This document shows positions 1-64,000 of a stretch of DNA of 64,000 nt, in pieces. This DNA is from Thiomicrorhabdus chilensis DSM 12352 (GTDB lineage: Bacteria; Pseudomonadota; Gammaproteobacteria; Thiomicrospirales; Thiomicrospiraceae): contig NZ_KI519609.1 in the NCBI RefSeq assembly GCF_000483485.1, positions 417,026-481,025 of the forward strand. Direction: 5' to 3'. The first letter of the stretch is position 1. Every line of letters begins with the position of its first letter. The notes under the pieces were generated by a model. It was not told the origin of the DNA. It worked only from the letters and a program-made list of their open reading frames with translations, and made no database searches. A program made the position numbers and the translations under genes.

Positions 1-172
1 TCATTTTGGCATTGTTGTGCCCAAAGTTGAGCACGCCTGCACCAGCATAGAAGTCAATGTAGACCTTGCCGTCTTCATCGACTTGGCGGGCATTGTCTCC
101 CTTGACGAAAACAGCTGGATAAGCCCGGCTGTAAGCGCGAATATCGGATTCATAAGCTGCAAACCAATCCAT
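1..172 (-). CDS. ectB: EctB-like diaminobutyrate-2-oxoglutarate aminotransferase (N-terminal part, cut by window edge)
   Basis: Only the first 57 residues are present; the rest lies to the left of the window. The start is the ATG at 172. The readable N-terminus contains YSRAYPAVFVKG, then DEDGKVYIDF and AGAGVLNFGHNN, which match the opening of class III aminotransferases of the EctB family. EctB makes L-2,4-diaminobutyrate from aspartate semialdehyde in synthesis of the compatible solute ectoine, using PLP in the cytoplasm. The M20 amidohydrolase gene lies 57 bp upstream in the same direction. A catabolic diaminobutyrate aminotransferase (DoeD type) or another class III enzyme cannot be excluded from so short a fragment. 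The catalytic lysine is outside the window. Confidence 0.7.
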   Translation of the reverse strand, partial: MDWFAAYESDIRAYSRAYPAVFVKGDNARQVDEDGKVYIDFYAGAGVLNFGHNNAKM

Positions 173-229
173 AACTACCACCCCACTTTTTAAGAAAAAT
201 AAGATTGCTTTTAGTGCAATCAAATAACA

Positions 230-1393
230 TCAAGCATGATTCAGACCAGATAATTTTGAAAAAGAGCGCATAACGGTTTCGATGAGTCGGTCATTGAACT
301 CGTAATGCGGGTTGTGACAGGGGTAATGATATTTGTGCCCCTCGGCCTGATTTTCGGCCATGCCGATGAGTGCGAAGGCCCCCGGAATCTTTTGAAGGTA
401 ATAACTGAAATCTTCCGAAGCCATGATGGGAACCATCAACTCAGTGTTGGAATAGTCCTCTCCCAATTCGCTCTTGAGCACGGTTCGATAGATTTCAGCC
501 GCATTGGCATCGTTGATGGTCGCTTCGTAGCGCGGTAGGATTTCGACCTTGGCTTCTACGCCATACGTTTTGGCGGTGTCCTCGGCGATTTGCACAATGA
601 GTTCATTGATTTGTGCTCGCCACTTAGGATCGGAAATTCGAATCCCTCCGGCCATGTGCACGATTTGTGGAATCACGGTCACGTCACTGTCGGCGTTCAG
701 GCGGGTGACACTGACCACGGCCGAGGCTTGTGGAGGCAGTTTACGACTGACGATCTGTTGAAGATTCAAGGTGATGGCTGCGGCGGCAAGCACCGGATCT
801 CGACAAGCTTCCGGTTGGGAAGCGTGACCACCAAGCCCTTTTACTTGGATATGAAAACTGCCGTTGCCGGACATTACGGCGCCGTCTGGGCAGACCGCTT
901 TTCCATATGGGATGGCAGGCCAGTTATGCCAGCCAAAAATCACATCGATGCCGTCAAGGGCACCGTCTTCAATCATTTTTTTGGCGCCATGACCGCCTTC
1001 CTCGGCAGGCTGGAAAATCAAACTCACCGGCCCGGGCAGTTTGGGTTCATGGTTTTTTAGCCAGATAGCCGTTCCCAAAAGCGCCGCCATGTGACCATCA
1101 TGTCCGCAAGCATGCATTTTCCCGGATTCGGTTGAGCAGAATTCCACGTTGGTTTGCTCGTTAATCGGTAAGGCATCCATGTCGGCACGCAAAGCCACAT
1201 GCCTGCCTAGACGCTCGGGAGCCAGGGTTGCAACGGTACCATGTGTGGCACAGGCGCGCCATTCGATTCCCCAATCGTCTAAACAATCGCGAATCTTTTT
1301 GGCGGTGTGCTCTTCCTGCCAGGTCAGTTCAGGGTGCTGGTGAAACCAGTGGCGTAATGTTATCGCCTGATTGACTGCTTTTTCCCATGTCAT
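230..1393 (-). CDS. M20 family metal-dependent amidohydrolase (hippurate / N-acyl amino acid hydrolase type)
   Basis: This 387-residue protein has the usual length of the M20D subfamily. It hydrolyses an N-acyl or amide bond using a two-metal centre. Visible metal-site motifs are HACGHDGHMA near residue 95 and PAEEGGHGA near residue 131; the N-terminal RHWFHQHPELTWQE is also typical. It has no signal peptide, so it should be cytoplasmic. The ATG at 1393 has AAGGA and GTGAG upstream. The ectB-like gene follows 57 bp downstream in the same direction, so an N-acetyl-diaminobutyrate deacetylase role (DoeB2-like) in ectoine metabolism is possible. This rests only on neighbourhood; the substrate cannot be read from the sequence. 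Confidence 0.8.
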   Translation of the reverse strand: MTWEKAVNQAITLRHWFHQHPELTWQEEHTAKKIRDCLDDWGIEWRACATHGTVATLAPERLGRHVALRADMDALPINEQTNVEFCSTESGKMHACGHDGHMAALLGTAIWLKNHEPKLPGPVSLIFQPAEEGGHGAKKMIEDGALDGIDVIFGWHNWPAIPYGKAVCPDGAVMSGNGSFHIQVKGLGGHASQPEACRDPVLAAAAITLNLQQIVSRKLPPQASAVVSVTRLNADSDVTVIPQIVHMAGGIRISDPKWRAQINELIVQIAEDTAKTYGVEAKVEILPRYEATINDANAAEIYRTVLKSELGEDYSNTELMVPIMASEDFSYYLQKIPGAFALIGMAENQAEGHKYHYPCHNPHYEFNDRLIETVMRSFSKLSGLNHA

Positions 1394-1603
1394 GTGCTCA
1401 CCGTCCTTATTGGTTGGGACTGCTGGCTAAATAATCTTAGCAAAATGAGGGTGCCTAACAGTCGGGTTAATTTCATCCTAACAATTTGATATTCAAGTTT
1501 AAAGGGGATCAGGCATCAAAGACTGAATAAACAATCGCTTTGCAAAATGAGGATTCTTACCAGGCCTGCCGGTTTTGGATTGAGTGGTTTTTATATGCTT
1601 TGC

Positions 1604-1640
1604 TTGGAATCTTGTCGGCTGGGTGTACAATGATTGTACA
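1604..1640 (+). promoter_or_regulatory. Putative light-regulated promoter/operator of the TIGR01777 gene
   Basis: A -35-like TTGGAA (1604-1609) and a -10-like TACAAT (1626-1631) are separated by 16 bp. Two TGTACA half-sites (1624-1629 and 1635-1640) overlap and follow the -10. TGTACA-type half-sites are characteristic of operators bound by CarA/CarH/LitR MerR-family regulators, and such a regulator is encoded at 11170. This promoter lies downstream of the upstream in-frame ATG at 1540 and so supports translation from 1657. The function is inferred. Confidence 0.5.
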
Positions 1641-1656
1641 GCATGGAGGAGTCGGT

Positions 1657-2529
1657 ATGAGTGCATCGTTGAACATAGTGATATTGGGCGGCAGCGGGTT
1701 CATTGGCCGACACTTGTCGAATCGTCTGCTTCGCTCGGGACACAGCGTTAAAGTTTACGGGCGTGAAGCCTTTAAGTCACCGCAGGTTTTGTCTGAGCGG
1801 GTGTGTGGTTGTGATCTATTGATCATGCTCGCCGGTGCCAATGTTGGGCAGCGCTGGACCAAGGCCCATAAGCAGGCGCTGTGGGACAGCCGCATTCAAA
1901 CCAATCAGATGTTGCAAAGCGCTTTGCAGCTGTGTGAGCATCCGCCGCAACGCATTTTTTCCGCTTCCGCGATTGGCATTTATCCAGAGAGCGATTGTAC
2001 CCATCCTGTGGATGAATCCTGCGAGCAGGTTGGGGACAATGTTCTGGGGCAACTGGGTGCCGACTGGGAGGTCGCGAGTCGTGCCCTGCAGCCCAAGCCG
2101 GTGATTTTCCGGTTTGGAGTGGTACTGGGACTCGACGGCGGTGCTTTGCCGAAGATGCTGCCCGCTTTCAAGTTGGGATTGGGTGGCCCAGTGGCGGGTG
2201 GTCATCAGTGTTTCTCCTGGATTCACATCGAGGATTTGGTGAACGCCTTTGAATTTGCCTTGGCTCACCCGCAGATGGAAGGCGTTTACAATGTGACCTC
2301 ACCGAACCCCGTGAGCAATCGCGAGTTCGGCCAGGTTTTGGCGAGCACTTTACAGCGTCCGTTTTGGTTGCCGCTGCCTGAGTGGCAACTCAAGCTGATG
2401 TTTGGAGAGGGCGCGCAAGTGCTGACGCATTCAGCGGCCGTGTTGCCGACGCGCTTGGAACAATCCGGATTCCGTTTCCAATACCCACAAGTCAGTGCCG
2501 CTTTGCAGAATCTTTTGAAGCCGGCATGA
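1657..2529 (+). CDS. TIGR01777 family epimerase-like SDR protein (YfcH type)
   Basis: This 290-residue extended-SDR protein starts with a Rossmann nucleotide-binding motif (NIVILGGSGFIGRHL, residues 5-19) and carries FSASAIGIYP and FRFGVVLG segments typical of the TIGR01777 / YfcH family. No substrate is firmly known for the family. The ATG at 1657 is preferred over an in-frame ATG at 1540 because it has a GGAGGA ribosome binding site (1646-1651) and because the promoter-like elements lie between the two. It converges with the transporter gene at 2570. A TGTACA repeat in its promoter suggests it belongs to the light-responsive group; homologues often lie near photolyase genes in Pseudomonas, from memory. 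Confidence 0.85.
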   Translation: MSASLNIVILGGSGFIGRHLSNRLLRSGHSVKVYGREAFKSPQVLSERVCGCDLLIMLAGANVGQRWTKAHKQALWDSRIQTNQMLQSALQLCEHPPQRIFSASAIGIYPESDCTHPVDESCEQVGDNVLGQLGADWEVASRALQPKPVIFRFGVVLGLDGGALPKMLPAFKLGLGGPVAGGHQCFSWIHIEDLVNAFEFALAHPQMEGVYNVTSPNPVSNREFGQVLASTLQRPFWLPLPEWQLKLMFGEGAQVLTHSAAVLPTRLEQSGFRFQYPQVSAALQNLLKPA

Positions 2530-2569
2530 AGTCGGCCGAATGAGGGAATGTTTGTTCTTAAGAATGTCA

Positions 2570-3808
2570 TCAGGCCTGTCGGTTAAGAAGTCGCCAGGCT
2601 ATCAGCTTCAGTAAAATGGGCAGGCCTGCATAAAGCCAGAGTATCGTATTGTCTTGTGCGTTGATGGTTTCACTCCAGTCTAAAATAGGGAAGGCCATTC
2701 CCACTGCCAGTGCCAAAGTCAGTTTGGTGAGCATGCCCCAGATCCCAAACAAGAGTCCGGCAATCGGTGGGCGGTGATTGTTTTCGAATTTCACTTCCTG
2801 GGTGATGTCGGCTTGAATCGATGCGGGCATGGCAATGTCCACGCCCAGGCTGAGACCGGTCAGCAGGCTGACAATCAGAAAACCGTTTAAATCCCCGGCG
2901 TCTAAAAAGAATACGCCGATGAAGCTCAAACTGGCCAGCAGCATGGAGCCTTGCCAGGTCTGGCGTTTGCCAAAGCGTTTGGAAAGTCTTATCCACACAG
3001 GCAGAGCGAGCAGGCCTGCCGAAAAATAGATCAAAAGAAACAGGCCGGTGTACTCTTCCAGTTTCAAGTAATCGCTTACAAAGAGAATGAACAGCGTAGC
3101 GGGTAGGGCGTTGGCCAGGTTATTGAGGAAATAACTGGGCATGATATGGAACACCTGTGGGTGCTCGCTCCAGAGTCTTAAGGCGGTTTTCCAGAAAACG
3201 AGATTTGGCTTGTGGTGGGTTATTGGCTTGGGCAGGCGCGTCAGCACAATGGCCGCAATCAGCAGGGCGAACGCAAACAGCGCAAACAGCTGTGCATAAA
3301 ATTCGGACTGGGTGTGCTCCAATCCGAGAATCACCGGCAGAATCAAAACCAGCACCACGCCGATAATTGCAAAGCCTTCGCGGTAGCTGGCCAGTTGGGT
3401 TTTGGTGTGGCTTCGGGTGCTGAGTTCGGCGGCCATCGCCAAATACGGAATTTGCACTGCCGTCCAGGCCAGGTAGGTGACAAAGCTCCAAAAAAACAGC
3501 GACCACCACGACAAGGTGGTGAGGTCGGGGAGCCAGAGTTGCTGTACGCCAATCACTAGCAGAACACTCGCCACAAGAATTTGCAGTGTGCGCGAAAATC
3601 GAGATTGATAACGATCGCTCCACCAGCCAATTAGCGGGTCGGTGATTACATCGGCAAAACGTGCGGCCAGCAAGGCACTGCCGACCGCGGTCAAGCCCAA
3701 AGCGCTTTGTTCAGCGTAATAGGTGGGCAGATACACATAGAGTGGAATACCCAGCATCGCCAAAGGCAAACCCAGTAACCCATATTGCAAAAAATTCAAG
3801 CGATTCAT
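2570..3808 (-). CDS. MFS transporter of the GPH (glycoside-pentoside-hexuronide:cation symporter) type
   Basis: This 412-residue polytopic inner-membrane protein has about twelve hydrophobic segments. Near residue 51 it has RFADVITDPLIGWWSDR, the classic motif of the GPH/MFS_2 family, in which the acidic residue contributes to cation coupling. It is the last gene of a leftward three-gene operon: its ATG overlaps the stop of the NTF2-like gene by 4 bp (3805-3808). Related transporters are recurrent members of photolyase/LitR gene clusters, but their cargo is unknown. The octamer CAGGCCTG occurs at 2571, 2621 and 3011 inside this reading frame, encoding AGL peptides. Confidence 0.85.
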   Translation of the reverse strand: MNRLNFLQYGLLGLPLAMLGIPLYVYLPTYYAEQSALGLTAVGSALLAARFADVITDPLIGWWSDRYQSRFSRTLQILVASVLLVIGVQQLWLPDLTTLSWWSLFFWSFVTYLAWTAVQIPYLAMAAELSTRSHTKTQLASYREGFAIIGVVLVLILPVILGLEHTQSEFYAQLFALFAFALLIAAIVLTRLPKPITHHKPNLVFWKTALRLWSEHPQVFHIMPSYFLNNLANALPATLFILFVSDYLKLEEYTGLFLLIYFSAGLLALPVWIRLSKRFGKRQTWQGSMLLASLSFIGVFFLDAGDLNGFLIVSLLTGLSLGVDIAMPASIQADITQEVKFENNHRPPIAGLLFGIWGMLTKLTLALAVGMAFPILDWSETINAQDNTILWLYAGLPILLKLIAWRLLNRQA

Positions 3809-4302
3809 TGCGCCGACAGACGTTTGGCGACTTGACGAATGCCCCAGCCGAGCAACGGAACTTTGGCATAGACTTCAGCTCCGGCATCCCAGAAATCGAC
3901 GTGTTCGGTCACCAAGCCTCGTTGATTGAATTGTACCCGACTCATGCCCTCAATTGCGTTTACGGGTTTGTTTGGCTGCAATCGAAACTGAAAAACCCAG
4001 TTTATAAAGCCGATATGGCCGTCCAGCGCCCGATGGGTCACTTTGAATTGTGGTTGCTCAAGTGTGGCGAACATGTGCTGGAAGATGTGCAACGTTTCGG
4101 CTTTTCCCGTCACACAGTTAAACGGATCTTTAAATACCACGTTTGCATCGAACAAAAGAGCCAGTTGGTTCTGCAGAGTCGCTTCGCTCAGGTTTTCAAA
4201 GGCTTCAATGTAATGCTGGAGTTGTACAGCATAATCTATTGGGTGGGCGCTTGAAGCCTCGGTTGGTAGCGGGTTTGGGTCATTCATCGGGCGCTCAGTC
4301 AT
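3805..4302 (-). CDS. NTF2-like / SnoaL-like small protein
   Basis: This 165-residue protein has the length and pattern of the NTF2-like superfamily (SnoaL / ketosteroid isomerase fold): an N-terminal helix with IDYAVQLQHYIEAFENL, a VVFKDPFNCVTG segment near residue 55, and a C-terminal sheet with VTEHVDFWDAGAEVYAKVP. Proteins of this type accompany SDR genes in photolyase/LitR clusters, where their activity is undetermined. The start (ATG 4302) overlaps the end of the SDR gene by 8 bp, and the stop overlaps the transporter start by 4 bp. This implies translational coupling. Confidence 0.75.
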   Translation of the reverse strand: MTERPMNDPNPLPTEASSAHPIDYAVQLQHYIEAFENLSEATLQNQLALLFDANVVFKDPFNCVTGKAETLHIFQHMFATLEQPQFKVTHRALDGHIGFINWVFQFRLQPNKPVNAIEGMSRVQFNQRGLVTEHVDFWDAGAEVYAKVPLLGWGIRQVAKRLSAQ

Positions 4303-5071
4303 GATTGGGTTTCCGTAACATTTTTTTCGTGAGGAGCAGACTCCAGGATTTGGGCAGGCGTTTCAAAATCGACAAAACCGCGCCCAGATTGAAAGGGAAC
4401 CGAGTTTCAAACCGGTTTTGTTGCAGCGCCGTAACAATTCTGTCTGCCGCATCTTGCGCCGACATCAATCCCAGCATCGGGAAATCGTTTTTGGCCGTCA
4501 GACGGGTTTTAACAAAGCCGTGGTTGACCACCTTGAGCTGGATATTGTGTTCCAGCAGTTCGGGGTGAAGTGACTCCGCCAGGTTCATCAGTGCGGCTTT
4601 GGGTGCCGAATAGCCGCCTCCGTAAGGTAGTCCGAAATCGGATGCCAGGCTGACATTCCATACCCACTCTCCAAAACCTTGTTGCTCGAATTTTGGCCAT
4701 AGGCCGTGCATCAGATAGACCGCTCCCAAATAGTTGCTTTGATTCATCTGTTCAAATTTTTCAATCTCCCAATCTGAAATCGACATGGGTTGATAGCTGC
4801 CGACGTTGTACAGCCAAATGTCGATTCCGTTAAAAAACGACCAGGCCTGCTCAATAATCGGCGGCAAGCTATCTTTTTGCCCCACATCGCAATTGATCAG
4901 TCTGAGTGTGTCGGGGTATGTTTGTTTGAGTTGAATCAGTTCCGGGCTCTGTTCGGCGTTTCGCGAAGAGGCGATGATGCGACATTGGTCTTTCAGTAGA
5001 GATTCAACCAGACGCAGTCCGATTCCTTGCGAGGCACCGACAATCCAGATGGTTTTTCCGTTTATGTGCAT
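4295..5071 (-). CDS. Short-chain dehydrogenase/reductase (SDR)
   Basis: This 258-residue classical SDR has the cofactor motif VGASQGIG (residues 11-18), the VGS structural motif, an LAS segment and the catalytic pair in GGYSAPKAAL near residue 157. It should be a cytoplasmic NAD(P)(H)-dependent oxidoreductase of unknown substrate. It is the first gene of a leftward operon that diverges from the amine oxidase operon across about 100 bp of AT-rich promoter DNA with TGTACA-type half-sites. The gene contains the octamer CAGGCCTG at 4842, encoding part of EQAWSFFNG. Confidence 0.85.
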   Translation of the reverse strand: MHINGKTIWIVGASQGIGLRLVESLLKDQCRIIASSRNAEQSPELIQLKQTYPDTLRLINCDVGQKDSLPPIIEQAWSFFNGIDIWLYNVGSYQPMSISDWEIEKFEQMNQSNYLGAVYLMHGLWPKFEQQGFGEWVWNVSLASDFGLPYGGGYSAPKAALMNLAESLHPELLEHNIQLKVVNHGFVKTRLTAKNDFPMLGLMSAQDAADRIVTALQQNRFETRFPFNLGAVLSILKRLPKSWSLLLTKKMLRKPNHD

Positions 5072-5106
5072 TTGAATCTCCCGTCTGAAATGGCTGTTAC
5101 GTCAAA

Positions 5107-5158
5107 TTGTATAACTTTTTACTGTTAATTTGTACAGTTATTGTATAGACTCTAATTA
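5107..5158. promoter_or_regulatory. Divergent promoter region with LitR/CarH-type half-sites
   Basis: The 101-bp gap between the SDR and amine oxidase genes is AT-rich. It contains TTGTATAA (5107-5114), TGTACA (5131-5136) and TGTATA (5142-5147). Rightward, TTGTAC (5130-5135) and TAATTA (5153-5158) are 17 bp apart and could be -35/-10 elements. Leftward, TTATACAAT read on the minus strand (around 5107-5115) can serve as a -10. The half-sites resemble operators of MerR-family light/cobalamin regulators. The LitR-like gene is the last gene of the rightward operon, so autoregulation is likely. This is inference from motif resemblance. Confidence 0.6.
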
Positions 5159-5172
5159 AAGGTTTAACAGGC

Positions 5173-6525
5173 ATGGCGGAAATTAACATGAGCAGTGGAA
5201 TGTATTCGAATAATTTACCTCAGAAGGTGGCGGTAGTCGGCAGTGGCATCAGCGGTTTGAGTGCCGCCTGGCTGCTGGGGCAGAAACACCGGGTGACCCT
5301 GTTTGAGAAAAATGCCAAGTTGGGAGGCCACACCAATACCCTGAGTGTGGAAGTGGATGGAAAAAAACAAGCGGTGGACACCGGCTTTATCGTGTTCAAT
5401 CGCCCCAATTACCCTTATTTGAGCGCCATGTTCGAGCACTTGCAGGTGGCGACACAAAATACTGAGATGAGTTTTTCAGCCTCCATAAATAAAGGTGAGT
5501 TGGAGTATTCCGGCAATAACCTCAATACCCTGTTCGCGCAGCGCCGCAACCTGTTATCGCTCGCTCACTGGGGCATGATTAGACAGATTTTAAGGTTTAA
5601 TAAACAGGCCAAGGCCGATCTTGCCAACGACGATCTGTTAAACGTGTCATTAAGTTTGACCTTGGGAGACTATTTACAAAAGCATGGCTTTAGCGAGCGC
5701 ATGCGCGACTTTTATCTGCTGCCGATGGCGGCGGCCATCTGGTCGTGCCCGGTTTCCACTATGTTGCAGTTTCCGGTGCGCAGTTTTCTGAACTTCTTCG
5801 AGAATCATGGATTGCTTAATATCGAAGACAGGCCGCAATGGGAGACAGTGATCGGCGGGTCGGATCGCTATATTCAAGCCATTCTGGATGAAAAACAGTT
5901 CGATGTGCGCCTAGACAGTGCCGTTCAGCAAGTCGAAAAAACCGATATCGGGCTGCTGTTAAGTTTGGAAAACGGGCATGAAGAGTATTTTGATCACATT
6001 ATTTTTGCCTCTCATGCGGACCAGACCTATCGCATGTTGCAGCCGGAACTCCAGTTTGAATTCGATGCCTTGAGTGCTTTTCAGTATCAGGAGAACATCG
6101 CCTATCTGCATTCTGACACCGATCTGATGCCCAAGCGCAAGCTGGCTTGGGCGAGCTGGAATTATTTGCGCAACACTTCGCATCCCGAAAACCGGGTGGC
6201 GGTGACCTATTGGATGAATCTTCTGCAAAATATCGAGACTGAAACACCCTTATTGGTGACGTTAAATCCAATCGATCTTCCCAAAGCGGAATCGGTGTTT
6301 GAGCGCATCATTTATGAACATCCGGTATTTGACCGCAACGCCATGCAGGCGCAGCACTGTCTGATGGATCTTCAGGGCAAATACAACCTTTGGTTCTGCG
6401 GCGCCTATACCGGTTATGGTTTCCACGAAGACGGCTTGAGAAGTGCGGTGAACTTGGCGCGCATGTGGAATATTGACCTGCCTTGGGAGAAAACGGCGCA
6501 AGAGGACAAACACCATGCCCAGTAA
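5173..6525 (+). CDS. FAD-dependent amine-oxidase-like flavoprotein of the photolyase cluster
   Basis: This 450-residue flavoprotein opens with a dinucleotide-binding motif (VAVVGSGISGLSAAWLLG, about residues 15-32) followed by FEKNAKLGGHTNT, the FAD signature of the amine oxidase/phytoene desaturase superfamily. Its C-terminus has WFCGAYTGYGFHEDGLRSA, the second FAD-contacting motif. Homologues sit in front of DUF1365 and Cfa-like genes and are induced by light or singlet oxygen in other proteobacteria, where they have been linked to modification of unsaturated membrane fatty acids. The exact reaction here is unproven. It is the first gene of a seven-gene rightward operon. An alternative start is the internal ATG at 5188. 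Confidence 0.85.
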   Translation: MAEINMSSGMYSNNLPQKVAVVGSGISGLSAAWLLGQKHRVTLFEKNAKLGGHTNTLSVEVDGKKQAVDTGFIVFNRPNYPYLSAMFEHLQVATQNTEMSFSASINKGELEYSGNNLNTLFAQRRNLLSLAHWGMIRQILRFNKQAKADLANDDLLNVSLSLTLGDYLQKHGFSERMRDFYLLPMAAAIWSCPVSTMLQFPVRSFLNFFENHGLLNIEDRPQWETVIGGSDRYIQAILDEKQFDVRLDSAVQQVEKTDIGLLLSLENGHEEYFDHIIFASHADQTYRMLQPELQFEFDALSAFQYQENIAYLHSDTDLMPKRKLAWASWNYLRNTSHPENRVAVTYWMNLLQNIETETPLLVTLNPIDLPKAESVFERIIYEHPVFDRNAMQAQHCLMDLQGKYNLWFCGAYTGYGFHEDGLRSAVNLARMWNIDLPWEKTAQEDKHHAQ

Positions 6526-7297
6526 TATCTATCTCGGTCAGGTGTTGCACCAGCGTTTTGAGCCGGTCGCCTACCAGTTCAAATACGGAGTGATGAGCCT
6601 GAAAGTCAATATTGACGCAATTGAACGTGAGGCTGAACACCTCAAGTGGCTGTCGTTGAATGCCTTCAACCTATACAGTCTGGATTTCAGGGATTATGGA
6701 GCGCGTGATTCAACCCACTGGCGTACCTGGGCAAATGCTTTGCTGGCCGAGTATGGTGTGACCGAACCGGCGCAGCGCATTGATTTGGTCTGTTTCCCGC
6801 GTTTTATGGGCATCGTTTTCAACCCATTGGCAATGTGGTACGCCTACAACGCTCAAGGCCAGCTGGTCGGGGTGATTGGTGAAGTCAGCAATACCTTCGG
6901 CCAATGGCACCACTATGTGTTGACCAATCAGGGCAAGCCCTTGAGCGACAAACTCAAAGCTGAGGCTGACAAAGTCTTTCATGTTTCGCCTTTTATCGGC
7001 ATGGATTGTCGCTACGCCTTCCGATTCCGTAAACCCGCCCAGGATTATCAGCTGGCGATCCATCAGCAGGAAGCGGGTAAACCCTTGATGATCGCCACCC
7101 AGGTTGGACGCGCCCAGGCATTGAACGATCGCAATCTGTTAAAAAGTGCCTTAAAGCACCCTTTCAATACCCTGAAGGTGGTGGTGCTGATTCATTGGTG
7201 GGCGCTCAAAATCTGGTTAAAAGGCGGCAAATTCCATAAAACGCCTTCTCATTTGCAAGACATTAAAAATACCCATACGGAGATGAAGCTATGTTGA
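6515..7297 (+). CDS. DUF1365 domain protein
   Basis: This 260-residue protein starts at ATG 6515 with a GAGGA site upstream, inside the last codons of the amine oxidase gene (11-bp overlap). The N-terminal YLGQVLHQRFEPVAYQFKY and the central FCQ-like region IDLVCFPRFMGIVFNPLAMWYAY, followed by an EVSNTFGQWHHY segment, are characteristic of DUF1365. The biochemical function is unknown. The family nearly always lies between an amine-oxidase-like flavoprotein and a Cfa-like methyltransferase, implying a role in lipid modification at the membrane. The cfa-like start overlaps its stop by 7 bp. Confidence 0.85.
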   Translation: MPSNIYLGQVLHQRFEPVAYQFKYGVMSLKVNIDAIEREAEHLKWLSLNAFNLYSLDFRDYGARDSTHWRTWANALLAEYGVTEPAQRIDLVCFPRFMGIVFNPLAMWYAYNAQGQLVGVIGEVSNTFGQWHHYVLTNQGKPLSDKLKAEADKVFHVSPFIGMDCRYAFRFRKPAQDYQLAIHQQEAGKPLMIATQVGRAQALNDRNLLKSALKHPFNTLKVVVLIHWWALKIWLKGGKFHKTPSHLQDIKNTHTEMKLC

Positions 7298-8568
7298 AGA
7301 GCATGACATCCGGAAAAGCCTTATTAAGTGGCGCCATAGAAAAATTGCTGCATCCGGCTTGGATCAAAAAGGTGGTGCGACAGTCGCCCTTTAAGCATAT
7401 TGAAAGCGGTTCGCTGACGGTGACGGTGTTAGGGCAGAGCCAGCGTTTTGAAGGGGCACAGCCCGGCCATCAGGCAGAGTTGATGATTCGTCGCCCTCTA
7501 CGGGTCTACTGGTTGCTGAAAACCCAGGGGGAACTCGGGTTTGCACAGGCCTATTATGAAGGGGCGGTTGAAACCAATTCGCTGTATCAGCTGATGCACC
7601 TGGCGCATGAAAATAGCGCGTCTTTTGAGTCTCTTTTGGGAGATAAGGTTTTCAATATCAGTCAGTTATGGCGACACCGAAAACGGCATAATTCGATCCG
7701 TAACAGCCGTCGCAACATCTCATACCATTATGATTTGGGCAATGATTTCTACCGATTGTGGCTGGATCACAGCATGACTTACTCCAGTGCCTTGTTCCAG
7801 GCGAAGGATGAAAGTCTTGAAAGCGGGCAACATCACAAATACCAGCGCATTCTCGGGCAACTCGACTTGCAAGGTGGCGAATCGATTCTTGAGATCGGTT
7901 GCGGCTGGGGTGGTTTTATGGAAGCGGCCCTGAAACAAGGCTGTTCTATCAAAGGGCTGACCTTGTCGACCGAGCAGCAGGATTTTGCGCGAAAACGCCT
8001 GTTGGGTATCGGCAAGCCCGACAGTTCAGAGGTTGTCTTACAGGATTACCGTCACGAAACCGGCCAGTATAATCATATCGTCAGCATTGAGATGTTTGAG
8101 GCGGTCGGCAAAGAGTATTGGGACAGTTATTTTCAAACCCTGAAAAACAGTTTGAAACAAGGTGGCAAAGCGGTATTGCAGGTGATTACCATCGATGAAA
8201 AACATGCAGCGCATTATCAACAGAATGTGGATTTTATTCAGGCCTATATTTTCCCCGGAGGGCTGTTGCCGAGTCTGACTCAGTTAAACGAGTTGGCGAC
8301 GGATCATGGCTTTGAGGTGGCCGACTGCTTTGAGTTTGGGCGCGACTACGCCAAGACCTGTCAGATTTGGAAACACGACTTCAACCGCCAGAGTGAGCGG
8401 CTGGAAAACCTGGGCTATGACCGCGCTTTTCAACGTCTGTGGAATTATTATCTGGATTACTGCACGGTCGGTTTTGAAAGCGGGCACATTTCGGTTCACC
8501 AGCTCACTTTACGGTTTTCGTCCGATGTTTTGTCGGCGCCAGTGGAGAATCAGTATGAGAAAGACTAA
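7291..8568 (+). CDS. Cyclopropane-fatty-acid synthase-like SAM-dependent methyltransferase
   Basis: This 425-residue protein has the Cfa family arrangement: a helical N-terminal lipid-binding part, then YHYDLGNDFYRLWLD near residue 146, the SAM motif ILEIGCGWGGF near residue 198, SIEMFEAVGKEYW and YIFPGGLLPS. It should transfer a methyl or methylene group from SAM to unsaturated phospholipid acyl chains at the membrane. Two residues differ from E. coli Cfa at positions known to hold bicarbonate: the Cys of MxYSC is Ser here (MTYSSALF), and the His of LHTI is Gln (LQVI). It may therefore be a non-canonical methyltransferase rather than a true cyclopropane synthase. Confidence 0.85.
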   Translation: MLKSMTSGKALLSGAIEKLLHPAWIKKVVRQSPFKHIESGSLTVTVLGQSQRFEGAQPGHQAELMIRRPLRVYWLLKTQGELGFAQAYYEGAVETNSLYQLMHLAHENSASFESLLGDKVFNISQLWRHRKRHNSIRNSRRNISYHYDLGNDFYRLWLDHSMTYSSALFQAKDESLESGQHHKYQRILGQLDLQGGESILEIGCGWGGFMEAALKQGCSIKGLTLSTEQQDFARKRLLGIGKPDSSEVVLQDYRHETGQYNHIVSIEMFEAVGKEYWDSYFQTLKNSLKQGGKAVLQVITIDEKHAAHYQQNVDFIQAYIFPGGLLPSLTQLNELATDHGFEVADCFEFGRDYAKTCQIWKHDFNRQSERLENLGYDRAFQRLWNYYLDYCTVGFESGHISVHQLTLRFSSDVLSAPVENQYEKD

Positions 8569-9106
8569 ATGGGCAGGCCTGTTGATTTTGGTTTTGATGT
8601 TGACGGGGTGCAGTAGCATGAAAGTTGAAGGGTATCGTGGCGCAGAGCCGAAGCTAGATTTGTTTGCCTATTTTGAAGGCAAAACTTACGCCTGGGGGCA
8701 GTTCCAGGATCGTTCCGGTAAGGTTCTGAGACGCTTTACGGTGGAGATTGACGGTCAAGTTAACGCCAATCAACTGACGTTGGACGAACGTTTTGTGTAT
8801 GACGACGGCGAATTTCAGCAACGCATCTGGCGCATTACTCAAACCGGCGAAGGCCGTTATATTGGCGAGGCCGACGATGTGGTAGGGCAGGCTCAGGGGG
8901 AGTCTGCCGGAAATGCATTGAACTGGCGATACACCCTGGATTTGCCTTACAAAGACAGTTCGATTCATGTGCGCTTCGATGACTGGATGTTTCTGCATCC
9001 TGACCGTGTGATGCTGAATCGAGCCGAGGTCAGCAAATGGGGTTTTAAGGTCGGAGAAGTCACCCTGTTTTTCAGCAAGCAGCCGCTTGACGGGGCTGAA
9101 GGGTGA
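8555..9106 (+). CDS. DUF3833 family lipoprotein
   Basis: This 183-residue predicted lipoprotein starts at ATG 8555, overlapping the cfa-like gene by 14 bp. Its N-terminus MRKTKWAGLLILVLMLTGCS is a type II signal peptide with lipobox LTGC. The mature part (YFEGKTYAWGQFQDRSGKV, then VGQAQGESAGNALNWRY and a VHFDDW-like VRFDDWMFLHPDRVMLNRAEV) matches DUF3833, a lipocalin-like family of unknown function found in photolyase/Cfa clusters. It may bind or carry a lipid in the periplasm, which is inference. The octamer CAGGCCTG at 8574 lies in the signal peptide codons. Confidence 0.8.
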   Translation: MRKTKWAGLLILVLMLTGCSSMKVEGYRGAEPKLDLFAYFEGKTYAWGQFQDRSGKVLRRFTVEIDGQVNANQLTLDERFVYDDGEFQQRIWRITQTGEGRYIGEADDVVGQAQGESAGNALNWRYTLDLPYKDSSIHVRFDDWMFLHPDRVMLNRAEVSKWGFKVGEVTLFFSKQPLDGAEG

Positions 9107-9669
9107 AGCGCTTTTTTGGGGGGCTGCAAGCCGGAGCAATACACGCAACGGGCAAACTGGCGCGTTGTTTTTTTCCGGTTTGGGGTCTGGCTTTATGCTT
9201 GCCGTTTCTCAGTCAAAACGCGCTATCATCGACCGCCTGGCAGCCGCTTAATCAAACCACCGCCACCTGGTTATGGCTGGATGTTTATCAGGCAACCCTT
9301 TATGGGCAAGGTGAAATTGACCGGACGAACTTATTGACCGAGCAGACGCCGCTTAAACTGGAGCTGTGTTATTTGCAATCGATCGACAGGCAGGATTTCA
9401 TCAAGGCTGCCAGTGAAGGTCTGCCAAAGCGTTTCAGTCCGGAGTTGTCGACGGAAGTGGCGCGTTTACATGCCGAATACCAGGACGTCTCTGCAGGCGA
9501 TTGCTATACTTTGAGTTACCAGCCGGATTTCGGCACGCAGCTGGCTTTGAACGGACGTACCGTGTTCAGCACCCGGCTAGCAGGGTTCAAGGCGCTCTAT
9601 TTCGGCATTTGGCTTGGGCCGGAGCCGCTTTCCGATTCCGTTAAACAGGGGCTTTTGGAGGGCTTATGA
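9103..9669 (+). CDS. Chalcone isomerase-like family secreted protein
   Basis: This 188-residue protein starts at a GTG (9103) that overlaps the stop of the DUF3833 gene by 4 bp. Residues about 20-42 form a hydrophobic signal sequence (FFPVWGLALCLPFLSQNALSS). The mature part has WLWLDVYQATLYG, a YLQSIDRQDFIKAA segment and a C-terminal LYFGIWLGPEPLSDSVKQGLLEGL, the signature of chalcone-isomerase-like domain proteins. In bacteria these are not flavonoid enzymes and may bind fatty acids. Its place between a lipid-modification group and photolyase supports a lipid-related envelope role. Confidence 0.75.
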   Translation: MKRFFGGLQAGAIHATGKLARCFFPVWGLALCLPFLSQNALSSTAWQPLNQTTATWLWLDVYQATLYGQGEIDRTNLLTEQTPLKLELCYLQSIDRQDFIKAASEGLPKRFSPELSTEVARLHAEYQDVSAGDCYTLSYQPDFGTQLALNGRTVFSTRLAGFKALYFGIWLGPEPLSDSVKQGLLEGL

Positions 9670-11114
9670 AAACCGCATCCGCCACCACCTTAGTCTGGTT
9701 GCAGCGTGAACTGCGTCTCAGTCATCTGCCGGCTCTGCAGCAAGCCTTGAGCGACAGTCAGCGGGTGTTATTGGTGTATTTTCATGATCCGCAACAGCAG
9801 GTCGGCTCCGCGAACAGCACTTGGCTGGCTCACTCTCTGGCCAAACTGCAGCAGCAGGTGTCTGAGAAAGGTGGGAGTTTATGGGTCATTCAGGGTGAGC
9901 TGTCTGATACCTTGTCCAGGCTCATCGAGCATTACGCTGTGCAAGCTGTCTATTACAGTCATCAGGTTGGCGAACCGTTTGCCAGCAGTCAGGAGGTTGC
10001 CCTGCAGGTTTGCCAAAAAGCTCAGGTTGAACTCAGGCCGTTTTTTTCCGAATACTGGTTTGACCCCGGCGTGATTCTCAATAAACAGGATTCACCTTAT
10101 GTGGTGTTTACCCCTTTCTATAAGGCGTTGATGGCGCGCATCGATTTATTGAGTCCGTTTGAGGAGTCGCTTGGAGACCTGAGCAAAACCGCAGTGCAAC
10201 CTTTGGAGCGAAGCTGGCTTGACTTGCCGGAAAACCTTAAAACCCAAATTGAGCAGGCCTGGTCTAAAAAGGTGATGTCACATTGGCAGGTTGGCGAGGC
10301 GGCCGCGTGGCATCGCCTGGACGCTTTTGTTGATGAAAGCTTGTCCAGTTATGACGAGCAGCGCGATTTTCCGGCTGTACACGCCACGAGCGCCTTGTCG
10401 CCGCATTTGCATTTTGGTGAGATTTCCAGCCGAGCCATCTATTTCGAACTTTTGGCCAGAATGGAGTCCTCCGAGTTGGATGCGCAGGCGGTTTATCCGT
10501 GGATTCGGCAACTCGCCTGGCGCGAATTCGCGCGTTTGTTGCTGTGGTTTTTCCCGGAAACGGAGTCTCAGCCGTTTCAGGCCAAGTTCGCCAAAATGCC
10601 GTGGCACAGCGAAAATGAAACTACGCAGGCCTGGTCTCAGGGGAAAACCGGCATTCCGATTATTGATGCCGGCATGCGTGAGCTGTGGGAGACCGGTACC
10701 ATGCATAACCGGGTACGCATGTTGGTGGCTTCGTTTTTGACTAAAAACCTGAATCAACATTGGCTAGTTGGCAAACGTTGGTTTGACGACACCCTGGTGG
10801 ATGCCGATCCCGCCAATAATGTCATGGGATGGCAATGGGTCGCCGGTTGTGGAGTGGATGCCGCGCCTTATTACCGGTTGTTCAACCCTTTGACCCAAAG
10901 CCTTAAGTTTGATGCCGAGGGCACCTATTTGCGTCGTTGGTTGCCGGAGTTGAGCCTGTTGTCAAACAAGGCGATTCACGCCCCCTGGCAGCACATTGAG
11001 GAATGTCGTCTTATAGGCATTCAACTCGGGAAAACCTATCCTGAGCCACTGGTGGATTTGGCGCAAAGTCGTCAGTCACATCTGGAAAGAGTCGCATTCA
11101 TAAAAAATGCTTGA
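9666..11114 (+). CDS. phrB: Cryptochrome/photolyase family DNA photolyase
   Basis: This 482-residue protein has the usual length of class I CPD photolyases. It repairs UV-induced pyrimidine dimers using blue light, with FADH- as catalyst and an antenna pigment. An N-terminal alpha/beta antenna domain (TTLVWLQRELRLSHLPAL) is followed by the FAD domain with RQLAWREFARLLLW, GIPIIDAGMREL, MHNRVRMLVASF and GWQWVAGCGVDAAPYYRLFNP. Its ATG overlaps the previous stop by 4 bp. It is sixth in the operon ending with the LitR-like regulator, which suggests light-induced expression. Two CAGGCCTG octamers (10254, 10626) encode QAWS peptides here. A cryptochrome role cannot be fully excluded. Confidence 0.93.
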   Translation: MKTASATTLVWLQRELRLSHLPALQQALSDSQRVLLVYFHDPQQQVGSANSTWLAHSLAKLQQQVSEKGGSLWVIQGELSDTLSRLIEHYAVQAVYYSHQVGEPFASSQEVALQVCQKAQVELRPFFSEYWFDPGVILNKQDSPYVVFTPFYKALMARIDLLSPFEESLGDLSKTAVQPLERSWLDLPENLKTQIEQAWSKKVMSHWQVGEAAAWHRLDAFVDESLSSYDEQRDFPAVHATSALSPHLHFGEISSRAIYFELLARMESSELDAQAVYPWIRQLAWREFARLLLWFFPETESQPFQAKFAKMPWHSENETTQAWSQGKTGIPIIDAGMRELWETGTMHNRVRMLVASFLTKNLNQHWLVGKRWFDDTLVDADPANNVMGWQWVAGCGVDAAPYYRLFNPLTQSLKFDAEGTYLRRWLPELSLLSNKAIHAPWQHIEECRLIGIQLGKTYPEPLVDLAQSRQSHLERVAFIKNA

Positions 11115-11169
11115 TTGCGAAACCCTGGTATTTTGTCTAAGATACGCACAAACAACTGTGAAATAAATT

Positions 11170-12009
11170 ATGAAGTCCAATGAACCGCTTTATCCAATCC
11201 GAGAAGTGTCTCGCCTGACGGGCGTAAATGCCATTACCCTGCGTGCGTGGGAAAGGCGTTATGCACTGATTGAGCCGGTGCGAACCGATAGCGGCCATAG
11301 ACTTTATACACAGGCGCACATCGAACGCATCAAATCCGCAGTGAAACTGACCGAACAGGGCATTCCCATTAGTCGGGTCAAAGGTTTGTTGGACGAAACG
11401 CTTGCTTCCAGCAGTATCACGGTGTCAGCCGACGATTCGGACTACCCTGCCTTGCTTTTGCAGAAAACCCGTAATTTCGATTTGCCCGGTTTGCATCAGA
11501 CGCTGGATTTTCTATTCACCGATTTGCCCGATGACCAGGTTCTGCATGTCGTGTATCTGGTTTCCAGTGAATTGCAGAGCGAATCCAAAGAACTGGCACG
11601 TCTTTGGGGTGCGGCAGTGCTTCCTAGGCTTTATACGCGCTTACGTTTTTTGACTCGAAGACTCAACCTGATGATCACCAAGCGGGTTTGGATTCAATCA
11701 GGCAGTACTCAAACCTCGGAAGTCAGTCTGGTGTTGGCGGCGCTTTGGTTTGCTTCTCAGGGAAATTATCCGGTCATGCAGATGGATACTCAGCAAGGGG
11801 TGCAAATCAGTTTCGATTCTCTCAAAAAACTGCAATGCGAAGCCTTGGTGGTGGTGGACGATTGCGGTGCCTTTGATGAAGAGGCCTGGTGGGTCTGGAT
11901 TCAAAAACACCCCACTTTGGAATTCCATTACGTGACCAAACAGGCCAAATCATCATTATTGGGCAACCAGCTTCAGGCGGAGCACCACGATCTTGAAACA
12001 CTGTTTTAA
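11170..12009 (+). CDS. litR: MerR-family transcriptional regulator, class II LitR-like
   Basis: This 279-residue regulator has an N-terminal MerR-type winged helix (YPIREVSRLTGVNAITLRAW, then ERRYALIEPVRTDSGHRLYT), identical in plan to CarA/CarH/LitR proteins. Residues about 80-279 match the length of a cobalamin-binding sensor region, but I find no DxHxxG motif or paired light-sensing histidines. It therefore probably does not sense light through adenosylcobalamin. Class II LitR proteins of Pseudomonas work with a separate short LOV protein, and such a gene lies next door at 12121-12585. It likely represses photolyase-cluster promoters in the dark at TGTACA-type sites. It is the last gene of the operon, 55 bp after photolyase. 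Confidence 0.85.
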   Translation: MKSNEPLYPIREVSRLTGVNAITLRAWERRYALIEPVRTDSGHRLYTQAHIERIKSAVKLTEQGIPISRVKGLLDETLASSSITVSADDSDYPALLLQKTRNFDLPGLHQTLDFLFTDLPDDQVLHVVYLVSSELQSESKELARLWGAAVLPRLYTRLRFLTRRLNLMITKRVWIQSGSTQTSEVSLVLAALWFASQGNYPVMQMDTQQGVQISFDSLKKLQCEALVVVDDCGAFDEEAWWVWIQKHPTLEFHYVTKQAKSSLLGNQLQAEHHDLETLF

Positions 12010-12050
12010 TGCTTTTTAAAGTGGTGTTGGTCAGGTTTTTCGGAGTTTAA

Positions 12051-12070
12051 AAAAGGGAAGGCTCCCTTTT
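12051..12070. terminator. Bidirectional terminator between litR and the LOV gene
   Basis: An 8-bp stem (AAAAGGGA / TCCCTTTT) with a 4-nt loop lies between two convergent genes. Its A- and T-rich ends would provide a U-run in either direction. It separates the LitR-like gene (ending 12009) from the LOV gene (ending 12121). Confidence 0.65.
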
Positions 12071-12120
12071 GATTAAGCAATCATTCTTTTTAAGTCAATG
12101 AGCTTTTTTGGCAAGAGTTT

Positions 12121-12585
12121 TTATTGATTTGCTTTGAGAGCTTTAATCTCATTTTCAAGCTGGGCGATTTTTTGATCGGCTTCTTCCAACGCTTCCTGCA
12201 ATAAAACCTGATCGGTCACATCTTTCTGGATGCCGATGAAATAAGTGATTTCATCGACTTCATCATAATAGGGCGTGACGCTGAGTTCATTCCAGAAAAT
12301 CGACCCATCTTTGCGGTAGTTTTTGAGCACGGTACGCACCGCTTCGGCATCATCTATGGCATGACGAATCAGTTTGATCGATTCCTGCTTGGTGTCGTCA
12401 CCCTGTAAAAAACGGCAGTCCTGATAAAGAATTTCATCGGCCGAGTAGCCCGTTAGCTTTTCAAATGCCGGGTTTACATAAATCAGGATGGTGTCAGGCC
12501 CTTCTTTTTCTGCAACCACTACGCCGTCTTGAGCGTTCTCAACCAATTGCAGGAGTAAGGCGTTTCTTAGTTTTGGATCTTTCAT
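12121..12585 (-). CDS. Short LOV blue-light photoreceptor protein
   Basis: This 154-residue single-domain protein binds flavin and forms a blue-light-induced cysteine adduct. Residues about 10-125 are a PAS/LOV core. The photoactive site reads YQDCRFLQGDD near residue 50 (the Cys of GxNCRFLQ, with Asp in place of Asn). Flavin-contacting segments FWNELSVTPYY and YFIGIQKDVTDQ contain the expected Asn and Gln. The C-terminus (EALEEADQKIAQLENEIKAL) is a short coiled coil and there is no effector domain. From memory it closely resembles the short LOV proteins of Pseudomonas putida that act with a class II LitR repressor. It converges with the LitR-like gene, which supports a two-protein photoswitch. 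Confidence 0.92.
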   Translation of the reverse strand: MKDPKLRNALLLQLVENAQDGVVVAEKEGPDTILIYVNPAFEKLTGYSADEILYQDCRFLQGDDTKQESIKLIRHAIDDAEAVRTVLKNYRKDGSIFWNELSVTPYYDEVDEITYFIGIQKDVTDQVLLQEALEEADQKIAQLENEIKALKANQ

Positions 12586-12615
12586 GCGACTACAGATTGA
12601 ATTTAATGGAGCTTC

Positions 12616-12644
12616 ATCTTAGCGTGTTCAAAATCCGGGGGCAA
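12616..12644 (-). promoter_or_regulatory. Putative sigma70-type promoter of the LOV gene
   Basis: Read on the minus strand, TTGCCC (12644-12639) and TAAGAT (12621-12616) are separated by 17 bp and lie about 30 bp upstream of the LOV start codon. No TGTACA-type half-site is seen here, so the LOV gene may be expressed independently of LitR. Confidence 0.4.
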
Positions 12645-12806
12645 GCATTGTCTGTGACAATTGAAACGATTTGTTTGTGCACTTGAGTGGGTGAAGAGGG
12701 GATAACGACGCTGACGCCCGCTGTCGAAAGTGAAGGCTGACGGTTTGGTGTCTGCCTCATTGGAAAGCGTTAATAGGCATTCTTGTTGTAGAGCTCTCTA
12801 GGTTCC

Positions 12807-13781
12807 CTAGCGGTAAGCGGTGATTTTAGACCTTAAGGCAAGTTCGGCTGGATAGGGATGAAAAAACACCTGCTCAGCCAAATAATCCGAACCGTAATGC
12901 ATTAGATACTGTTCCAGGATTTTGATGACGGTAATCAACGGCACCACGCCCTGTATGAATTCTTGTACCGTTTGGTGGTACAGGTTTTTTTCACCGGGGC
13001 TGAGTTGGTGTTTGAAAAAGCCGTATATCTGGTCTAGTACGTGGCGAACTTGGCCGCGTTTTGTGCGGTACGCCAGTAGTTCGGAAAGCTTGTTTTGATA
13101 GCCCAGTAAGCTTTGATGCAGATTGTCCTTGCGGGTGGTGGCGACCAAGGCGCCCATTTCTCGGTGAATCGACGGGCTTTTGGTCAACATCAAATATTTG
13201 TGGTTACGATGAAAGGCCTGAAAATCGGCCAGGCTTGGTTCGCTTGCTAAAAACTCGCGCCATCTGGCCGTGGTATAGAGGCGCACAACAAAATTTTCCC
13301 GCAGCCAGGCATCCTGCAAGCGCCCTTCCTCTTCAATCGCCAGATGCGGTAAAGTCTTTTGCAGATGGCCGGTAAATAGCCCTTGCCCCATCGGATCGGT
13401 GGAGCCGAACCATTCGCCCGATTCGCGGTACACCTTGATACGTTCCAGTCCGCAGCTCGGCGAACGCGACTTGACCACCGCGCCATCGACATTGCGCTGT
13501 TTGATGAGTTCCACCCGTTTTTCGGTATAGTCTTGCAAGCCGTCGGTATAGTCGGTGTGCGATTTGCCGCCCAACACCCGAACCTGGCCTTTGACGTCCA
13601 CCAGGCGCACCGTCTCCCGGGGTGTACCGATCACCGCCGCCTCGGGGCAGAAAGGCACAAAGTCTGCGTATTGGGCAAGCTGGTTTTTGACGAAATCGTC
13701 CTGTGCGTGACCGCCGTTATAACGACACTCCACCCCTTTGAGGCAGTCGGAAACGGCAATTTTCAATCGGGGGAATGTCAT
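12807..13781 (-). CDS. DUF523-DUF1722 fusion protein (copy 1)
   Basis: This 324-residue protein joins an N-terminal DUF523 domain (KIAVSDCLKGVECRYNGG; conserved cysteines; SRSPSCGLERIKVY) to a C-terminal DUF1722 (YbgA-like) domain. DUF1722 genes lie beside photolyase genes in many bacteria, including ybgA-phr in E. coli, and the fusion has no established function. The ATG at 13781 is preferred; a TTG at 13796 is possible. The first about 163 residues differ from copy 2 (21519-22505) at only two or three positions, while the DUF1722 halves are much more diverged. The promoter carries TGTACA/TGTATA-like half-sites, suggesting light regulation. Confidence 0.85.
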   Translation of the reverse strand: MTFPRLKIAVSDCLKGVECRYNGGHAQDDFVKNQLAQYADFVPFCPEAAVIGTPRETVRLVDVKGQVRVLGGKSHTDYTDGLQDYTEKRVELIKQRNVDGAVVKSRSPSCGLERIKVYRESGEWFGSTDPMGQGLFTGHLQKTLPHLAIEEEGRLQDAWLRENFVVRLYTTARWREFLASEPSLADFQAFHRNHKYLMLTKSPSIHREMGALVATTRKDNLHQSLLGYQNKLSELLAYRTKRGQVRHVLDQIYGFFKHQLSPGEKNLYHQTVQEFIQGVVPLITVIKILEQYLMHYGSDYLAEQVFFHPYPAELALRSKITAYR

Positions 13782-13813
13782 GGGTTTTAATCTCAATAAT
13801 AAGCTTGAATTTA

Positions 13814-13844
13814 ATTATACATTAGTTGTACGAATTATGTATAG
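13814..13844 (-). promoter_or_regulatory. Putative LitR-type operator/promoter of DUF523-DUF1722 copy 1
   Basis: On the minus strand the order is TATACA, GTACA, TGTATA, ending in a -10-like TATAAT (13819-13814). The spacing and composition resemble the divergent promoter at 5107-5158. A good -35 hexamer is not seen. Binding by the LitR-like regulator is inferred. Confidence 0.5.
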
Positions 13845-13947
13845 GTAATGTGGTCAGCTTGGCTTGAAAGGAAAAGTCGCATTCAGGCCATCAATCGTCT
13901 GAAAACATTATGGAAATTGCCTTAAATGGCATAAACTAGAGCCTTTA

Positions 13948-16635
13948 TTGGATTGTTTATTGTTAAGGTTGGTTGGGCGTTTGTTAGCTTGGAAGCACAT
14001 TCAAAAATATGTATTGGCTTACGGAATGTTTGCCTTGTTGGTCGGGGCTTTATTGTTTCAGGCTTTTGAATCCCGGCATCATGACCAGGTTGAGGCGGAA
14101 AGTCGGCTGGTGAAAATCACCTTTCAGTCTGTTTTGAAAGGCTTTGAGAATAACGCTGAACTGTTTTATTTGAATGTGATTGATCGCCCGGAAAATACCC
14201 GGCTGATGAAAGCGGTTTACCAAGCCTCTGAATCGCAGAGGGCCGAGTTACGTCAAAAACTTTACGCCAACCTGATTGATAATTACCGTTCTATGGGCGA
14301 CTTTAAAATCAAACAGTTGCATTTCCACCTCAAAAACAATGACAGCTTTCTGCGGTTTCACCGTCCTGAAAAGTACGACGATAACTTGACCGAAGTGCGC
14401 CCTACGGTGGCTTATGTGAATCAAAAACAACAAACCATATCCGGGTTTGAAGAAGGGCGTATATTTAACGGTTACCGCTTTGTGTTTCCGCTTTTTGACG
14501 GGGATGAACATGTCGGCTCAGTGGAAACCTCGGTTTCCATGCAGGTGCTCATCGATCAGATGCAGGCCGAACTGGGGGAACAGGCCGGTTTTATGATTCA
14601 AAGTGCACTGGTCAAGCAGAAAGTGTTTTCATCGGAGGCTTCAAATTACCGGCCTACCTCATTTTCCTCCAATTTTTTATATGAAAGCTCCATTACACCG
14701 CACGATGGAGACAGCCTGCCGGATCGTCTGATTCAAACTTTAACGCTTTCCAAACCGATTGAAAGTTTTTTGCCGGTTGAACGTGAACGTACCTATGAAG
14801 TGCATGACCGAGGTGCAGATTATTTTCTGACTTTTGTGCCGATTAAAAATGCGGTATCCAAGCAGACGGTCGCTTATTTGATGTTTGCCAAAGAAAACTT
14901 TAAACACCAGCAGCTGTTGATGCAGTTTCTAATCTCCCTGCTTGCCATTCTTGTTTTGGGGGCTTTGATTTTTTGGCTGTTTTATCAGATCAAAATGAAT
15001 GAAAAACGTTTGAGACAGCTCCAGCGGGAGACTGAGCACAAAAACACCCTTTTGAGCAAGGCGCAAGAGGTGGCAAAACTTGGATACTGGAATCTGGATC
15101 TGAAAAGCAATCAGCTGTACTGGAGTGACGAGGTATATCGGATTTTTGGTCTGCAGGCTCAGGAATTCGACGCGACCTATGAGGCGTTTCTGGAGTATGT
15201 GTATCCAGAGGATAAAGAACGCCTCATCCAGGCTTACGCGGATTCTCTGGAGAATAAAAAGCAATACCGGATTACTCATCGCATCATTCGCCAAAATGGT
15301 GAGTTGGGTTATGTGCAGGAGGAGTGCCGACATGAACTGGATGAGCATGGTGAAATTGTTCGTTCTATCGGTACAGTGTTGGACATCAGTGAGCAGGTTC
15401 ACCATGAACAACGCCTGCAAAGCCTTAAAGAGCAGTATCAATCTTTGGTGCAGAGTGTGCCTGAAATCGTATTCCGTTGTGAGTTGGATGAGGATTGGAC
15501 CATGCTGTTTGTGAACGATTCGATTGAAAAAATCACCGGTTATCCGGCCAGCGACTTCATCGGCAACCGGGTGAGAGGGTTTGCCAGCATCATCCATCCT
15601 GAAGATTTGGAAAGGGTGATGGCCTCGGAGGATGATCAGTATGAACTCGAGTACCGTTTATTGCATCGCTCGGGTGAAATCGTTTATGTCAAAGAACATG
15701 GTCAAACCGTAATATTGGAAGAGGGGCATGAGGTGCTTGAGGGGATCATTGCCGATGTCACTTCTGAAAAACAGGCCTTGCAGCGGCTTCAGCGGTTCAT
15801 TGATACTCAGAGCCAGATTGTGATTGTGCGTAAAGGCCGTGAACTGGTGTATGCCAACAAGAGCTTATTCAAGTTTTTGGGTTATGTCGATTTGTCAGAT
15901 TTCAATCGCCATCATCAGTGCATGTGTGAATTTTTTCTTCCTCAGGAAGAGTTTTTTCATGTCGAACCGACAGATGACCGGGACTGGGTTGAAGTCTTGT
16001 TAGCCTTGCCCGGCAGTAAGCGTAACGTATTGATGCAGGACCATGCAGGTAAACGCCACGTGTTTTCGGTTTCGGTGAATGCGTTTGATGAGACCTCAAC
16101 CATTATCACGTTTAATGATATCAGTGACACCATGCGCGAGCACATTGACTGGAAGTATCGTGCTTCTCATGACCCTTTGACCGGCTGCCTGAATCGCCAT
16201 TTCCTGGAGAAGAATTATCAGGAGTTGGTGTCCGAGATGACCCGTTCTGGAAAGTCGGCAGGCCTGATACTGTTTGATGTGGATTTTTTCAAAAACATCA
16301 ACGATACCTATGGGCACAACCGTGGGGATCAGGTTCTGAAGGCGTTGGCCAAACTGGTACAGTCTCATGTCCGTGATTCGGACCGATTGATTCGTTGGGG
16401 CGGCGAAGAGTTTTTGCTGCTCTTCCCGGTGGATTCCCTGGAAGGGGTGGAGGCTTTCGCCAGCCATCTCAGAGTCCGAATCGAGGACAACCCGATGGCC
16501 GATCTGGCTTTGACGTGCAGCTTTGGCGGAACCTTGATAGAAGGCTCCGAGAAACTCAAAAAATCCATTTCACGAGCCGATGAAGCCCTTTACTATGTCA
16601 AAGAAAATGGCCGTAACGGGGTTAGGGTGCAGTGA
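13948..16635 (+). CDS. Membrane-bound sensor diguanylate cyclase with PAS domains
   Basis: This protein of about 895 residues makes c-di-GMP from GTP at the inner membrane. Layout: a first transmembrane segment (about residues 25-45), a periplasmic sensor of about 280 residues, a second segment (about 330-350, LISLLAILVLGALIFWLFYQ), two or three PAS repeats (about 370-730) and a C-terminal GGDEF domain (about 735-895). The active site reads WGGEEF. An RxxD inhibitory site (RDSD) lies five residues before it, so product feedback is expected. The start is uncertain: TTG at 13948 gives full length, while TTG at 13981, with AAGG upstream, would shorten it by 11 residues. The ligand is unknown. 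Confidence 0.88.
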   Translation: MDCLLLRLVGRLLAWKHIQKYVLAYGMFALLVGALLFQAFESRHHDQVEAESRLVKITFQSVLKGFENNAELFYLNVIDRPENTRLMKAVYQASESQRAELRQKLYANLIDNYRSMGDFKIKQLHFHLKNNDSFLRFHRPEKYDDNLTEVRPTVAYVNQKQQTISGFEEGRIFNGYRFVFPLFDGDEHVGSVETSVSMQVLIDQMQAELGEQAGFMIQSALVKQKVFSSEASNYRPTSFSSNFLYESSITPHDGDSLPDRLIQTLTLSKPIESFLPVERERTYEVHDRGADYFLTFVPIKNAVSKQTVAYLMFAKENFKHQQLLMQFLISLLAILVLGALIFWLFYQIKMNEKRLRQLQRETEHKNTLLSKAQEVAKLGYWNLDLKSNQLYWSDEVYRIFGLQAQEFDATYEAFLEYVYPEDKERLIQAYADSLENKKQYRITHRIIRQNGELGYVQEECRHELDEHGEIVRSIGTVLDISEQVHHEQRLQSLKEQYQSLVQSVPEIVFRCELDEDWTMLFVNDSIEKITGYPASDFIGNRVRGFASIIHPEDLERVMASEDDQYELEYRLLHRSGEIVYVKEHGQTVILEEGHEVLEGIIADVTSEKQALQRLQRFIDTQSQIVIVRKGRELVYANKSLFKFLGYVDLSDFNRHHQCMCEFFLPQEEFFHVEPTDDRDWVEVLLALPGSKRNVLMQDHAGKRHVFSVSVNAFDETSTIITFNDISDTMREHIDWKYRASHDPLTGCLNRHFLEKNYQELVSEMTRSGKSAGLILFDVDFFKNINDTYGHNRGDQVLKALAKLVQSHVRDSDRLIRWGGEEFLLLFPVDSLEGVEAFASHLRVRIEDNPMADLALTCSFGGTLIEGSEKLKKSISRADEALYYVKENGRNGVRVQ

Positions 16636-16692
16636 CAAATTCTCTCTTGCTTTGTTAATGTGGATTGAAATTTCTTGGATGGATTTTTGAGT

Positions 16693-17265
16693 ATGATGAG
16701 TTTGGAAGATTTACCTTTTGTGCAGATCATTATCAGTGTGCTGGTGCCGTTTGCCATTATCGTCACGCGCTGGATCGTCAAAAAACTGGTGTTGAACTTG
16801 GGGCAGGTCAAGCATGTACCAGCTGAACGGGCTTATCAGGTGTATCGCTATTTCAAAGCCTTGATCACCGTTTCCTGGTTGGTGGTCTTGCTGGTGGTCT
16901 GGGGGATCGACTATCAGGCTTTGTTGGTGGTGGCTTCTTCAGTATTAGCGGTGATTGGAGTGGCTTTGGTCGCACAATGGTCTATTCTGAGTAACATCAC
17001 CGCCAGCATTATTGTGTTTTTCAGCATGCCGGCCAAAATCGGCGACGAGGTGGAAATCATCGACGGCGTCAACAGCGTCAAAGGCGTGATTACCGAGATC
17101 AACTTTTTCAATATTCTGCTCATCGACGAAGACGGCAATCAGCTCGCTTATCCAAATAACCTGATTCTGCAGAAGCCGGTGAGAAAAACCCAGCAAAAAT
17201 CAGAAAAACAGGATGCACAGCAGAGCAGTGTGATTCGACAGCGCTTTAAACGCCGTCAATCTTAA
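16693..17265 (+). CDS. Small MscS-family mechanosensitive channel-like protein
   Basis: This protein of about 190 residues has three hydrophobic segments (VQIIISVLVPFAIIV, LITVSWLVVLLVVWG, ALLVVASSVLAVIGVALVAQ). The third is followed by SILSNITASIIVFFSMPAKIGDEVEII, which corresponds to the pore-lining helix and beta domain of MscS channels. It stops after the beta domain (NPNNLIL-like YPNNLILQKPV) and lacks the large C-terminal cage domain. It likely acts in osmotic adaptation. The ATG at 16693 has GGA about nine bases upstream; ATGs at 16675 and 16696 are alternatives. A larger MscS relative lies at 17888. Confidence 0.75.
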   Translation: MMSLEDLPFVQIIISVLVPFAIIVTRWIVKKLVLNLGQVKHVPAERAYQVYRYFKALITVSWLVVLLVVWGIDYQALLVVASSVLAVIGVALVAQWSILSNITASIIVFFSMPAKIGDEVEIIDGVNSVKGVITEINFFNILLIDEDGNQLAYPNNLILQKPVRKTQQKSEKQDAQQSSVIRQRFKRRQS

Positions 17266-17816
17266 TGGTTTGTTTGGGATTGGAACAAGCAATCGGGACG
17301 AGTCAGGTGGGTTTGGTTCGGGTCGATTAATAGTCCACGCCACAAGGCTGAGCGCCCTATGAGCATGGGCTGTTTGAATGCGGAACGATCCACTAGGTTA
17401 ACCGGAATTTTTATTAAACGACCGTTCAGGCAGAGTCTTATTTCCACCACCGGACGTGGCTGTGAATGAGACTGTTTCTGTTTGATGAGTGCGGTGCGCA
17501 CCAGGGGACGAATCAGGACGGTTTGCTTGACCGTGGTGAAGCGTATCCAGGTTTGGCCATGCAAATCAAACTGGGTGATGCCGGTAGCGTGCAAAGAGGA
17601 GTGGTCGGCTCCCGAGTCGATTTTGGCTTCAATCGGCTGGGAAAACGAGTCGAAACGCACTTTTTCCAACCAACCGAGAGTTTGCGCTGGAGGCTTCGAA
17701 ACGTGTGGCTCTGAAACACAAAAAGCGGGAGTGGAAAAGCCGATCATAAGGCCTGCTAGCAACAGATAAGAACTGGTAACAGTCAGGGACGACAAGTACC
17801 GAAAGGGTTTGGCCAT
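17262..17816 (-). CDS. Secreted retropepsin-like protein (putative ATP-dependent zinc protease family, RimB-like)
   Basis: This 184-residue protein has an N-terminal signal sequence (YLLLAGLMIGFSTPAFC) and a domain with KIDSGADHSSLHA, the retropepsin-like DSGA motif of the COG4067 family. A second conserved segment is MLIGRSALWRGLLIDP, and the line between them (RPVVEIRLCLNGRLIKIPVNLVDRS) fits. The family is annotated as putative aspartic or zinc protease, and its function is poorly known. The ATG at 17816 is chosen because it precedes the signal sequence directly. The stop overlaps the MscS-like stop by 4 bp (convergent), and the gene diverges from the larger mscS at 17888. Confidence 0.7.
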   Translation of the reverse strand: MAKPFRYLSSLTVTSSYLLLAGLMIGFSTPAFCVSEPHVSKPPAQTLGWLEKVRFDSFSQPIEAKIDSGADHSSLHATGITQFDLHGQTWIRFTTVKQTVLIRPLVRTALIKQKQSHSQPRPVVEIRLCLNGRLIKIPVNLVDRSAFKQPMLIGRSALWRGLLIDPNQTHLTRPDCLFQSQTNH

Positions 17817-17887
17817 TGCTTTTGAAAGACTCCTGATGATGGTCACGTCATGTTGAAATTTGGCAAGTTTGAAAATGGAACACAAAG

Positions 17888-19171
17888 ATGAATTTTGAAC
17901 GTATAAACGAAATAGCGCAAACTCTTTTTCAACAAGTTTTGGCCAGTGTCACCGAACTGGGTTTTTATCTGCAGTTGTTGGCGGTAGTCTTGACGTTGGG
18001 GCTTGCCTGGGCTCTGAGTGCCAAAATTAAACACGCAGTGGATGTGCGTTTGCAGTCGGTCACACGCAATCAGAGTTGGCTTGCGCAGCCGCTTGAGGTG
18101 GTGAAGGGTTTGCTTCTTCCGGTGTTGGCTCTGATGTCGCTGGGTTTACTGCATGCAGCGTTACAGCAGTCAGGGTTGGATTATGAGGTGGTCAAAATCG
18201 CGTTCAGTCTGTTGCTGATCATCACCCTGTTTATTGTGATTCATCAGTATGTGAATCATGTGTTTGTCGCCGCAATGCTCAAGTGGGTGATGATGCCGAC
18301 AGCCGCGCTTTACCTCTTAGGGTGGTTGGATCAGACGGTCGTCTTTCTGGAGAGCTTGGCGTTTCAGGTCGGCGACATCAAATTGTCGGTCTATGCGGTG
18401 ATTCGACTGCTGGTATTCGGTTCCATTCTGTTCTGGCTGGGACGCATTTCAAATCGCTACGGTCAGCAGATTATTCGCAATAAGCAAAACCTGGATGTGC
18501 GCAGCCGTGAGGTCTTTGCCAAACTGTTCGAAATTTCGCTGTTTTTGGTGATTTTCCTGCTGTTGTTAAATGCGGTGGGCATCAACCTGACCGCTTTGGC
18601 CGTGTTCGGTGGGGCGCTCGGGGTGGGAATCGGGTTCGGGCTGCAGCAGATCGCCTCCAATTTCATTTCCGGTTTGATCATCCTGCTGGACAAGTCCATG
18701 GCGATCGGCAACTACATCGAGCTCGAAGACGGCAAGGCGGGCGTGCTCAAAAAACTCAATATGCGCTCCTCGTCACTGCAAACCTATGACGGCAAGATGA
18801 TTGTGGTGCCCAACGAACGTTTCATTACCAGCGCCTTCACAAACTGGACACACGATGATCCACGTCAGCGTTACACCTTGCAGTTTTCGGTGGCTTACGA
18901 TTCCGATATCCCTGCGATTCCCGAACTGATTCTGAACGCCGTCAAACAGCATCCTCAGGTTTTGCTGGAACCGGAGCTTCCCGACTGTGAAATTGTAGAA
19001 TTTGCCGATTCCGGCGTGGTGTTTCAATTGGAATATTGGATTGAGGGCATTGACGACGGCAGAAACCGAGTGGGGTCGGATTTATTGATGATCATCTGGA
19101 AAACGCTGCATGACAATGATATCGCGATCCCGTTCCCTCAGAGGGAAGTGCGCATTCTCAAGGATGAGTAA
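17888..19171 (+). CDS. MscS-family mechanosensitive ion channel
   Basis: This 427-residue inner-membrane channel protein has about five or six hydrophobic segments in the first 240 residues. They are followed by VGIGFGLQQIASNFISGLI, the glycine/alanine-rich pore helix, then IGNYIELEDGKAGVLKKLNMRSSSLQTYDG and VVPNERFITSAFTNWT, the beta domain typical of MscS. It releases solutes on osmotic downshock. Its start lies two bases into the gap after a divergent secreted protein gene. It ends 33 bp before a strong hairpin made of two inverted CAGGCCTG motifs. Confidence 0.88.
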   Translation: MNFERINEIAQTLFQQVLASVTELGFYLQLLAVVLTLGLAWALSAKIKHAVDVRLQSVTRNQSWLAQPLEVVKGLLLPVLALMSLGLLHAALQQSGLDYEVVKIAFSLLLIITLFIVIHQYVNHVFVAAMLKWVMMPTAALYLLGWLDQTVVFLESLAFQVGDIKLSVYAVIRLLVFGSILFWLGRISNRYGQQIIRNKQNLDVRSREVFAKLFEISLFLVIFLLLLNAVGINLTALAVFGGALGVGIGFGLQQIASNFISGLIILLDKSMAIGNYIELEDGKAGVLKKLNMRSSSLQTYDGKMIVVPNERFITSAFTNWTHDDPRQRYTLQFSVAYDSDIPAIPELILNAVKQHPQVLLEPELPDCEIVEFADSGVVFQLEYWIEGIDDGRNRVGSDLLMIIWKTLHDNDIAIPFPQREVRILKDE

Positions 19172-19204
19172 CGAGCAGTCTTACTTTCGGAAAAGCCAAG
19201 TTTG

Positions 19205-19255
19205 AAAATGAGCAGGCCTGGTCAGGATGTTGCCTCTACCAGGCCTGCTTATTTT
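19205..19255. terminator. Hairpin built from two inverted CAGGCCTG motifs (bidirectional terminator)
   Basis: The arms 19205-19222 and 19238-19255 are complementary over 18 bp with one mismatch. Each contains CAGGCCTG (19213, 19240) with AAAAT/ATTTT at the outer end. The hairpin lies between the convergent mscS and msrAB genes, so it should end transcription from both sides, as paired uptake sequences do in Pasteurellaceae and Neisseria. Confidence 0.7.
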
Positions 19256-19290
19256 GTCATGGGTTGAATGTACGATTCATCGGCACATGA

Positions 19291-20631
19291 TTACTGTTCT
19301 CGGTCTTCGTCCGCCACAAACTTCAATACATTGCCGTTGATGCAGTAGCGTTTGTAGGTGGGCGGCGGGCCGTCATTGAAAACATGTCCCAAATGGATGC
19401 CGGAGCTGGCGCTGCGTACTTCAATGCGCAACATGCCGTGTGAACGGTCTTCATGTTCGGTGATGGCACCCTCCACCGGGTTGAAGAAACTCGGCCAACC
19501 GGTTCCGCTTTCGAATTTGGTGTCACTGCGGAACAGCGGCGCTCCGGTAATCGGATCGACAAAGGTGCCGGGGCGTTTTTCGTCCAAATGCGAACCGGTG
19601 AACGCATATTCGGTGCCTTGTTCAAAGGCGATGCGCTGTTGCTCCGGTGTCAGCAGTTGGAATCCGAGCCACTTCCAGAAACGCGGCTTGTCGCCGTTAT
19701 AGCCGGTAAAACGCGACGTTTCCTGACCGTTTTCAAACAGCACGATGGTGGGGGTGGCAAACAGGGTTTTCTGAAGTTTCCAGCCTTCCGGCGGATTGGT
19801 GTTCAATGTGGTCACAATCGGCACTTCCGACTGCCAGCTGGCAAGCACTTCGCGTTTAAACAGTTTGCAGAACTCGCACTCTTCGGCTTCAAACACAATC
19901 AACTGACGCTCGCTGTTTAAGTCGCTGGCCTTCAAAACCGGGTGGGTCGGCCCCTTGGCGCTTTCCGATCCGGGGTAGGCTACGCCCGTGCCGCCCAGCC
20001 CGCAGTAGCCGTTGGGGTTCTTTTTCAGGTAATCCTGATGGTATTCCTCGGCGGAATTGTAATTGCGCAATTCGGCGATTTCCGTGGTGATTTTGGGATA
20101 GCCCGCCTGAGTCAAAGCCTGTTGGTAAGTGTCACGAGTTTGGATGGCCACGGCTTTCTGGTCTTCATTGTGATAGTAGATGGCACTGCGATAGTTGGTA
20201 CCCACGTCGTTCCCTTGACGGTCGCCTTGAGTTGGATTGTGGTTCTCCCAGAATTTAATCAGAATTGTCTGCAAATTGACCAGGGATGGGTTGAACGTGA
20301 CCTTAATGACTTCGGCATGGTTGCGCTCGCTGGCTTTTCCGGCCTGCAGGGCTTTTTCATGCCCCAGTACATCGTAGTAGCCCACCTTTTTAAAGTCACC
20401 GCCGGCATAACCGCTTTCAACGTCGACCACGCCCGCGACTTCCGACATGCGCTTTTCCGCACCCCAAAAACAGCCCATTCCAAGTACGATCGAATCGGTT
20501 TGCATGGCGGTGTTAACGGTGTCGTTTTGAGTGGTCATATCGGGCTCCTTGGCGCAACTTTGCAGGCTAAACATGAGAGGCAGGCAGAGTGTCACAAAAA
20601 ATCGGCTTGACCATTTTTTGAATGTTTTCAT
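19291..20631 (-). CDS. msrAB: MsrA-thioredoxin-like-MsrB fusion lipoprotein (methionine sulfoxide reductase)
   Basis: This 446-residue protein repairs oxidised methionine in the cell envelope. The N-terminus is a lipoprotein signal with lipobox LQSC near residue 27. MsrA (about 47-215) has the catalytic GMGCFWGAEKR motif and NYRSAIYYHN. A central thioredoxin-like stretch (about 240-310) carries CEFC and TPTIVLF. MsrB (about 315-446) has SGTGWPSFF and the catalytic Cys in YCINGNVLKF, but the four zinc cysteines common in MsrB are not present. The central domain may supply electrons to the other two. ATG 20631 has AAGGA nine bases upstream. A secreted peroxiredoxin gene lies upstream in the same direction. 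Confidence 0.9.
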   Translation of the reverse strand: MKTFKKWSSRFFVTLCLPLMFSLQSCAKEPDMTTQNDTVNTAMQTDSIVLGMGCFWGAEKRMSEVAGVVDVESGYAGGDFKKVGYYDVLGHEKALQAGKASERNHAEVIKVTFNPSLVNLQTILIKFWENHNPTQGDRQGNDVGTNYRSAIYYHNEDQKAVAIQTRDTYQQALTQAGYPKITTEIAELRNYNSAEEYHQDYLKKNPNGYCGLGGTGVAYPGSESAKGPTHPVLKASDLNSERQLIVFEAEECEFCKLFKREVLASWQSEVPIVTTLNTNPPEGWKLQKTLFATPTIVLFENGQETSRFTGYNGDKPRFWKWLGFQLLTPEQQRIAFEQGTEYAFTGSHLDEKRPGTFVDPITGAPLFRSDTKFESGTGWPSFFNPVEGAITEHEDRSHGMLRIEVRSASSGIHLGHVFNDGPPPTYKRYCINGNVLKFVADEDREQ

Positions 20632-20861
20632 TGGAAAAATCCTTGCTTGATATATCGGTTCTTTGTCATTACGTGCTGTCATCACGTATCAGTTTTTAAG
20701 GCGCTATTTAATAAGAACGGATACCTGCCGGTTTTGTTTCAATCCGACCCTTAAATACAAAAATAAGGGAGTCGAGTTTTATTTTACCTAAAAACCAACC
20801 AAATTACTCGGGAATAAAGGTTGTGGCAGTGAAGGTGCGGCACGTCGCCTGAATGCAGTGA

Positions 20862-21407
20862 CTAGATGGCGTTTTGCAGCTGCGTCAGGTCTTTGAGGAT
20901 ATCGCCGACATGTTCTTGCGGATCGACGTCGCGGTAAATTTTGGCGATGCGCCCTTGGGGGTCGATGATGAAACTGTGGCGTTTGGCGAATTGGATCACT
21001 TTAAGATCCAGCAGAGCGTCATACTGTCTGGCGACCCGTCCGTCGGGATCGGACAGGAGACTGAACGGCAGTTTGAACTTTTTGGAAAAATCCTGATGGG
21101 CGGCCACCGAATCGACACTGACGCCGAGGATCACCGCCTGCTTGCTGATGATGGCGTTGATGTTATCGCGAAAACTGCAGGCCTCTTTGGTGCAGCCGGG
21201 GGTGTCGTCTTTAGGGTAAAAATAGAGCACTACCCACTTTCCGAGATAGTCTTTGAGTTGGCGTTGTTGTTGGTGTTGGTCAATCAGAGAGAAAGCTGGT
21301 GCGCGGTCGCCCGCTTGCAATTCCGCGGCATGCGCGCTACCTATAAACAGCAGGGTCGCCAGCAATCCGAGCAGTTTGGTGAAAAGGCGGTGGGCAGAGG
21401 TTTTCAT
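20862..21407 (-). CDS. Exported peroxiredoxin (AhpC/TSA, Bcp type)
   Basis: This 181-residue protein has an N-terminal signal peptide (LLGLLATLLFIGSAHA, cleavage after AHA) and a peroxiredoxin domain. The motif YPKDDTPGCTKEACSFRD near residue 70 holds the peroxidatic Cys (TPGC) and the Bcp-type resolving Cys five residues later. It reduces peroxides outside the cytoplasm. The ATG at 21407 begins the signal sequence. It lies upstream of msrAB in the same direction with a gap of about 230 bp, and diverges from DUF523-DUF1722 copy 2. Both neighbours fit an oxidative or photo-oxidative stress theme. Confidence 0.87.
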   Translation of the reverse strand: MKTSAHRLFTKLLGLLATLLFIGSAHAAELQAGDRAPAFSLIDQHQQQRQLKDYLGKWVVLYFYPKDDTPGCTKEACSFRDNINAIISKQAVILGVSVDSVAAHQDFSKKFKLPFSLLSDPDGRVARQYDALLDLKVIQFAKRHSFIIDPQGRIAKIYRDVDPQEHVGDILKDLTQLQNAI

Positions 21408-21518
21408 CGGGATCACTTGTTGGTTACTTTTAAGTTTATAGGCTATCATAAGAGTCTATTTATGTGTATGTGCTTTGTGTGTCAAAATGTGCCAGAAACG
21501 CGAGTTAAGAGAGGCTTT

Positions 21519-22505
21519 ATGCAACAAACAACCGAATTTCCCCGATTGAAAATTGCCGTTTCCGACTGCCTCAAAGGGGTGGAATGCCGTTATAACGGCG
21601 GCCATGCGCAGGACGATTTCGTCAAAAACCAGCTTGCCCAATACGCAGACTTTGTGCCTTTCTGCCCCGAGGCGGCGGTGATCGGTACACCTAGGGAGAC
21701 GGTTCGTTTAGTGGACGTCAAAGGTCAGGTTCGGGTGTTGGGCGGCAAATCGCATACCGATTACACCGACGGCTTGCAAGACTATACCGAAAAACGGGTG
21801 GAGCTGATCAAACAGCGCAATGTTGATGGCGCAGTGGTCAAGTCGCGTTCGCCGAGCTGCGGACTGGAGCGCATCAAGGTATATCGAGAAACCGGCGAAT
21901 GGTTCGGTTCAAATGACCCGATGGGGCAAGGGCTCTTTACCGGCCATCTGCAAAAGACTTTACCGCATCTGGCGATTGAAGAGGAAGGGCGCTTGCAGGA
22001 TGCCTGGCTGCGGGAGAATTTTGTGATGCAGGTGTTTTCCGCGGCGCGCTGGCGCGTGTTTTTGACAAGCGAACCGGGGGTCGCCGATTTCCAGGCGTTT
22101 CACCGCGACCATAAGTATCTGCTGCTTTCCAAAAATGAAGCTTTGTATCGAAAAATGGGGCCGATTGTGGCACAAGCGACGACTGACAATCTGGAGGAAT
22201 CTTTGGATCAGTATGGTGAGCTGTTTTATCAGGCGATCGCCGAAAAAGCCAAACGCGGGCAAATCATTAATGTGTTGCAGCACGTATATGGGTATTTTAA
22301 AAAACAGATCACGGACACTGAGAAAACGTTTTTCAACGAGGCGTTGGAAGAGTTTCGCGACGGCATGATTCCGTTGATTGCGGTCATCAAGATTTTGCAG
22401 CAATTCATGCATCATTACGGTTCGGATTATCTGAGCACTCAGGTTTTCTTTCAGCCTTATCCGGCAGAATTGGCGTTACGCTCGACTGTCGGAGCCTATA
22501 AATAA
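21519..22505 (+). CDS. DUF523-DUF1722 fusion protein (copy 2)
   Basis: This 328-residue paralogue of the protein at 12807-13781 has an N-terminal DUF523 domain with the same conserved cysteines and a C-terminal DUF1722/YbgA domain (YGELFYQAIAEKAKRGQ, then HHYGSDYLSTQVFFQPYP). The start is ATG 21519 with an AGAGAGG site upstream. The DUF523 half is nearly identical to copy 1 at protein level and very similar at DNA level. Identity falls abruptly after about residue 165 (WLRENFV). No clear TGTACA half-sites are seen upstream, so its control may differ from copy 1. folM follows 78 bp downstream. Confidence 0.85.
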   Translation: MQQTTEFPRLKIAVSDCLKGVECRYNGGHAQDDFVKNQLAQYADFVPFCPEAAVIGTPRETVRLVDVKGQVRVLGGKSHTDYTDGLQDYTEKRVELIKQRNVDGAVVKSRSPSCGLERIKVYRETGEWFGSNDPMGQGLFTGHLQKTLPHLAIEEEGRLQDAWLRENFVMQVFSAARWRVFLTSEPGVADFQAFHRDHKYLLLSKNEALYRKMGPIVAQATTDNLEESLDQYGELFYQAIAEKAKRGQIINVLQHVYGYFKKQITDTEKTFFNEALEEFRDGMIPLIAVIKILQQFMHHYGSDYLSTQVFFQPYPAELALRSTVGAYK

Positions 22506-22528
22506 CTTAAGCATGAGCGCGAAGTTTG

Positions 22529-22552
22529 AAAATGAACAGGCCTGCCCATTTT
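22529..22552. repeat. Extended CAGGCCTG palindrome between DUF523-DUF1722 copy 2 and folM
   Basis: CAGGCCTG at 22537-22544 is flanked on the left by AAAATGAA and on the right by CCCATTTT, giving a near-perfect 24-bp palindrome in a 78-bp intergenic gap. It is one of about 32 copies of the octamer in the window and could also act as a weak terminator hairpin. Confidence 0.75.
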
Positions 22553-22583
22553 GAATCCATAAATTGAAAGCGATAAAAAAGCG

Positions 22584-23309
22584 ATGTTACAAGAAGCCAT
22601 ATTGATTACCGGAGCGGGACAACGAATTGGCCTGTTTTTGGCCAAGCAGTTTTTGGAGCAGGGCCAATACCCGGTGGTGTTTACTTACCGGACGCGACAT
22701 GCGGCGGTGTCCGAACTGGAATCGATGGGTGCTCTGGGTTTTCAAGTGGACTTTACTCAGCCAGAGACTGTGAGCACTTTTCTGAACGAGCTGAAAGAGA
22801 AGGTCGGCAGTTTGCGCGCCTTGATTCATAACGCCTCGATTTGGGCGAATGATGCCATGGTGGACGAGAATTCGGATTTATACACGGCCATGTTTCAGCT
22901 GCATGTTGAGGTGCCTTATCGTTTGAACATCGCTTTGCGCCCTTTTCTGGAAGCCTCAAGAAGCCCAATGAAAGACATCATCTGCCTGTCGGACAGTTCG
23001 GCCGGTCTAACTAGTGTGCCTCATGGCGATTATTCCGCCTATTTGGCGAGCAAGGCCGCTTTGCAATCCCTGAGTCGCAGTTTTGCCCAGAAGTTTGCCC
23101 CGGCCATTAAGGTCAATGACATTGCGCCGGGTTTGATAATCTTTAATGAACACGACAGCGAAGCCTACAAAGAGCAGCGTCTGCAACGCTCTTTGCTGGG
23201 GATTGAGCCGGGCGCGCAGGTCATCTGGCAAGCGGTGCAGTACCTGTTGAACAGTGCTTACACTACTGGGGTGAGCCTGCCGGTGGACGGCGGCCGTAAA
23301 ATTCTGTGA
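22584..23309 (+). CDS. folM: FolM-like dihydromonapterin/dihydrofolate reductase (SDR)
   Basis: This 241-residue SDR has an N-terminal TGAGQRIGLFLAKQFL motif (residues 8-23), the FolM-specific variant of the cofactor-binding loop, with TYRT after the second strand. Catalytic residues are in CLSDSSAG and GDYSAYLASKAAL, and the C-terminus has GVSLPVDGGRKIL. FolM reduces dihydromonapterin or dihydrofolate with NADPH. It is co-directional with DUF523-DUF1722 copy 2. Pterin genes are frequent companions of photolyase clusters, so a link to a folate-type antenna cofactor or to light stress is possible but unproven. Confidence 0.85.
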   Translation: MLQEAILITGAGQRIGLFLAKQFLEQGQYPVVFTYRTRHAAVSELESMGALGFQVDFTQPETVSTFLNELKEKVGSLRALIHNASIWANDAMVDENSDLYTAMFQLHVEVPYRLNIALRPFLEASRSPMKDIICLSDSSAGLTSVPHGDYSAYLASKAALQSLSRSFAQKFAPAIKVNDIAPGLIIFNEHDSEAYKEQRLQRSLLGIEPGAQVIWQAVQYLLNSAYTTGVSLPVDGGRKIL

Positions 23310-23343
23310 TGTGATGTGATGGGAGAGGAAATGATTGGGATTT

Positions 23344-23381
23344 GAACAGGCCTGTTCAGTTAAACAGGCCTGCTCATTTTG
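23344..23381. terminator. Inverted CAGGCCTG pair between folM and hemH
   Basis: Two octamers (23347-23354 and 23365-23372) lie in the 91-bp gap between convergent folM and hemH. The first is within GAACAGGCCTGTTC, a perfect 14-bp palindrome. The outer end of the second reads CTCATTTTG. The two copies can pair with each other and probably end transcription of both genes. Confidence 0.55.
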
Positions 23382-23400
23382 CGAGGCTTCTTTTGTCGTT

Positions 23401-24519
23401 TTAGAATGGACAGCCCATCGCTTTGGCGTTTTGTTTGACGGTGTCGCGTTCTTTGCGGTCGGCTTCGGCATCGAAACCGTCGCGCTCATACCAGCCCTGG
23501 GTATGTTGCAACACCACTTCCGCCAAGGCTTGGGTGTGGTCGGGGCGGTCGTTCAGACAGACGATGTAACCAAATTTTTCGCCACCGGCCTCTTCGAAAT
23601 ACTCGCGGTTCTCCTCACCAATCTCTTCAATGGTCTCCAGGCAGTCGGCCGAAAAGCCGGGGCAGATCACCTGAATGTCTTTAACGCCTTGTTTGGGCAG
23701 GGCCATCATGGTTTCATCGGTGTAAGGTTGCAGCCACGGCTCTTTGCCGAAACGCGACTGGAAGGTGACCTTGTATTCGTCCTTGCTCAATCCCAATTCT
23801 TCGGCCACCAGTCTGGAGGTGACGTGGCACTCGCAGTGGTAAGGGTCGCCGTTGTCCAGATAGCGTTGCGGGACGCCGTGATAGGACATGACCAGCAGTT
23901 GCGGTTTGCCGTGCTCGGCCTGGTATTCACGGATTGAATTGGCCAATGCTTTGATGTAACCCGGGTGGCGATGGTATTTGTTGATGAAACGCAGTTCCGG
24001 AATCCAGCGCCAGGTTTGCAGTTCGGCGGTGACCGCATCAAAGGTCGAGGCACTGGTGGCGGCGGCATATTGTGGATACAGCGGCAATACCAGAATGCGC
24101 TGACAGCCTGTGTCCTGAAGTTTTTTCAGGGCGCTGGCAATCGAGGGGTTGCCGTAACGCATGCCCAGCTCAAACTCCACCGGCCCTTGGAAATGCGGGC
24201 GAACTTGTTCGGCAATGGCCTCGACCTGGCGCAGGCTGATGTTGAGCAAAGGCGCTCCAGGGCCTTCCGAATCCCACACAGTGGCGTAGGCCTCGGCCGA
24301 TTTGGCTGGACGGGTATTGAGAATGATGCCGTTGAGAATCAATTTCCACAGCCAGCGTGCTGGTGGTGGCTCGACCACGCGTGGATCCATTAGAAACTCT
24401 TTCAGGTACGGTTTGAGTGCCTGTTTGGTGGGAGCGTCCGGTGTGCCAAGGTTGGTGATTAAGATACCGGTGGCGGCTTGGTCGCCGTGCTGATAAGTGG
24501 CGTTTCCTTGATAGTGCAA
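23401..24519 (-). CDS. hemH: Ferrochelatase
   Basis: This 372-residue enzyme inserts ferrous iron into protoporphyrin IX, the last step of heme synthesis. It has the family features GILITNLGTPDAPT near the N-terminus, FELGMRYGNPSI near residue 120, LPLYPQYAAATSAS near 150, LLVMSYHGVPQRYL with the catalytic His near 200, and VICPGFSADCLETIEEI with the catalytic Glu near 290. It has no linked heme genes. The upstream region has TTATAC/GTATAA half-sites like those of the photolyase cluster. Light control would make sense because protoporphyrin is a photosensitiser. Confidence 0.95.
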   Translation of the reverse strand: MHYQGNATYQHGDQAATGILITNLGTPDAPTKQALKPYLKEFLMDPRVVEPPPARWLWKLILNGIILNTRPAKSAEAYATVWDSEGPGAPLLNISLRQVEAIAEQVRPHFQGPVEFELGMRYGNPSIASALKKLQDTGCQRILVLPLYPQYAAATSASTFDAVTAELQTWRWIPELRFINKYHRHPGYIKALANSIREYQAEHGKPQLLVMSYHGVPQRYLDNGDPYHCECHVTSRLVAEELGLSKDEYKVTFQSRFGKEPWLQPYTDETMMALPKQGVKDIQVICPGFSADCLETIEEIGEENREYFEEAGGEKFGYIVCLNDRPDHTQALAEVVLQHTQGWYERDGFDAEADRKERDTVKQNAKAMGCPF

Positions 24520-24624
24520 AACAGTGCTCCCTTTGCGAAGAAGTTAAAAACAGTGCCTTCTGCATAAAGTCTTATGGGGAAGGCGTTAAGGCTTTATTCG
24601 ACCGATTATACCTAATAAAATGGA

Positions 24625-24647
24625 TTATACGTATAAAATCTGTATAA
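24625..24647 (-). promoter_or_regulatory. Putative LitR-type sites upstream of hemH
   Basis: TTATACGTATAA (24625-24636) is a perfect palindrome with TGTATAA (24641-24647) five bases away. Read on the minus strand this gives two -10-like GTATAAT sequences upstream of hemH, one here and one near 24605-24612. The half-sites resemble those at 5107-5158 and 13814-13844. Regulation is inferred from resemblance only. Confidence 0.4.
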
Positions 24648-24753
24648 GTTTTTACGAGCCGGACAGGGTGGATGCCGACGAGTGATCTTCATAAGGCTTT
24701 AAAATTTCACAAAGCATAGCAAGATTTGAGGCATTAGTGAATCGCTTCGGAAG

Positions 24754-26097
24754 TTATCGCACTGTTAAGAGTTCGTTCCAGCGTGTGGTGTAGCGTGGCG
24801 ACATGAGGTTGCGGTTCATCCGCCAGCGGTTTTGTTGTTGTAAACCGCAGTTGGCGAGGTTGAGTGTACCTTTGCCCATTTTGTGGTTGAGTTCGTCCAT
24901 TACCTGCATTAACTGGTCGGCCTTGGGGTTGCCGGAATAGTGTGGATTGGGGGCGAACAGATCGGTTTGCAGTGCGCCTTTTTCGGACAAGTCGGACAGC
25001 GTCACCGCCGCTTTTTGGTAGGCATAGCCCGGTTTCCAAATGTGGTTGAGGGCTTTGATGGCGACTTTGCTGAGCAGGACGCTGTTGTCGCTCGGGTAGA
25101 TCAGCGGAATTTGGTAGAGGTTGCGGTATTGCGGCCGATCGGTCTGAAAAGGGGGCGTGGTGATGAATACGCTGAGGCGTTTGCAGACGCTGTTTTGTTG
25201 GCGCAGTTTTTGTGCCGCCGTGGCGGTGTAGCTGGCGACCGCCTGTTTCATGAGCGCGTGGCTTTCGACCAGCTGTCCAAAAGAGCGGGATGAGATAATT
25301 TGCTGTTTGTTCGGGTGGGTTTCATGCAGTGAGAAGCAGGCCTGCCCATTGAGTTCTTCAACGATGCGTTCGACATTGACGGAAAACTGCTTGCGAATCG
25401 ATTTTGGGCAGGCCTGCTGTAAATCGTAGGCGCTGAGGATGTTTCTGGATTCGAGCTGTTGAGACAGGCGTTTGCCGATTCCCCAGACTTGCCCGACCTT
25501 GACCTGTTTCAGCAGCAGGGTTTGCGTGCTGTGAGACAAGGATTCGAAATCCAAAACGCCGTTCAGGTTAGGCTGTTTCTTGGCGAGATGGTTGGCCAGT
25601 TTCGCTAGGGTTTTGCTCGAAGCGATGCCCACCGCCACCGGCAGGCCAAGCCATTGATGAACACGCTGTTTGATCTGCTGGGCGTAGTCGCTCAGATTGT
25701 CAATCGGCAGGGTGCTGAGTTCCAGAAAGCTTTCGTCAATTGAATAGATTTCTTGATGTGGGGAGAATTGCCCGATGATGTCATGCATGCGCTGACTCAT
25801 GTCGGCGTAGAGTTCATAGTTGGAGCTGAATACCACGGTGTTGTGCTGTTTGAGCAGTTTGGCGACCTTGAAGTAGGGTTGGAACATCATGCTGTTGGTT
25901 CTGGCCGCATGGTAGCCGCCGGAACCGAGTGAGCGACCCAGCTTTTGGTCGAGTGCCTTGGCGTGCGCATTGGCCGCGACAATGCAGCCATCGTTGTTGG
26001 ATAAGACCACCACCGGTCGTTTTTGCAGCTCGGGTTGAAATGCGATTTGGCAGGAAGCGTAAAATGAATTGCCATCTATCAGGGCGAAGGTCGGCAT
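24754..26097 (-). CDS. umuC: UmuC-type Y-family DNA polymerase
   Basis: This 447-residue translesion polymerase has MPTFALIDGNSFYASCQ with the first catalytic Asp, then VVVLSNNDGCIVAANAHAKALD, EIYSIDESFLELS with the Asp-Glu pair near residue 115, and GLPVAVGIASSKTLAKLANHLAKK. The length matches UmuC with a full C-terminal region. It copies damaged DNA with processed UmuD as partner. Unlike the usual umuDC operon, it diverges from a umuD-like gene at 26200. Two CAGGCCTG octamers (25337, 25409) lie in the frame and encode GQACFS and QACPKS peptides. Confidence 0.93.
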   Translation of the reverse strand: MPTFALIDGNSFYASCQIAFQPELQKRPVVVLSNNDGCIVAANAHAKALDQKLGRSLGSGGYHAARTNSMMFQPYFKVAKLLKQHNTVVFSSNYELYADMSQRMHDIIGQFSPHQEIYSIDESFLELSTLPIDNLSDYAQQIKQRVHQWLGLPVAVGIASSKTLAKLANHLAKKQPNLNGVLDFESLSHSTQTLLLKQVKVGQVWGIGKRLSQQLESRNILSAYDLQQACPKSIRKQFSVNVERIVEELNGQACFSLHETHPNKQQIISSRSFGQLVESHALMKQAVASYTATAAQKLRQQNSVCKRLSVFITTPPFQTDRPQYRNLYQIPLIYPSDNSVLLSKVAIKALNHIWKPGYAYQKAAVTLSDLSEKGALQTDLFAPNPHYSGNPKADQLMQVMDELNHKMGKGTLNLANCGLQQQNRWRMNRNLMSPRYTTRWNELLTVR

Positions 26098-26152
26098 GAG
26101 TCGGTTACCTGGATTAGTCGAGTGAAAGGGTTGGACTGAAATGGTTTGTGTG

Positions 26153-26174
26153 TGTTAATATGAAAATTGTAACA
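26153..26174. promoter_or_regulatory. Inverted repeat in the umuC-umuD divergent promoter region
   Basis: TGTTA (26153-26157) and TAACA (26170-26174) form an inverted repeat separated by 12 bp, 25 bp before the umuD-like start. It could be an operator for a LexA-type or self-regulating repressor. It does not match the E. coli CTGT-N8-ACAG SOS box, so the assignment is tentative. Confidence 0.35.
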
Positions 26175-26199
26175 TAATTCAAAAGAGATAACGAGTCAT

Positions 26200-26868
26200 A
26201 TGGACAAGCTGGACAAAATGGGCAAACGGGGTGAGAGCCAAGAGGCGGAACACGCCGAGAACAAAACACGTAAGCAGACAAACCGGGGAGGTGTCCGCGC
26301 AGGAGCGGGGCGGAAAAAAGGCAGCGGTAAATTCGGCGAGCCCACTAAGGTGATGCGTGTGCCGGAATCAAAAGTCGCCCAGATTCAGTCCTGGCTGGAG
26401 CGCCAGAAAAAGGGCGAGCAAAAACTGGCAGGCCTGTTGGAGCACTCGGCGTTTAAGGTGCATCAACCGGCCAATGATGAGCGGGTGACACTGCCTTTGT
26501 ACAGTCATAAGGTGGTGGCTGGATTTCCCAGTCCGGCCGACGATTACATTGAAACCACACTGGATCTCAATGAAAAACTGGTGCGTAATAAAGAGGCGAC
26601 CTTTCTGCTGGTGGTGGAAGGTGATTCCATGCAAAAAGCCGGGATTCAGGATGGCGATATTCTGGTGGTCGATCGCAGTATTGAGCCGAGCGACGGTAAG
26701 ATCGTGATCGCGGCGCTGGATGGCGAATTGACCGTTAAACGTTTGTCGGTGAAGTCGACCGGAACCTGGCTGGTGCCCGAAAACGACAATTATCCGCCGA
26801 TATTGGTCAGGGAAGAGGCGGAGATGGTGATTTGGGGTGTGGTGACCGCCACGATTTCACAGTTTTAA
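26200..26868 (+). CDS. umuD: UmuD-like S24 self-cleaving protein with long N-terminal extension
   Basis: This 222-residue protein has a C-terminal S24 peptidase domain (about 100-222). It contains the cleavage-site sequence VVAGFPSPADDY near residue 105, the nucleophile Ser in VEGDSMQKAGI and the catalytic Lys in ELTVKRLSVKSTG. Self-cleavage would give UmuD', the partner of UmuC. About 100 residues precede the cleavage site, far more than the 24 of E. coli UmuD. They are rich in Lys and Gly (RGGVRAGAGRKKGSGKFG, then PTKVMRVPESKVAQIQSWLE), suggesting nucleic-acid binding. A role as a repressor of its own divergent promoter is conceivable. Confidence 0.85.
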   Translation: MDKLDKMGKRGESQEAEHAENKTRKQTNRGGVRAGAGRKKGSGKFGEPTKVMRVPESKVAQIQSWLERQKKGEQKLAGLLEHSAFKVHQPANDERVTLPLYSHKVVAGFPSPADDYIETTLDLNEKLVRNKEATFLLVVEGDSMQKAGIQDGDILVVDRSIEPSDGKIVIAALDGELTVKRLSVKSTGTWLVPENDNYPPILVREEAEMVIWGVVTATISQF

Positions 26869-27061
26869 TCTCTCACGATGCCCAAAGATAAAAACGCTCT
26901 GTCAAAACCGGCAGGCCTGGTGGGGGCGAGTAAAAAACCGATCCTAATAAGGCATATTTTTAGTCCCCAAGTATTTTTAGGTATATAAAACAGTGATTGG
27001 GCTTGAAACTTAATGGGGCTCGGCGCAGAATGAATCAACTCCCCCGTTGAATTTGTGTGCA

Positions 27062-28897
27062 ATGAGTAAACGAAATCGTCACTACCTTTTGTTGATATTG
27101 GTACTGGGTGGTGCTCTGGCCTTTACCAAAATCCTCTACGACTATGCCGAACAGACCCTTCGGCATGAGGTGCTTTTGGCGCATCAACAGCAGACACAGA
27201 GCAAGATTCAGTCCCTGATCAAAGAGCAAAAGAGCGCTTCCATGACGCTGACATTGAGTTTTTCCGAGAACCCATTGGTGCAACGTTTGTTGGTGTTTCA
27301 GAATGATGGCCGTAACGCCGAAAAAATAAGCCGCATGGTGGAACGAATCAATGACCAGAATGGTTTTAAAGACCTTTGGGTGCAATTGATTGACCTAAAG
27401 GGGCGGAGCATCTACCGAAGCTGGACGGATAAAACCGGCGACAATCTTTCCCTTATTCGATCCGAAATCAATGACCTGCTTAAAATGCCGCGTACGCATC
27501 AAGTCATCAGTGTCGGCAAGTTCACCGTGTCGTTTAAATCGATTATGCCGGTTATGGATGACAGCCAACGCTTGCTGGGTCTGCTGGAGGTGATCACCCA
27601 CTTTACGCCTTTGACACAAAGTCTGCAGCGCGAAACCGGGATCGAATCGGTTTTACTGACGGATAAACGTTTCCGCTCGCAATTGACCAAGGCGATTACC
27701 GGAGAGTTTATCGAGGATTATTATGTGACCAACGAAGATGTGTCGCCGACTTTGATTGATGTGATCCAAGAGGCTGGTGTCTCGAGCTTATTGAAAATCG
27801 ATGGGTACCGGACGGTTGGGCCTTATGTGCTGACTCGGATTCCGATTGAGAACAGCCGACACGAAGTGTTGGGGCAATGGTTGACGTTTACATCGCTGAG
27901 TCAGATCAACTTCTCCCAGACAACCTGGGTGTTGCAAAAGTATTTGGTCATCAGTGTCGGCACCATCTTATTGTTGATACTGGTCTTCACAATCTACATG
28001 AGCAAGTCCGAATCCGAGCAGAAAAAACTTTATTACCGACAGATCATCGACTCGGTGTCCGATATCATCTATATCTCCAACTACAAACAGATTGTCGATG
28101 TGAATAGACACTTTTTCGATTTCTTCAGTGAATTTGTCAGCGTAAAAGATTTTTTACAAAAACATAATTGTGTCTGCGACCTGTTTGAAGAGGAAGAAGG
28201 GTTTTTGCACCGAAAGATGGACGGTCTTTATTGGTTGGATTATGTCATGGCACACCCGGAAAAACGCCATAAAGCAAAAATCATCAAAGCCGGAGAGGCG
28301 CATGTCTTTCTGGTTAAAGTGAAGCGCATGCGCGGCATCAAAGAGGTGCTCTACAATGTCTTAATGCAGGACATAACGCAGATTGAAGCTTATGAAAAAG
28401 AGTTAAAGATATTGAGTGTGACCGACGAGCTGACGGGTGCTGGTAATCGTTTGGCCTGCAATCAGGCTTTGGAACGTGAGATTATTCGTTCACGGCGTTA
28501 CCAAAAGAAGTTGTCGCTGGTGTTGTTTGACTTGGATCACTTTAAAAACATCAACGACTCCTTTGGGCATGATGTGGGCGATCAGGTGTTGATTGCGGTG
28601 ACGGCTGAGGTCAAAAGATTGTTGCGTGATACCGATGTGCTGTGCCGCTTTGGGGGAGAGGAGTTTTTGATTGTCATGCCTGAAACCGCTGCACAGGATG
28701 CGGCAGATAGTGCGGAACGCTTACGAGCGGCGATTACTTCACTGACGGCGGTGGATGTGCCGGTTCAGGTCACGGTGAGTTTTGGGGTGGCGGAATTGAC
28801 TCGCTGGGATACCGAATACACCTTGTTGAAACGAGTGGATATGGCGCTGTATCAAGCGAAAGAAAACGGTCGTAATCGGGTTGAATTGGCGGAGTGA
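27062..28897 (+). CDS. Membrane sensor diguanylate cyclase (PAS-GGDEF)
   Basis: This protein of about 611 residues has one transmembrane segment near residues 8-25 (YLLLILVLGGALAFTKILY) and a periplasmic region of about 260 residues with the look of a double-Cache sensor. A second transmembrane segment (LVISVGTILLLILVFTIYM), a PAS-like cytoplasmic domain and a C-terminal GGDEF domain follow. The active site is FGGEEF and an RxxD (RDTD) inhibitory site lies five residues earlier. It makes c-di-GMP in response to an unknown periplasmic signal. ATG 27062 is preferred to a TTG at 27047; neither has a good ribosome binding site. It is monocistronic. Confidence 0.87.
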   Translation: MSKRNRHYLLLILVLGGALAFTKILYDYAEQTLRHEVLLAHQQQTQSKIQSLIKEQKSASMTLTLSFSENPLVQRLLVFQNDGRNAEKISRMVERINDQNGFKDLWVQLIDLKGRSIYRSWTDKTGDNLSLIRSEINDLLKMPRTHQVISVGKFTVSFKSIMPVMDDSQRLLGLLEVITHFTPLTQSLQRETGIESVLLTDKRFRSQLTKAITGEFIEDYYVTNEDVSPTLIDVIQEAGVSSLLKIDGYRTVGPYVLTRIPIENSRHEVLGQWLTFTSLSQINFSQTTWVLQKYLVISVGTILLLILVFTIYMSKSESEQKKLYYRQIIDSVSDIIYISNYKQIVDVNRHFFDFFSEFVSVKDFLQKHNCVCDLFEEEEGFLHRKMDGLYWLDYVMAHPEKRHKAKIIKAGEAHVFLVKVKRMRGIKEVLYNVLMQDITQIEAYEKELKILSVTDELTGAGNRLACNQALEREIIRSRRYQKKLSLVLFDLDHFKNINDSFGHDVGDQVLIAVTAEVKRLLRDTDVLCRFGGEEFLIVMPETAAQDAADSAERLRAAITSLTAVDVPVQVTVSFGVAELTRWDTEYTLLKRVDMALYQAKENGRNRVELAE

Positions 28898-28996
28898 AGG
28901 TGCTTTTGAAGGTTGAAAAAGGCGCGTTAAAAACAGAAGAACCACCGATTAAATGGTATCATTCGCCTACAAAGTTTACTGTTTTGGAGAGAAAGA

Positions 28997-29386
28997 ATGA
29001 GTGTCTTACCGAGTCATTTGAAATATGCACAGACCCATGAATGGGTCTACCTTGATGAGCAAGGCAATGCAGTGGTGGGTATCACCGATTTTGCGCAAGA
29101 GTCCTTGGGGGATTTGATGAGTGTCACCTTCCCCGAGTTGGGCGCGGATGTGGCGGCCGAAGACGAAGTGATGTCTCTGGAATCGGTTAAGGCGGCCTCG
29201 GAGATTTATGCGCCTGTCAGCGGTGAAATCGTCGCCATTAATGAAGCGCTTGAGGATGAACCGGAATTGATCAATGATGAGCCTTATGACGGGGGGTGGC
29301 TATTCAAGATTGCCCCTCATGACGACACTGAACTGGAAGATCTATTATCCGACCATGAATACCAAGCACTGATTGACCAAGCCTGA
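28997..29386 (+). CDS. gcvH: Glycine cleavage system H protein
   Basis: This 129-residue lipoyl carrier of the glycine cleavage system opens with LPSHLKYAQTHEWVYLDEQG, then GITDFAQESLGDLMSV. The lipoylated Lys is in MSLESVKAASEIYAPVSGEI near residue 64. The ATG at 28997 has GGAGAGAAAG upstream. No gcvT or gcvP gene is nearby, so it stands alone here. Two hairpins follow the stop codon. Confidence 0.95.
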   Translation: MSVLPSHLKYAQTHEWVYLDEQGNAVVGITDFAQESLGDLMSVTFPELGADVAAEDEVMSLESVKAASEIYAPVSGEIVAINEALEDEPELINDEPYDGGWLFKIAPHDDTELEDLLSDHEYQALIDQA

Positions 29387-29404
29387 ACCGGCTTAAATTT
29401 AAAG

Positions 29405-29430
29405 GAATCTCTGATTGAATCAGAGGATTC
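29405..29430. repeat. Palindromic hairpin after gcvH, repeated at 63791
   Basis: A near-perfect 26-bp palindrome (GAATCTCTGATT / AATCAGAGGATTC arms) lies 18 bp after the gcvH stop. Its central 17 bases, CTCTGATTGAATCAGAG, recur exactly at about 63793 after metF. The outer bases GGAA and CTCTG also resemble the arm of the larger element at 45525-45820. It could serve as a transcript-end hairpin. Confidence 0.6.
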
Positions 29431-29449
29431 TCAATAGAGTTCAGAAATA

Positions 29450-29473
29450 ACATGCACCCATAGCGGTGCATGT
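29450..29473 (+). terminator. Hairpin terminator-like structure after gcvH
   Basis: A 9-bp stem (ACATGCACC / GGTGCATGT) with a 6-nt loop is followed by TGTGTTTTG. It lies between gcvH and rlmI and probably ends the gcvH transcript, possibly with the palindrome just before it. Confidence 0.5.
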
Positions 29474-29517
29474 TGTGTTTTGAACAGACCGACCATTAAC
29501 GATACGTTGCATACAGA

Positions 29518-30714
29518 ATGAAATTAGCCAGTTTACGTTTAAAGAAAAATGAAGAACGCCGCATCAAACAAGGTCACCTTTGGGTGTTCAGTAATGAAGT
29601 GGATAATAAAATCACACCCTTAAAGGATTTTGAAGCCGGCCAGCCGGTGATCATAGAAGCGTCGAATGGCAAGCCAGTTGGTATGGGTTATGTGAATCCG
29701 AATACGCTAATCTGTGCGCGACTGCTTAGCCGCAGTGCAAAAGTGGAATTCAATATCAAATTTTTGAAACGTCGGATTCAAGAAGCACAAGCTTTGCGTG
29801 AACTGAATTTTGACGAACCTTTTTATCGTTTGGTGTTTGCTGAGAGCGATGGTTTGCCTGGGCTGGTCATCGACCGGTTTGGTGACGTGTTTGTGGTGCA
29901 GATCACCACCGCCGGGATGGAGAACGTCAAGGCTGATATCCTGCAAGTGTTGGAAAACCTCTATCATCCGCAAGCGGTGGTGATGCGCAATGACTCCAAA
30001 AGCCGTGAGTTGGAAGGTTTGCCATTATATGAGGAAGTGGCGTTGGGCAACTTGCCGGAAGAGATTGTGATTGTCGAGAACGGAGCCAAGTTTGCGATTC
30101 CCGTTGAAGGGGGTCAGAAAACGGGTTGGTTCTATGATCACCGCATGGCGCGAGCGCGTCTGCAAGGTTTAGTGGCAGGCAAACGAGTATTGGATGTATT
30201 CAGTTATTTGGGTGGCTGGGGCATTCAGGCCGCCGTGGCCGGGGCTGAATCGGTGACCTGTGTGGATGCATCAGAGGCGGCTTTGGACGGCGTGGAGCGT
30301 AATGCCGAACTTAACGAGGTGTCTGAAAAAGTGACTTTGATACAGGGCAATGCATTTGATGTGCTGAATGCCTTGCGACTGGAGGCAGAGCGCTTTGATG
30401 TCGTGATTGTCGATCCGCCAGCGTTTGTGAAACGTAAAAAAGACTTGAAGTCCGGCTCCGAAGGCTATCGACGCATCAATGAGATTGCCATGCGTTTGCT
30501 GAACCCGGATGGCATTTTGGTGTCGGCTTCCTGTTCCCACCATATGGGGCGCGACCAGCTTCTGTCACAGGTGCAATCGGCGGCTCGCCATATCGATCGT
30601 CAGGTGCAGTTGTTTGATCAGGGGCACCAAGGGCCGGATCATCCGGTGCATCCGGCGATTCCGGAAACCGAATATCTGAAATCGTTTTTCTTGAAAGTAT
30701 CGCAGAGCTGGTAA
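29518..30714 (+). CDS. rlmI: Class I SAM-dependent rRNA methyltransferase (RlmI family)
   Basis: This 398-residue protein has an N-terminal PUA domain (KNEERRIKQGHLWVFSNEVD), a linker with RLVFAESDGLPGLVIDRFGD, and a methyltransferase domain with GWFYDHRMARARL, VLDVFSYLGGWGIQAA (SAM motif I) and VIVDPPAFVKRKKDL (motif IV). The family methylates a cytosine in 23S rRNA (m5C1962 in E. coli). Length and domains agree. A kinase gene starts 22 bp downstream in the same direction, though the functions seem unrelated. Confidence 0.9.
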   Translation: MKLASLRLKKNEERRIKQGHLWVFSNEVDNKITPLKDFEAGQPVIIEASNGKPVGMGYVNPNTLICARLLSRSAKVEFNIKFLKRRIQEAQALRELNFDEPFYRLVFAESDGLPGLVIDRFGDVFVVQITTAGMENVKADILQVLENLYHPQAVVMRNDSKSRELEGLPLYEEVALGNLPEEIVIVENGAKFAIPVEGGQKTGWFYDHRMARARLQGLVAGKRVLDVFSYLGGWGIQAAVAGAESVTCVDASEAALDGVERNAELNEVSEKVTLIQGNAFDVLNALRLEAERFDVVIVDPPAFVKRKKDLKSGSEGYRRINEIAMRLLNPDGILVSASCSHHMGRDQLLSQVQSAARHIDRQVQLFDQGHQGPDHPVHPAIPETEYLKSFFLKVSQSW

Positions 30715-30736
30715 GTTGTACAGGCAAGGATTAGGT

Positions 30737-32662
30737 ATGAAGTCGAGCATTCAAGTCACCAACTTTATAGCGAATGAAATCTATGCGATTCATATCCTGT
30801 GCGATAAGTTAGAGTGTTTCCGCGTGCCCAACCCGCGATTGGTGCTAGCATTGGGCGTGCAGTTGAAATTGGTGATTGAACTGTTTGAGGCCATGCCGGA
30901 AGAAATTCGTGGGCACTTTTCAGAACCACTGGATGTGTTTGTCAAGAGTCTGCCTATGGTTCTTGATGCCCAATCAGGTGACTTTGTCAGTCAAGAGCAT
31001 AGACAGGTTTTGCGTAATGCCATTCAGCTGTTGATAGAAGACAATGGTCTGCTGGATTTACACTCTGATGATTTTCTGACCAATACCTGGGGTGATTTGT
31101 TTGCGGTAAACAATCATGCCATTGTCTCTAAAGCGGATAGGAACGGCACCATCATTTCGGCCAATCCCAAATTTGTCGAGATATCCGGCTACCCGTTGGA
31201 AGAGTTGATTGGTGAAGACCATGCGATTTTGAATTCCGGCCGGCACCCTAAAGGCTTTTTCAAGCAGGTCTGGGAAACCATTACCGCAGGAGAAACCTGG
31301 CACGGTACGATTTGTAATCGAAATAAAGAGGATCGATTATATTGGGTGGAGTCGACCATTCAACCGATTCTCAATCACAGTGGTGAGATTGAACACTTTA
31401 TTTCCATTCGCACCGATGTCTCTGCTTTGAAAAAGGCGGAAGAGTCGATGAGAGAAAAAGTCAGAGAGCTTCAGGGAGCCAAGCGGGAAGCCGAAGCTGC
31501 CAACCAGGCCAAGTCCGGATTTTTATCCAGTATGAGCCATGAACTCAGAACGCCTTTGAATTCGATCATCGGTTTTTCCGATCTTTTGGCCAATGCTCGC
31601 TTGACGGAAAGTCAAAACAGGCAGGTCAATAATATCCGTCAGTCCGGTTACCACTTGCTGGAGCTCATCAATCAGGTGCTGGATCTCTCCACCATTGAAT
31701 CGGGTAATATGGAGCTTAGCCTGGAAACGGTTGATATGAAAGATGTCATAGACAGTTGTCTATCGACTATTCAGCCCATGGCCGAACGCAATGGCATTGC
31801 GGTGGACTACGACAGGCCAAAAAACTGTGACGCGACCATCAAGGCCGATTACACCCGCGTGAAGCAGGTACTGCTAAATTACCTTTCCAATGCGATCAAA
31901 TACAACAAGGACAACGGTCGCGCTAGCATCAGTTGTGAACGTTTTGAGGTTGGGTCGGATGGTGAAGGGGAAGCCTTCTTGAAAATCAGCGTGGCTGACA
32001 CCGGGGTGGGGATTCCAGAGTCAAAGCAGCATAAGGTTTTTGAACCCTTTAACCGGCTGGGAATTGAGAGCAAGTCAATCGAGGGCACGGGTATTGGTTT
32101 GAACATCAGCCAGAAAATCATTGAGTTGATGAACGGGGAAACCGGCTTCACCAGTGTGGAGGGACAAGGCTCGACCTTTTGGTTTACACTGCCTCTGACG
32201 CAAAGGAAAACGGCGGGTGTGTTCGAAGATGTTGCAGAAGGGCAAGCGCTAAATCAGCAAGTTGAACCGTCGAGCAGTCTGAGACTGGGCAGTAAACAGG
32301 TGCTCTATATTGAAGATAACCCATTGAACATGCAACTGATGGGCGAAATTTTTGAAATGTTGGATGATTTTGAGCTGACGATTGCGCCTCTGGCAGAGAT
32401 TGGATTGGAAAAGGCGCGCGAATTGGTGCCGGACTGCATATTTTTTGATTTGGATCTGCCGGGAATGAGTGGGGAAGAGGCTTTTAAAATTTTACGGCAA
32501 GAGCCTGATCTGTTGCAAAAAGGCACGTTTATGGTGGCTTTGACGGCCAAGGCAATGTCTGAAGATGTTGAGCGTGGCCATAGACTGGGGTTTGATCGGT
32601 ATTTAACCAAGCCAATTGATGTAAAAGAGATTGTTCAGTTATTACGTGATTTGAATGGATGA
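30737..32662 (+). CDS. Hybrid sensor histidine kinase (PAS-HisKA-HATPase-REC)
   Basis: This 641-residue protein has no transmembrane segment and is probably cytoplasmic. A novel N-terminal region (about 1-135) is followed by a PAS domain (ADRNGTIISANPKFVEISGYPLEEL), a HisKA domain with the phosphorylated His in FLSSMSHELRTPLNSIIGFS, a HATPase with VKQVLLNYLSNAIKYN and VADTGVGIPESKQ, and a C-terminal receiver with IEDNPLNMQLM, FFDLDLPGMSG and the conserved Lys in YLTKPID. ATG 30737 has AAGGATTAGG upstream. Its stop overlaps the start of an HD-GYP response regulator by 8 bp, so the two most likely form a phosphorelay controlling c-di-GMP breakdown. Confidence 0.92.
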   Translation: MKSSIQVTNFIANEIYAIHILCDKLECFRVPNPRLVLALGVQLKLVIELFEAMPEEIRGHFSEPLDVFVKSLPMVLDAQSGDFVSQEHRQVLRNAIQLLIEDNGLLDLHSDDFLTNTWGDLFAVNNHAIVSKADRNGTIISANPKFVEISGYPLEELIGEDHAILNSGRHPKGFFKQVWETITAGETWHGTICNRNKEDRLYWVESTIQPILNHSGEIEHFISIRTDVSALKKAEESMREKVRELQGAKREAEAANQAKSGFLSSMSHELRTPLNSIIGFSDLLANARLTESQNRQVNNIRQSGYHLLELINQVLDLSTIESGNMELSLETVDMKDVIDSCLSTIQPMAERNGIAVDYDRPKNCDATIKADYTRVKQVLLNYLSNAIKYNKDNGRASISCERFEVGSDGEGEAFLKISVADTGVGIPESKQHKVFEPFNRLGIESKSIEGTGIGLNISQKIIELMNGETGFTSVEGQGSTFWFTLPLTQRKTAGVFEDVAEGQALNQQVEPSSSLRLGSKQVLYIEDNPLNMQLMGEIFEMLDDFELTIAPLAEIGLEKARELVPDCIFFDLDLPGMSGEEAFKILRQEPDLLQKGTFMVALTAKAMSEDVERGHRLGFDRYLTKPIDVKEIVQLLRDLNG

Positions 32663-33728
32663 AGCGCTGATGGATGAAACATTGCGACAAGCCTGTATTC
32701 TGGTGGTTGACGACCAGGCGGTTAACTTGGAATTGATAGCGGATTTTTTCGAAGAGTACGATTATACCAATACCATCACCTGTTCGAATCCTTTGAATAT
32801 CAGTATGTTGTTGAACGAAAATTCCGTGGATTTGATTTTATTGGATATCAATATGCCAGTGTTGGATGGCTTCGGTGTGCTTTCGATCATTCGCCAACAT
32901 TTCCACGAAGCGAATAAGCCGCCGGTGATCATGTTGACTGCGCAGAACGATCAGGAAAACCGTAATAAGGCGCTGGATTCCGGAGCTAATGATTATGTGA
33001 TGAAACCCTTCAATCAGAAGGAGCTGCTCAGACGTGTTGAGTTGCAGTTGGAAAACTGGTTTTTGCGGAAGCAGTTGCAGCAGCAGAATGAATCATTAGA
33101 TCAAAAGGTGAGACAGCGCACTCAAGCCTTGAATGATGCTAACCTGGAGATTGTGCACCGACTCGGTCGAGCCGGAGAGTATCGTGATAATGAAACCGGT
33201 AACCATGTTAAACGCGTCAGCTTGTTTTCTTATTGGATAGCCCGTCAGGCCGGGCTGGGTGAGCGTCGTGCGCGCTTGATCGAGCTGGGATCGCCGATGC
33301 ACGATATTGGTAAGATCGGTGTTTCCGACACCATTTTACTCAAGCCGGGAAAATTGACGGAAGAAGAGTATGCAAAAATGCAGGATCATGTGATTATTGG
33401 TGCCCGTATTCTGGAAAACTCGCAGTCTGAAATTCTCAAGGTCGCGCATAGAATTGCGCTGACACATCATGAGAAGTTCGATGGCAAGGGGTACCCGCAT
33501 GGTCTGGCGGGAGAAGATATTCCCATTGAAGGGCGGATTGTCGCGATTGCCGACGTGTTTGATGCTTTGACGTCAGAACGTCCGTACAAAGCCGCCTGGT
33601 CGGTGGAAAAAGCGATTGGCCTGTTGGAGAAAGAGAAAGGTCGTCATTTTGATCCGAATCTGGTGGACTGTTTCATCCAGGTGTTGCCGGAAGTGCTGAA
33701 AATACGGAATACTTACTTTGAGTCCTAA
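32655..33728 (+). CDS. Response regulator with HD-GYP c-di-GMP phosphodiesterase domain
   Basis: This 357-residue protein has an N-terminal receiver (ILVVDDQAVNLELIADFF; phosphoacceptor Asp in LILLDINMPVLDGFG; Lys in YVMKPFNQ), a short coiled-coil linker and an HD-GYP domain. The latter includes YRDNETGNHVKRVS, GSPMHDIGKIGVSD with the HD pair, THHEKFDGKGYPHGL with the GYP motif, and AIADVFDALTSERPYK. It should break down c-di-GMP when phosphorylated. The start overlaps the kinase gene; a second ATG at 32670 is possible. The kinase upstream is the likely partner, and a protein of unknown function follows with an 11-bp overlap. Confidence 0.92.
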   Translation: MDEALMDETLRQACILVVDDQAVNLELIADFFEEYDYTNTITCSNPLNISMLLNENSVDLILLDINMPVLDGFGVLSIIRQHFHEANKPPVIMLTAQNDQENRNKALDSGANDYVMKPFNQKELLRRVELQLENWFLRKQLQQQNESLDQKVRQRTQALNDANLEIVHRLGRAGEYRDNETGNHVKRVSLFSYWIARQAGLGERRARLIELGSPMHDIGKIGVSDTILLKPGKLTEEEYAKMQDHVIIGARILENSQSEILKVAHRIALTHHEKFDGKGYPHGLAGEDIPIEGRIVAIADVFDALTSERPYKAAWSVEKAIGLLEKEKGRHFDPNLVDCFIQVLPEVLKIRNTYFES

Positions 33729-34905
33729 ACGCTTGCAGGATCGCACTCAAAACAGTTTGCAGCAACGTTTGGCAAAAAACTGTTATTGGGATGATCTGGA
33801 ACATATTCTATGGATTGACTGCCGGCGCATCCTGCCAGCAAGAGGTGTGGTCAAGGTCATCAGCTGGGATAATATGATGCTTGATGCCAACCCCATTCCC
33901 GCTTATCCGCCTGAGTTTAAAATATTTACATGGTCGAACTACTCGCAACTGGCCTATTGGCGCAAGCAAATTCCCAAATGGGTGCAAGACAGTTGCGCCT
34001 TGTTTCCAACCCATCAATTGACCCTGTTGCACTATTGCGGAAAATATCCGCAGATTCTTGAACTGCTGGACCAGGCTCCATTATTGGCCTGGCGGTTGAT
34101 ATCCTCCGGGCTTCAAGAGCCGGAAGTTGTCGCCTTGCTGTCCGGCAAACGTGTGGAGATGGCCGCGCAAATGGGGTGGCCAGGTAAAGAGGAAACGGTC
34201 AAATTTCTGCGTAACCTGCGTTTGCGCTGGGTCAATCAGGAGATTGCCGAACAGGTTGAGCTGTGTCTGCTCGATGAGCGGCGTTTGCAAGCCTTGCAAT
34301 CTTTGCCGCGCATCAATTCCATGGCGCTTTCTCTAGCTGCCCGCTTTCCTGAATTGATTGGCAGTCGGCTGCATCACGCCTTAGCGCAGTTGCCTTGCCG
34401 ACCAATGCAGTGCCAGAGTATGGTGGCACTGTTGGAGGATGCCTACCGTCTGGCCGAGGCCCACGCTTTGCCCGAGCAAGAAATCGCCAGAATCGGCCAT
34501 AGCCGTTATCTGGTGGAGGTAACTCAGATTTACCAAGCTTGGCTCAGTACTGCGATTGAAAGTGCTTTGCAGGACGAGGAGCAGGCCATGCCGGTTTTGT
34601 CTGAAAGATTGAAAGCCTCCGCGCAGCCGTTTGTGGTGCTTGACGTATTGGAGGATTGGATTCAATTAAGTTTGTGGCAACAGCATGCCTGGTTCATCGA
34701 TTTCCCTGACCAAAAAAACGCGGCGGACCTCAAGCTGGTGGCTTGGCTGGACGAAGGCAAGGTCTGGGGTGCACTGCTCAGCACGCTTGGCGGAGAAGAA
34801 GGCGAGTCTTCGCAGATTTTTCGGGTTCGCGGCGAGGAAAATAGCCTGCCAAACGCCAAGCCGCTTTCCGACCTACATCTCTGGCAGGCAACCGGAAAAC
34901 TTTAA
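33718..34905 (+). CDS. Uncharacterised protein translationally coupled to the HD-GYP regulator
   Basis: I do not recognise this protein of about 395 residues. The start is probably TTG at 33718, overlapping the HD-GYP gene by 11 bp; TTG 33733 is an alternative. It is rich in Trp, Leu and Gln, and has no signal peptide or membrane segment. Notable stretches are LTLLHYCGKYPQILELLDQAP, MGWPGKEETVKFLRNLRLRW and WFIDFPDQKNAADL. The Trp-Pro and His-Tyr patterns are faintly like PcfJ-type proteins, but this is weak. Operon position suggests it is an output or accessory of the kinase/HD-GYP pathway. It converges with lysA. Confidence 0.7.
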   Translation: MSPKRLQDRTQNSLQQRLAKNCYWDDLEHILWIDCRRILPARGVVKVISWDNMMLDANPIPAYPPEFKIFTWSNYSQLAYWRKQIPKWVQDSCALFPTHQLTLLHYCGKYPQILELLDQAPLLAWRLISSGLQEPEVVALLSGKRVEMAAQMGWPGKEETVKFLRNLRLRWVNQEIAEQVELCLLDERRLQALQSLPRINSMALSLAARFPELIGSRLHHALAQLPCRPMQCQSMVALLEDAYRLAEAHALPEQEIARIGHSRYLVEVTQIYQAWLSTAIESALQDEEQAMPVLSERLKASAQPFVVLDVLEDWIQLSLWQQHAWFIDFPDQKNAADLKLVAWLDEGKVWGALLSTLGGEEGESSQIFRVRGEENSLPNAKPLSDLHLWQATGKL

Positions 34906-34960
34906 AGTCCTGCAAAACAGACTGGCCTGTTCAGTTTGTTTGTCAAACAGAATGTTTCTC

Positions 34961-36214
34961 TTAGTTCTCCAGAACGCGCTCTTTGCCCATGAGGTCATCG
35001 TAGCTTTCACGCGGACGAATCAACCAGGCCTGTTCATTTTGTACCATCACTTCGGCGGCACGTGGGCGGCTGTTGTAGTTGGAACTCATGGTGAAACCGT
35101 AAGCTCCAGAGGACATGACCGCCAATAGGTCTCCCGGTTTTAAGTTGAGCTGGCGGTCTTTGCCCAAGAAATCCCCGGTTTCACACACCGGCCCGACGAT
35201 ATCCCATTTTGCTTCGGTACCGTCTGTACGCGGCGTGACCGCCACTATCTCCTGATAGGCCTGATAAAGTGCCGGACGGATCAGGTCATTCATGGCGGCA
35301 TCGATGATGGCGAAGTTCTTGTGCTCGGTGGGTTTCAAAAACTCCACTTCGGTCAAGAGTACGCCGGCATTACCGGCAATGGCGCGTCCCGGTTCGATGA
35401 TGATTTCAATCGACGGGTCATCGAGTTTGTCGATGAGTGCTTGGATGTAATCGGCAATCTCCGGTGGGCTTTCGTCCGTGTACTGAATCCCCAGTCCGCC
35501 ACCCAGATCCAGGTGATGAATGTCGATGCCGACTTCTTGCAGTTGTTCTTTTAAGGCTAAGACCCGTTCGAGCGCGTCCACAAAAGGATCGATTTCGGTC
35601 AGCTGAGAACCGATGTGGCAATCGATTCCAATCGGGTTGATGTGTGAACACTCACACGCATCGGCATAAAGCTCCGGCGCGGTGTTGATGTCTACACCGA
35701 ACTTATTGTCTTTGAGGCCGGTCGAAATATAAGGGTGGGTTTTGGCGTCAACATCGGGGTTCACACGAATTGAGATGTTGGCGATTTTGTCGACTTCTTG
35801 CGCCACGGCTTGAATGCGGTCCAGCTCGGCGTGGGATTCGATATTGAAACAGCGAATGCCCACTTCCAGAGCGCGTTTTATCTCGGCAGACTGCTTGGCG
35901 ACGCCTGAAAACACCACCTTGCCTGGATCGCCTCCAGCGCGTAAAACGCGTTCCAATTCACCTTGTGAGACAATGTCGAATCCGGCTCCCAACTTCGCCA
36001 ATACGTTTAATACGGCCAGGTTGGAGTTGGTCTTGACGGCGTAGCAGACCAGATGCGGTTGACTCTTGAAGGCTCGATCAAATGCCAGCCAGCGATTTTC
36101 CAATTCACTTCTCGAATAGACATACAGCGGTGTGCCAAAGTCTTTTGCCAGTTGTGCCAAATTGACATTCTCGGCGTGAAGCGTGTTGTGTTTGAATTGA
36201 AAAGGCTGTCTCAT
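34961..36214 (-). CDS. lysA: Diaminopimelate decarboxylase
   Basis: This 417-residue PLP enzyme makes lysine from meso-diaminopimelate. It has LVCYAVKTNSNLAVL with the PLP Lys near residue 57, the GAGFDIVSQGELERVLRAG segment, SIRVNPDVDAKTHPYISTG, HCHIGSQ-like IDCHIGSQLTE, and C-terminal VGPVCETGDFLGKDR with the catalytic Cys. The length is normal. Its start overlaps the lptM stop by 4 bp, the conserved lptM-lysA arrangement of gammaproteobacteria. A CAGGCCTG octamer at 35025 encodes part of NEQAWLIRP near the C-terminus. Confidence 0.96.
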   Translation of the reverse strand: MRQPFQFKHNTLHAENVNLAQLAKDFGTPLYVYSRSELENRWLAFDRAFKSQPHLVCYAVKTNSNLAVLNVLAKLGAGFDIVSQGELERVLRAGGDPGKVVFSGVAKQSAEIKRALEVGIRCFNIESHAELDRIQAVAQEVDKIANISIRVNPDVDAKTHPYISTGLKDNKFGVDINTAPELYADACECSHINPIGIDCHIGSQLTEIDPFVDALERVLALKEQLQEVGIDIHHLDLGGGLGIQYTDESPPEIADYIQALIDKLDDPSIEIIIEPGRAIAGNAGVLLTEVEFLKPTEHKNFAIIDAAMNDLIRPALYQAYQEIVAVTPRTDGTEAKWDIVGPVCETGDFLGKDRQLNLKPGDLLAVMSSGAYGFTMSSNYNSRPRAAEVMVQNEQAWLIRPRESYDDLMGKERVLEN

Positions 36215-36453
36215 GGCGTTTCCTGTGATGAACTGGATTGAGTGGTATCGGATTCTAGAGCGTTTGGCTGTGCCTGTTGGCTCGCTTCAGCCTTTTGGGC
36301 TTCTGGCAGGGTCAAAGGGCCTTTTTTACCGCACCCGGCCAAAAGCGATAGGATACAGATGGCTCCCGCCAGTTTCCAGGTTTTATGACGAACCGAAAAG
36401 AGGGGCTTTAATGGCGAATTGGCAAGGCGGTCAAGGCATCTTAAGTCAGGCAT
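36211..36453 (-). CDS. lptM: LptM-type small lipoprotein (YifL)
   Basis: This small lipoprotein of up to 80 residues has a signal sequence with lipobox LAGC followed directly by GKKGPLTLPE, the hallmark of LptM/YifL. LptM assists oxidative maturation of the LptDE lipopolysaccharide translocon at the outer membrane. The remaining C-terminus is a low-complexity Gln/Ser/Ala tail. ATG 36453 gives a longer N-terminus than usual; a shorter non-ATG start nearer the hydrophobic segment is possible. It is the first gene of the lptM-lysA operon. Confidence 0.85.
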   Translation of the reverse strand: MPDLRCLDRLANSPLKPLFSVRHKTWKLAGAICILSLLAGCGKKGPLTLPEAQKAEASQQAQPNALESDTTQSSSSQETP

Positions 36454-36520
36454 TTTTACTGTATTACTCGATTGAAACCGTTAAAATGAGGCTTATTTTA
36501 GCAGAAATACAGGATAAACA

Positions 36521-37183
36521 ATGCAAGAAGCGCAACACGACCTGCCAATCATTCTCGAGCCGCCGGGTAAGGCGGAGGCGGCTGTCATCTGGTTGCATGG
36601 TTTGGGAGCGGACGGTGAAGATTTTGTGGATCTGGTGCCGCAACTTAAGCTGCCGGAGGATCATGGGATTCGTTTTATTTTTCCGCACGCGCCGCACCAG
36701 CCAGTCACTATCAATGGCGGCATGCGCATGCGTTCCTGGTATGACATTCGATCTACCGATTTTATGGGAGACGTCGACGCGGCGGGTATCCGCGTGGCCT
36801 GTTACCGCGCATACGACCTCATCAAGCAGCAAATTGATGCGGGCATTCCCGCCGAGAAAATCGTATTGGCGGGGTTTTCCCAAGGCGGACTGGTGGCATT
36901 GCATGCGGCATTGAGTTACGAACGCCTATTGGGTGGGGTGCTGGCTTTATCCACCTACTGCCCGATGTACGAACAGTTTTACATGCACCGTGAAATACCC
37001 ATTATGATGACGCACGGTGAATACGATCAAGTGATTCCGTTGGCCATTGCCCAACATTCCAAGCAGGCCTTGGAGCAGAAGGGCTATCAAATCCAATGGC
37101 ATTCCTATCCGATGCAACATCAGGTCTGTGCCGAAGAGATTGACGACATCGCGGCTTGGTTGAAACAAATCCTTAAGTTTTAG
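36521..37183 (+). CDS. Carboxylesterase / acyl-protein thioesterase-like alpha/beta hydrolase
   Basis: This 220-residue alpha/beta hydrolase is of the phospholipase/carboxylesterase family. AAVIWLHGLGADGEDF near residue 20 supplies the oxyanion hole. The nucleophile Ser is in LAGFSQGGLVAL near residue 115, the Asp in THGEYDQVIPL and the His in YPMQHQVCAEEI. It hydrolyses short carboxyl esters or thioesters in the cytoplasm; the physiological substrate is not known. It diverges from lptM-lysA and is followed 9 bp later by the HugZ-like gene. Confidence 0.88.
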   Translation: MQEAQHDLPIILEPPGKAEAAVIWLHGLGADGEDFVDLVPQLKLPEDHGIRFIFPHAPHQPVTINGGMRMRSWYDIRSTDFMGDVDAAGIRVACYRAYDLIKQQIDAGIPAEKIVLAGFSQGGLVALHAALSYERLLGGVLALSTYCPMYEQFYMHREIPIMMTHGEYDQVIPLAIAQHSKQALEQKGYQIQWHSYPMQHQVCAEEIDDIAAWLKQILKF

Positions 37184-37192
37184 GAGACGGCG

Positions 37193-37714
37193 ATGAGTGT
37201 GGAGTCAGCGTGCCAAACCTTTGTACAAAGCCGGAAAAGCCTGGTTTTAAGTACCTTGTCCCAAGAGGGGGAACTTGAAACCAGTGTTGTGCCGTTTGTA
37301 AAGTTGAATCAGACCGATTGGGCCATTTGGGTCAGTGAATTGTCGACTCACACCCAAAACCTACAGGCTTTAACTCAACAAAACAATTTAGAAAGTGGGC
37401 TTTCAAAAACGGCAGGCCTGATCAGCGGGTTGTTGTTGGCTGACGAAAGTGATACGCCGCAAATCTTTGCCCGTGAACGCATGAGTGTGCAGTGTAAGGT
37501 TTTTCAAGTTGAAAAAGGCACTGAAGTTGAGGAAGTCATTTACAGGCAGTTTAGTGAAAGCTTTGGTGAGGTAGTCGAGGTGCTCAAGACATTGCCGGAC
37601 TTTCATTTTTTTAAGCTGGAATTGGTCAGAGGGCGTTACATCAAAGGGTTTGGTGCTGCTTATGCGTTTGAGGGGCCACCCTGTCGAAATCTTGATGCCG
37701 TTAAAGGTAAATGA
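37193..37714 (+). CDS. HugZ-like heme utilisation / pyridoxamine-phosphate-oxidase-fold protein
   Basis: This 173-residue protein has the split beta-barrel pattern of the PNPOx-like fold: CQTFVQSRKSLVLSTLSQEGELETSVVPF at the N-terminus, IFARERMSVQCKVFQVEK in the middle and DFHFFKLELVRGRYIKGFGAAYAFEG at the C-terminus. The last is typical of HugZ and related heme-binding or heme-degrading proteins. A heme role is inferred from family resemblance. ATG 37193 has AGGAGACGG upstream. The octamer CAGGCCTG occurs at 37413. Confidence 0.75.
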   Translation: MSVESACQTFVQSRKSLVLSTLSQEGELETSVVPFVKLNQTDWAIWVSELSTHTQNLQALTQQNNLESGLSKTAGLISGLLLADESDTPQIFARERMSVQCKVFQVEKGTEVEEVIYRQFSESFGEVVEVLKTLPDFHFFKLELVRGRYIKGFGAAYAFEGPPCRNLDAVKGK

Positions 37715-37734
37715 GTGACAAGGGATAATCGATT

Positions 37735-38151
37735 TTAATTGGGGTTATGCATGCGCGCTTTTTGCTGTTTGACAATCAGACAGGTTTTAACCCAGTTTGC
37801 AAAAATCGGGTGATCCTTGAGCATGGCATGATAAAGCTCGGATGCGTTGCAGCCTTTTTTGCCGGCGGCAAAGGCGGCAATTTCCAATAGTTTGTCGATA
37901 TACACATTCGGAAAATGCATGGAGATTTGAAAATAACTGATTTTGGTTAAGATCACCGCATTCAGAACGTAGTTCCACTGATCCGGAGTAAGATTGTATT
38001 TATGGGTGTAGAAGTCGGTCGGGCCGTTGAGGCGCATCAATAGCATCTCTTTCAGTGCCGCATAACGGATCAAATCCAAGGCCGGTTCGCGCACGGATAG
38101 GGGAACTTTGTCCATGAAAGTAGGATCGACATCGTGACTGCTACCTGGCAT
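37735..38151 (-). CDS. Hypothetical protein of 138 residues
   Basis: I do not recognise this protein. It appears helical, with KVPLSVREPALDLIRYAALKEM, FYTHKYNLTPDQWNYVLNAVI and CNASELYHAMLKDHPIFANW as its more distinctive stretches. It has no signal peptide, membrane segment or cysteine cluster. ATG 38151 has AGGAATTCC upstream. It lies just downstream of the PilZ protein gene in the same direction, about 90 bp away, so the two could be co-transcribed. No function can be assigned. Confidence 0.7.
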   Translation of the reverse strand: MPGSSHDVDPTFMDKVPLSVREPALDLIRYAALKEMLLMRLNGPTDFYTHKYNLTPDQWNYVLNAVILTKISYFQISMHFPNVYIDKLLEIAAFAAGKKGCNASELYHAMLKDHPIFANWVKTCLIVKQQKARMHNPN

Positions 38152-38243
38152 AGGAATTCCTCTTTTTTAATCCATTGGTTGCGAAAAGTTCGAGACGTTT
38201 CGGGAGTGTGTGATTAAACAATGCATTCATCTAATAAAAACGA

Positions 38244-39185
38244 CTATAAAACGATGTCCATACAGTCTTTGACTTCCTGTTTTTGAATCTGGGTTTGCAG
38301 GTAATCCTGCGAGACCCCATCGGGAAACTCAAAATTGATGGCGACGCGTTCAGTTAAGGTTTTGTCATCGGTCCGGGTATCCACAACGGTACCGTCAAAT
38401 TGCAGGACCTTCTCGTCCTCCGGAAAATACAGGTAGACATCCACCCGGGAATATTGTTCAAAACGTTTGCCTAAATGCACCGCCAAACCACTGGCACTGA
38501 CATTGGCCATCTGCACTTTCCATTCGGAAGGAAACTGTTTTAGATAGTTGTCTTCGTTGATGTAACGATAAGCCTCCAGGTACGAATCCATGTAGGCGGA
38601 AACGTGCCGCAGGGTTTGCACCAGAGGAATCTTGTCAAACTTCGCGGATTCAAAGGTCGAAATCATCTCATCCACCTTAAACCCGTGCGGCAGGTGATCA
38701 TCCACGGCAAAGTGGGTGGGCGTGGATTTTTCAATACTTGCGACCATGCTGCGCAGGAACGTCATGTATTTCTCTTCAATCATTTTAATGTATTGGTAGG
38801 TCTTGGGTGACGAAGGTTCCATCAGACGTGCATGTTGAAAGCCGTTTAGGTGGGTGTGGACACGCATCCAGTATTTGGGGTCTTGACGAGGATTCTGGCC
38901 TTCGGAGATGGATAAGGCACACTCACCGAAAAATTCCACAAACTGGATGATTTCATCGAAAATCTTAAGCAGAATTTCAGAGTGCTCTTGAATGCGGTTG
39001 GCCCAATGCAAAGCGTGAAATTTTTGGGCTTCTACTTTACTCTTGAAGCTGGCTGGAAAATAGTTGGCACCGGTTGCGTAAATCTCGCGGTCTTTAATCG
39101 GTGAACTCGGTACAATAAAATGCCTGACCGGCATATCAATCCGGTAGAAGCGTCGCGCATTTCCTTTTCTAAACCATTTGTTCAT
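38244..39185 (-). CDS. PilZ domain protein
   Basis: This 313-residue protein has an N-terminal RKGNARRFYRIDMPV segment, which fits the RxxxR c-di-GMP-binding arm of PilZ-like proteins. A helical middle follows, then a C-terminal PilZ beta-barrel-like region with WKVQMANVSASGLAVHLGKRFEQYSRVDVYLYFP, which fits the DxSxxG-type motif in altered form (NVSASG). It is probably a cytoplasmic c-di-GMP effector acting on motility or attachment. It has no flagellar or pilus genes nearby. The window encodes three cyclases and one phosphodiesterase that could feed it. Confidence 0.78.
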   Translation of the reverse strand: MNKWFRKGNARRFYRIDMPVRHFIVPSSPIKDREIYATGANYFPASFKSKVEAQKFHALHWANRIQEHSEILLKIFDEIIQFVEFFGECALSISEGQNPRQDPKYWMRVHTHLNGFQHARLMEPSSPKTYQYIKMIEEKYMTFLRSMVASIEKSTPTHFAVDDHLPHGFKVDEMISTFESAKFDKIPLVQTLRHVSAYMDSYLEAYRYINEDNYLKQFPSEWKVQMANVSASGLAVHLGKRFEQYSRVDVYLYFPEDEKVLQFDGTVVDTRTDDKTLTERVAINFEFPDGVSQDYLQTQIQKQEVKDCMDIVL

Positions 39186-39226
39186 TTCTGTGAAGTAGCC
39201 GAAATCGGGAAGTTTATGTACTTATT

Positions 39227-39493
39227 CTATAGAACTTGTACCCCTATTGGTAGGGAAATAAAGCATTTATCACGCCAAAGATAGCGTTCATTACCGCCAC
39301 GTGAGGTGCAGCCCGTGCTGCAGCGTCCGCTTGAACATTGAGGGGATTCGATCATTTGAATGTGGCCCTGACGGATAAGCGGAGCCATGAGGCCGTGAAC
39401 AGCCTCTTCGGAGAGGTCGAAATGATTTTGGATGTCTTCGAGGGAGACCTCATGGTGCTGTCTGATGTATTGCTTCAATTGTAAAAGAATCAT
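39227..39493 (-). CDS. feoC: FeoC-like iron-transport regulator
   Basis: This 88-residue protein has an N-terminal winged helix (LLQLKQYIRQHHEVSLEDIQNHF) and a cysteine group, CSSGRCSTGC, near residue 53. This is the arrangement of FeoC, which may bind an iron-sulfur cluster and modulate FeoB stability or activity. It is the last gene of the feoABC operon, 15 bp after feoB. The C-terminal tail after residue 65 is less typical. Confidence 0.85.
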   Translation of the reverse strand: MILLQLKQYIRQHHEVSLEDIQNHFDLSEEAVHGLMAPLIRQGHIQMIESPQCSSGRCSTGCTSRGGNERYLWRDKCFISLPIGVQVL

Positions 39494-39508
39494 AAGCGTC
39501 TCTCATCG

Positions 39509-41827
39509 TTACAGTTTCGATCTTGAACTTGTCCCAATTCTGCGCAAGGTTAAGGCAATGCCTGCAAAACCGGTAAGCAGAACCGCCAGCCATATTGCCG
39601 AGGTTTCCGGGTGACGACTGAAGTTGGCAAGTTGGTAGAAGCCAACCGCGACGCTGTAACCCAGAAACAGACTCCAACCTCCGCTGGTCAGAGCCCAGCG
39701 CCAGCCCAGTTCCTGTTTAATGGCTCCAAAGGTGGCCACGCAGGGAAAGTAGAGCAATACCAGAAGCAGGTAGGCATAGGCACCGATCTGTCCATCAAAG
39801 TAGGCGCTCATTTTATCCAGGGTCGAGAGGGTGAAGCCTTGTTCCTCTGCAATCAGCTGTTTGTCATCTATGTTTTCAATCGACTGCAAACCAAGTGGGT
39901 CGTTTACATCGGTGACAATGCCGGGCAGGTTCTCGGGAATCGTCAGCACGGCGGTTTTTAAAGCGCCCCAAAAATTATAGGGTGTGTCTTCATCGACAAC
40001 GGGTGACTCATCCATATTCTGATAGAGTGCGTCTAGTGATCCTACGACCACCTCTTTAGCCAGCAAGCCGGTAATCAAACCGACCGTCGCGGGCCAGTTT
40101 TCTTCGGTAATGCCCAGCGGTTCAACCACCGGAGTGGCCGCTCTGGCTACGGTGCTCAAGACTGAGTCGGATTGGTTTTCATGGCCGAAAGTGCCGTCGG
40201 TTCCCAAGCTATTGAGAAGATTCAAAGCCAAGACCACCAATACAATGATTTTACCGGCATCCAGGATAAAGCTTTTCAGCTTATTACGGGTATTCAGCAA
40301 CACATTGAGGGTCGCGGGTTTATGATAAATAGGCAGCTCCATGAGCACCGGTGGCGCTTCACCTGGCAACAAGGTATGTTTGAGAAGCAAGGCGGTCAAG
40401 ACCGCAGCCAGTATGCCAACCGCATAGAGCGAAAAGACAAATAAGGCCGCATAGTCACTGAAAAAGGCGGTTGCAAACATCACGTAAACCGTCAAACGGG
40501 CACTGCACGACATAAACGGGGTCATCATAATGGTCATGATGCGGTCGCGATGATCGGGCAGGGTGCGCGAAGCTAAAACCGCCGGGATATTGCAGCCAAA
40601 ACCGACCACCAGCGGAATGAACGCCTGTCCGGAAAGGCCGAGGCGACGCATCAGACCATCCATGATGAAAGCGGCGCGTTGCATATAACCGGTTTCTTCA
40701 AGTATCGAAAGCAGTAAAAACAGCGCCCCGATGACCGGAATGAAGGTGGCGACCACCTGTATGCCGCTGCCGATACCATGTGCCAAAATAGCAATGAGCC
40801 AGTCGGGTGCGTGCAGGCTTTGCAATAAGGCACTCGGGCCGTCCACAAAAATCGCCTGAGCGCCCAGGTCGAAGAAGTCAATGAAAGTATTGCCGACCGT
40901 AATCGACAGCGCAAACACCAGATACATGATGAACAGGAAAATAGGCAGCCCCCATAGCGGGTGCAGTATCCAGTGATCAAGCCAGTCGGTGGTGTTGCGG
41001 GTGAAACGATCGGTATGGGTCAGGCTGCTGTGGGTGGCATCATGCGCAAACTGAAAATAAAGGTCGGCGGCAATCAATGCCAGATCCTCAGAGTAATGCT
41101 GTTCCAGTTTGTTTTTTTCGGCGGCGCAAAAACTCCTCAGTTCCAAGGGAGCCTGCAGCGGGTTGATGAGCATGTGCAAAGTCTTCCAGCAGGAGTCGGA
41201 ATCGGGTTCCGCTTGCAGGTTGCGCACGGCATGCACCGAATCATGCAAGGTGTCCGGCAGGTCGAAATGCAGATCGGATTTCTTATTGAGCAAGCCCGGA
41301 AGTTGCTGTTTAAGTTCGTCGATGCCCTGATTGAAATAGCCGGAAACAGGAATGACCGGACAGCCTAACGATTGTGAAAGGGCATCGATGTCAATTTCCA
41401 GGTGGCGTTCATTGAGTAAATCCATGCGGTTGAGCACCACCACTACTGGTAAGCCCATGTGTAAAAGTTGTGCGGTCAGGAATAGCTGGCGTTCAAGACT
41501 GGTGGCATCGACCACGTTCAGAATTAAGTCGGTCGGCTGGCATTGAAGATAATCCAGGGCGACCTTTTCATCCAGGCCGGTATGACTGGACATCTCCAGA
41601 CTGTAAACCCCAGGCAGATCCATGAGATGGAAGTGTTTGTCGCCGATGTCCATAAAACCCGACTTACGTTCAACGGTTACGCCCGGCCAATTCCCTGTTG
41701 TTTGCTGGGCACCGGTCAAACGGTTGAATAACGTGGTTTTACCGCAGTTGGGGCTGCCTATCAGAGCAATCTGATAGGCATGCTTGGCGTGCTTTTTGAA
41801 TTTGATTTTGGGTTTGACGACGGTCAT
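39509..41827 (-). CDS. feoB: Ferrous iron transporter FeoB
   Basis: This 772-residue inner-membrane ferrous iron transporter has an N-terminal GTPase domain with GSPNCGKTTLFNRLTG (G1), DLPGVYSLE (G3) and VVLNRMD (G4). It is followed by a helical regulatory domain and two Gate repeats with FIPVVGFGCN-like FIPLVVGFGCNIPAVLASRT and GLLAKEVVVGSLDALY. The start is ATG 41827, overlapping the feoA stop by 4 bp. It should be repressed by Fur when iron is sufficient, judged from the twin Fur-like boxes upstream of feoA. Confidence 0.96.
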   Translation of the reverse strand: MTVVKPKIKFKKHAKHAYQIALIGSPNCGKTTLFNRLTGAQQTTGNWPGVTVERKSGFMDIGDKHFHLMDLPGVYSLEMSSHTGLDEKVALDYLQCQPTDLILNVVDATSLERQLFLTAQLLHMGLPVVVVLNRMDLLNERHLEIDIDALSQSLGCPVIPVSGYFNQGIDELKQQLPGLLNKKSDLHFDLPDTLHDSVHAVRNLQAEPDSDSCWKTLHMLINPLQAPLELRSFCAAEKNKLEQHYSEDLALIAADLYFQFAHDATHSSLTHTDRFTRNTTDWLDHWILHPLWGLPIFLFIMYLVFALSITVGNTFIDFFDLGAQAIFVDGPSALLQSLHAPDWLIAILAHGIGSGIQVVATFIPVIGALFLLLSILEETGYMQRAAFIMDGLMRRLGLSGQAFIPLVVGFGCNIPAVLASRTLPDHRDRIMTIMMTPFMSCSARLTVYVMFATAFFSDYAALFVFSLYAVGILAAVLTALLLKHTLLPGEAPPVLMELPIYHKPATLNVLLNTRNKLKSFILDAGKIIVLVVLALNLLNSLGTDGTFGHENQSDSVLSTVARAATPVVEPLGITEENWPATVGLITGLLAKEVVVGSLDALYQNMDESPVVDEDTPYNFWGALKTAVLTIPENLPGIVTDVNDPLGLQSIENIDDKQLIAEEQGFTLSTLDKMSAYFDGQIGAYAYLLLVLLYFPCVATFGAIKQELGWRWALTSGGWSLFLGYSVAVGFYQLANFSRHPETSAIWLAVLLTGFAGIALTLRRIGTSSRSKL

Positions 41828-42063
41828 GACAGCACTTCCACTTCGATGTTTTCGGCAATTCTGTGGTCTATGGCAAACCGACTGCCGTCGACACACACCA
41901 CCAGATTGTGGCCACGAAGCATAATCAATTTGACAATGCTGTGGGTGTGAAATCCAAGGTTGACCAAGCGCATTTTGGTTTCCAATGCGCCTTTAAGGGC
42001 TGTGATTTCGCCGGTTTGGCCAACCTGGCACTGATTGAGGGTAAGGGTGTGTGTTTGCATCAA
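41824..42063 (-). CDS. feoA: Ferrous iron transport protein FeoA
   Basis: This 79-residue SH3-like protein assists FeoB. It has LTLNQCQVGQTGEITALKG, LVNLGFHTHSIVKLI and a C-terminal FAIDHRIAENIEVEV, typical of FeoA. It is the first gene of feoABC. The start codon is at 42063, just inside a region with a Fur-box-like sequence beginning 2 bp upstream. Confidence 0.93.
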   Translation of the reverse strand: MMQTHTLTLNQCQVGQTGEITALKGALETKMRLVNLGFHTHSIVKLIMLRGHNLVVCVDGSRFAIDHRIAENIEVEVLS

Positions 42064-42064
42064 T

Positions 42065-42085
42065 AAATGATAATTGTTTTTATTT
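42065..42085 (-). promoter_or_regulatory. Fur-box-like sequence proximal to feoA
   Basis: AAATGATAATTGTTTTTATT plus one T matches the GATAAT-rich Fur operator pattern. It matches a second copy at 42133-42153 at 18 of 21 positions. It lies immediately before the feoA start codon. A promoter candidate (TTGTGA, 17 bp, TACTCT with an extended TG) lies between the two copies on the minus strand. Confidence 0.6.
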
Positions 42086-42132
42086 AAAAAGTTAAACGCT
42101 AGAGTAGCAAACTCCCGCTAAAATCACAAGTC

Positions 42133-42153
42133 AAATGATATTTGTTTGCATTT
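42133..42153 (-). promoter_or_regulatory. Fur-box-like sequence distal to feoA
   Basis: AAATGATATTTGTTTGCATT plus one T is the second copy of the 21-bp Fur-like sequence. It starts 68 bp from the proximal copy, just upstream of the candidate feoA -35. Two operators flanking the promoter would suit tight iron repression. Confidence 0.55.
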
Positions 42154-42191
42154 AAACAGCGTGGCTGAGGAGGCTTATTGTCCAACGTTTT

Positions 42192-42216
42192 ACGGGCTAA
42201 TTAAGCCCGTTTTTTT
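42192..42216 (+). terminator. Rho-independent terminator on the plus strand with no plus-strand gene
   Basis: A 7-bp GC-rich stem (ACGGGCT / AGCCCGT, loop AATTA) is followed by seven T residues on the plus strand. The flanking genes (metW and feoA) are both on the minus strand, so its U-run does not serve either. It may end a short plus-strand RNA starting near the Fur-like boxes. Confidence 0.6.
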
Positions 42217-42239
42217 CAGGAAAAGGTGTGTTTTCGGCT

Positions 42240-42869
42240 TTAAAGTTGTGATTTTTTTTGCACCTTGTAGAGCGCGACTTCACCGAGTAAGTTCGGTGCG
42301 ATCTTCATGCCCAGCGTGCTTTGATGTTCCGAGTTGACCACCGCACGCTCCATCACCTCAATTCCTTTTGAATGACACAGGTCTTCAAAATCATTGAAGG
42401 TACACATGTGGATATTGGGGGTGTCGTACCAATGATAAGGCAAGGTACTGGTCTCCGGCATGCGTCCTCGAAACAACAGCTGGCCGCGCATACGCCAGTG
42501 GCCGAAGTTTGGAAAGGTGATGATGCTTTGTTTGCCAACGGCAAGCATGTCGTCCAGCAATTCATCGGGTCGCTTCACCACCTGCAGTGCTTGTGTCATG
42601 ATGACGAAATCAAAAGAACCCTCATCAAAATATTCGCAGATATCGTGATTGTTCAGGTTGCTTTGAATGACATTGATTCCTGCTTCAATCGCCTGGATGT
42701 TTTTGTCGGGATCCAGCTCCATGCCGTAGCCGGTCACCTTATGGGTCTGGATCAGGTGGGTAAGTAGTTTGGCATCACCACAGCCCAAGTCCAATACTCG
42801 GCTATTGGGGGTGATCCAGTCAGAAATCAATTTGAATTCCGGGGAGATAGGGGCATTCAGTGTATTCAT
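42240..42869 (-). CDS. metW: MetW methyltransferase-like protein
   Basis: This 209-residue protein has a SAM-binding Rossmann motif ([17 protein letters not shown]) and the MetW features [18 protein letters not shown] and [22 protein letters not shown]. It is co-transcribed with metX (4-bp overlap). MetW is thought to partner MetX in acylation of homoserine during methionine synthesis. The length and composition are typical. Confidence 0.92.
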
Positions 42870-44038
42870 GATACGGACTCCCTGTTTTCGTTATGGGGGC
42901 GGATTTCATTAAGCACGCGCTGCATATAGGCTTTGAAAACGCCTTGATAATGCGGATTGGGCAATAAGAAAGCATCGTGGCCATGTTCCGAGGAGATTTC
43001 CGCATAACTGACATCGGCATCGTTATCGAGCAGAGCTTTGACAATTTCATGTGAACGAGCGGGCGAAAAACGCCAATCCGAAGTGAACGACACCACCAGA
43101 AACTTGGCACAGGCCTGCGACAATGCTTTGCTCAAATCGTGGTCGAACTCGGAGGCCGGATCAAAGTAATCCAAGGCTTTGGTCATCAACAGATAGGTAT
43201 TGGCGTCAAAATTCTGTTTGGTGGCAAACTTTTCGCCCTGGTAACGCAAATAACTTTCGACTTGGAATTCCACGCCATAGTTGTATTGCAGTTTGTCTTC
43301 ACGTAATTCGCGGCCGAATTTGCTTCCCATCATATCATCGGACAGATAGGTCAAATGTCCGAGCATTCGGGCCAAAGCCAATCCCTGTTTGGGGGTGGTG
43401 CCGGCTTCGATAAAGCGCCCGTCATGAAAGTCGGGATCGGACATGATGGCGCGTCTGGCGACTTCGTTAAAGGCGATGTTTTGCGCCGAGAGTTTCGGAG
43501 CGGCAGCAATCACCACCGCATGGCGCAGCTTGTCAGGATAGTCGATCGCCCATTGCAACACCTGCATGCCACCCATGGAGCCACCGACCAAAGCCGCCCA
43601 CTGTTCGATTTCGAGGTGCTTGCGCAATTCATTTTGCGAGTTGACCCAGTCCCGACAGGTCATAATCGGAAAATCCGGGCCGTACACTTGGCCGGTTTCC
43701 GGGTTGAGAGAGGTTGGTCCGGTGCTGCCGCGACAACCGCCCAGGTTATTGGAACATACCACAAAAAACTGGTTGGTATCGATCGCTTTTCCGGGGCCGA
43801 TATAGCCGCTCCACCATCCCGGTTTGCCGTCCGCATCAACACCGCTTACATGGTGGTCGCCGCTGAGCGCGTGGCAGACCAGAATGGCGTTGGATGCATC
43901 GGCATTGAGTTTCCCATAGGTTTCATACACCAGTTCATATTCGGGCAAAACCGCCCCACTGACCATTTCAAGAGGCGTGCTTACCTTGAGGGTTTGCGGT
44001 TGGGTGATTTCAGTGTGGTCATTCATCGTTGAATTCAT
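42866..44038 (-). CDS. metX: Homoserine O-acyltransferase
   Basis: This 390-residue alpha/beta hydrolase-fold enzyme transfers an acetyl or succinyl group to homoserine, the first committed step of methionine synthesis. It has [28 protein letters not shown], the nucleophile Ser in [15 protein letters not shown] near residue 155, the catalytic Asp in [10 protein letters not shown] and the His in [12 protein letters not shown]. Whether the donor is acetyl- or succinyl-CoA is not decided by these motifs; gammaproteobacterial MetX partnered with MetW is often a succinyltransferase. It overlaps metW by 4 bp, and yggT lies 15 bp upstream. Confidence 0.93.
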
Positions 44039-44053
44039 TTTGTCCTGGTCACC

Positions 44054-44632
44054 TTACAGTAAGCCTTGCGCGACTTGCACAATCGAGCCGACCACCACAA
44101 TCTGAAACAGTTTGATGGATACGATGGCGGCAATCGGCGATAAGTCCAGCCCGCTGATCGGTGGGATTAAACGTTGAAACGGCGTCAGAATCGGGCGCGT
44201 CAGTTGATTGAAGATTTCAGTATTGGGATTGTACCCCGGCGAGACCCAGCTGAGAATGACCTGAATGATGATCAGCCAGAACATCATGTCCAACAGTTGA
44301 TTCATGATTTCGGTGGTCGAGGCAAGGACAATGGCCGCCACCCCAAAATCACGTTCGGTCAACAGGCCGATGACCCATACAAACAGGCCTTGAATCACCA
44401 GAGCGGTGACAATCGCGGCCCAGTCCCAACGTCCACGTGAAGGCAGGACTTTATTGGCGGGGGCGCATAACGGGTTGGTCACCTTGGCCACGAAGTGCAC
44501 AATCGGATTACGCCAGTCGACGTGTGCGACGCGCATTAAAAAACGCAACATCAAAACGAAAATCACCAGTCCGATCAGGAACTGAAACAAAAACAGACCG
44601 CCTTGACCAACGGGTGAGCTAAAGGTTTCCAT
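44054..44632 (-). CDS. yggT: YggT family membrane protein
   Basis: This 192-residue membrane protein consists of two YGGT repeats, each with paired hydrophobic helices and a conserved NPI/NPN turn (LRFLMRVAHVDWRNPIVHFV and ILSWVSPGYNPNTEIFNQLTRPILTPFQRLIPP). The family is implicated in osmotic shock tolerance and cell division. It lies directly after proC (1-bp overlap) and before metXW, the common proC-yggT order. The canonical yggS is not upstream here but at 50032. Confidence 0.88.
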   Translation of the reverse strand: METFSSPVGQGGLFLFQFLIGLVIFVLMLRFLMRVAHVDWRNPIVHFVAKVTNPLCAPANKVLPSRGRWDWAAIVTALVIQGLFVWVIGLLTERDFGVAAIVLASTTEIMNQLLDMMFWLIIIQVILSWVSPGYNPNTEIFNQLTRPILTPFQRLIPPISGLDLSPIAAIVSIKLFQIVVVGSIVQVAQGLL

Positions 44633-45459
44633 TAAACATCGTCTCCTAATTCATTGGCTAATTCTACCGCCCGGTTTTGAGCCGCCAGCATCGCTTTTTT
44701 GATCATGTCGCGCAGGCCTTCGGCTTCAAAGGTGTTGATCGCCTGCTCCGTTGTGCCATTGGGTGAGGTGACGTTTTGGCGCAGTTCGGCGCAATTCAGA
44801 TTGCTTTCCATCACCATCTTGGCCGCCCCAAAAGCGGTCTGCATAGTGAGCAGGTGGGCGGTTTTGGCATCCAGTCCCATTTCTTGAGCCGTTTGTTCCA
44901 TGGCTTCCATAAACAGAAAGTAGTAAGCCGGGCCGCTGCCCGATAAAGCGGTGACCACATCCAGTTGGGATTCTTCGTTGACCCAAATGGTCAGGCCTGC
45001 CGCGCGCATAATGTGCTCGGCCTGGTTTTTCTGTTCTTGACTGACTTGAGGGTTGGCATAAAGGCCGGTTGCGCCGCTTTGAATCAAGGCCGGCGTATTC
45101 GGCATGGTGCGCACAATCGCCTGATTCCCGCCCAACCAGCGATTGATGTCGTTGGAGCGAATGCCCGCCGCGACTGACAGAATTAGGGGATTGGATTTCT
45201 GAATGCTGTCTTGGATGCTTTTACAGACCGCTTGCAGAATCTGCGGTTTGACCGCCAGGATGACAATGTCGGCTTGTTGAATCGCCTGATTGTTGTCTTC
45301 ATAACACGCGATGCCGAAGGTTTCCGTCAAATGATTGCGTTGTGACAGAGTGGGGTCGGTGGCGAGGATGTTGGCTTTGGGGTAGCCGCTGGCAATCAGA
45401 CCGCCTATCAGGCTTTTGGCCATGTTTCCGCCGCCAATAAAACACAAAGTTGCTTGCAT
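44632..45459 (-). CDS. proC: Pyrroline-5-carboxylate reductase
   Basis: This 275-residue NADPH-dependent enzyme makes proline from pyrroline-5-carboxylate. It has TLCFIGGGNMAKSLIGGL (cofactor motif), VVILAVKPQILQ, VRTMPNTPALIQSGATGLYA and the signature segment ALSGSGPAYYFLFMEAM with LLTMQTAFGAAKM. ATG 45459 is preferred because homologues start with MxxxxxxFIGGGNM; a TTG at 45489 would extend it by 10 residues. It heads a probable proC-yggT-metXW operon. The 485-bp gap upstream holds repeat element A. Confidence 0.95.
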   Translation of the reverse strand: MQATLCFIGGGNMAKSLIGGLIASGYPKANILATDPTLSQRNHLTETFGIACYEDNNQAIQQADIVILAVKPQILQAVCKSIQDSIQKSNPLILSVAAGIRSNDINRWLGGNQAIVRTMPNTPALIQSGATGLYANPQVSQEQKNQAEHIMRAAGLTIWVNEESQLDVVTALSGSGPAYYFLFMEAMEQTAQEMGLDAKTAHLLTMQTAFGAAKMVMESNLNCAELRQNVTSPNGTTEQAINTFEAEGLRDMIKKAMLAAQNRAVELANELGDDV

Positions 45460-45524
45460 AGTCAGATGAATCCGTTTTGAAAAAGACAATATTCCTTATT
45501 ATAAAGGATAAACGCCCAAAAAAT

Positions 45525-45820
45525 AGCCTAAGGAACCTCTGCACGAATCAGTTTGAGTTTCTGCGGGACTTAAAGCCTACCTATTCTAGGCGTGGCTCGC
45601 CGACCTTAGTCATTCTAAGGTCAAGAGTCACAACAACGAAGATGTGGGCTTTAAGCCCCGCCCGCAGGGGCTTAGCCAAAATTACCAGCTCTGCGTTGTG
45701 AAGTTTTGTAAGGTCTAGACATTACTTCAACTTCACGCCTTGATCTGGAAAATTTAGCTACGCTTACTTCGTTTGGCGTTGCCAGAAGTCAAACCGATTC
45801 GTGCAGAGGTTCCCTAAGCC
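45525..45820. repeat. Structured dispersed repeat, copy A (296 bp, long self-complementary arms)
   Basis: The left arm (about 45525-45558) and right arm (about 45788-45820) are inverted repeats; the best-conserved part reads GGAACCTCTGCACGAATC on the outer left. The core (45559-45787) starts TTCTGCG and ends GCCAGAA. Shared blocks with copy B at 56673-56935 include TATTCTAGGCGTGG, a stem GACCTTAG/CTAAGGTC (45602-45622), AGGGGCTTAGCCAA, CTCTGCGTTGT, GGTCTAGACAT and TTGGCGTTGCCAGAA. It has no open reading frame of note. It could be a MITE-like non-autonomous element or a structured RNA. It fills most of the gap between proC and the cytochrome gene. Confidence 0.8.
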
Positions 45821-45896
45821 ATCAGATGCTTTATCGGATTTTAAGAGACGTTTGCAAAATGAGCAGGCCTGTCTGATATTTAGAGGCCTGCAAACA

Positions 45897-45925
45897 TAAA
45901 AACGCCGCGTTTAAGCGGCGTTTTT
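45897..45925. terminator. Terminator of the multiheme cytochrome gene
   Basis: A GC-rich stem (AACGCCGC / GCGGCGTT, extended by A-T pairs) with a short loop lies 19 bp after the cytochrome stop. It has A-runs and T-runs on either side, so it can act in both directions. A CAGGCCTG motif at 45864 and a near-copy (GAGGCCTG) at about 45882 precede it. Confidence 0.75.
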
Positions 45926-45943
45926 AATGGTTGTTATAGTCGG

Positions 45944-48586
45944 TTATGGTGACGTTGTATTTTGTGTTGCCAACACTTCAGGAACCGGTGGATTTTCCTC
46001 GTACATGTATTTGAATCGACGTACGTGACTGTCGCCGTCAATTCCGCCGTGCTCGACATCGTCGGCATGCATGCTGTACACAAAACTCGGACGAATGCTT
46101 TGATAAAGCAGTTCCACTTCTATAGCGAACGGGCCGGTGAATCCGTTGGTGTCGATTCTATAGGTGACCGTGTCTTTGCCGTCGGATCCAGAACCGTCCT
46201 TACCGCTGGCGAAGTTGGTATCCCCAGCTGCCAGACCGGTGACATCATCGTCATATTGTCCTGGCGTGACCGGGTTGGCGTGGCGATTATCCAAGGTCCA
46301 ACCAATCGGCGGAATGCGATTGTCTTTGATGTATTCGTTGGCGTGCAACAAGACATGGGTGATGTCGCCGTTGACGTCGCCCAGAACCGGCTCGTAGATT
46401 TGAACCTGACTGGCATCGTCAATGACATCATGATGCGCTTCGTAACAGCCGTCGGCCAGCGAGTCAAAACCGGTTTCCTTATTGATTTCCAAACAGGCAC
46501 TTTGGATAAAACCGGTGATGTCATTGTCTTTGGCCAGACGTCCGTTGGCATCCACCGCACCGGATTCAAAAATAACCGTATCACTGTTGGTGTCGGTGAC
46601 GGTCAGGTGCACCCACATACGTCGCGAAGGGAAGCTCGTCGGCAATCGGTGACCGGTCAAGTTGGTGATGGTTACCGGTACAGTTAATTCATTACCCGCT
46701 AGAGATGAAGTGACTTCCAAGCTCGCCGCAGATTCCAGCATGGAGCGTGTTTGCGCAATCTTTTCATCAAAACCGGTTTCCGTGGTTTTATCGGCAATGC
46801 CCAGCTCTTCCATATAGGTTTTCAGCAAGCCCAGTAGGTAGCTGTTGCCGCCTACAAACTCGTGGACTGAGAAAACAGTATCAGCATCATCTTTTGCAGC
46901 ATCAGGCCTTGCCGAGGCTGAAGTTGGTTTGGTGGTGATTGGGGTTGTGTAACCTGGTTCAGGTTGGGCCATATGGCAGGCCTGACAGGTTTTATTACCT
47001 TGCGGATTGTTGACATCGGAATAGATGCTATTGAGCCAATCCCAGTAAGGGGTTTGTTCTGGGAATTGTGCAATCTTATCTCCCTCAGCCGTTGTGACCA
47101 AATGAGGGTCACCGTTCAAGTCCAGGGTCGGCGTGTAAAGGTTGTGGCAGGTCGCACACATGGCCGACTCACTGATGTGCGCGGCATATTGTGGCATGTA
47201 TCCAGTCTGGGTCTGCATGTTTGAACCAATTGGACTTTTAAATGGGCCAAAAATGCTTGGGGCTATACCAGCATCATTATTGTCAGCCTCAGATTTGATT
47301 ATGTAGTGTCCACTCATGCTTGCCAGCAGATTCTCTTCTGCGTTTTTTATCGGATCAGTAATAGTGGGGTCTTGCATTTGGTGGCAGGCAGTACAAGAGA
47401 TGCCTTCGCGAGCATGCGGATCAGACATCGCCGTTTCAAATGGATAACCTCCGTCAGGGGACAGACCGGTCGGATCATCAACCAACCCTGTGAGGGTTTG
47501 ATGTGCATGGGTTGAGGCCATGGGAGCATGGCAACGCAAGCAGGTGTCTTCTATAAACACTTTTTTATCCGGGAAAATGTGCACCTCTTCTTCGACCACG
47601 GCATTGTAATAAGGGTCATTTAACGAGTGTGCCATGACGCTGTGTTTCCACTGGGTCGGCGGACTGATGTCGGTATTGTCATAATTCATCACCGTGGTGG
47701 TCCCCGTATGACACGATGCGCAGGTGCTGGCATTGGTGAAGACGCCACGTGTGCCCCAGTTGGCTGAGTAGGTTGGATTGTTGAATAGTGAGCTGTGTTC
47801 GCTATCCAGCAAGGAGATGTCCGCTTGCGCGTCGGCAATGGTTGCATTGACCGGCGAGCTGAGATTGACCACAAACGATTTCAAACTCGTGGTATCCCGC
47901 CCGTCTTTGAGCGTGATGCTGATGGTTTTTGTAGTGTCTCCTGCGGCAAACGTCAGGGTGCCGCTGGTCGTGTCGTAATCCGCCGCACTGGTAGCCGATC
48001 CGTCCCCTGTTGCGTAGTCCACGGCTACTTCCTGGTCGCTGACCTCTGATAGGGTGACGGTCACATCTAAGTTGGTTGCAATGTCTGTGGCTGTAGCATC
48101 GGAAATAGAAAGGCTTGGAATGATATTAGTTCCATTGCCTGAAAGTAGAACAATAACAGCTTGGTTGTTGGCTAATTCAGCATTCTTAGGGTTGGATAGG
48201 TTGATTAAAAGTGTTTTGAGTAAACTCGTGTCACGGCCTTCCACCAAAGTAACGCTAATGGTTTTGACGATTTCTCCCGGGGTGAATACTAGAGTTCCAC
48301 TTGTTGTTTGGTAATCAATTCCGTTATTTGCTGATCCGTCCGCTGAAGCGTAGTCCACTGTCACTTCCTGATCGCTAGCCGCAGACAGCGTTACCGTCAC
48401 ATCCACACTGGTGGCCACATCCACAGCGGTGGCATCGGCAATCGACAAGCTGGGCGTTGTGGGTTGTGGAGAAGGCTCATCAGAACCACCTCCGCCTCCG
48501 CCTCCGCAAGCGCTTAGGAATAAACTGAGAAAGCTTATGAACAGTAGATTGAGCAGTTGGTTTGGGCTGAATGAATAGTGTGACAT
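45944..48586 (-). CDS. Five-heme cytochrome c lipoprotein with Calx-beta-like repeats
   Basis: This 880-residue protein starts MSHYSFSPNQLLNLLFISFL and has lipobox LSAC followed by seven Gly, typical of lipoproteins displayed at the outer membrane. Residues about 45-265 hold two Calx-beta-like repeats (YASADGSANNGIDYQTTSGTL and YATGDGSATSAADYDTTSGTL). Residues about 285-590 carry five heme motifs (CASCH, CLRCH, CTACH, CATCH, CQACH). A beta-rich C-terminal region with no heme follows. It probably moves electrons in the periplasm or at the cell surface; donor and acceptor are unknown. It is monocistronic, with its own terminator. ATG 48586 has AGGGA upstream. Confidence 0.88.
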   Translation of the reverse strand: MSHYSFSPNQLLNLLFISFLSLFLSACGGGGGGGSDEPSPQPTTPSLSIADATAVDVATSVDVTVTLSAASDQEVTVDYASADGSANNGIDYQTTSGTLVFTPGEIVKTISVTLVEGRDTSLLKTLLINLSNPKNAELANNQAVIVLLSGNGTNIIPSLSISDATATDIATNLDVTVTLSEVSDQEVAVDYATGDGSATSAADYDTTSGTLTFAAGDTTKTISITLKDGRDTTSLKSFVVNLSSPVNATIADAQADISLLDSEHSSLFNNPTYSANWGTRGVFTNASTCASCHTGTTTVMNYDNTDISPPTQWKHSVMAHSLNDPYYNAVVEEEVHIFPDKKVFIEDTCLRCHAPMASTHAHQTLTGLVDDPTGLSPDGGYPFETAMSDPHAREGISCTACHQMQDPTITDPIKNAEENLLASMSGHYIIKSEADNNDAGIAPSIFGPFKSPIGSNMQTQTGYMPQYAAHISESAMCATCHNLYTPTLDLNGDPHLVTTAEGDKIAQFPEQTPYWDWLNSIYSDVNNPQGNKTCQACHMAQPEPGYTTPITTKPTSASARPDAAKDDADTVFSVHEFVGGNSYLLGLLKTYMEELGIADKTTETGFDEKIAQTRSMLESAASLEVTSSLAGNELTVPVTITNLTGHRLPTSFPSRRMWVHLTVTDTNSDTVIFESGAVDANGRLAKDNDITGFIQSACLEINKETGFDSLADGCYEAHHDVIDDASQVQIYEPVLGDVNGDITHVLLHANEYIKDNRIPPIGWTLDNRHANPVTPGQYDDDVTGLAAGDTNFASGKDGSGSDGKDTVTYRIDTNGFTGPFAIEVELLYQSIRPSFVYSMHADDVEHGGIDGDSHVRRFKYMYEENPPVPEVLATQNTTSP

Positions 48587-48826
48587 GGTGATGTCCCTGC
48601 AAAGCGTTGATGTAGCGGTAATTACAGCACTGGCATGGTGGCCTGTCAAAGACAACCCCCTCCTTTATTGACCAGAATCAATAAATGGACTGGGTTTTTT
48701 AATTAAAGTTTGGATTTAAGGAGCCGATATAAATACCACATATAAAAAAATATAAAAAACTTTGTTGAACATGCTTTAAACAAGGACGCACAAGGGTTTT
48801 AAATTCCAGAAAAAGAGTATCCAGTT

Positions 48827-49840
48827 ATGTTGAATCCAATTTCCAACTCCACTTGGTTGAATCAAAATCCGCATGATGCCAAATCCGATAACACAGCGTC
48901 CGATAAACTTAACTTGGGCTCGCTGCTTCAAGCCAAACAAAAAGCGGATTTGATGGCGAGTGCAAAACCGAACCCTCAGGATTTGGCGAATAAGTCGGAT
49001 TCGACCCGACTGTCAACCTCCGCTATGCAGCACATGGAGCAGGCTTATCAGTACAGCGAAACCATGAGTTTGCAACTGACTACCCGGGAAGGAGACCAGG
49101 TGACGGTGGATTTTCGTCAGCTTTATGCGCAGTATCAGTCCTATAAGCTGGAACAGCAGGCGGAGCAAGGACCAGAGGGCGTACGTTATTTTGAAAGCCG
49201 GGAAAGCATGGAAGTGACCGCTTTTGAGGAACGTTTCGCGTTTTCGGTGCAAGGTGAGCTCAATGAAGACGAACTTAAGGCGGTGTTTGAGGTCTTTGAA
49301 CAGGTCGATGGACTGGCGAATGAATTTTACAATGGTGATCTTGAGCTGGCTTTGCAAAAAGCGATGGAGCTGGAGATGGATTCCGGTCAGTTGCAAAGCC
49401 TGCAGTTGAATCTGACTCAAACAACCGTGGTTGCAACCCGCTACCAGGAGTCCGCCATGGCGCAATATGAAGCCATGCAGCAGGATGCTGATGTCGACGA
49501 CGCACAAGGCGGAAAGATAGCCGATTTACCTCCGTATTTGCAAAAATGGCAACAAGCGGTGGAACGTTTGGATGAGCAGTTTGAAAACGCCCAGGAATTT
49601 TTGGATCAGTTGATGGCTAAAGTATCCGAGCAGCGCTTTCCACAACAGGACGAATCTCAAGAGTTTACGGGTTGGCTGGAGCGTATCCGTGATTTTCACC
49701 AGCAACTGTCTGAGTTGATGGGCGCTGAGAAACCTGGCGCTAAAGAGGCCTTGGAGCCATCACAGCAATCGCTTGAAATGCCTGGAAATAATGAAAAATT
49801 AACCGAAAAAATATCAGAAAAAACTGCAGTAACCGCCTAA
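48827..49840 (+). CDS. Conserved hypothetical protein (DUF5610-like)
   Basis: This 337-residue acidic, Gln-rich protein has no signal peptide. Residues about 85-205 (MSLQLTTREGDQVTVDF, then FAFSVQGELNEDELKAVFEVFEQVDGLANEFYNGDLELALQKA) resemble a domain found in many gammaproteobacterial hypothetical proteins; I recall it as DUF5610-like but cannot verify. The rest is low complexity with short coiled coils. It is monocistronic and followed by a terminator at 49950. The 240-bp gap upstream is AT-rich, and I see no other feature in it. Function unknown. Confidence 0.75.
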   Translation: MLNPISNSTWLNQNPHDAKSDNTASDKLNLGSLLQAKQKADLMASAKPNPQDLANKSDSTRLSTSAMQHMEQAYQYSETMSLQLTTREGDQVTVDFRQLYAQYQSYKLEQQAEQGPEGVRYFESRESMEVTAFEERFAFSVQGELNEDELKAVFEVFEQVDGLANEFYNGDLELALQKAMELEMDSGQLQSLQLNLTQTTVVATRYQESAMAQYEAMQQDADVDDAQGGKIADLPPYLQKWQQAVERLDEQFENAQEFLDQLMAKVSEQRFPQQDESQEFTGWLERIRDFHQQLSELMGAEKPGAKEALEPSQQSLEMPGNNEKLTEKISEKTAVTA

Positions 49841-49949
49841 GCGGTCGATACAGTTATTAGAGAGGCGACAGGATGCAGAGCACTGCATCACACAATAAGT
49901 TGCCCTTAAGGTTAGAGGAAATACATATTCCTCAGCCGCTCAAAAAGGA

Positions 49950-49987
49950 GAGCCCGCCGGATTCAGTTTGACTGAGTCTGGCTTTTC
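49950..49987 (+). terminator. Rho-independent terminator after the DUF5610-like gene
   Basis: Two stacked stems (AGCC / GGCT and GGATTCAG / CTGAGTC with a small internal loop) around a TTTGA loop are followed by TTTTCTC. It lies 110 bp after the stop codon. A small GATGCA/TGCATC hairpin precedes it at about 49872. Confidence 0.55.
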
Positions 49988-50031
49988 TCGTCGTTTTTCT
50001 TGCGCTTCAATGCCTTCCAATTGATCAAACC

Positions 50032-50730
50032 CTATGACTGGCTGTAGTCACGAGCCCCAAAAATATCAGTTCCGATGCGAACCATGGTTGCCCCTTCCAT
50101 AATGGCCGCTTCCAGGTCTCCTGACATGCCCATTGACAAGGTGTCCAGCTGGCAATCCGGCAAAGCTTTTTGCAGGCTTTCAAGCAGACTTCTCATTTTT
50201 GCAAACGGAATGCGCTGGCTTTCAAAATCGGTGACCGCCTGGGGAATCGCCATCAACCCCCTTAAGTTCAGGTTGGGCAGTTGTGCGATTTCGGATGCCG
50301 CTTGCATCAGGTCTTGCGGTTGAAAGCCGGCTTTGCTCTGCTCACCACTGATATTGACTTCCAAAAGTACGTTTAAGGGGGCTTTGTCGGCTGGTCTCTG
50401 ATCACTAAGGCGTCTGGCGATTTTCAATCGATCGATGCTGTGCACCCAATTGAAATGTTCGGCAATGGGTTTGGTTTTATTGGATTGGATCGGGCCGATG
50501 AAGTGCCAGTCCAGTTCCGGATGAAGCGCAATTTTTTGCAAGGCTTCCTGAACATAGTTTTCACCAAACGATGTTTGCCCTTGCTGGGCGATGAGTTCAA
50601 TATCTTCGACTGGTTTGGTTTTGCTGACCGCCAGTAAAGCAACCGATTCGGGCCGGCGTTCTGCCTGTTGACACGCTTTGTGGATGCGTTGCAGGACATG
50701 TTGGTAACGTTGCAGTAATTCGGTGGACAT
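50032..50730 (-). CDS. yggS: YggS family PLP homeostasis protein
   Basis: This 232-residue PLP-binding protein (PLPBP) maintains vitamin B6 and amino acid balance. It has SVALLAVSKTKPVEDIE with the PLP Lys near residue 35, SFGENYVQEALQK, WHFIGPIQSNKTKPIAEHF, and the C-terminal LSMGMSGDLEAAIMEGATMVRIGTDIFG. ATG 50730 has AGGAG nine bases upstream and is preferred to in-frame starts further out. It is separated from proC, its usual neighbour, by about 5 kb including element A and two genes. Confidence 0.94.
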   Translation of the reverse strand: MSTELLQRYQHVLQRIHKACQQAERRPESVALLAVSKTKPVEDIELIAQQGQTSFGENYVQEALQKIALHPELDWHFIGPIQSNKTKPIAEHFNWVHSIDRLKIARRLSDQRPADKAPLNVLLEVNISGEQSKAGFQPQDLMQAASEIAQLPNLNLRGLMAIPQAVTDFESQRIPFAKMRSLLESLQKALPDCQLDTLSMGMSGDLEAAIMEGATMVRIGTDIFGARDYSQS

Positions 50731-50790
50731 AAAGATCAAACTCCTGGCGTTGGCATGGAATGCCTGTAAAGATGGCATCAAGATGATTTC

Positions 50791-50819
50791 ATTATACTGC
50801 GAGTAGATCAGAGATTTAA
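50791..50819 (-). promoter_or_regulatory. Putative yggS promoter
   Basis: On the minus strand, TTAAAT (50819-50814) and a perfect TATAAT (50796-50791) are separated by 17 bp, about 60 bp before the yggS start codon. Confidence 0.5.
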
Positions 50820-50892
50820 GACAAGCGCCTATCGATTATTCACGGAACCGCATCAGTAAATTGTTCTGCATCAATTATTGGGTTGGAGTGCG

Positions 50893-50920
50893 TTTAAGTT
50901 CTGTCTGTGAAGCGTATACT
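50893..50920 (+). promoter_or_regulatory. Putative ppk2 promoter
   Basis: TTTAAG (50893-50898) and TATACT (50915-50920) are separated by 16 bp and lie 36 bp before the ppk2 start codon. Confidence 0.4.
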
Positions 50921-50955
50921 GATAAGTAAAGAACACAAAGTTAGAAGAGGTGCAG

Positions 50956-51750
50956 ATGAAAAAAGTTAAGTCCAGTGAAAGTAATTACCCTTATCAGGAA
51001 AAGATGCCGCGTTCAGAATACGAAGAGACCAAACGCCTATTGCAGATTGAGTTGCTCAAGTTACAGAAATGGGTCAAAGATAACAATGAACGCATTGTGA
51101 TGGTTTTTGAAGGGCGTGACGCCGCCGGAAAAGGGGGGACCATCAAACGTTTTATGGAACACCTCAACCCGCGTGGAGCGCGAGTGGTTGCCTTGGATAA
51201 ACCCAGTGAGATTGAAAAAGGTCAATGGTATTTCCAGCGGTATGTACAGAACCTGCCGACCGAAGGTGAAATTGTGCTGTTTGACCGCTCTTGGTACAAC
51301 CGTGCTGGGGTTGAGCGTGTCATGGGGTTTTGTAAACCTACCGAATACACCCAGTTTATGCATCAGGCTCCGGAGTTTGAGCGCATGATTACCACGGATG
51401 GCGTGCGTCTTATGAAGTTCTGGTTTTCGGTTGGCCGAAAGGAGCAGTTGCGTCGTTTCAATGCGCGCAAACATGATCCGCTCAAGCAGTGGAAACTCAG
51501 TCCGATGGATTTGGCTTCCTTGGATCGCTGGGATGATTACACCAAAGCCAAAGAAGATATGTTTTTCTATACCAATACTAACCATGCACCCTGGACGGTG
51601 GTGAAATCCAACGACAAGAAACGGGCACGTTTGGAAACCATGCGTTATGTGTTGAACATGATTCCCTATGAGGGCAAAGATGAAGCGGTGATCGGCAAAC
51701 CTGATCCGCTGATTGTTAGTGCAGGTGAAGATATCTTTCAATACGATTGA
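50956..51750 (+). CDS. ppk2: Polyphosphate kinase 2
   Basis: This 264-residue PPK2-family enzyme transfers phosphate between polyphosphate and nucleotides. It has a Walker A-like VFEGRDAAGKGGTIKRFMEHLNPRG near residue 50, LFDRSWYNRAGVERVMGFC (Walker B and lid) and FWFSVGRKEQLRRF, followed by KLSPMDLASLDRWDDYTKAKE. This fits the single-domain class I type. The GTG six bases upstream is ignored in favour of ATG 50956, which has GAGG at the right distance. A CAGGCCTG motif lies 30 bp after the stop. Confidence 0.93.
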   Translation: MKKVKSSESNYPYQEKMPRSEYEETKRLLQIELLKLQKWVKDNNERIVMVFEGRDAAGKGGTIKRFMEHLNPRGARVVALDKPSEIEKGQWYFQRYVQNLPTEGEIVLFDRSWYNRAGVERVMGFCKPTEYTQFMHQAPEFERMITTDGVRLMKFWFSVGRKEQLRRFNARKHDPLKQWKLSPMDLASLDRWDDYTKAKEDMFFYTNTNHAPWTVVKSNDKKRARLETMRYVLNMIPYEGKDEAVIGKPDPLIVSAGEDIFQYD

Positions 51751-51827
51751 GTTTTAAGTTGGGCCGAACTGAAAACCAGCAGGCCTGTCCAAAAATAGAA
51801 TAACTAAAGCTATGCAAGGAATAAAAG

Positions 51828-52064
51828 ATGACCATGAAAATTGAAGATCACGCGGGGCTTGTCGTCAAGCGTTTTAAAGAGATGTTGTCGGAAGAGCAAT
51901 TGGCGGTGATCGAGCCGGAACATTTTGATGAGCTGGAAGTGTTGGTGGAAGCGGCGATTGGTTCGTCCGAAGCGCAAGCTCTCCTGGAGGCGGTTGAGCA
52001 GGTGGAAACTCTGGCCAAATCGTTGGCCAAACATGCGGCCACCATTCAGAATCTGGAAGGGTGA
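51828..52064 (+). CDS. Small acidic hypothetical protein
   Basis: This 78-residue predicted helical protein is rich in Glu, Ala and Leu (LSEEQLAVIEPEHFDELEVL, then EAVEQVETLAKSLAKHAAT). It has no signal or membrane segment. ATG 51828 has AAGGAATAAAAG upstream, a good ribosome binding site, which is the main support for it being real. It lies between ppk2 (same direction) and the convergent pyrK-like gene. I cannot assign a function. Confidence 0.65.
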   Translation: MTMKIEDHAGLVVKRFKEMLSEEQLAVIEPEHFDELEVLVEAAIGSSEAQALLEAVEQVETLAKSLAKHAATIQNLEG

Positions 52065-52083
52065 ATTTTCAAGGAGCTGAATC

Positions 52084-52818
52084 TTATCTAGATGGGATTT
52101 CGATGCCGGTCAGCTTGATCCAATCATAGGCTTGGATCAGGTCTCGACAGGCCTGTAGGTTTTCAGAATCTAAAAAGGCCACGATTTGCCACTCGTTTAG
52201 CACTTTACTTTGCATGTGGCGTTGCTGGCTTTCATGCTCCAGCCAGAAGCCAAATAACTCTAACAGGCTTCCATCAAAACAGCCTGGAAGACCGGTTATG
52301 CTGGCCAAACGGTTAGGTATTTTCCAGTCTTCCAACAATGGGCAGCAGCCTATGGCTTCAGCAGGCATTGAACCCAACATGAATCGCGCGGGCTTCACCA
52401 TAAAAGGAAAGTTTTCCGTGGCCTGTAATAAGGCCAACGTGGAAACCCCAGTTGCCCTGTTTGAAGCCTGTCTGGCGAGATGCAATAAGGGGGCGATTCC
52501 CAAATCAGCGCCTAGCAACAACACTGAATTCTGATGATGAAACACATCCATCGGCATGGCATCGTCTGATTCTTGGATCAGCTCGATTGGGGTTTGGGAG
52601 CAAAGCAGTCTTTCCGGCAGTGGTTGTTGACTTAAAAGTTGCAGATGGTTGGTGTGTGTTTGAAATAAGGTCAAGCTGACTTCAGGATGGCCTTTTATAT
52701 GGAATACAGCGCCGATATTTGCGGTTTCAGGTGTTTCTTCCAAGGTTGCTGACACCAACCAAAAACCCCCGGGTTGGGAGGTTTGCTGAATATTGGAAAA
52801 GCGATAGCTCTGAGTCAT
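52084..52818 (-). CDS. PyrK-like ferredoxin-reductase-fold protein
   Basis: This 244-residue protein at the end of the pyrimidine operon has a nucleotide-binding motif of the ferredoxin-NADP reductase type (VLLLGADLGIAPLLHLARQA near residue 100). The N-terminal beta-barrel half (FWLVSATLEETPETANIGAVF) fits a flavin domain, though the usual FAD-binding RxYS motif is not evident. PyrK-type subunits carry electrons for dihydroorotate dehydrogenase. The iron-sulfur cysteines expected at the PyrK C-terminus are not seen. It may be a degenerate or repurposed relative. It starts 23 bp after the dihydroorotase-like gene. Confidence 0.6.
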   Translation of the reverse strand: MTQSYRFSNIQQTSQPGGFWLVSATLEETPETANIGAVFHIKGHPEVSLTLFQTHTNHLQLLSQQPLPERLLCSQTPIELIQESDDAMPMDVFHHQNSVLLLGADLGIAPLLHLARQASNRATGVSTLALLQATENFPFMVKPARFMLGSMPAEAIGCCPLLEDWKIPNRLASITGLPGCFDGSLLELFGFWLEHESQQRHMQSKVLNEWQIVAFLDSENLQACRDLIQAYDWIKLTGIEIPSR

Positions 52819-52841
52819 ATGAAAACGTGACCGGTTTCGGA

Positions 52842-54128
52842 TTACAGCGGATTGTTGCGGTAAACCGGACGCCCCTGGAAGAAGGTTTGTTCAACGACTC
52901 CACTGAACTCCCAGCCGATGAACGGAGTATTCTTACCTTCGCTGAGCATACGGTCAGACTCCAAGGTCCAATGGGCATCCGGGTCGATGATGCTCAAATC
53001 CGCTGAATTGCTGACTTCGAGACTGCCGATGTTGCGTCCCAGGATCTGGGCTGGGTTTTGCGTGACACTGCGCACCGCAGTCATCAGATCAAGGCCGTTT
53101 TCATTGACCAGTTTCAACAACAGTGGAAGCAGGGTTTCCAGCCCGCTGATACCAGGCCTACTTTCGCCAAACGGCAGGAGTTTATCGTCTTTTTCCAACG
53201 GGGTGTGGTCACTGACGACCGCATCGATGACACCGGTTTTCAATCCCATCTGCAAGGCTTGTTTGTCTTTCAGGCTGCGCAAAGGCGGGGTGACATGGAA
53301 CAGGCTGTTGAAGCCCATGACGTCCATTTCCGATAGATGCAGTTGGTGGATGGCCACGTCGCAGGTGACCGGCAAGCCGCGTTTTTTGGCGTCGGCGATC
53401 ATTTCGATGGAGCGGGCGCAAGACAGCTGTGAAAAGTGGGCGCGAATCCCGGCTTCTTCCACCAGAATCAAGTCGCGCGCCAAGGCGCTGGTTTCGGCAG
53501 AAGGCGAAATCGCGGGCAGCCCCAAACGCGAACTGACCGGACCGCTGTGTGCCACCCCTTTGTTCTTGAGCTTTTCATCCTCACAGCGCAAGATCACCAC
53601 CAAATCATGTGATACGGCATATTCCAAGGCGTTTTTCAGGGTCAGTGCGTTTTGAATCGGCTGGTTGGCCTGGCTCAAGGCCACGCATCCGGCTTGCTGC
53701 AGAGAATACATGCCGCTTAGTAGTTCGCCTTTAAGTCCCTGCGTCAGTGCGCCGATCGGCATCACGAATGCGGTGGCCGCCTGGCGGGCACGGCGTTGAA
53801 TCAGTTCGGTGACGGCCTGTGAGTCATTGACCGGCGAGGTGTCCGGAGGGCAACACAAGCTGGTGATGCCGCCGGCCACGGCCGCTTTGGTTTCCGAGGC
53901 GATATTGCCAGCATAGTTGCTACCGGGATCGCCCAGACGCGCTTGCAAATCAACCAGGCCTGGCAGAATCCATTTATCGCTGGCATCCAATTCCTGATCG
54001 GGGGTAAAGCCTTCCGGGGCTTCATCGCCGATGCCAGCAATGCGACCGCGTGAGATGTATAGGTTGGTAATTTTGTCTAAATTCTGACTCGGGTCGATGA
54101 TGCGCCCGTTGCTGATTACGAGTCTCAT
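52842..54128 (-). CDS. pyrX: Dihydroorotase-like protein lacking the HxH metal motif (PyrC' type)
   Basis: This 428-residue amidohydrolase-fold protein is homologous to class I dihydroorotase. The usual metal-binding DxHxHxREPG is replaced here by [10 protein letters not shown], so both His ligands are gone. The distal DHTPLEKDD retains the Asp. In Pseudomonas and relatives, a similar inactive PyrC' is needed to assemble aspartate transcarbamoylase with PyrB, and that is the likely role. It overlaps pyrB by 4 bp. An active dihydroorotase should be encoded elsewhere. Confidence 0.88.
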
Positions 54129-55165
54129 GGTGCTTCCTCCTCGTTATCGACATCCAGTGCCAGAGAGGCCTGCTCGGATTCATGTTGGGCCAATTGCGCG
54201 GCATTGCTCATAATGATCGACATCACCGCCATGCGTACCGCAATACCGTAAGTCACCTGTTGAAGGATGACCGATTGCGGGCCGTCGGCCACTTCGGAAT
54301 CAATTTCCACCCCGCGATTGATTGGCCCCGGGTGCATCACAATCGCATCCGGTTTGGCCAGGGCAAGGCGCTGTTTGGTCAAACCGAAGAGTTTGAAGAA
54401 CTCTTTTTCACTCGGGATCAGCGCGCTTTTCATGCGTTCGCTTTGTAGTCTGACCATGATGATGACATCGACATCGGCCAAGCCTTCTTCTATGTTGTCG
54501 TAATAATGCACGCCCATCGCTTCGGGGTGGGTCGGCATCAGGGTTTTGGGGCCGATGACGCGGATTTCACGCGCTTCGAGAATGCTCAACGCCTGAATCT
54601 GCGAACGGACTACTCGGGAGTGCAGTACATCGCCGACAATCGCGACCTTGAGGTCGAAGATGTCGCCTTTGTGTTTACGGATGGTGAACATGTCGAGCAT
54701 CGCCTGGGTCGGGTGCGCGTGCTGGCCGTCACCGGCGTTGAGCACATGCACATGTGGGGCGACGTGCTGGGCGAAAAAGTGCGCCGCGCCGCTTTCGGCG
54801 TGACGGATGACAAACATGTGCGCCTGCATCGCCTGCAGGTTCCACAGGGTGTCCAGCAGGGACTCGCCTTTTTTGGTGGCCGAGGTGGCAATGTCCAGGC
54901 TGGCGACGTCGGCCGACAGGCGTTTTTCCGCGATCTCAAAGGTGGTGCGCGTTCGCGTGCTCGGCTCGAAGAACAGATTCATGATGGTTTTTCCACGCAG
55001 AATCGGTACTTTTTTGATTTCGTTGGTTTTGGGGTTGATGAAGGATTCGGCGGTGTCCAGAATTTCCAGAAGGTGATGCTGCTTCAAACCTTCCAGGGTG
55101 AGAAAGTGTTTGATTTTGCCCAGCTCATTCAATTGCGGGTTGGGGGTGGATAAACGAGAACTCAT
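54125..55165 (-). CDS. pyrB: Aspartate carbamoyltransferase catalytic subunit
   Basis: This 346-residue enzyme makes carbamoyl-aspartate in pyrimidine synthesis. It has the carbamoyl phosphate motif [19 protein letters not shown] near residue 65, [34 protein letters not shown], and [12 protein letters not shown] near residue 285. It is somewhat longer than the E. coli catalytic chain, as in Pseudomonas. No pyrI is present, consistent with a PyrB-PyrC' holoenzyme. It overlaps pyrR and the pyrC'-like gene by 4 bp each. Confidence 0.95.
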
Positions 55166-55674
55166 GCTGGCTCCTCACTGTGGTCGAGAATGGAAACGGT
55201 GAGCGGTTCGGGGCCGGAGACTTTCAGGGTTTGGCTACATTTGATGGTCATGCCGGTGACATCGGCCTGAATCGGAAGTTCACGGCAGCCCTGACGATCC
55301 AGCAGGGTGACAAGGGTCACTGAAGCTGGACGTCCAAAATCAAAAATTTCGTTGAGTGCGGCACGGATGGTGCGTCCCGTGTATAGCACGTCATCCACCA
55401 GAATGATATGTTGATCCACCACTTCCCATGGGATGTCAGAGGGTTTGACGGTCGGGTTCAGGCCGATTTTGGAAAAATCATCACGGTAAAAACTGATGTC
55501 GATGACCCCCAATGCGTCGCTCAGCCCCAGTCTTTGATGCAAAGCCTGAGCGACCCACTCTCCGCCGGTGCGGATGCCGATCATTTTGGGCGACTTGTCC
55601 AGAACCGCCTTGTCTCTGAGTTGTGCGCTGATGTTGTCAAGCAGTTCGTTTACATCAATATCGAGTTCGGTCAT
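55162..55674 (-). CDS. pyrR: PyrR bifunctional regulator / uracil phosphoribosyltransferase
   Basis: This 170-residue phosphoribosyltransferase-fold protein has the PRPP-binding motif [21 protein letters not shown] near residue 92 and the N-terminal [13 protein letters not shown]. PyrR proteins convert uracil to UMP and, in many bacteria, bind pyr mRNA to control attenuation. Whether it regulates RNA here is not evident; I did not find a clear PyrR-binding stem-loop. It overlaps ruvX and pyrB by 4 bp each. Confidence 0.93.
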
Positions 55675-56096
55675 GTCTGTTTTCCAAAGGTTTGTTGTAA
55701 CCAGTTTTCTAAAATGATTTGCGCCGCATGGTCGTCAATGTGGTCGCTTTGAATGCCGCGTTGCTCGGCTTCTATCGAGCTTAACTGTTCTTCAATGTAA
55801 AAAACCGGACAGTGGTAGCGTCCGCTTAAACGCTGCCCAAATTTACGCGCCGGTTGCGTCAAGGTCTGTTCGCTGCCGTCCAGTCGCATCGGCAAGCCGA
55901 CCACAATAGCCACTGGCTGCCATTTTTCGAACAGTGCGCTGATGTGCTCCCAATCGGGTTTGCCGTCGCGGCTGTTGACGATGGCTTCGGGGCTGGCGGT
56001 TTGGGTGACGGTTTGTCCAACCGCCACGCCAATGCGTTTGAGTCCAAAGTCAAATCCCAGCACCATTCCAGTGAGCTCGCTTGCACCCTTAGGCAT
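55671..56096 (-). CDS. ruvX: Holliday junction resolvase-like protein RuvX (YqgF)
   Basis: This 141-residue RNase H-fold protein has the N-terminal GFDFGLKRIGVAVGQ with a catalytic Asp, IVVGLPMRLDGSEQ, FYIEEQLSSIEAE and DDHAAQIILENWL with the other acidic residues. YqgF proteins act in rRNA 5'-end processing and possibly recombination. The yqgE-ruvX-pyrR-pyrB order is conserved in gammaproteobacteria. It overlaps yqgE by 8 bp and pyrR by 4 bp. Confidence 0.93.
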   Translation of the reverse strand: MPKGASELTGMVLGFDFGLKRIGVAVGQTVTQTASPEAIVNSRDGKPDWEHISALFEKWQPVAIVVGLPMRLDGSEQTLTQPARKFGQRLSGRYHCPVFYIEEQLSSIEAEQRGIQSDHIDDHAAQIILENWLQQTFGKQT

Positions 56097-56655
56097 TGCC
56101 TGCCTCTGCGGTTAAGAACTCCGGCGAGATGCCCAGAGTGCCCAGCGCGACTTCCCACTTTTCTTCTGTGTCGGTGTCGAACAACAGGGTCTGATTGTAA
56201 GGGATGGTGAGCCAGCTGTTGGCTTGTATTTCCTGTGCCAATTGCCCGGGTTTCCAGCCGGCAAAGCCCAGGCAGACCAAAAACTGTTCCGGCCCCTGAT
56301 TTTGAGCCAATGCCTGCAATAGGTCGTCCGAGACGGTCATCGCCAGGTTTTCATCCAGGCTCATGCTGCTTTTCCAGTTACCGAGCGGGTGATGCAGAAT
56401 GAAACCGCGTTCCATGTCGACCGGTCCGCCCATCATCACTTGTTGCGACAGAAACGGGTAGGCTTCCTCCGGTGTGTAATCAAAGTGCTCCAGCAGCTCT
56501 TGAATGGAGAGCTTGTGTGGCAGATTGATGACCAGTCCCATGGTGCCGTGTTCGTTGTCTTCGACGATGTAGATGACGGTTTTCTCAAACCAGCTATCGT
56601 CCAGACTGGGCATGGCGATCAGGAAATGATGTTCAAGTGATTGCATTTGTTTCAT
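56089..56655 (-). CDS. yqgE: YqgE/AlgH family protein
   Basis: This 188-residue protein of the UPF0301 (YqgE/AlgH) family has HHFLIAMPSLDDSWFEKTVIYI, then HGTMGLVINLPHKL, VMMGGPVDMERGFILH and FLVCLGFAGWKPGQLAQEI. The function is uncertain. It heads the yqgE-ruvX-pyrR-pyrB-pyrC' operon. ATGs at 56655 and 56646 are both possible starts. Its upstream region is occupied by repeat element B, so the operon promoter probably lies in or next to that element. Confidence 0.92.
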   Translation of the reverse strand: MKQMQSLEHHFLIAMPSLDDSWFEKTVIYIVEDNEHGTMGLVINLPHKLSIQELLEHFDYTPEEAYPFLSQQVMMGGPVDMERGFILHHPLGNWKSSMSLDENLAMTVSDDLLQALAQNQGPEQFLVCLGFAGWKPGQLAQEIQANSWLTIPYNQTLLFDTDTEEKWEVALGTLGISPEFLTAEAGNA

Positions 56656-56672
56656 AGTCGCAAATTATAACA

Positions 56673-56935
56673 GGGCACTTCGATTATCCCCAGATAATTT
56701 CTGGCAACGCCAAGCGCTTCGGGTCAAGGCGTAAACGAGCCGTCATGTCTAGACCTGGCAAACGTTTACAACGCAGAGCCGGGGTGCTTGGCTAAGCCCC
56801 TTCGGGCGTGATTGAAAGGCCGCTTCTTGGTTGTTGTGAATCTGGGTCTTAGAATGACTAAGACCTGCAATCCACGCCTAGAATAAGTGGCCTTTCACTC
56901 ACGCAGAATTTTATCTGGCGATAATCGAAGTGCCC
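56673..56935. repeat. Structured dispersed repeat, copy B (263 bp, arms differ from copy A)
   Basis: The left arm begins GGGCACTTCGATTATC (56673) and is the inverted complement, with few mismatches, of the right arm (56905-56935). Read on the minus strand, the core shares with copy A the blocks TATTCTAGGCGTGG, TTAGTCATTCTAAG, CACGCCCGAAGGGGCTTAGC, CTCTGCGTTGT, GGTCTAGACAT and TTGGCGTTGCCAGAA. The internal stem here is GGTCTTAG/CTAAGACC (56845-56865), differing from copy A by paired compensatory changes. The right arm overlaps the last codons and stop of apbE. Confidence 0.8.
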
Positions 56936-57963
56936 AATAGTTTGCTGCGTTTTGCCATCGCTTTTGTTTGTTCGATTTTGCCCTGTTGGTCGATGACCAA
57001 GGCTTGCTTGATGCCCATTTTGGCAGCGGTCTCGCGCCAGTGTTCGGGGCCCGCAATCAGCAGGGCGGTGGCCGCGGCATCGGCGCTGGTGGCATCCTGA
57101 TGAATGACGGTGACCGACACCAGGTGATCCGCGGGTCGGCCGCTGTTGGGATTGAGTATGTGGCTGAAGCGTTGCCCCTGCCATTCAAAATAACGTTGGT
57201 AGGTGCCGGAGGTGACCACACTTTCGTCCCCGGAAAGCTTCAGCATGGCGAGCGCTTGTGACGGTTGTTGTGGGTTTTGGATGCCGATTGACCAGGCCTG
57301 CTCGTTCTTGCGACCGATAATGCGCATGTCCCCGCCGATATTGACCACGGCATTGTCAATGCCGGCCTGACGCAGTTCCTGCATGGCAATATCCAGCGCC
57401 AAGCCTTTGGCATTGCCACCGAAATCCAACCGTACCCGGTCATTACGGCTATAGAGAGTGTTGCCCTCAAAATAGAGGTCGGCAATCGAGGGACGCTGGC
57501 TCAGCCAGTTTTGAATCTGTGCCTCGGAAGGCGGTGGGCCTTGCCAGTGTTCGCTGTGGAAACCCCACATTTCAATGAGTTGGCCGATGCCCGGGTCAAA
57601 CAGGTAGTCGCTTTGTTTGGCTAGCTTTTGGGATTTGACAATGAACGCTTTGACCGAATCGGCGACCGTTATCGGTTGCCGGTCGGCAATCGCCTGATTC
57701 ATTTTGCTGACGATGCCGCCTTTTTCCCAAGCATGCCATTCATGGTGAAACGCCTGGAAGCGCTGTTCGACTTTTTGGATCGCGTGTTTGGCTGGTGGCG
57801 CTGAATCGGTGTAGGTGGTGATTTGCACCAGCGTGCCAAACACCAGCAGTTCGGCTTTCGTTTCAAGTTGCTGATGTTGGCAGGCGCTCAAAAACAATCC
57901 GGCCAGCAGCAGGGCGGCAAGCCTTTGAATGGATTGTTTAGGGAATATCAGCAACGTTTTCAT
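56911..57963 (-). CDS. apbE: FAD:protein FMN transferase (ApbE), lipoprotein
   Basis: This 350-residue protein has a lipoprotein signal (LAALLLAGLFLSACQHQQ). It attaches FMN covalently to Thr residues of membrane respiratory complexes such as Nqr or Rnf. It has TDSAPPAKHAIQKVEQRF, RLDFGGNAKGLALDIAMQ near residue 175, NAVVNIGGDMRIIG, SGTYQRYFEWQGQRFSHILNP and VTVIHQDATSADAAATALLI, which match ApbE flavin and metal sites. The last five residues and the stop lie in the arm of repeat element B. A CAGGCCTG at 57293 encodes part of NEQAWSIG. Confidence 0.92.
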   Translation of the reverse strand: MKTLLIFPKQSIQRLAALLLAGLFLSACQHQQLETKAELLVFGTLVQITTYTDSAPPAKHAIQKVEQRFQAFHHEWHAWEKGGIVSKMNQAIADRQPITVADSVKAFIVKSQKLAKQSDYLFDPGIGQLIEMWGFHSEHWQGPPPSEAQIQNWLSQRPSIADLYFEGNTLYSRNDRVRLDFGGNAKGLALDIAMQELRQAGIDNAVVNIGGDMRIIGRKNEQAWSIGIQNPQQPSQALAMLKLSGDESVVTSGTYQRYFEWQGQRFSHILNPNSGRPADHLVSVTVIHQDATSADAAATALLIAGPEHWRETAAKMGIKQALVIDQQGKIEQTKAMAKRSKLLGTSIIAR

Positions 57964-58010
57964 GGAGCAACCGTTTTCATGTAAGAAAGGACTGTAGTAA
58001 GCGTGTTATT

Positions 58011-58036
58011 CAAAATGGACAGGCCTGTCCATTTTG
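58011..58036. repeat. Perfect 26-bp palindrome with central CAGGCCTG
   Basis: CAGGCCTG (58020-58027) is flanked by CAAAATGGA on the left and TCCATTTTG on the right, making a perfect 26-bp palindrome in the 80-bp gap between gshB and apbE. It is the most complete copy of the extended motif in the window and gives the consensus for both flanks. Confidence 0.85.
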
Positions 58037-58043
58037 CCATCGA

Positions 58044-59012
58044 TCAATGTTCAGCCTTGTTGGATAAGGTTTCTTCCAGACAGTCGAACAGGGTGCCGGC
58101 GATGTTCAGGTTAAACTGTGCGTCCAGTTCGCGGATGCAGGTCGGGCTGGTGACATTGATTTCAGTGATGAAATCGCCGATGACGTCCAAGCCGACAAAG
58201 TAGAGCCCTTTGGCTTTGAGGGTCGGGGCGATTTGCTGGCATAGCCAGGTTTCGCGTTCGGTGATCGGCATGCCGACCCCGCTGCCCCCGGCGGCGATGT
58301 TGCCGCGGGTTTCGCCTTCGGCCGGAATGCGCGCCAGGGTATAGGGAATGGGTTTCCCATTGATCAGCAGGATGCGTTTGTCGCCCGCTTTGATTTCCGG
58401 CAGGTAGATTTGCGCCATGATGTGGTGCTGGCCGAAACCGGTCATGGTTTCGAGAATCACATTGATATTGGGGTCGTCGTGTTTGACTCGGAAGATCGAG
58501 CTGCCGCCCATCGCATCCAGAGGTTTCAGAATGGTGTCTTGGTACTCTTGGATAAACGTCTTGAGCTGGGGCATGCTGGCCGAAACCAAGGTGGTGGGTA
58601 TGCATTGCGGAAACCAGCTGGCAAAGAGTTTTTCATTGGCGTCGCGCAGGCTTTGCGGTTTATTGACCACCAACACCCCTTCGGCTTCGGCCTGCTCAAG
58701 AATGTGCGTGCTGTAGAGATAGTCGTTATTGAAAGGCGGATCCTGACGGATCAGAATGATGTCCAGCTCATTCAAGGCACGATCCTGGGTTTCGCCAAAA
58801 CCGTAATATTGCTCTTCGCGCTCGCGATCCCACACCTTGAGCTGACTACAGCTTGCCCAGGCCTGCCCGTTTTTAAGATAGAGGTCTTCAGGTTGCATGT
58901 AGACCAGTTGATGCCCTCGGCGTTGCGCTTCCAGCAGCATCGCAAACGAACTGTCTTTGTAGGGTTTAATGTTTTCAATCGGGTCCATGACAATGCCGAC
59001 GGTTAAGGTCAT
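58044..59012 (-). CDS. gshB: Glutathione synthetase
   Basis: This 322-residue ATP-grasp enzyme joins gamma-glutamylcysteine to glycine. It has VGIVMDPIENIKPYKDSSFAML at the N-terminus, LIRQDPPFNNDYLYSTHIL, ILKPLDAMGGSSIFRV, MAQIYLPEIKAGDKRILLING and NIAAGGSGVGMPITERE, then GDFITEINVTSPTCIRELD. All are typical. ATG 59012 has AAGGA six bases upstream. It follows gshA in the same direction (58 bp gap). The CAGGCCTG at 58858 encodes GQAW. Confidence 0.96.
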   Translation of the reverse strand: MTLTVGIVMDPIENIKPYKDSSFAMLLEAQRRGHQLVYMQPEDLYLKNGQAWASCSQLKVWDREREEQYYGFGETQDRALNELDIILIRQDPPFNNDYLYSTHILEQAEAEGVLVVNKPQSLRDANEKLFASWFPQCIPTTLVSASMPQLKTFIQEYQDTILKPLDAMGGSSIFRVKHDDPNINVILETMTGFGQHHIMAQIYLPEIKAGDKRILLINGKPIPYTLARIPAEGETRGNIAAGGSGVGMPITERETWLCQQIAPTLKAKGLYFVGLDVIGDFITEINVTSPTCIRELDAQFNLNIAGTLFDCLEETLSNKAEH

Positions 59013-59070
59013 GTGCAATCCTTATGGTGTTGTATGCGTTTTAATCCGGTTATGGTCAATTTCGGGCGAC

Positions 59071-60378
59071 TTATGCAGAGGCTTCTGCCGAGTTGCTTTT
59101 TGCTTCCGCCATTTCACGCGCCGCCGCCAGCAAAGCCAAACGCGCCACCACGCCGTAAGCGTAGAAACGGTTTGGCGAGGCGTCCGGCGATTGATTTTCA
59201 TCCGGTACCACACACGAGCCTTCGAAAGAGAGCGGTTCAAAATGCATGCCCGGAGAGTTGAGGTTGTCGGTGGCGGTTTTGCCGGTGTGTACGCGGTAGA
59301 ATCCGCCAATGACATGGCTGCCAATCATGTAGACCACGGGCTCTGCTACCGCTTCTTCGATGGTTTCAAAGGTGTAGACCCCCTCCTGAACCAGCATCTG
59401 TTCAACCTGCAAACCTTCTTTGACCGAGGCCATTTTGTTGCGCTGCTTGCGGTTGAGGTTAAGCACATCCTCGGCGGTGTGCACCGACATGATCGCCATG
59501 CCATAGGTTCCACTGTCCGATTTGACGATGACAAACGGACGGCAGTCGATATCGTGGGTGTTGTAATACTGCTGGGTGTTGTCCAAAACCCGGTTGACCG
59601 CTTCGGCCAGGTTCTCCAGACCGGTGCGGTCTTTGAAATTAATGGGGCCGCACTGTAACGAGGTCGGGGTGATCAACCAGGGGTCGATATTGATCAGTTC
59701 GGCAAAGGTCGTGGTGACTTCGGCATAGTGTTTGAAATGTTGGGTTTTGTATCGGTCGGCCCAACCTAAATCCAGAGGAGGCAGCAGGGTTTGGTCGATG
59801 TTTTCCAAAATCTCAGGGCGTCCGCCGGAAAGGTCATTGTTCAACAGTACCGCACACGGGAAAAAGTCGTCTACGCCAACCTTGTTTTCTTCACGTTTGA
59901 TCGGCTTCAGGATCAGTGTGTTGCCTGAGGGCAATTCAATATCCATCGGTTCCGTCAGGTCGGGTAACAAGGAGCCAATCTGAACTTCGTAACCGGCGTT
60001 TTCCAGAATGGTCTTCAGGGCGAAGACATTCTCCAGATAGAAAAAGTTGCGGGTATGGTTTTCCGGAATAATGAGAATGCCGTCCGCCACCGGGCAGATC
60101 TGGGTCACCGCGGTTTGCGCGGCATGCACGGCCAAAGATTTTAAATCGGGGTGCAGGTTGTTGAAACCCGCCGGAAACAGATTGGTGTCAACCGGGGCCA
60201 GTTTGTAACCGGCATTGCGCAGATCCACCGAAGCATAAAAGGGTGCGGGTGTGGTCATGAACTGTTTACGGAACCACGACTCAATCTCCGTGCGGTGAGC
60301 GAGCAGGTGTTTTTCCAGTTTCAATAACGGGCCGGTCAGGGCCGTCTGCAGATGAGGAACTTGGTTGGTTGACAGCAT
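59071..60378 (-). CDS. gshA: Glutamate-cysteine ligase, Acidithiobacillus type
   Basis: This 435-residue protein is not of the E. coli GshA type. Its features (IESWFRKQFMTTPAPFYASVDLRNAGYKLAPVDTN, FPAGFNNLHPDLKSLAVHAA, VIIPENHTRNFFYLENV-like segment near 110, SDSGTYGMAIMSV near 290 and GGFYRVHTGKTATDNLNSPG) match the proteobacterial family first defined in Acidithiobacillus ferrooxidans (gshA_ferroox). It makes gamma-glutamylcysteine. Linkage to gshB supports this. The family is frequent in sulfur-oxidising and related proteobacteria, one of the clues to the host. Confidence 0.92.
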   Translation of the reverse strand: MLSTNQVPHLQTALTGPLLKLEKHLLAHRTEIESWFRKQFMTTPAPFYASVDLRNAGYKLAPVDTNLFPAGFNNLHPDLKSLAVHAAQTAVTQICPVADGILIIPENHTRNFFYLENVFALKTILENAGYEVQIGSLLPDLTEPMDIELPSGNTLILKPIKREENKVGVDDFFPCAVLLNNDLSGGRPEILENIDQTLLPPLDLGWADRYKTQHFKHYAEVTTTFAELINIDPWLITPTSLQCGPINFKDRTGLENLAEAVNRVLDNTQQYYNTHDIDCRPFVIVKSDSGTYGMAIMSVHTAEDVLNLNRKQRNKMASVKEGLQVEQMLVQEGVYTFETIEEAVAEPVVYMIGSHVIGGFYRVHTGKTATDNLNSPGMHFEPLSFEGSCVVPDENQSPDASPNRFYAYGVVARLALLAAAREMAEAKSNSAEASA

Positions 60379-60493
60379 GGAGTTTCTCTTTTGAAGTTTG
60401 ATAAGGTTGGCTGGCCTGTCATGCGAAGGAGGCAGACCGGTTAAATCTAATTGAGAACTATTATAACGCGCAGAAAGTCGAGCTGGGCAAAAC

Positions 60494-62902
60494 TTATTGA
60501 ATCAAATCAACCGGCGGAAAAGAGCTGGAATCACGATCCTGTATCAGGTCGCGACAGCTGACGACCTGGTTTTTGCCTTGGTGTTTCGCCAGATAGAGCG
60601 ATTGGTCGGTTCTGGAAATCCATTTATTGATGGCTTCGTCGATTAGGTATTGGGAGACGCCCATGCTTAAGGTGAGTTTGATTCCATCCGGAAATTTCTG
60701 CTCTTCAATGCCCTGACGGAGCTTTTCGCCAAGGCCGACGGCTTGATCCAGCTCGGTGTCCGGGCAGATGACGATAAACTCTTCACCACCCCAGCGCCCG
60801 AAGGTGTCGGTCTCGCGAATGTGCGATTGAATCCAGTTTGAGGTCTGGCACAAGACCTGGTCACCGCTTAGATGGCCGTAGATGTCATTGACCTGTTTGA
60901 AGTCATCCAAATCGATCAAAATCATGCTGAGAGTGGTTTCGTTGCGGTTGGCGCGTTTGCTTTCCCTGATTAGGGTTTGGTCGATGTAGCTGCGGTTGTA
61001 AACGCCGGTCAGGTGATCGGTCACCGACAGGTTTTCCAACTTGTGATTGGATTCGGTCAGTTGGATTTGGGTTTGCGTCAGGTTTTTATTGAGCTGGCTC
61101 AAACGACGGTTGTAGAGGGTGGTGATCAATAATATCAACGCCATTGGAACCAGTATTGCGGCCAGTGTTTTCCACTCCACTTCGGTCTTATAGGCCACTT
61201 GTAGCCACGGATGAGTCAAACGGTTTTTGGTATTCTCGTCCATACCAGACAGTGTTTTCTCAAGAATGCTATGGAGTTCCGGCCAATCTTTTCTCACCGC
61301 CATGGTGATGTCGGCCCGGAAGGGGGTTTCCCCTGAGATTTGTAGATTGGAGAAGTTTTCCTGTTTGATGGTATGGCTGATGACGGCAATATTGTCGATA
61401 TAGGCGTAGGCTTTGCCTTGTGATACGGCTTCCAAACCTTCAAGCACCGTTTGGACCAAAACCAGCGGGATGTCGGGATAGAATTTGCGCAGGTTTTCGT
61501 GCGAGGCGTAATCTTCCACCACTGCGACCGGTTGGTATTTGATTTGTGCCATATCGCTGATAAAGGCTTCATCGCGTTGGGTGGCAATGACCATCGGGAA
61601 CTTTAAGTAGGCTTGCGTGAAGTTGACGTAATCACGCCTTTCTTGGGTATTGACCACCGCGGAATACATGTCAAGCTGCCCGTTTTTCATTTGCATGACC
61701 GCTTCCGACCACTCCAGTTCTTGGGCGGGTTGGAAATGGATACCGGTTTTTTGGCTTAAGTAATTCAGGTAGCCTGCAGCAATGCCGGTGAATTTGCCCT
61801 TGTCATCGACAAACTCAATCGGTTCCCAAGCCTTGTCCACCGCTACCTTTACCACCGGGTGCTCGCGCATCCATTCCAGCTCTTTCTGAGAATAAGTGAT
61901 TTGCAGTTTTTCCGGGCGATAAATGCCTTCTCTCAATGAGAACTTTTTGTCTATCAAACCGTGTTTGACGAACAGGTTTTGCATGTACTGGAGGCGACCT
62001 TCATCCAATTGTCCGATGGGTATCAGTTGCGGTGAAATGACCCGCTCAATCACCTCCGCTTCAAACAACAGGTGTTCCAACGATTTGTTGCTTCCCAAGG
62101 TGTGTTTGATGTATTCCACCAGTTCACGTTTATGTTGTAGCGCGTACTGCCAGCCGCGAATGCTGGCGCGGCGGAAGCGTTCAACCCGATCGGGGTGCTC
62201 AGTCGCTTCGGTTTGGTTGGTGAAAAGCATGTCGCCGTAGAAATCGATACCGTAGTTCATCGGGCGGATAATGTTGATGTCGATGCCCTGTTGTTGCAGC
62301 AGAAAAGGTTCATTGGAGAGATAGGCGGGATAGGCTCCCACTTCCCCGCGTGCCAGCATGTCAAGGTCCGAACCGATTTTAACCCGGTTGAATTTTGGTT
62401 TGACGCCGATCTGTTCGAGCATGGCTAAGAGCGAAAAGCCGTCGGTGTCTTTTTGGTAAAAGGCCACATCCTTGTCCTGCAGGTCGTAAGGGCTGTTGAT
62501 TCCGCTGGATTCCAGCGTGATGAAGACCTGAGGGGAATGCTGAAAAATCGGGGCGACAATCACCGCCGGTTCATTACGAGCCTGGTAAAGCAGCAGGATG
62601 CTGTCGGCAATGCCGTATTGCGCCTCACCGTCGAGTACCTGACGGATATTGTTTTTAAAGGTGTCTCGGGGTTTGATGGTGACATCCAGCCCTTCATCGG
62701 CATAATAACCTTTCATCTTGGCGGCGTAGTAACCGGCAAACTGAAACTGGTGCAGCCATTTGAGTTGAAGGGTCACGTGTTCGAGAGAAGGGGATTCTGT
62801 TGAGGGCTTTTCAGAAGCGCTGGCAGAGGGGGCGATTGCCATGGCGGTCTGTATGAAAAGCAGCGTCACCATTAAGAATTTGAGCAGTGCGGAATTGGCC
62901 AT
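60494..62902 (-). CDS. Two-receptor diguanylate cyclase (NMT1/THI5-like + SBP3 + GGDEF)
   Basis: This 802-residue inner-membrane protein has a signal sequence (LLFIQTAMAIAPSASA). A periplasmic NMT1/THI5-like binding domain (about 40-270; LQLKWLHQFQFAGYYAAKMKGYY) is followed by a second family 3 solute-binding domain (about 345-570; VVKVAVDKAWEPIEFVDDKGKF). A transmembrane segment near 590 (AILVPMALILLITTLYN) leads to a coiled coil and a GGDEF domain. The active site is WGGEEF with an RxxD (RETD) five residues before it. It should make c-di-GMP in response to two small ligands, one perhaps pyrimidine- or sulfonate-like by family. It is monocistronic. Confidence 0.9.
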   Translation of the reverse strand: MANSALLKFLMVTLLFIQTAMAIAPSASASEKPSTESPSLEHVTLQLKWLHQFQFAGYYAAKMKGYYADEGLDVTIKPRDTFKNNIRQVLDGEAQYGIADSILLLYQARNEPAVIVAPIFQHSPQVFITLESSGINSPYDLQDKDVAFYQKDTDGFSLLAMLEQIGVKPKFNRVKIGSDLDMLARGEVGAYPAYLSNEPFLLQQQGIDINIIRPMNYGIDFYGDMLFTNQTEATEHPDRVERFRRASIRGWQYALQHKRELVEYIKHTLGSNKSLEHLLFEAEVIERVISPQLIPIGQLDEGRLQYMQNLFVKHGLIDKKFSLREGIYRPEKLQITYSQKELEWMREHPVVKVAVDKAWEPIEFVDDKGKFTGIAAGYLNYLSQKTGIHFQPAQELEWSEAVMQMKNGQLDMYSAVVNTQERRDYVNFTQAYLKFPMVIATQRDEAFISDMAQIKYQPVAVVEDYASHENLRKFYPDIPLVLVQTVLEGLEAVSQGKAYAYIDNIAVISHTIKQENFSNLQISGETPFRADITMAVRKDWPELHSILEKTLSGMDENTKNRLTHPWLQVAYKTEVEWKTLAAILVPMALILLITTLYNRRLSQLNKNLTQTQIQLTESNHKLENLSVTDHLTGVYNRSYIDQTLIRESKRANRNETTLSMILIDLDDFKQVNDIYGHLSGDQVLCQTSNWIQSHIRETDTFGRWGGEEFIVICPDTELDQAVGLGEKLRQGIEEQKFPDGIKLTLSMGVSQYLIDEAINKWISRTDQSLYLAKHQGKNQVVSCRDLIQDRDSSSFPPVDLIQ

Positions 62903-63017
62903 TGATTAAGGTCAGTGCAAGCAGTTAATTATTTAAGGTGAATTATAGCCATTTTTAATGGTTACGGGTGGGTTATTTTGGTATAACCGATTGATTTTTG
63001 AGGGTAAGCAGGAATGC

Positions 63018-63755
63018 TTACCAGTCTCCCCAGAGGATTTGCAGGCCTGCGAGTATGGCAGGGCCGGCGGTTTCGGTGCGCAGGATACGCGGGCCTAGCT
63101 TGATCGGAGTCAGTCCCTGGTTGACCGCTTGTTCGACTTCCGCTGTGCTGAGCCCGCCTTCAGGACCAATCAGTAAATGAACAGGCCTGTCCGTTTTGGG
63201 TGGTTGAAGTGTTTGCAACGTATCGCTGGCGTAGGGGTCAAGCACCAGCCCGAAAACGGGTTGCGGCAGACTGCTCAACCAGTCTGAATAGGTTTGGATA
63301 GGCAGGATTTCGGGCACTGTGCAACGTCCGCTTTGTTCGCAGGCACTGATGACCATGGCTTGCCATTGGGCACGACGTTTTTCAAGTTTGTCGCCACTGA
63401 GTTTGACTTCGCAGCGTTCCGAAAAGATGGGTTGAATTTGAGTGACACCGAGTTCCACCGCTTTTTGCAGCGTATAGTCCATGCGATCTCCGCGTGAGAT
63501 GCTTTGCACCAGCACGCTGTGCAGAGGCGATTCGTTTTGCGGTTGACTGAGATTTTCAATGCACAGATCGGCACTGCGGCGGCCAGTCACTATCAGGGTG
63601 GCAGAGGCTTGCAGACCTTGACCGTTGAAAACCTCGACCGGGTGCTGGTTTTTCAAACGCAAAACATTCAAGGCGTAATGCACCTGTTCTTTGTGCAGAG
63701 TCATAACCTGTTGAGGTTGGTATTCACCCGGCAGATAGAAACGTGGAATGCGCAT
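63018..63755 (-). CDS. rsmE: 16S rRNA (uracil1498-N3)-methyltransferase
   Basis: This 245-residue SPOUT methyltransferase has an N-terminal PUA-like part (MRIPRFYLPGEYQPQQVMTL), a central LVQSISRGDRMDYTLQKAVELGVTQIQPIFSERCEVK, and the knotted SAM site with HLLIGPEGGLSTAEVEQA and LGPRILRTETAGPAILAGLQ. All are typical of RsmE. Two CAGGCCTG motifs (63042, 63182) lie in the frame, the second encoding the DRPVH stretch just before the SAM loop. Confidence 0.95.
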   Translation of the reverse strand: MRIPRFYLPGEYQPQQVMTLHKEQVHYALNVLRLKNQHPVEVFNGQGLQASATLIVTGRRSADLCIENLSQPQNESPLHSVLVQSISRGDRMDYTLQKAVELGVTQIQPIFSERCEVKLSGDKLEKRRAQWQAMVISACEQSGRCTVPEILPIQTYSDWLSSLPQPVFGLVLDPYASDTLQTLQPPKTDRPVHLLIGPEGGLSTAEVEQAVNQGLTPIKLGPRILRTETAGPAILAGLQILWGDW

Positions 63756-63790
63756 GAAAACTCCTTCTAATTTAAACGCTTGCTTAGGGA

Positions 63791-63813
63791 GTCTCTGATT
63801 GAATCAGAGGTTC
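63791..63813. repeat. Palindromic hairpin after metF, same core as at 29405
   Basis: CTCTGATTGAATCAGAG is shared exactly with the hairpin after gcvH. The outer bases read GGTTCC on the right, which also end the arm of repeat element A. It lies 8 bp past the metF stop and may mark its transcript end. Confidence 0.55.
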
Positions 63814-63820
63814 CTTAGCA

Positions 63821-64000
63821 TCACCCTTTAAAGGTCAAAGCCTTAGCGATGCTGATGGTCGGTTCAAGCTGGTTCATGCTGTAGAAATGGATACCAGGCG
63901 CGCCGGCGTCGAGCAGGCGTTGTGAAAGCTCGGTGACCACATCTTGCCCAAACGCAACCAAGCTGGCTTTGTCGTCCTCAAAACTTTCCAGGCGGCATTT
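63821..64000 (-). CDS. metF: Methylenetetrahydrofolate reductase (C-terminal part, cut by window edge)
   Basis: The last 59 residues of a protein that continues beyond the right edge. The segment GAPGIHFYSMNQLEPTISIA is the C-terminal signature of MetF, which reduces 5,10-methylene-THF to 5-methyl-THF for methionine synthesis. The stop is TGA at 63823-63821. A short palindrome follows, and rsmE is downstream in the same direction. Confidence 0.88.
   Translation of the reverse strand, partial: KCRLESFEDDKASLVAFGQDVVTELSQRLLDAGAPGIHFYSMNQLEPTISIAKALTFKG

Follow-up and report, generated by a model that had tools for sequence, protein, structure and literature searches.

A lipid-anchored pentaheme cytochrome with Calx-beta domains in Thiomicrorhabdus chilensis: a PHC-family protein with indirect indications of surface display

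We report a predicted lipoprotein of the sulfur bacterium Thiomicrorhabdus chilensis which, as judged from a structural model, is a member of the pentaheme cytochrome (PHC) family described in the literature, as is Geobacter ExtKL, and which presents a new architecture within this known cytochrome family. The new architecture is well supported; the case for display of the protein on the cell surface is indirect but coherent. The gene lies in a 64-kb stretch of DNA, the whole of which was analysed and is referred to here as the window.

Translation of the reverse strand from the ATG at 48586 (45944-48586) yields 880 aa. In the raw list of open reading frames the same frame opens further upstream at a TTG; the ATG was chosen, and the real start may be upstream because a Lys or Arg is missing ahead of the hydrophobic stretch of the signal peptide. 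Along the protein there follow a lipobox (LSA|C27), a glycine tract (Gly28-34), two Calx-beta domains, five CxxCH heme motifs and a heme-free C-terminus, an order that the earlier note had read and that translation, Pfam and the motif positions bear out (Table 1). Shuffling the protein 2000 times never gave two or more CxxCH, so the five motifs are not a product of chance. PHROGs matches were confined to the signal and Calx-beta part, and among the Pfam families listed (E up to 1) none matched best in the C-terminal ~260 residues. The architecture had also been called unusual, which it is, but it is not isolated, as relatives exist with PKD, F5/8C or GSDH domains. Our literature search found nothing pairing a pentaheme cytochrome with Calx-beta and nothing joining a cytochrome, Calx-beta and extracellular electron transfer.

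Table 1. Features of the PHC gene and its surroundings (window coordinates; residue numbers refer to the 880-aa translation).
Feature	Coordinates	Strand	Basis or remark
PHC-family lipoprotein gene, 880 aa	45944..48586	-	Translation, ORF list
Lipoprotein signal peptide, end LSA|C27	48506..48586	-	Sequence
Gly7 directly after the lipidated Cys, GGG at P2'-P4'	48485..48505	-	Fit to the motif described in PMC12802150
Calx-beta copy 1, about residues 45-149	48140..48454	-	Pfam, NCX1 alignment
Calx-beta copy 2, about residues 157-260	47807..48118	-	Pfam, copy alignment
Heme motif I, CASCH 289-293	47708..47722	-	Alignment
Heme motif II, CLRCH 349-353	47528..47542	-	Alignment
Heme motif III, CTACH 398-402	47381..47395	-	Alignment
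Heme motif IV, CATCH 477-481	47144..47158	-	Alignment
Heme motif V, CQACH 534-538, Met539 next	46973..46987	-	Alignment
C-terminal beta-sandwich, about residues 618-880, part of 5ZE8-like fold	45947..46735	-	AlphaFold2 model, structure match
GH[RK]LP...R loop, residues 645-656	46619..46654	-	Alignment of 32 selected rows
Terminator-like hairpin, 12-bp stem, just past stop codon	45897..45926		Scan, listed on + strand
Promoter-like TTGACA-17-TGTAAT	48621..48649	-	By eye; FNR-like box centre about 25 nt upstream of first hexamer
FNR-like palindrome TTGAY-N4-RTCAA	48668..48681		Single strict match in the 64-kb window

The assignment to the PHC family follows from an AlphaFold2 model in which the heme domain and the C-terminal sandwich together match 5ZE8, the pentaheme cytochrome c552 of T. 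tepidum (TtePhc). This core model was built from 32 alignment rows (pLDDT 85.2, pTM 0.89); an earlier one from 12 rows (pLDDT 58) was too poor and was set aside. Foldseek returned 5ZE8 as the single PDB match of the core model at E<=1e-3, and VIA-align superposed the two with Z 20.7 and rmsd 2.9 over 348 of 385 residues at 24% identity, the other matches listed having Z 9.6 and below and covering the C-terminal sandwich only. In profile searches the core hit 5ZE8 at E 3.8e-9, and a weak match followed to the selenocytochrome MccSep (E 0.006). In NCBIfam, ExtKL was the best heme-family match of the window protein (E 1.6e-7), and its model was matched by all eight relatives scanned; an ExtKL equivalog (NF040886) was nevertheless rejected, the score being 30.2 bits vs a curated cut-off of 250. 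In PMC11976967 a PHC family with an Ig-like domain is described that comprises ExtKL, Gsu2801 and proteins of cable bacteria and is related to TtePhc. The window protein has all five CxxCH in one domain, which in the predicted model is followed by an Ig-like beta-sandwich in the TtePhc fold. Heme part and C-terminus thus fall in a known cytochrome fold, which goes part of the way to what the earlier note had named as refuting its reading, but an established role for the 5ZE8 cytochrome was not encountered in the cited literature.

Each known relative resembles the window protein in part. TtePhc likewise unites five hemes with a C-terminal beta-sandwich in a single fold, but its 435-aa chain is too short for stalk modules, and in the HMMER alignment it has a His at Met318 of the window protein, a position occupied among the 32 selected rows by Met (28), His (3) or Lys (1) and conceivably a heme ligand. 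The cable-bacterial sPHC and lPHC, as described in PMC11976967, also have a pentaheme domain, an Ig-like domain and optional extra domains, yet these are truncated hemoglobins, as opposed to Calx-beta and a lipid anchor here. ExtKL and MccSep (NF040886; PDB 9WT8) give weak, consistent profile matches and share a GHxxP loop; the window protein differs in having Phe652 instead of Sec and in scoring far below the cut-off.

The conserved unit of the family is the five-heme domain plus the C-terminal beta-sandwich, and the N-terminal modules change among relatives: L052 has PKD plus Calx-beta, L036 and L040 have F5/8C or PKD together with a sugar-dehydrogenase-like propeller (GSDH, Pfam), and some others show no further known domain beside the core. 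Fusion of a GSDH-like propeller to the pentaheme core is seen by Pfam GSDH in L036 and L040 and by a PQQ-dehydrogenase-like NCBIfam in L043 and L036; in these three proteins the cytochrome core may take electrons from the fused dehydrogenase. A core relative of 33% identity, annotated as cytochrome c family protein, is found on the plasmid record NZ_CP087125.1 (58178-59596) of Sulfurovum mangrovi. The core profile was matched at E<=1e-3 in 70 of 369 genomes of the wider class, many matches being short or weak, and at E<=1e-20 in 9 of 398 genomes drawn phylum-wide, own genome counted.

We consider it somewhat probable that the protein is a lipid-anchored PHC carried on a Calx-beta stalk, displayed at the surface through T2SS/GspN, acting as a wire to the outside and placed under FNR-type control. 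According to this proposal, lipidation would occur at Cys27, whereupon the glycine tract would direct the protein into type II secretion with GspN and so to the outer face of the cell. A spacer of several nanometres, made of the two Calx-beta domains, would then lift the heme module off the membrane. The five hemes would make up a short wire that links a partner to an electron donor or acceptor outside, and the conserved GHxLP loop would be close to the likely site of exchange or reaction. An FNR-type regulator would raise expression as oxygen falls.

The evidence for the secretion route begins immediately after the lipid Cys, where the window protein reads CGGGGGGG, all seven residues at P2'-P8' being Gly. 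This fits the Gly/Ser- or Asn/Asp-rich motif that PMC12802150 reports after the lipid Cys of T2SS/GspN surface lipoproteins (Acinetobacter), a sorting motif described there as required yet not sufficient. Six or seven G, S, N or D occupy the seven post-Cys residues in all nine Thiomicrorhabdus orthologues, six of which (G000, G018, G005, G015, G022, G009) have GGG at P2'-P4'. Relatives outside the genus have 4 to 7 such residues of seven, with a weaker motif (4 to 5 of 7) in G238, G270, G274 and G084 and with G341 set apart because the looser lipobox rule took the wrong Cys there (MTACNSSP is also listed). Two other window lipoproteins found by a stricter lipobox rule, CSSMKVEG and CQHQQLET, are without the Gly motif; this control is small and incomplete, and the stricter rule missed the PHC gene itself, which has no Lys or Arg near its start. 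The genome also encodes, in a row, GspD (540 bits), E, F, G, K, L, M and GspN (T2SSN E 1e-14). Beside the T2SS genes we observed a 1516-aa open frame (L129 1-4549) with multicopper-oxidase, cadherin-like and Ig-like matches, possibly a secreted oxidase. The Gly-rich tract right after the lipid Cys and the presence of GspN in the genome liken the window protein, whose transport by this route is predicted, to InvL and PulA (PMC12802150); these two are an adhesin and an enzyme, respectively, and not cytochromes.

Further indications come from relatives. The proteins of G045, G307, G091 and G198 end in GlyGly-CTERM-like tails, as recognised by eye with the account of GlyGly-CTERM in PMC3237569 as guide. 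Rhombosortase scored above the cut-off in these four genomes and in G400, whose protein tail is cut off in the sequence, and in none of three Thiomicrorhabdus genomes tested; all 14 controls ring below the cut-off, and only matches above it count. The PKD, F5/8C and GSDH modules of relatives are more usual outside the cell. Surface display of the lipoprotein is thus likely on sequence grounds, and once displayed it could trade electrons with its surroundings. The surface-displayed electron carrier proposed in the earlier note accordingly finds indirect support in the Gly motif, the T2SS/GspN genes and the GlyGly-CTERM-like tails, but by another route: what had been taken for a glycine "tether" can be re-read as an address label of T2SS/GspN for surface export.

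A periplasmic or retained lipoprotein is an alternative we hold doubtful. ExtKL is called periplasmic in PMC6148476, as are the cable-bacterial PHCs in PMC11976967; PMC5877670 describes ExtKL as abundant in outer and cytoplasmic membrane fractions. GGG, moreover, leads to inner-membrane retention of lipoproteins in Pseudomonas according to PMC12802150. Nor was an outer-membrane conduit found, either with the MtrB model, which gave no match though its control was silent too, or with DNA patterns for CxxCH pairs 20-80 nt apart, which hit one place only in the own genome, DnaJ-like by eye, and would miss widely spaced motifs such as those of the PHC gene; since no conduit was found, a surface PHC cytochrome would be without a known inner supplier. 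Against retention stand the GlyGly-CTERM-like tails and the PKD, F5/8C and GSDH modules in relatives, as well as the T2SS genes with GspN in the genome.

Signals for the expression of the gene were sought around it. The FNR-like palindrome of Table 1 follows TTGAY-N4-RTCAA, which we take to be the FNR-type consensus, and the promoter-like site is placed as expected for activation by a class I FNR protein; the scan does not list this site, since its rule asks for an A as second base of the second hexamer. Strict boxes occur upstream in five of nine orthologues, at 95, 99, 117, 201 and 327 nt from the nearest ATG (G000, G018, G005, G014 and G019, respectively). When the upstream regions of seven of the nine orthologues were aligned (G014 and G019 left out), the right half TCAA was invariant in all seven, three of them strict. 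As background, eight loci with a total of 189,551 nt contained six strict boxes, four of which lie upstream of the PHC gene, and 33,000 nt of PHC-less proC loci contained three, all within the span of the flank gene. The indications for FNR-type regulation of the PHC gene are suggestive only. The PHC gene probably stands alone, and the nearly symmetric hairpin past its stop codon may serve it too; terminator-like sites in the region numbered 4 vs 3.7 in shuffles, so there is no enrichment.

The same box is compatible with another reading, that the protein is a catalyst and not a wire, an open heme site by the GHxLP loop reducing a small substrate (an oxyanion, a sulfur compound or an oxygen species) under low oxygen. 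We regard it as a tentative possibility, and an unlikely one. PMC11976967 places cable-bacterial PHCs among cytochromes with pentacoordinate hemes, and PMC5877670 names ExtKL as a candidate in selenite reduction. In MccSep the selenocysteine, given as X in the entry of the wild type and as A in that of the U325A mutant, seems to lie within the GHxxP loop. In the alignment (A2), which joins the 12 sources of an earlier alignment (A1) with 20 of 31 trimmed homologues and whose first row has Met in place of Leu259, its first codon having been read as a start, GH and P of the loop are invariant, His646 and Arg655 are present in 32 of 32 rows, and His575 and His646 are the invariant His besides those of the hemes. 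These figures describe selected rows and not the whole family, because A2 left out 11 homologues: L038 (unknown residues, three motifs) and L053, L061, L063, L076-L079, L081, L082 and L085 (for the most part divergent or with six motifs). Eight of the 11 (L061, L063, L076-L079, L081, L085) gave no match to the GHxLP pattern. Against a catalyst, the selenocysteine position is Phe652 here and Tyr or Phe in 29 of the 32 selected rows, by which a selenoprotein was also rejected; on heme ligation the analysis covered the conservation of His and Met in the sequence.

The Calx-beta domains bear on a further alternative. Pfam Calx-beta (PF03160) matches two stretches of the protein (E 3.4e-28, 98.5 bits vs a cut-off of 27), and the copies are 63% identical over 104 aa. 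The alternative that follows the earlier note is calcium-dependent adhesion of the cytochrome, by way of these domains, to a solid or to a partner cell; in its favour, both are real Calx-beta domains similar in sequence to NCX1. However, the NCX1 loop IIDDDIFEED[E/K], whose acidic residues presumably bind calcium in CBD1, aligns with LVEGRDTSLLK in copy 1, and copy 2 reads LKDGRDTTSLK at the same place, so that both copies have a GRDTS..K loop in place of the acidic one. With a script pattern the new loop was picked up twice in the window and once each in G005, G014 and G030, but not in G018 or G055; G015 and G019 have a variant form. The number of copies also varies among the nine orthologues, from two in the window protein to one above the Pfam cut-off in G018, G005, G014, G030 and G015, one just under it in G019 (25.7 vs 27) and none in G022 and G009. 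Because the acidic loop is replaced and the copy number varies, calcium-dependent adhesion appears unlikely, and we hold the calcium-bound, adhering cytochrome highly improbable. Giant open frames of 9550, 5293 and 4467 aa, perhaps adhesins, with several matches from the Calx-beta side were observed at G033:C1:138602-150601, G015:C1:138312-141110 and G030:C1:1431338-1434451, respectively. A role as building block of extracellular cytochrome filaments of the archaeal AvECN type is hardly credible for the protein, which despite a structural comparison of sPHC, TtePhc and AvECN published in PMC11976967 has large N-terminal modules, a lipid anchor and five hemes vs four; AvECN was not among the best 50 matches of either fold search and OmcA (4lmh) reached E 0.11, which proves nothing.

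Within the genus the PHC gene was found in nine of 32 genomes, in eight of which it lies beside proC. In the window its neighbours are proC-yggT and a divergent gene (48827-49840) with no Pfam match at E<=0.001. In the ninth genome, G014, the gene is on a small contig and the proC site is without it; there (L004 2877-4794) it adjoins a sensor kinase and a response regulator, RegB/RegA-like by eye. Among the 21 PHC-less genomes with a proC locus (none was obtained for G010 and G029), the divergent flank gene lies upstream of proC, at most about 0.7 kb away, in 16, and it is absent near proC in G021, G004, G027, G011 and G028, the last at a contig end. By this pattern at the proC locus, the PHC gene is now present, now absent at a site that stays mostly the same.

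As the earlier note had stated, the PHC gene has no partner cytochrome next to it: among the kept, non-overlapping window ORFs of 110 aa or more it is the only one with CxxCH, and the 14 loci (13-18 kb) that surround the gene in relatives likewise gave no other CxxCH ORF. Some members of the genus have been reported to grow on electricity at deep-sea vents, and electrosynthesis in the genus has been ascribed to one gene cluster in one clade (PMC9751133, PMC13293256). This MHCR/EEU cluster of 'Ca. Thiomicrorhabdus electrophagus', as portrayed there, resembles the PHC case in the genus, in multiheme cytochromes and in the proposed electron exchange with solids, and differs in comprising 30 genes vs a single one. 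Three dense CxxCH places on one contig were found in G001, G012, G017, G023 and G028, and could not be shown to be the published cluster. Triheme proteins were read in G017, G023 and G012; they are related but not alike. G010, which is without the triheme signature, has a ten-CxxCH protein of 463 aa (L128 4360-5751). The repeated dense signature occurs in none of the nine PHC genomes vs 5 of 23 others of the genus; mutual exclusion of the two was rejected as not significant (Fisher p 0.29, or 0.15 with the G010 decaheme, 6 of 23).

Taken to its full extent, the surface-wire reading would give non-cluster Thiomicrorhabdus a second, single-gene means of outside electron exchange, a T2SS/GspN-exported PHC on a Calx-beta stalk that is induced at low oxygen and dispenses with a conduit; as a whole we think this improbable. 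A single-gene, possibly surface-displayed cytochrome is in any case a second candidate for outside electron exchange in other Thiomicrorhabdus species, and one that is testable by simple removal of the gene. For the family, our data portray one redox unit that is kept, with exchange of the anchor, lipobox or GlyGly-CTERM-like tail, and of the N-terminal module, be it Calx-beta, PKD, F5/8C or a sugar dehydrogenase.
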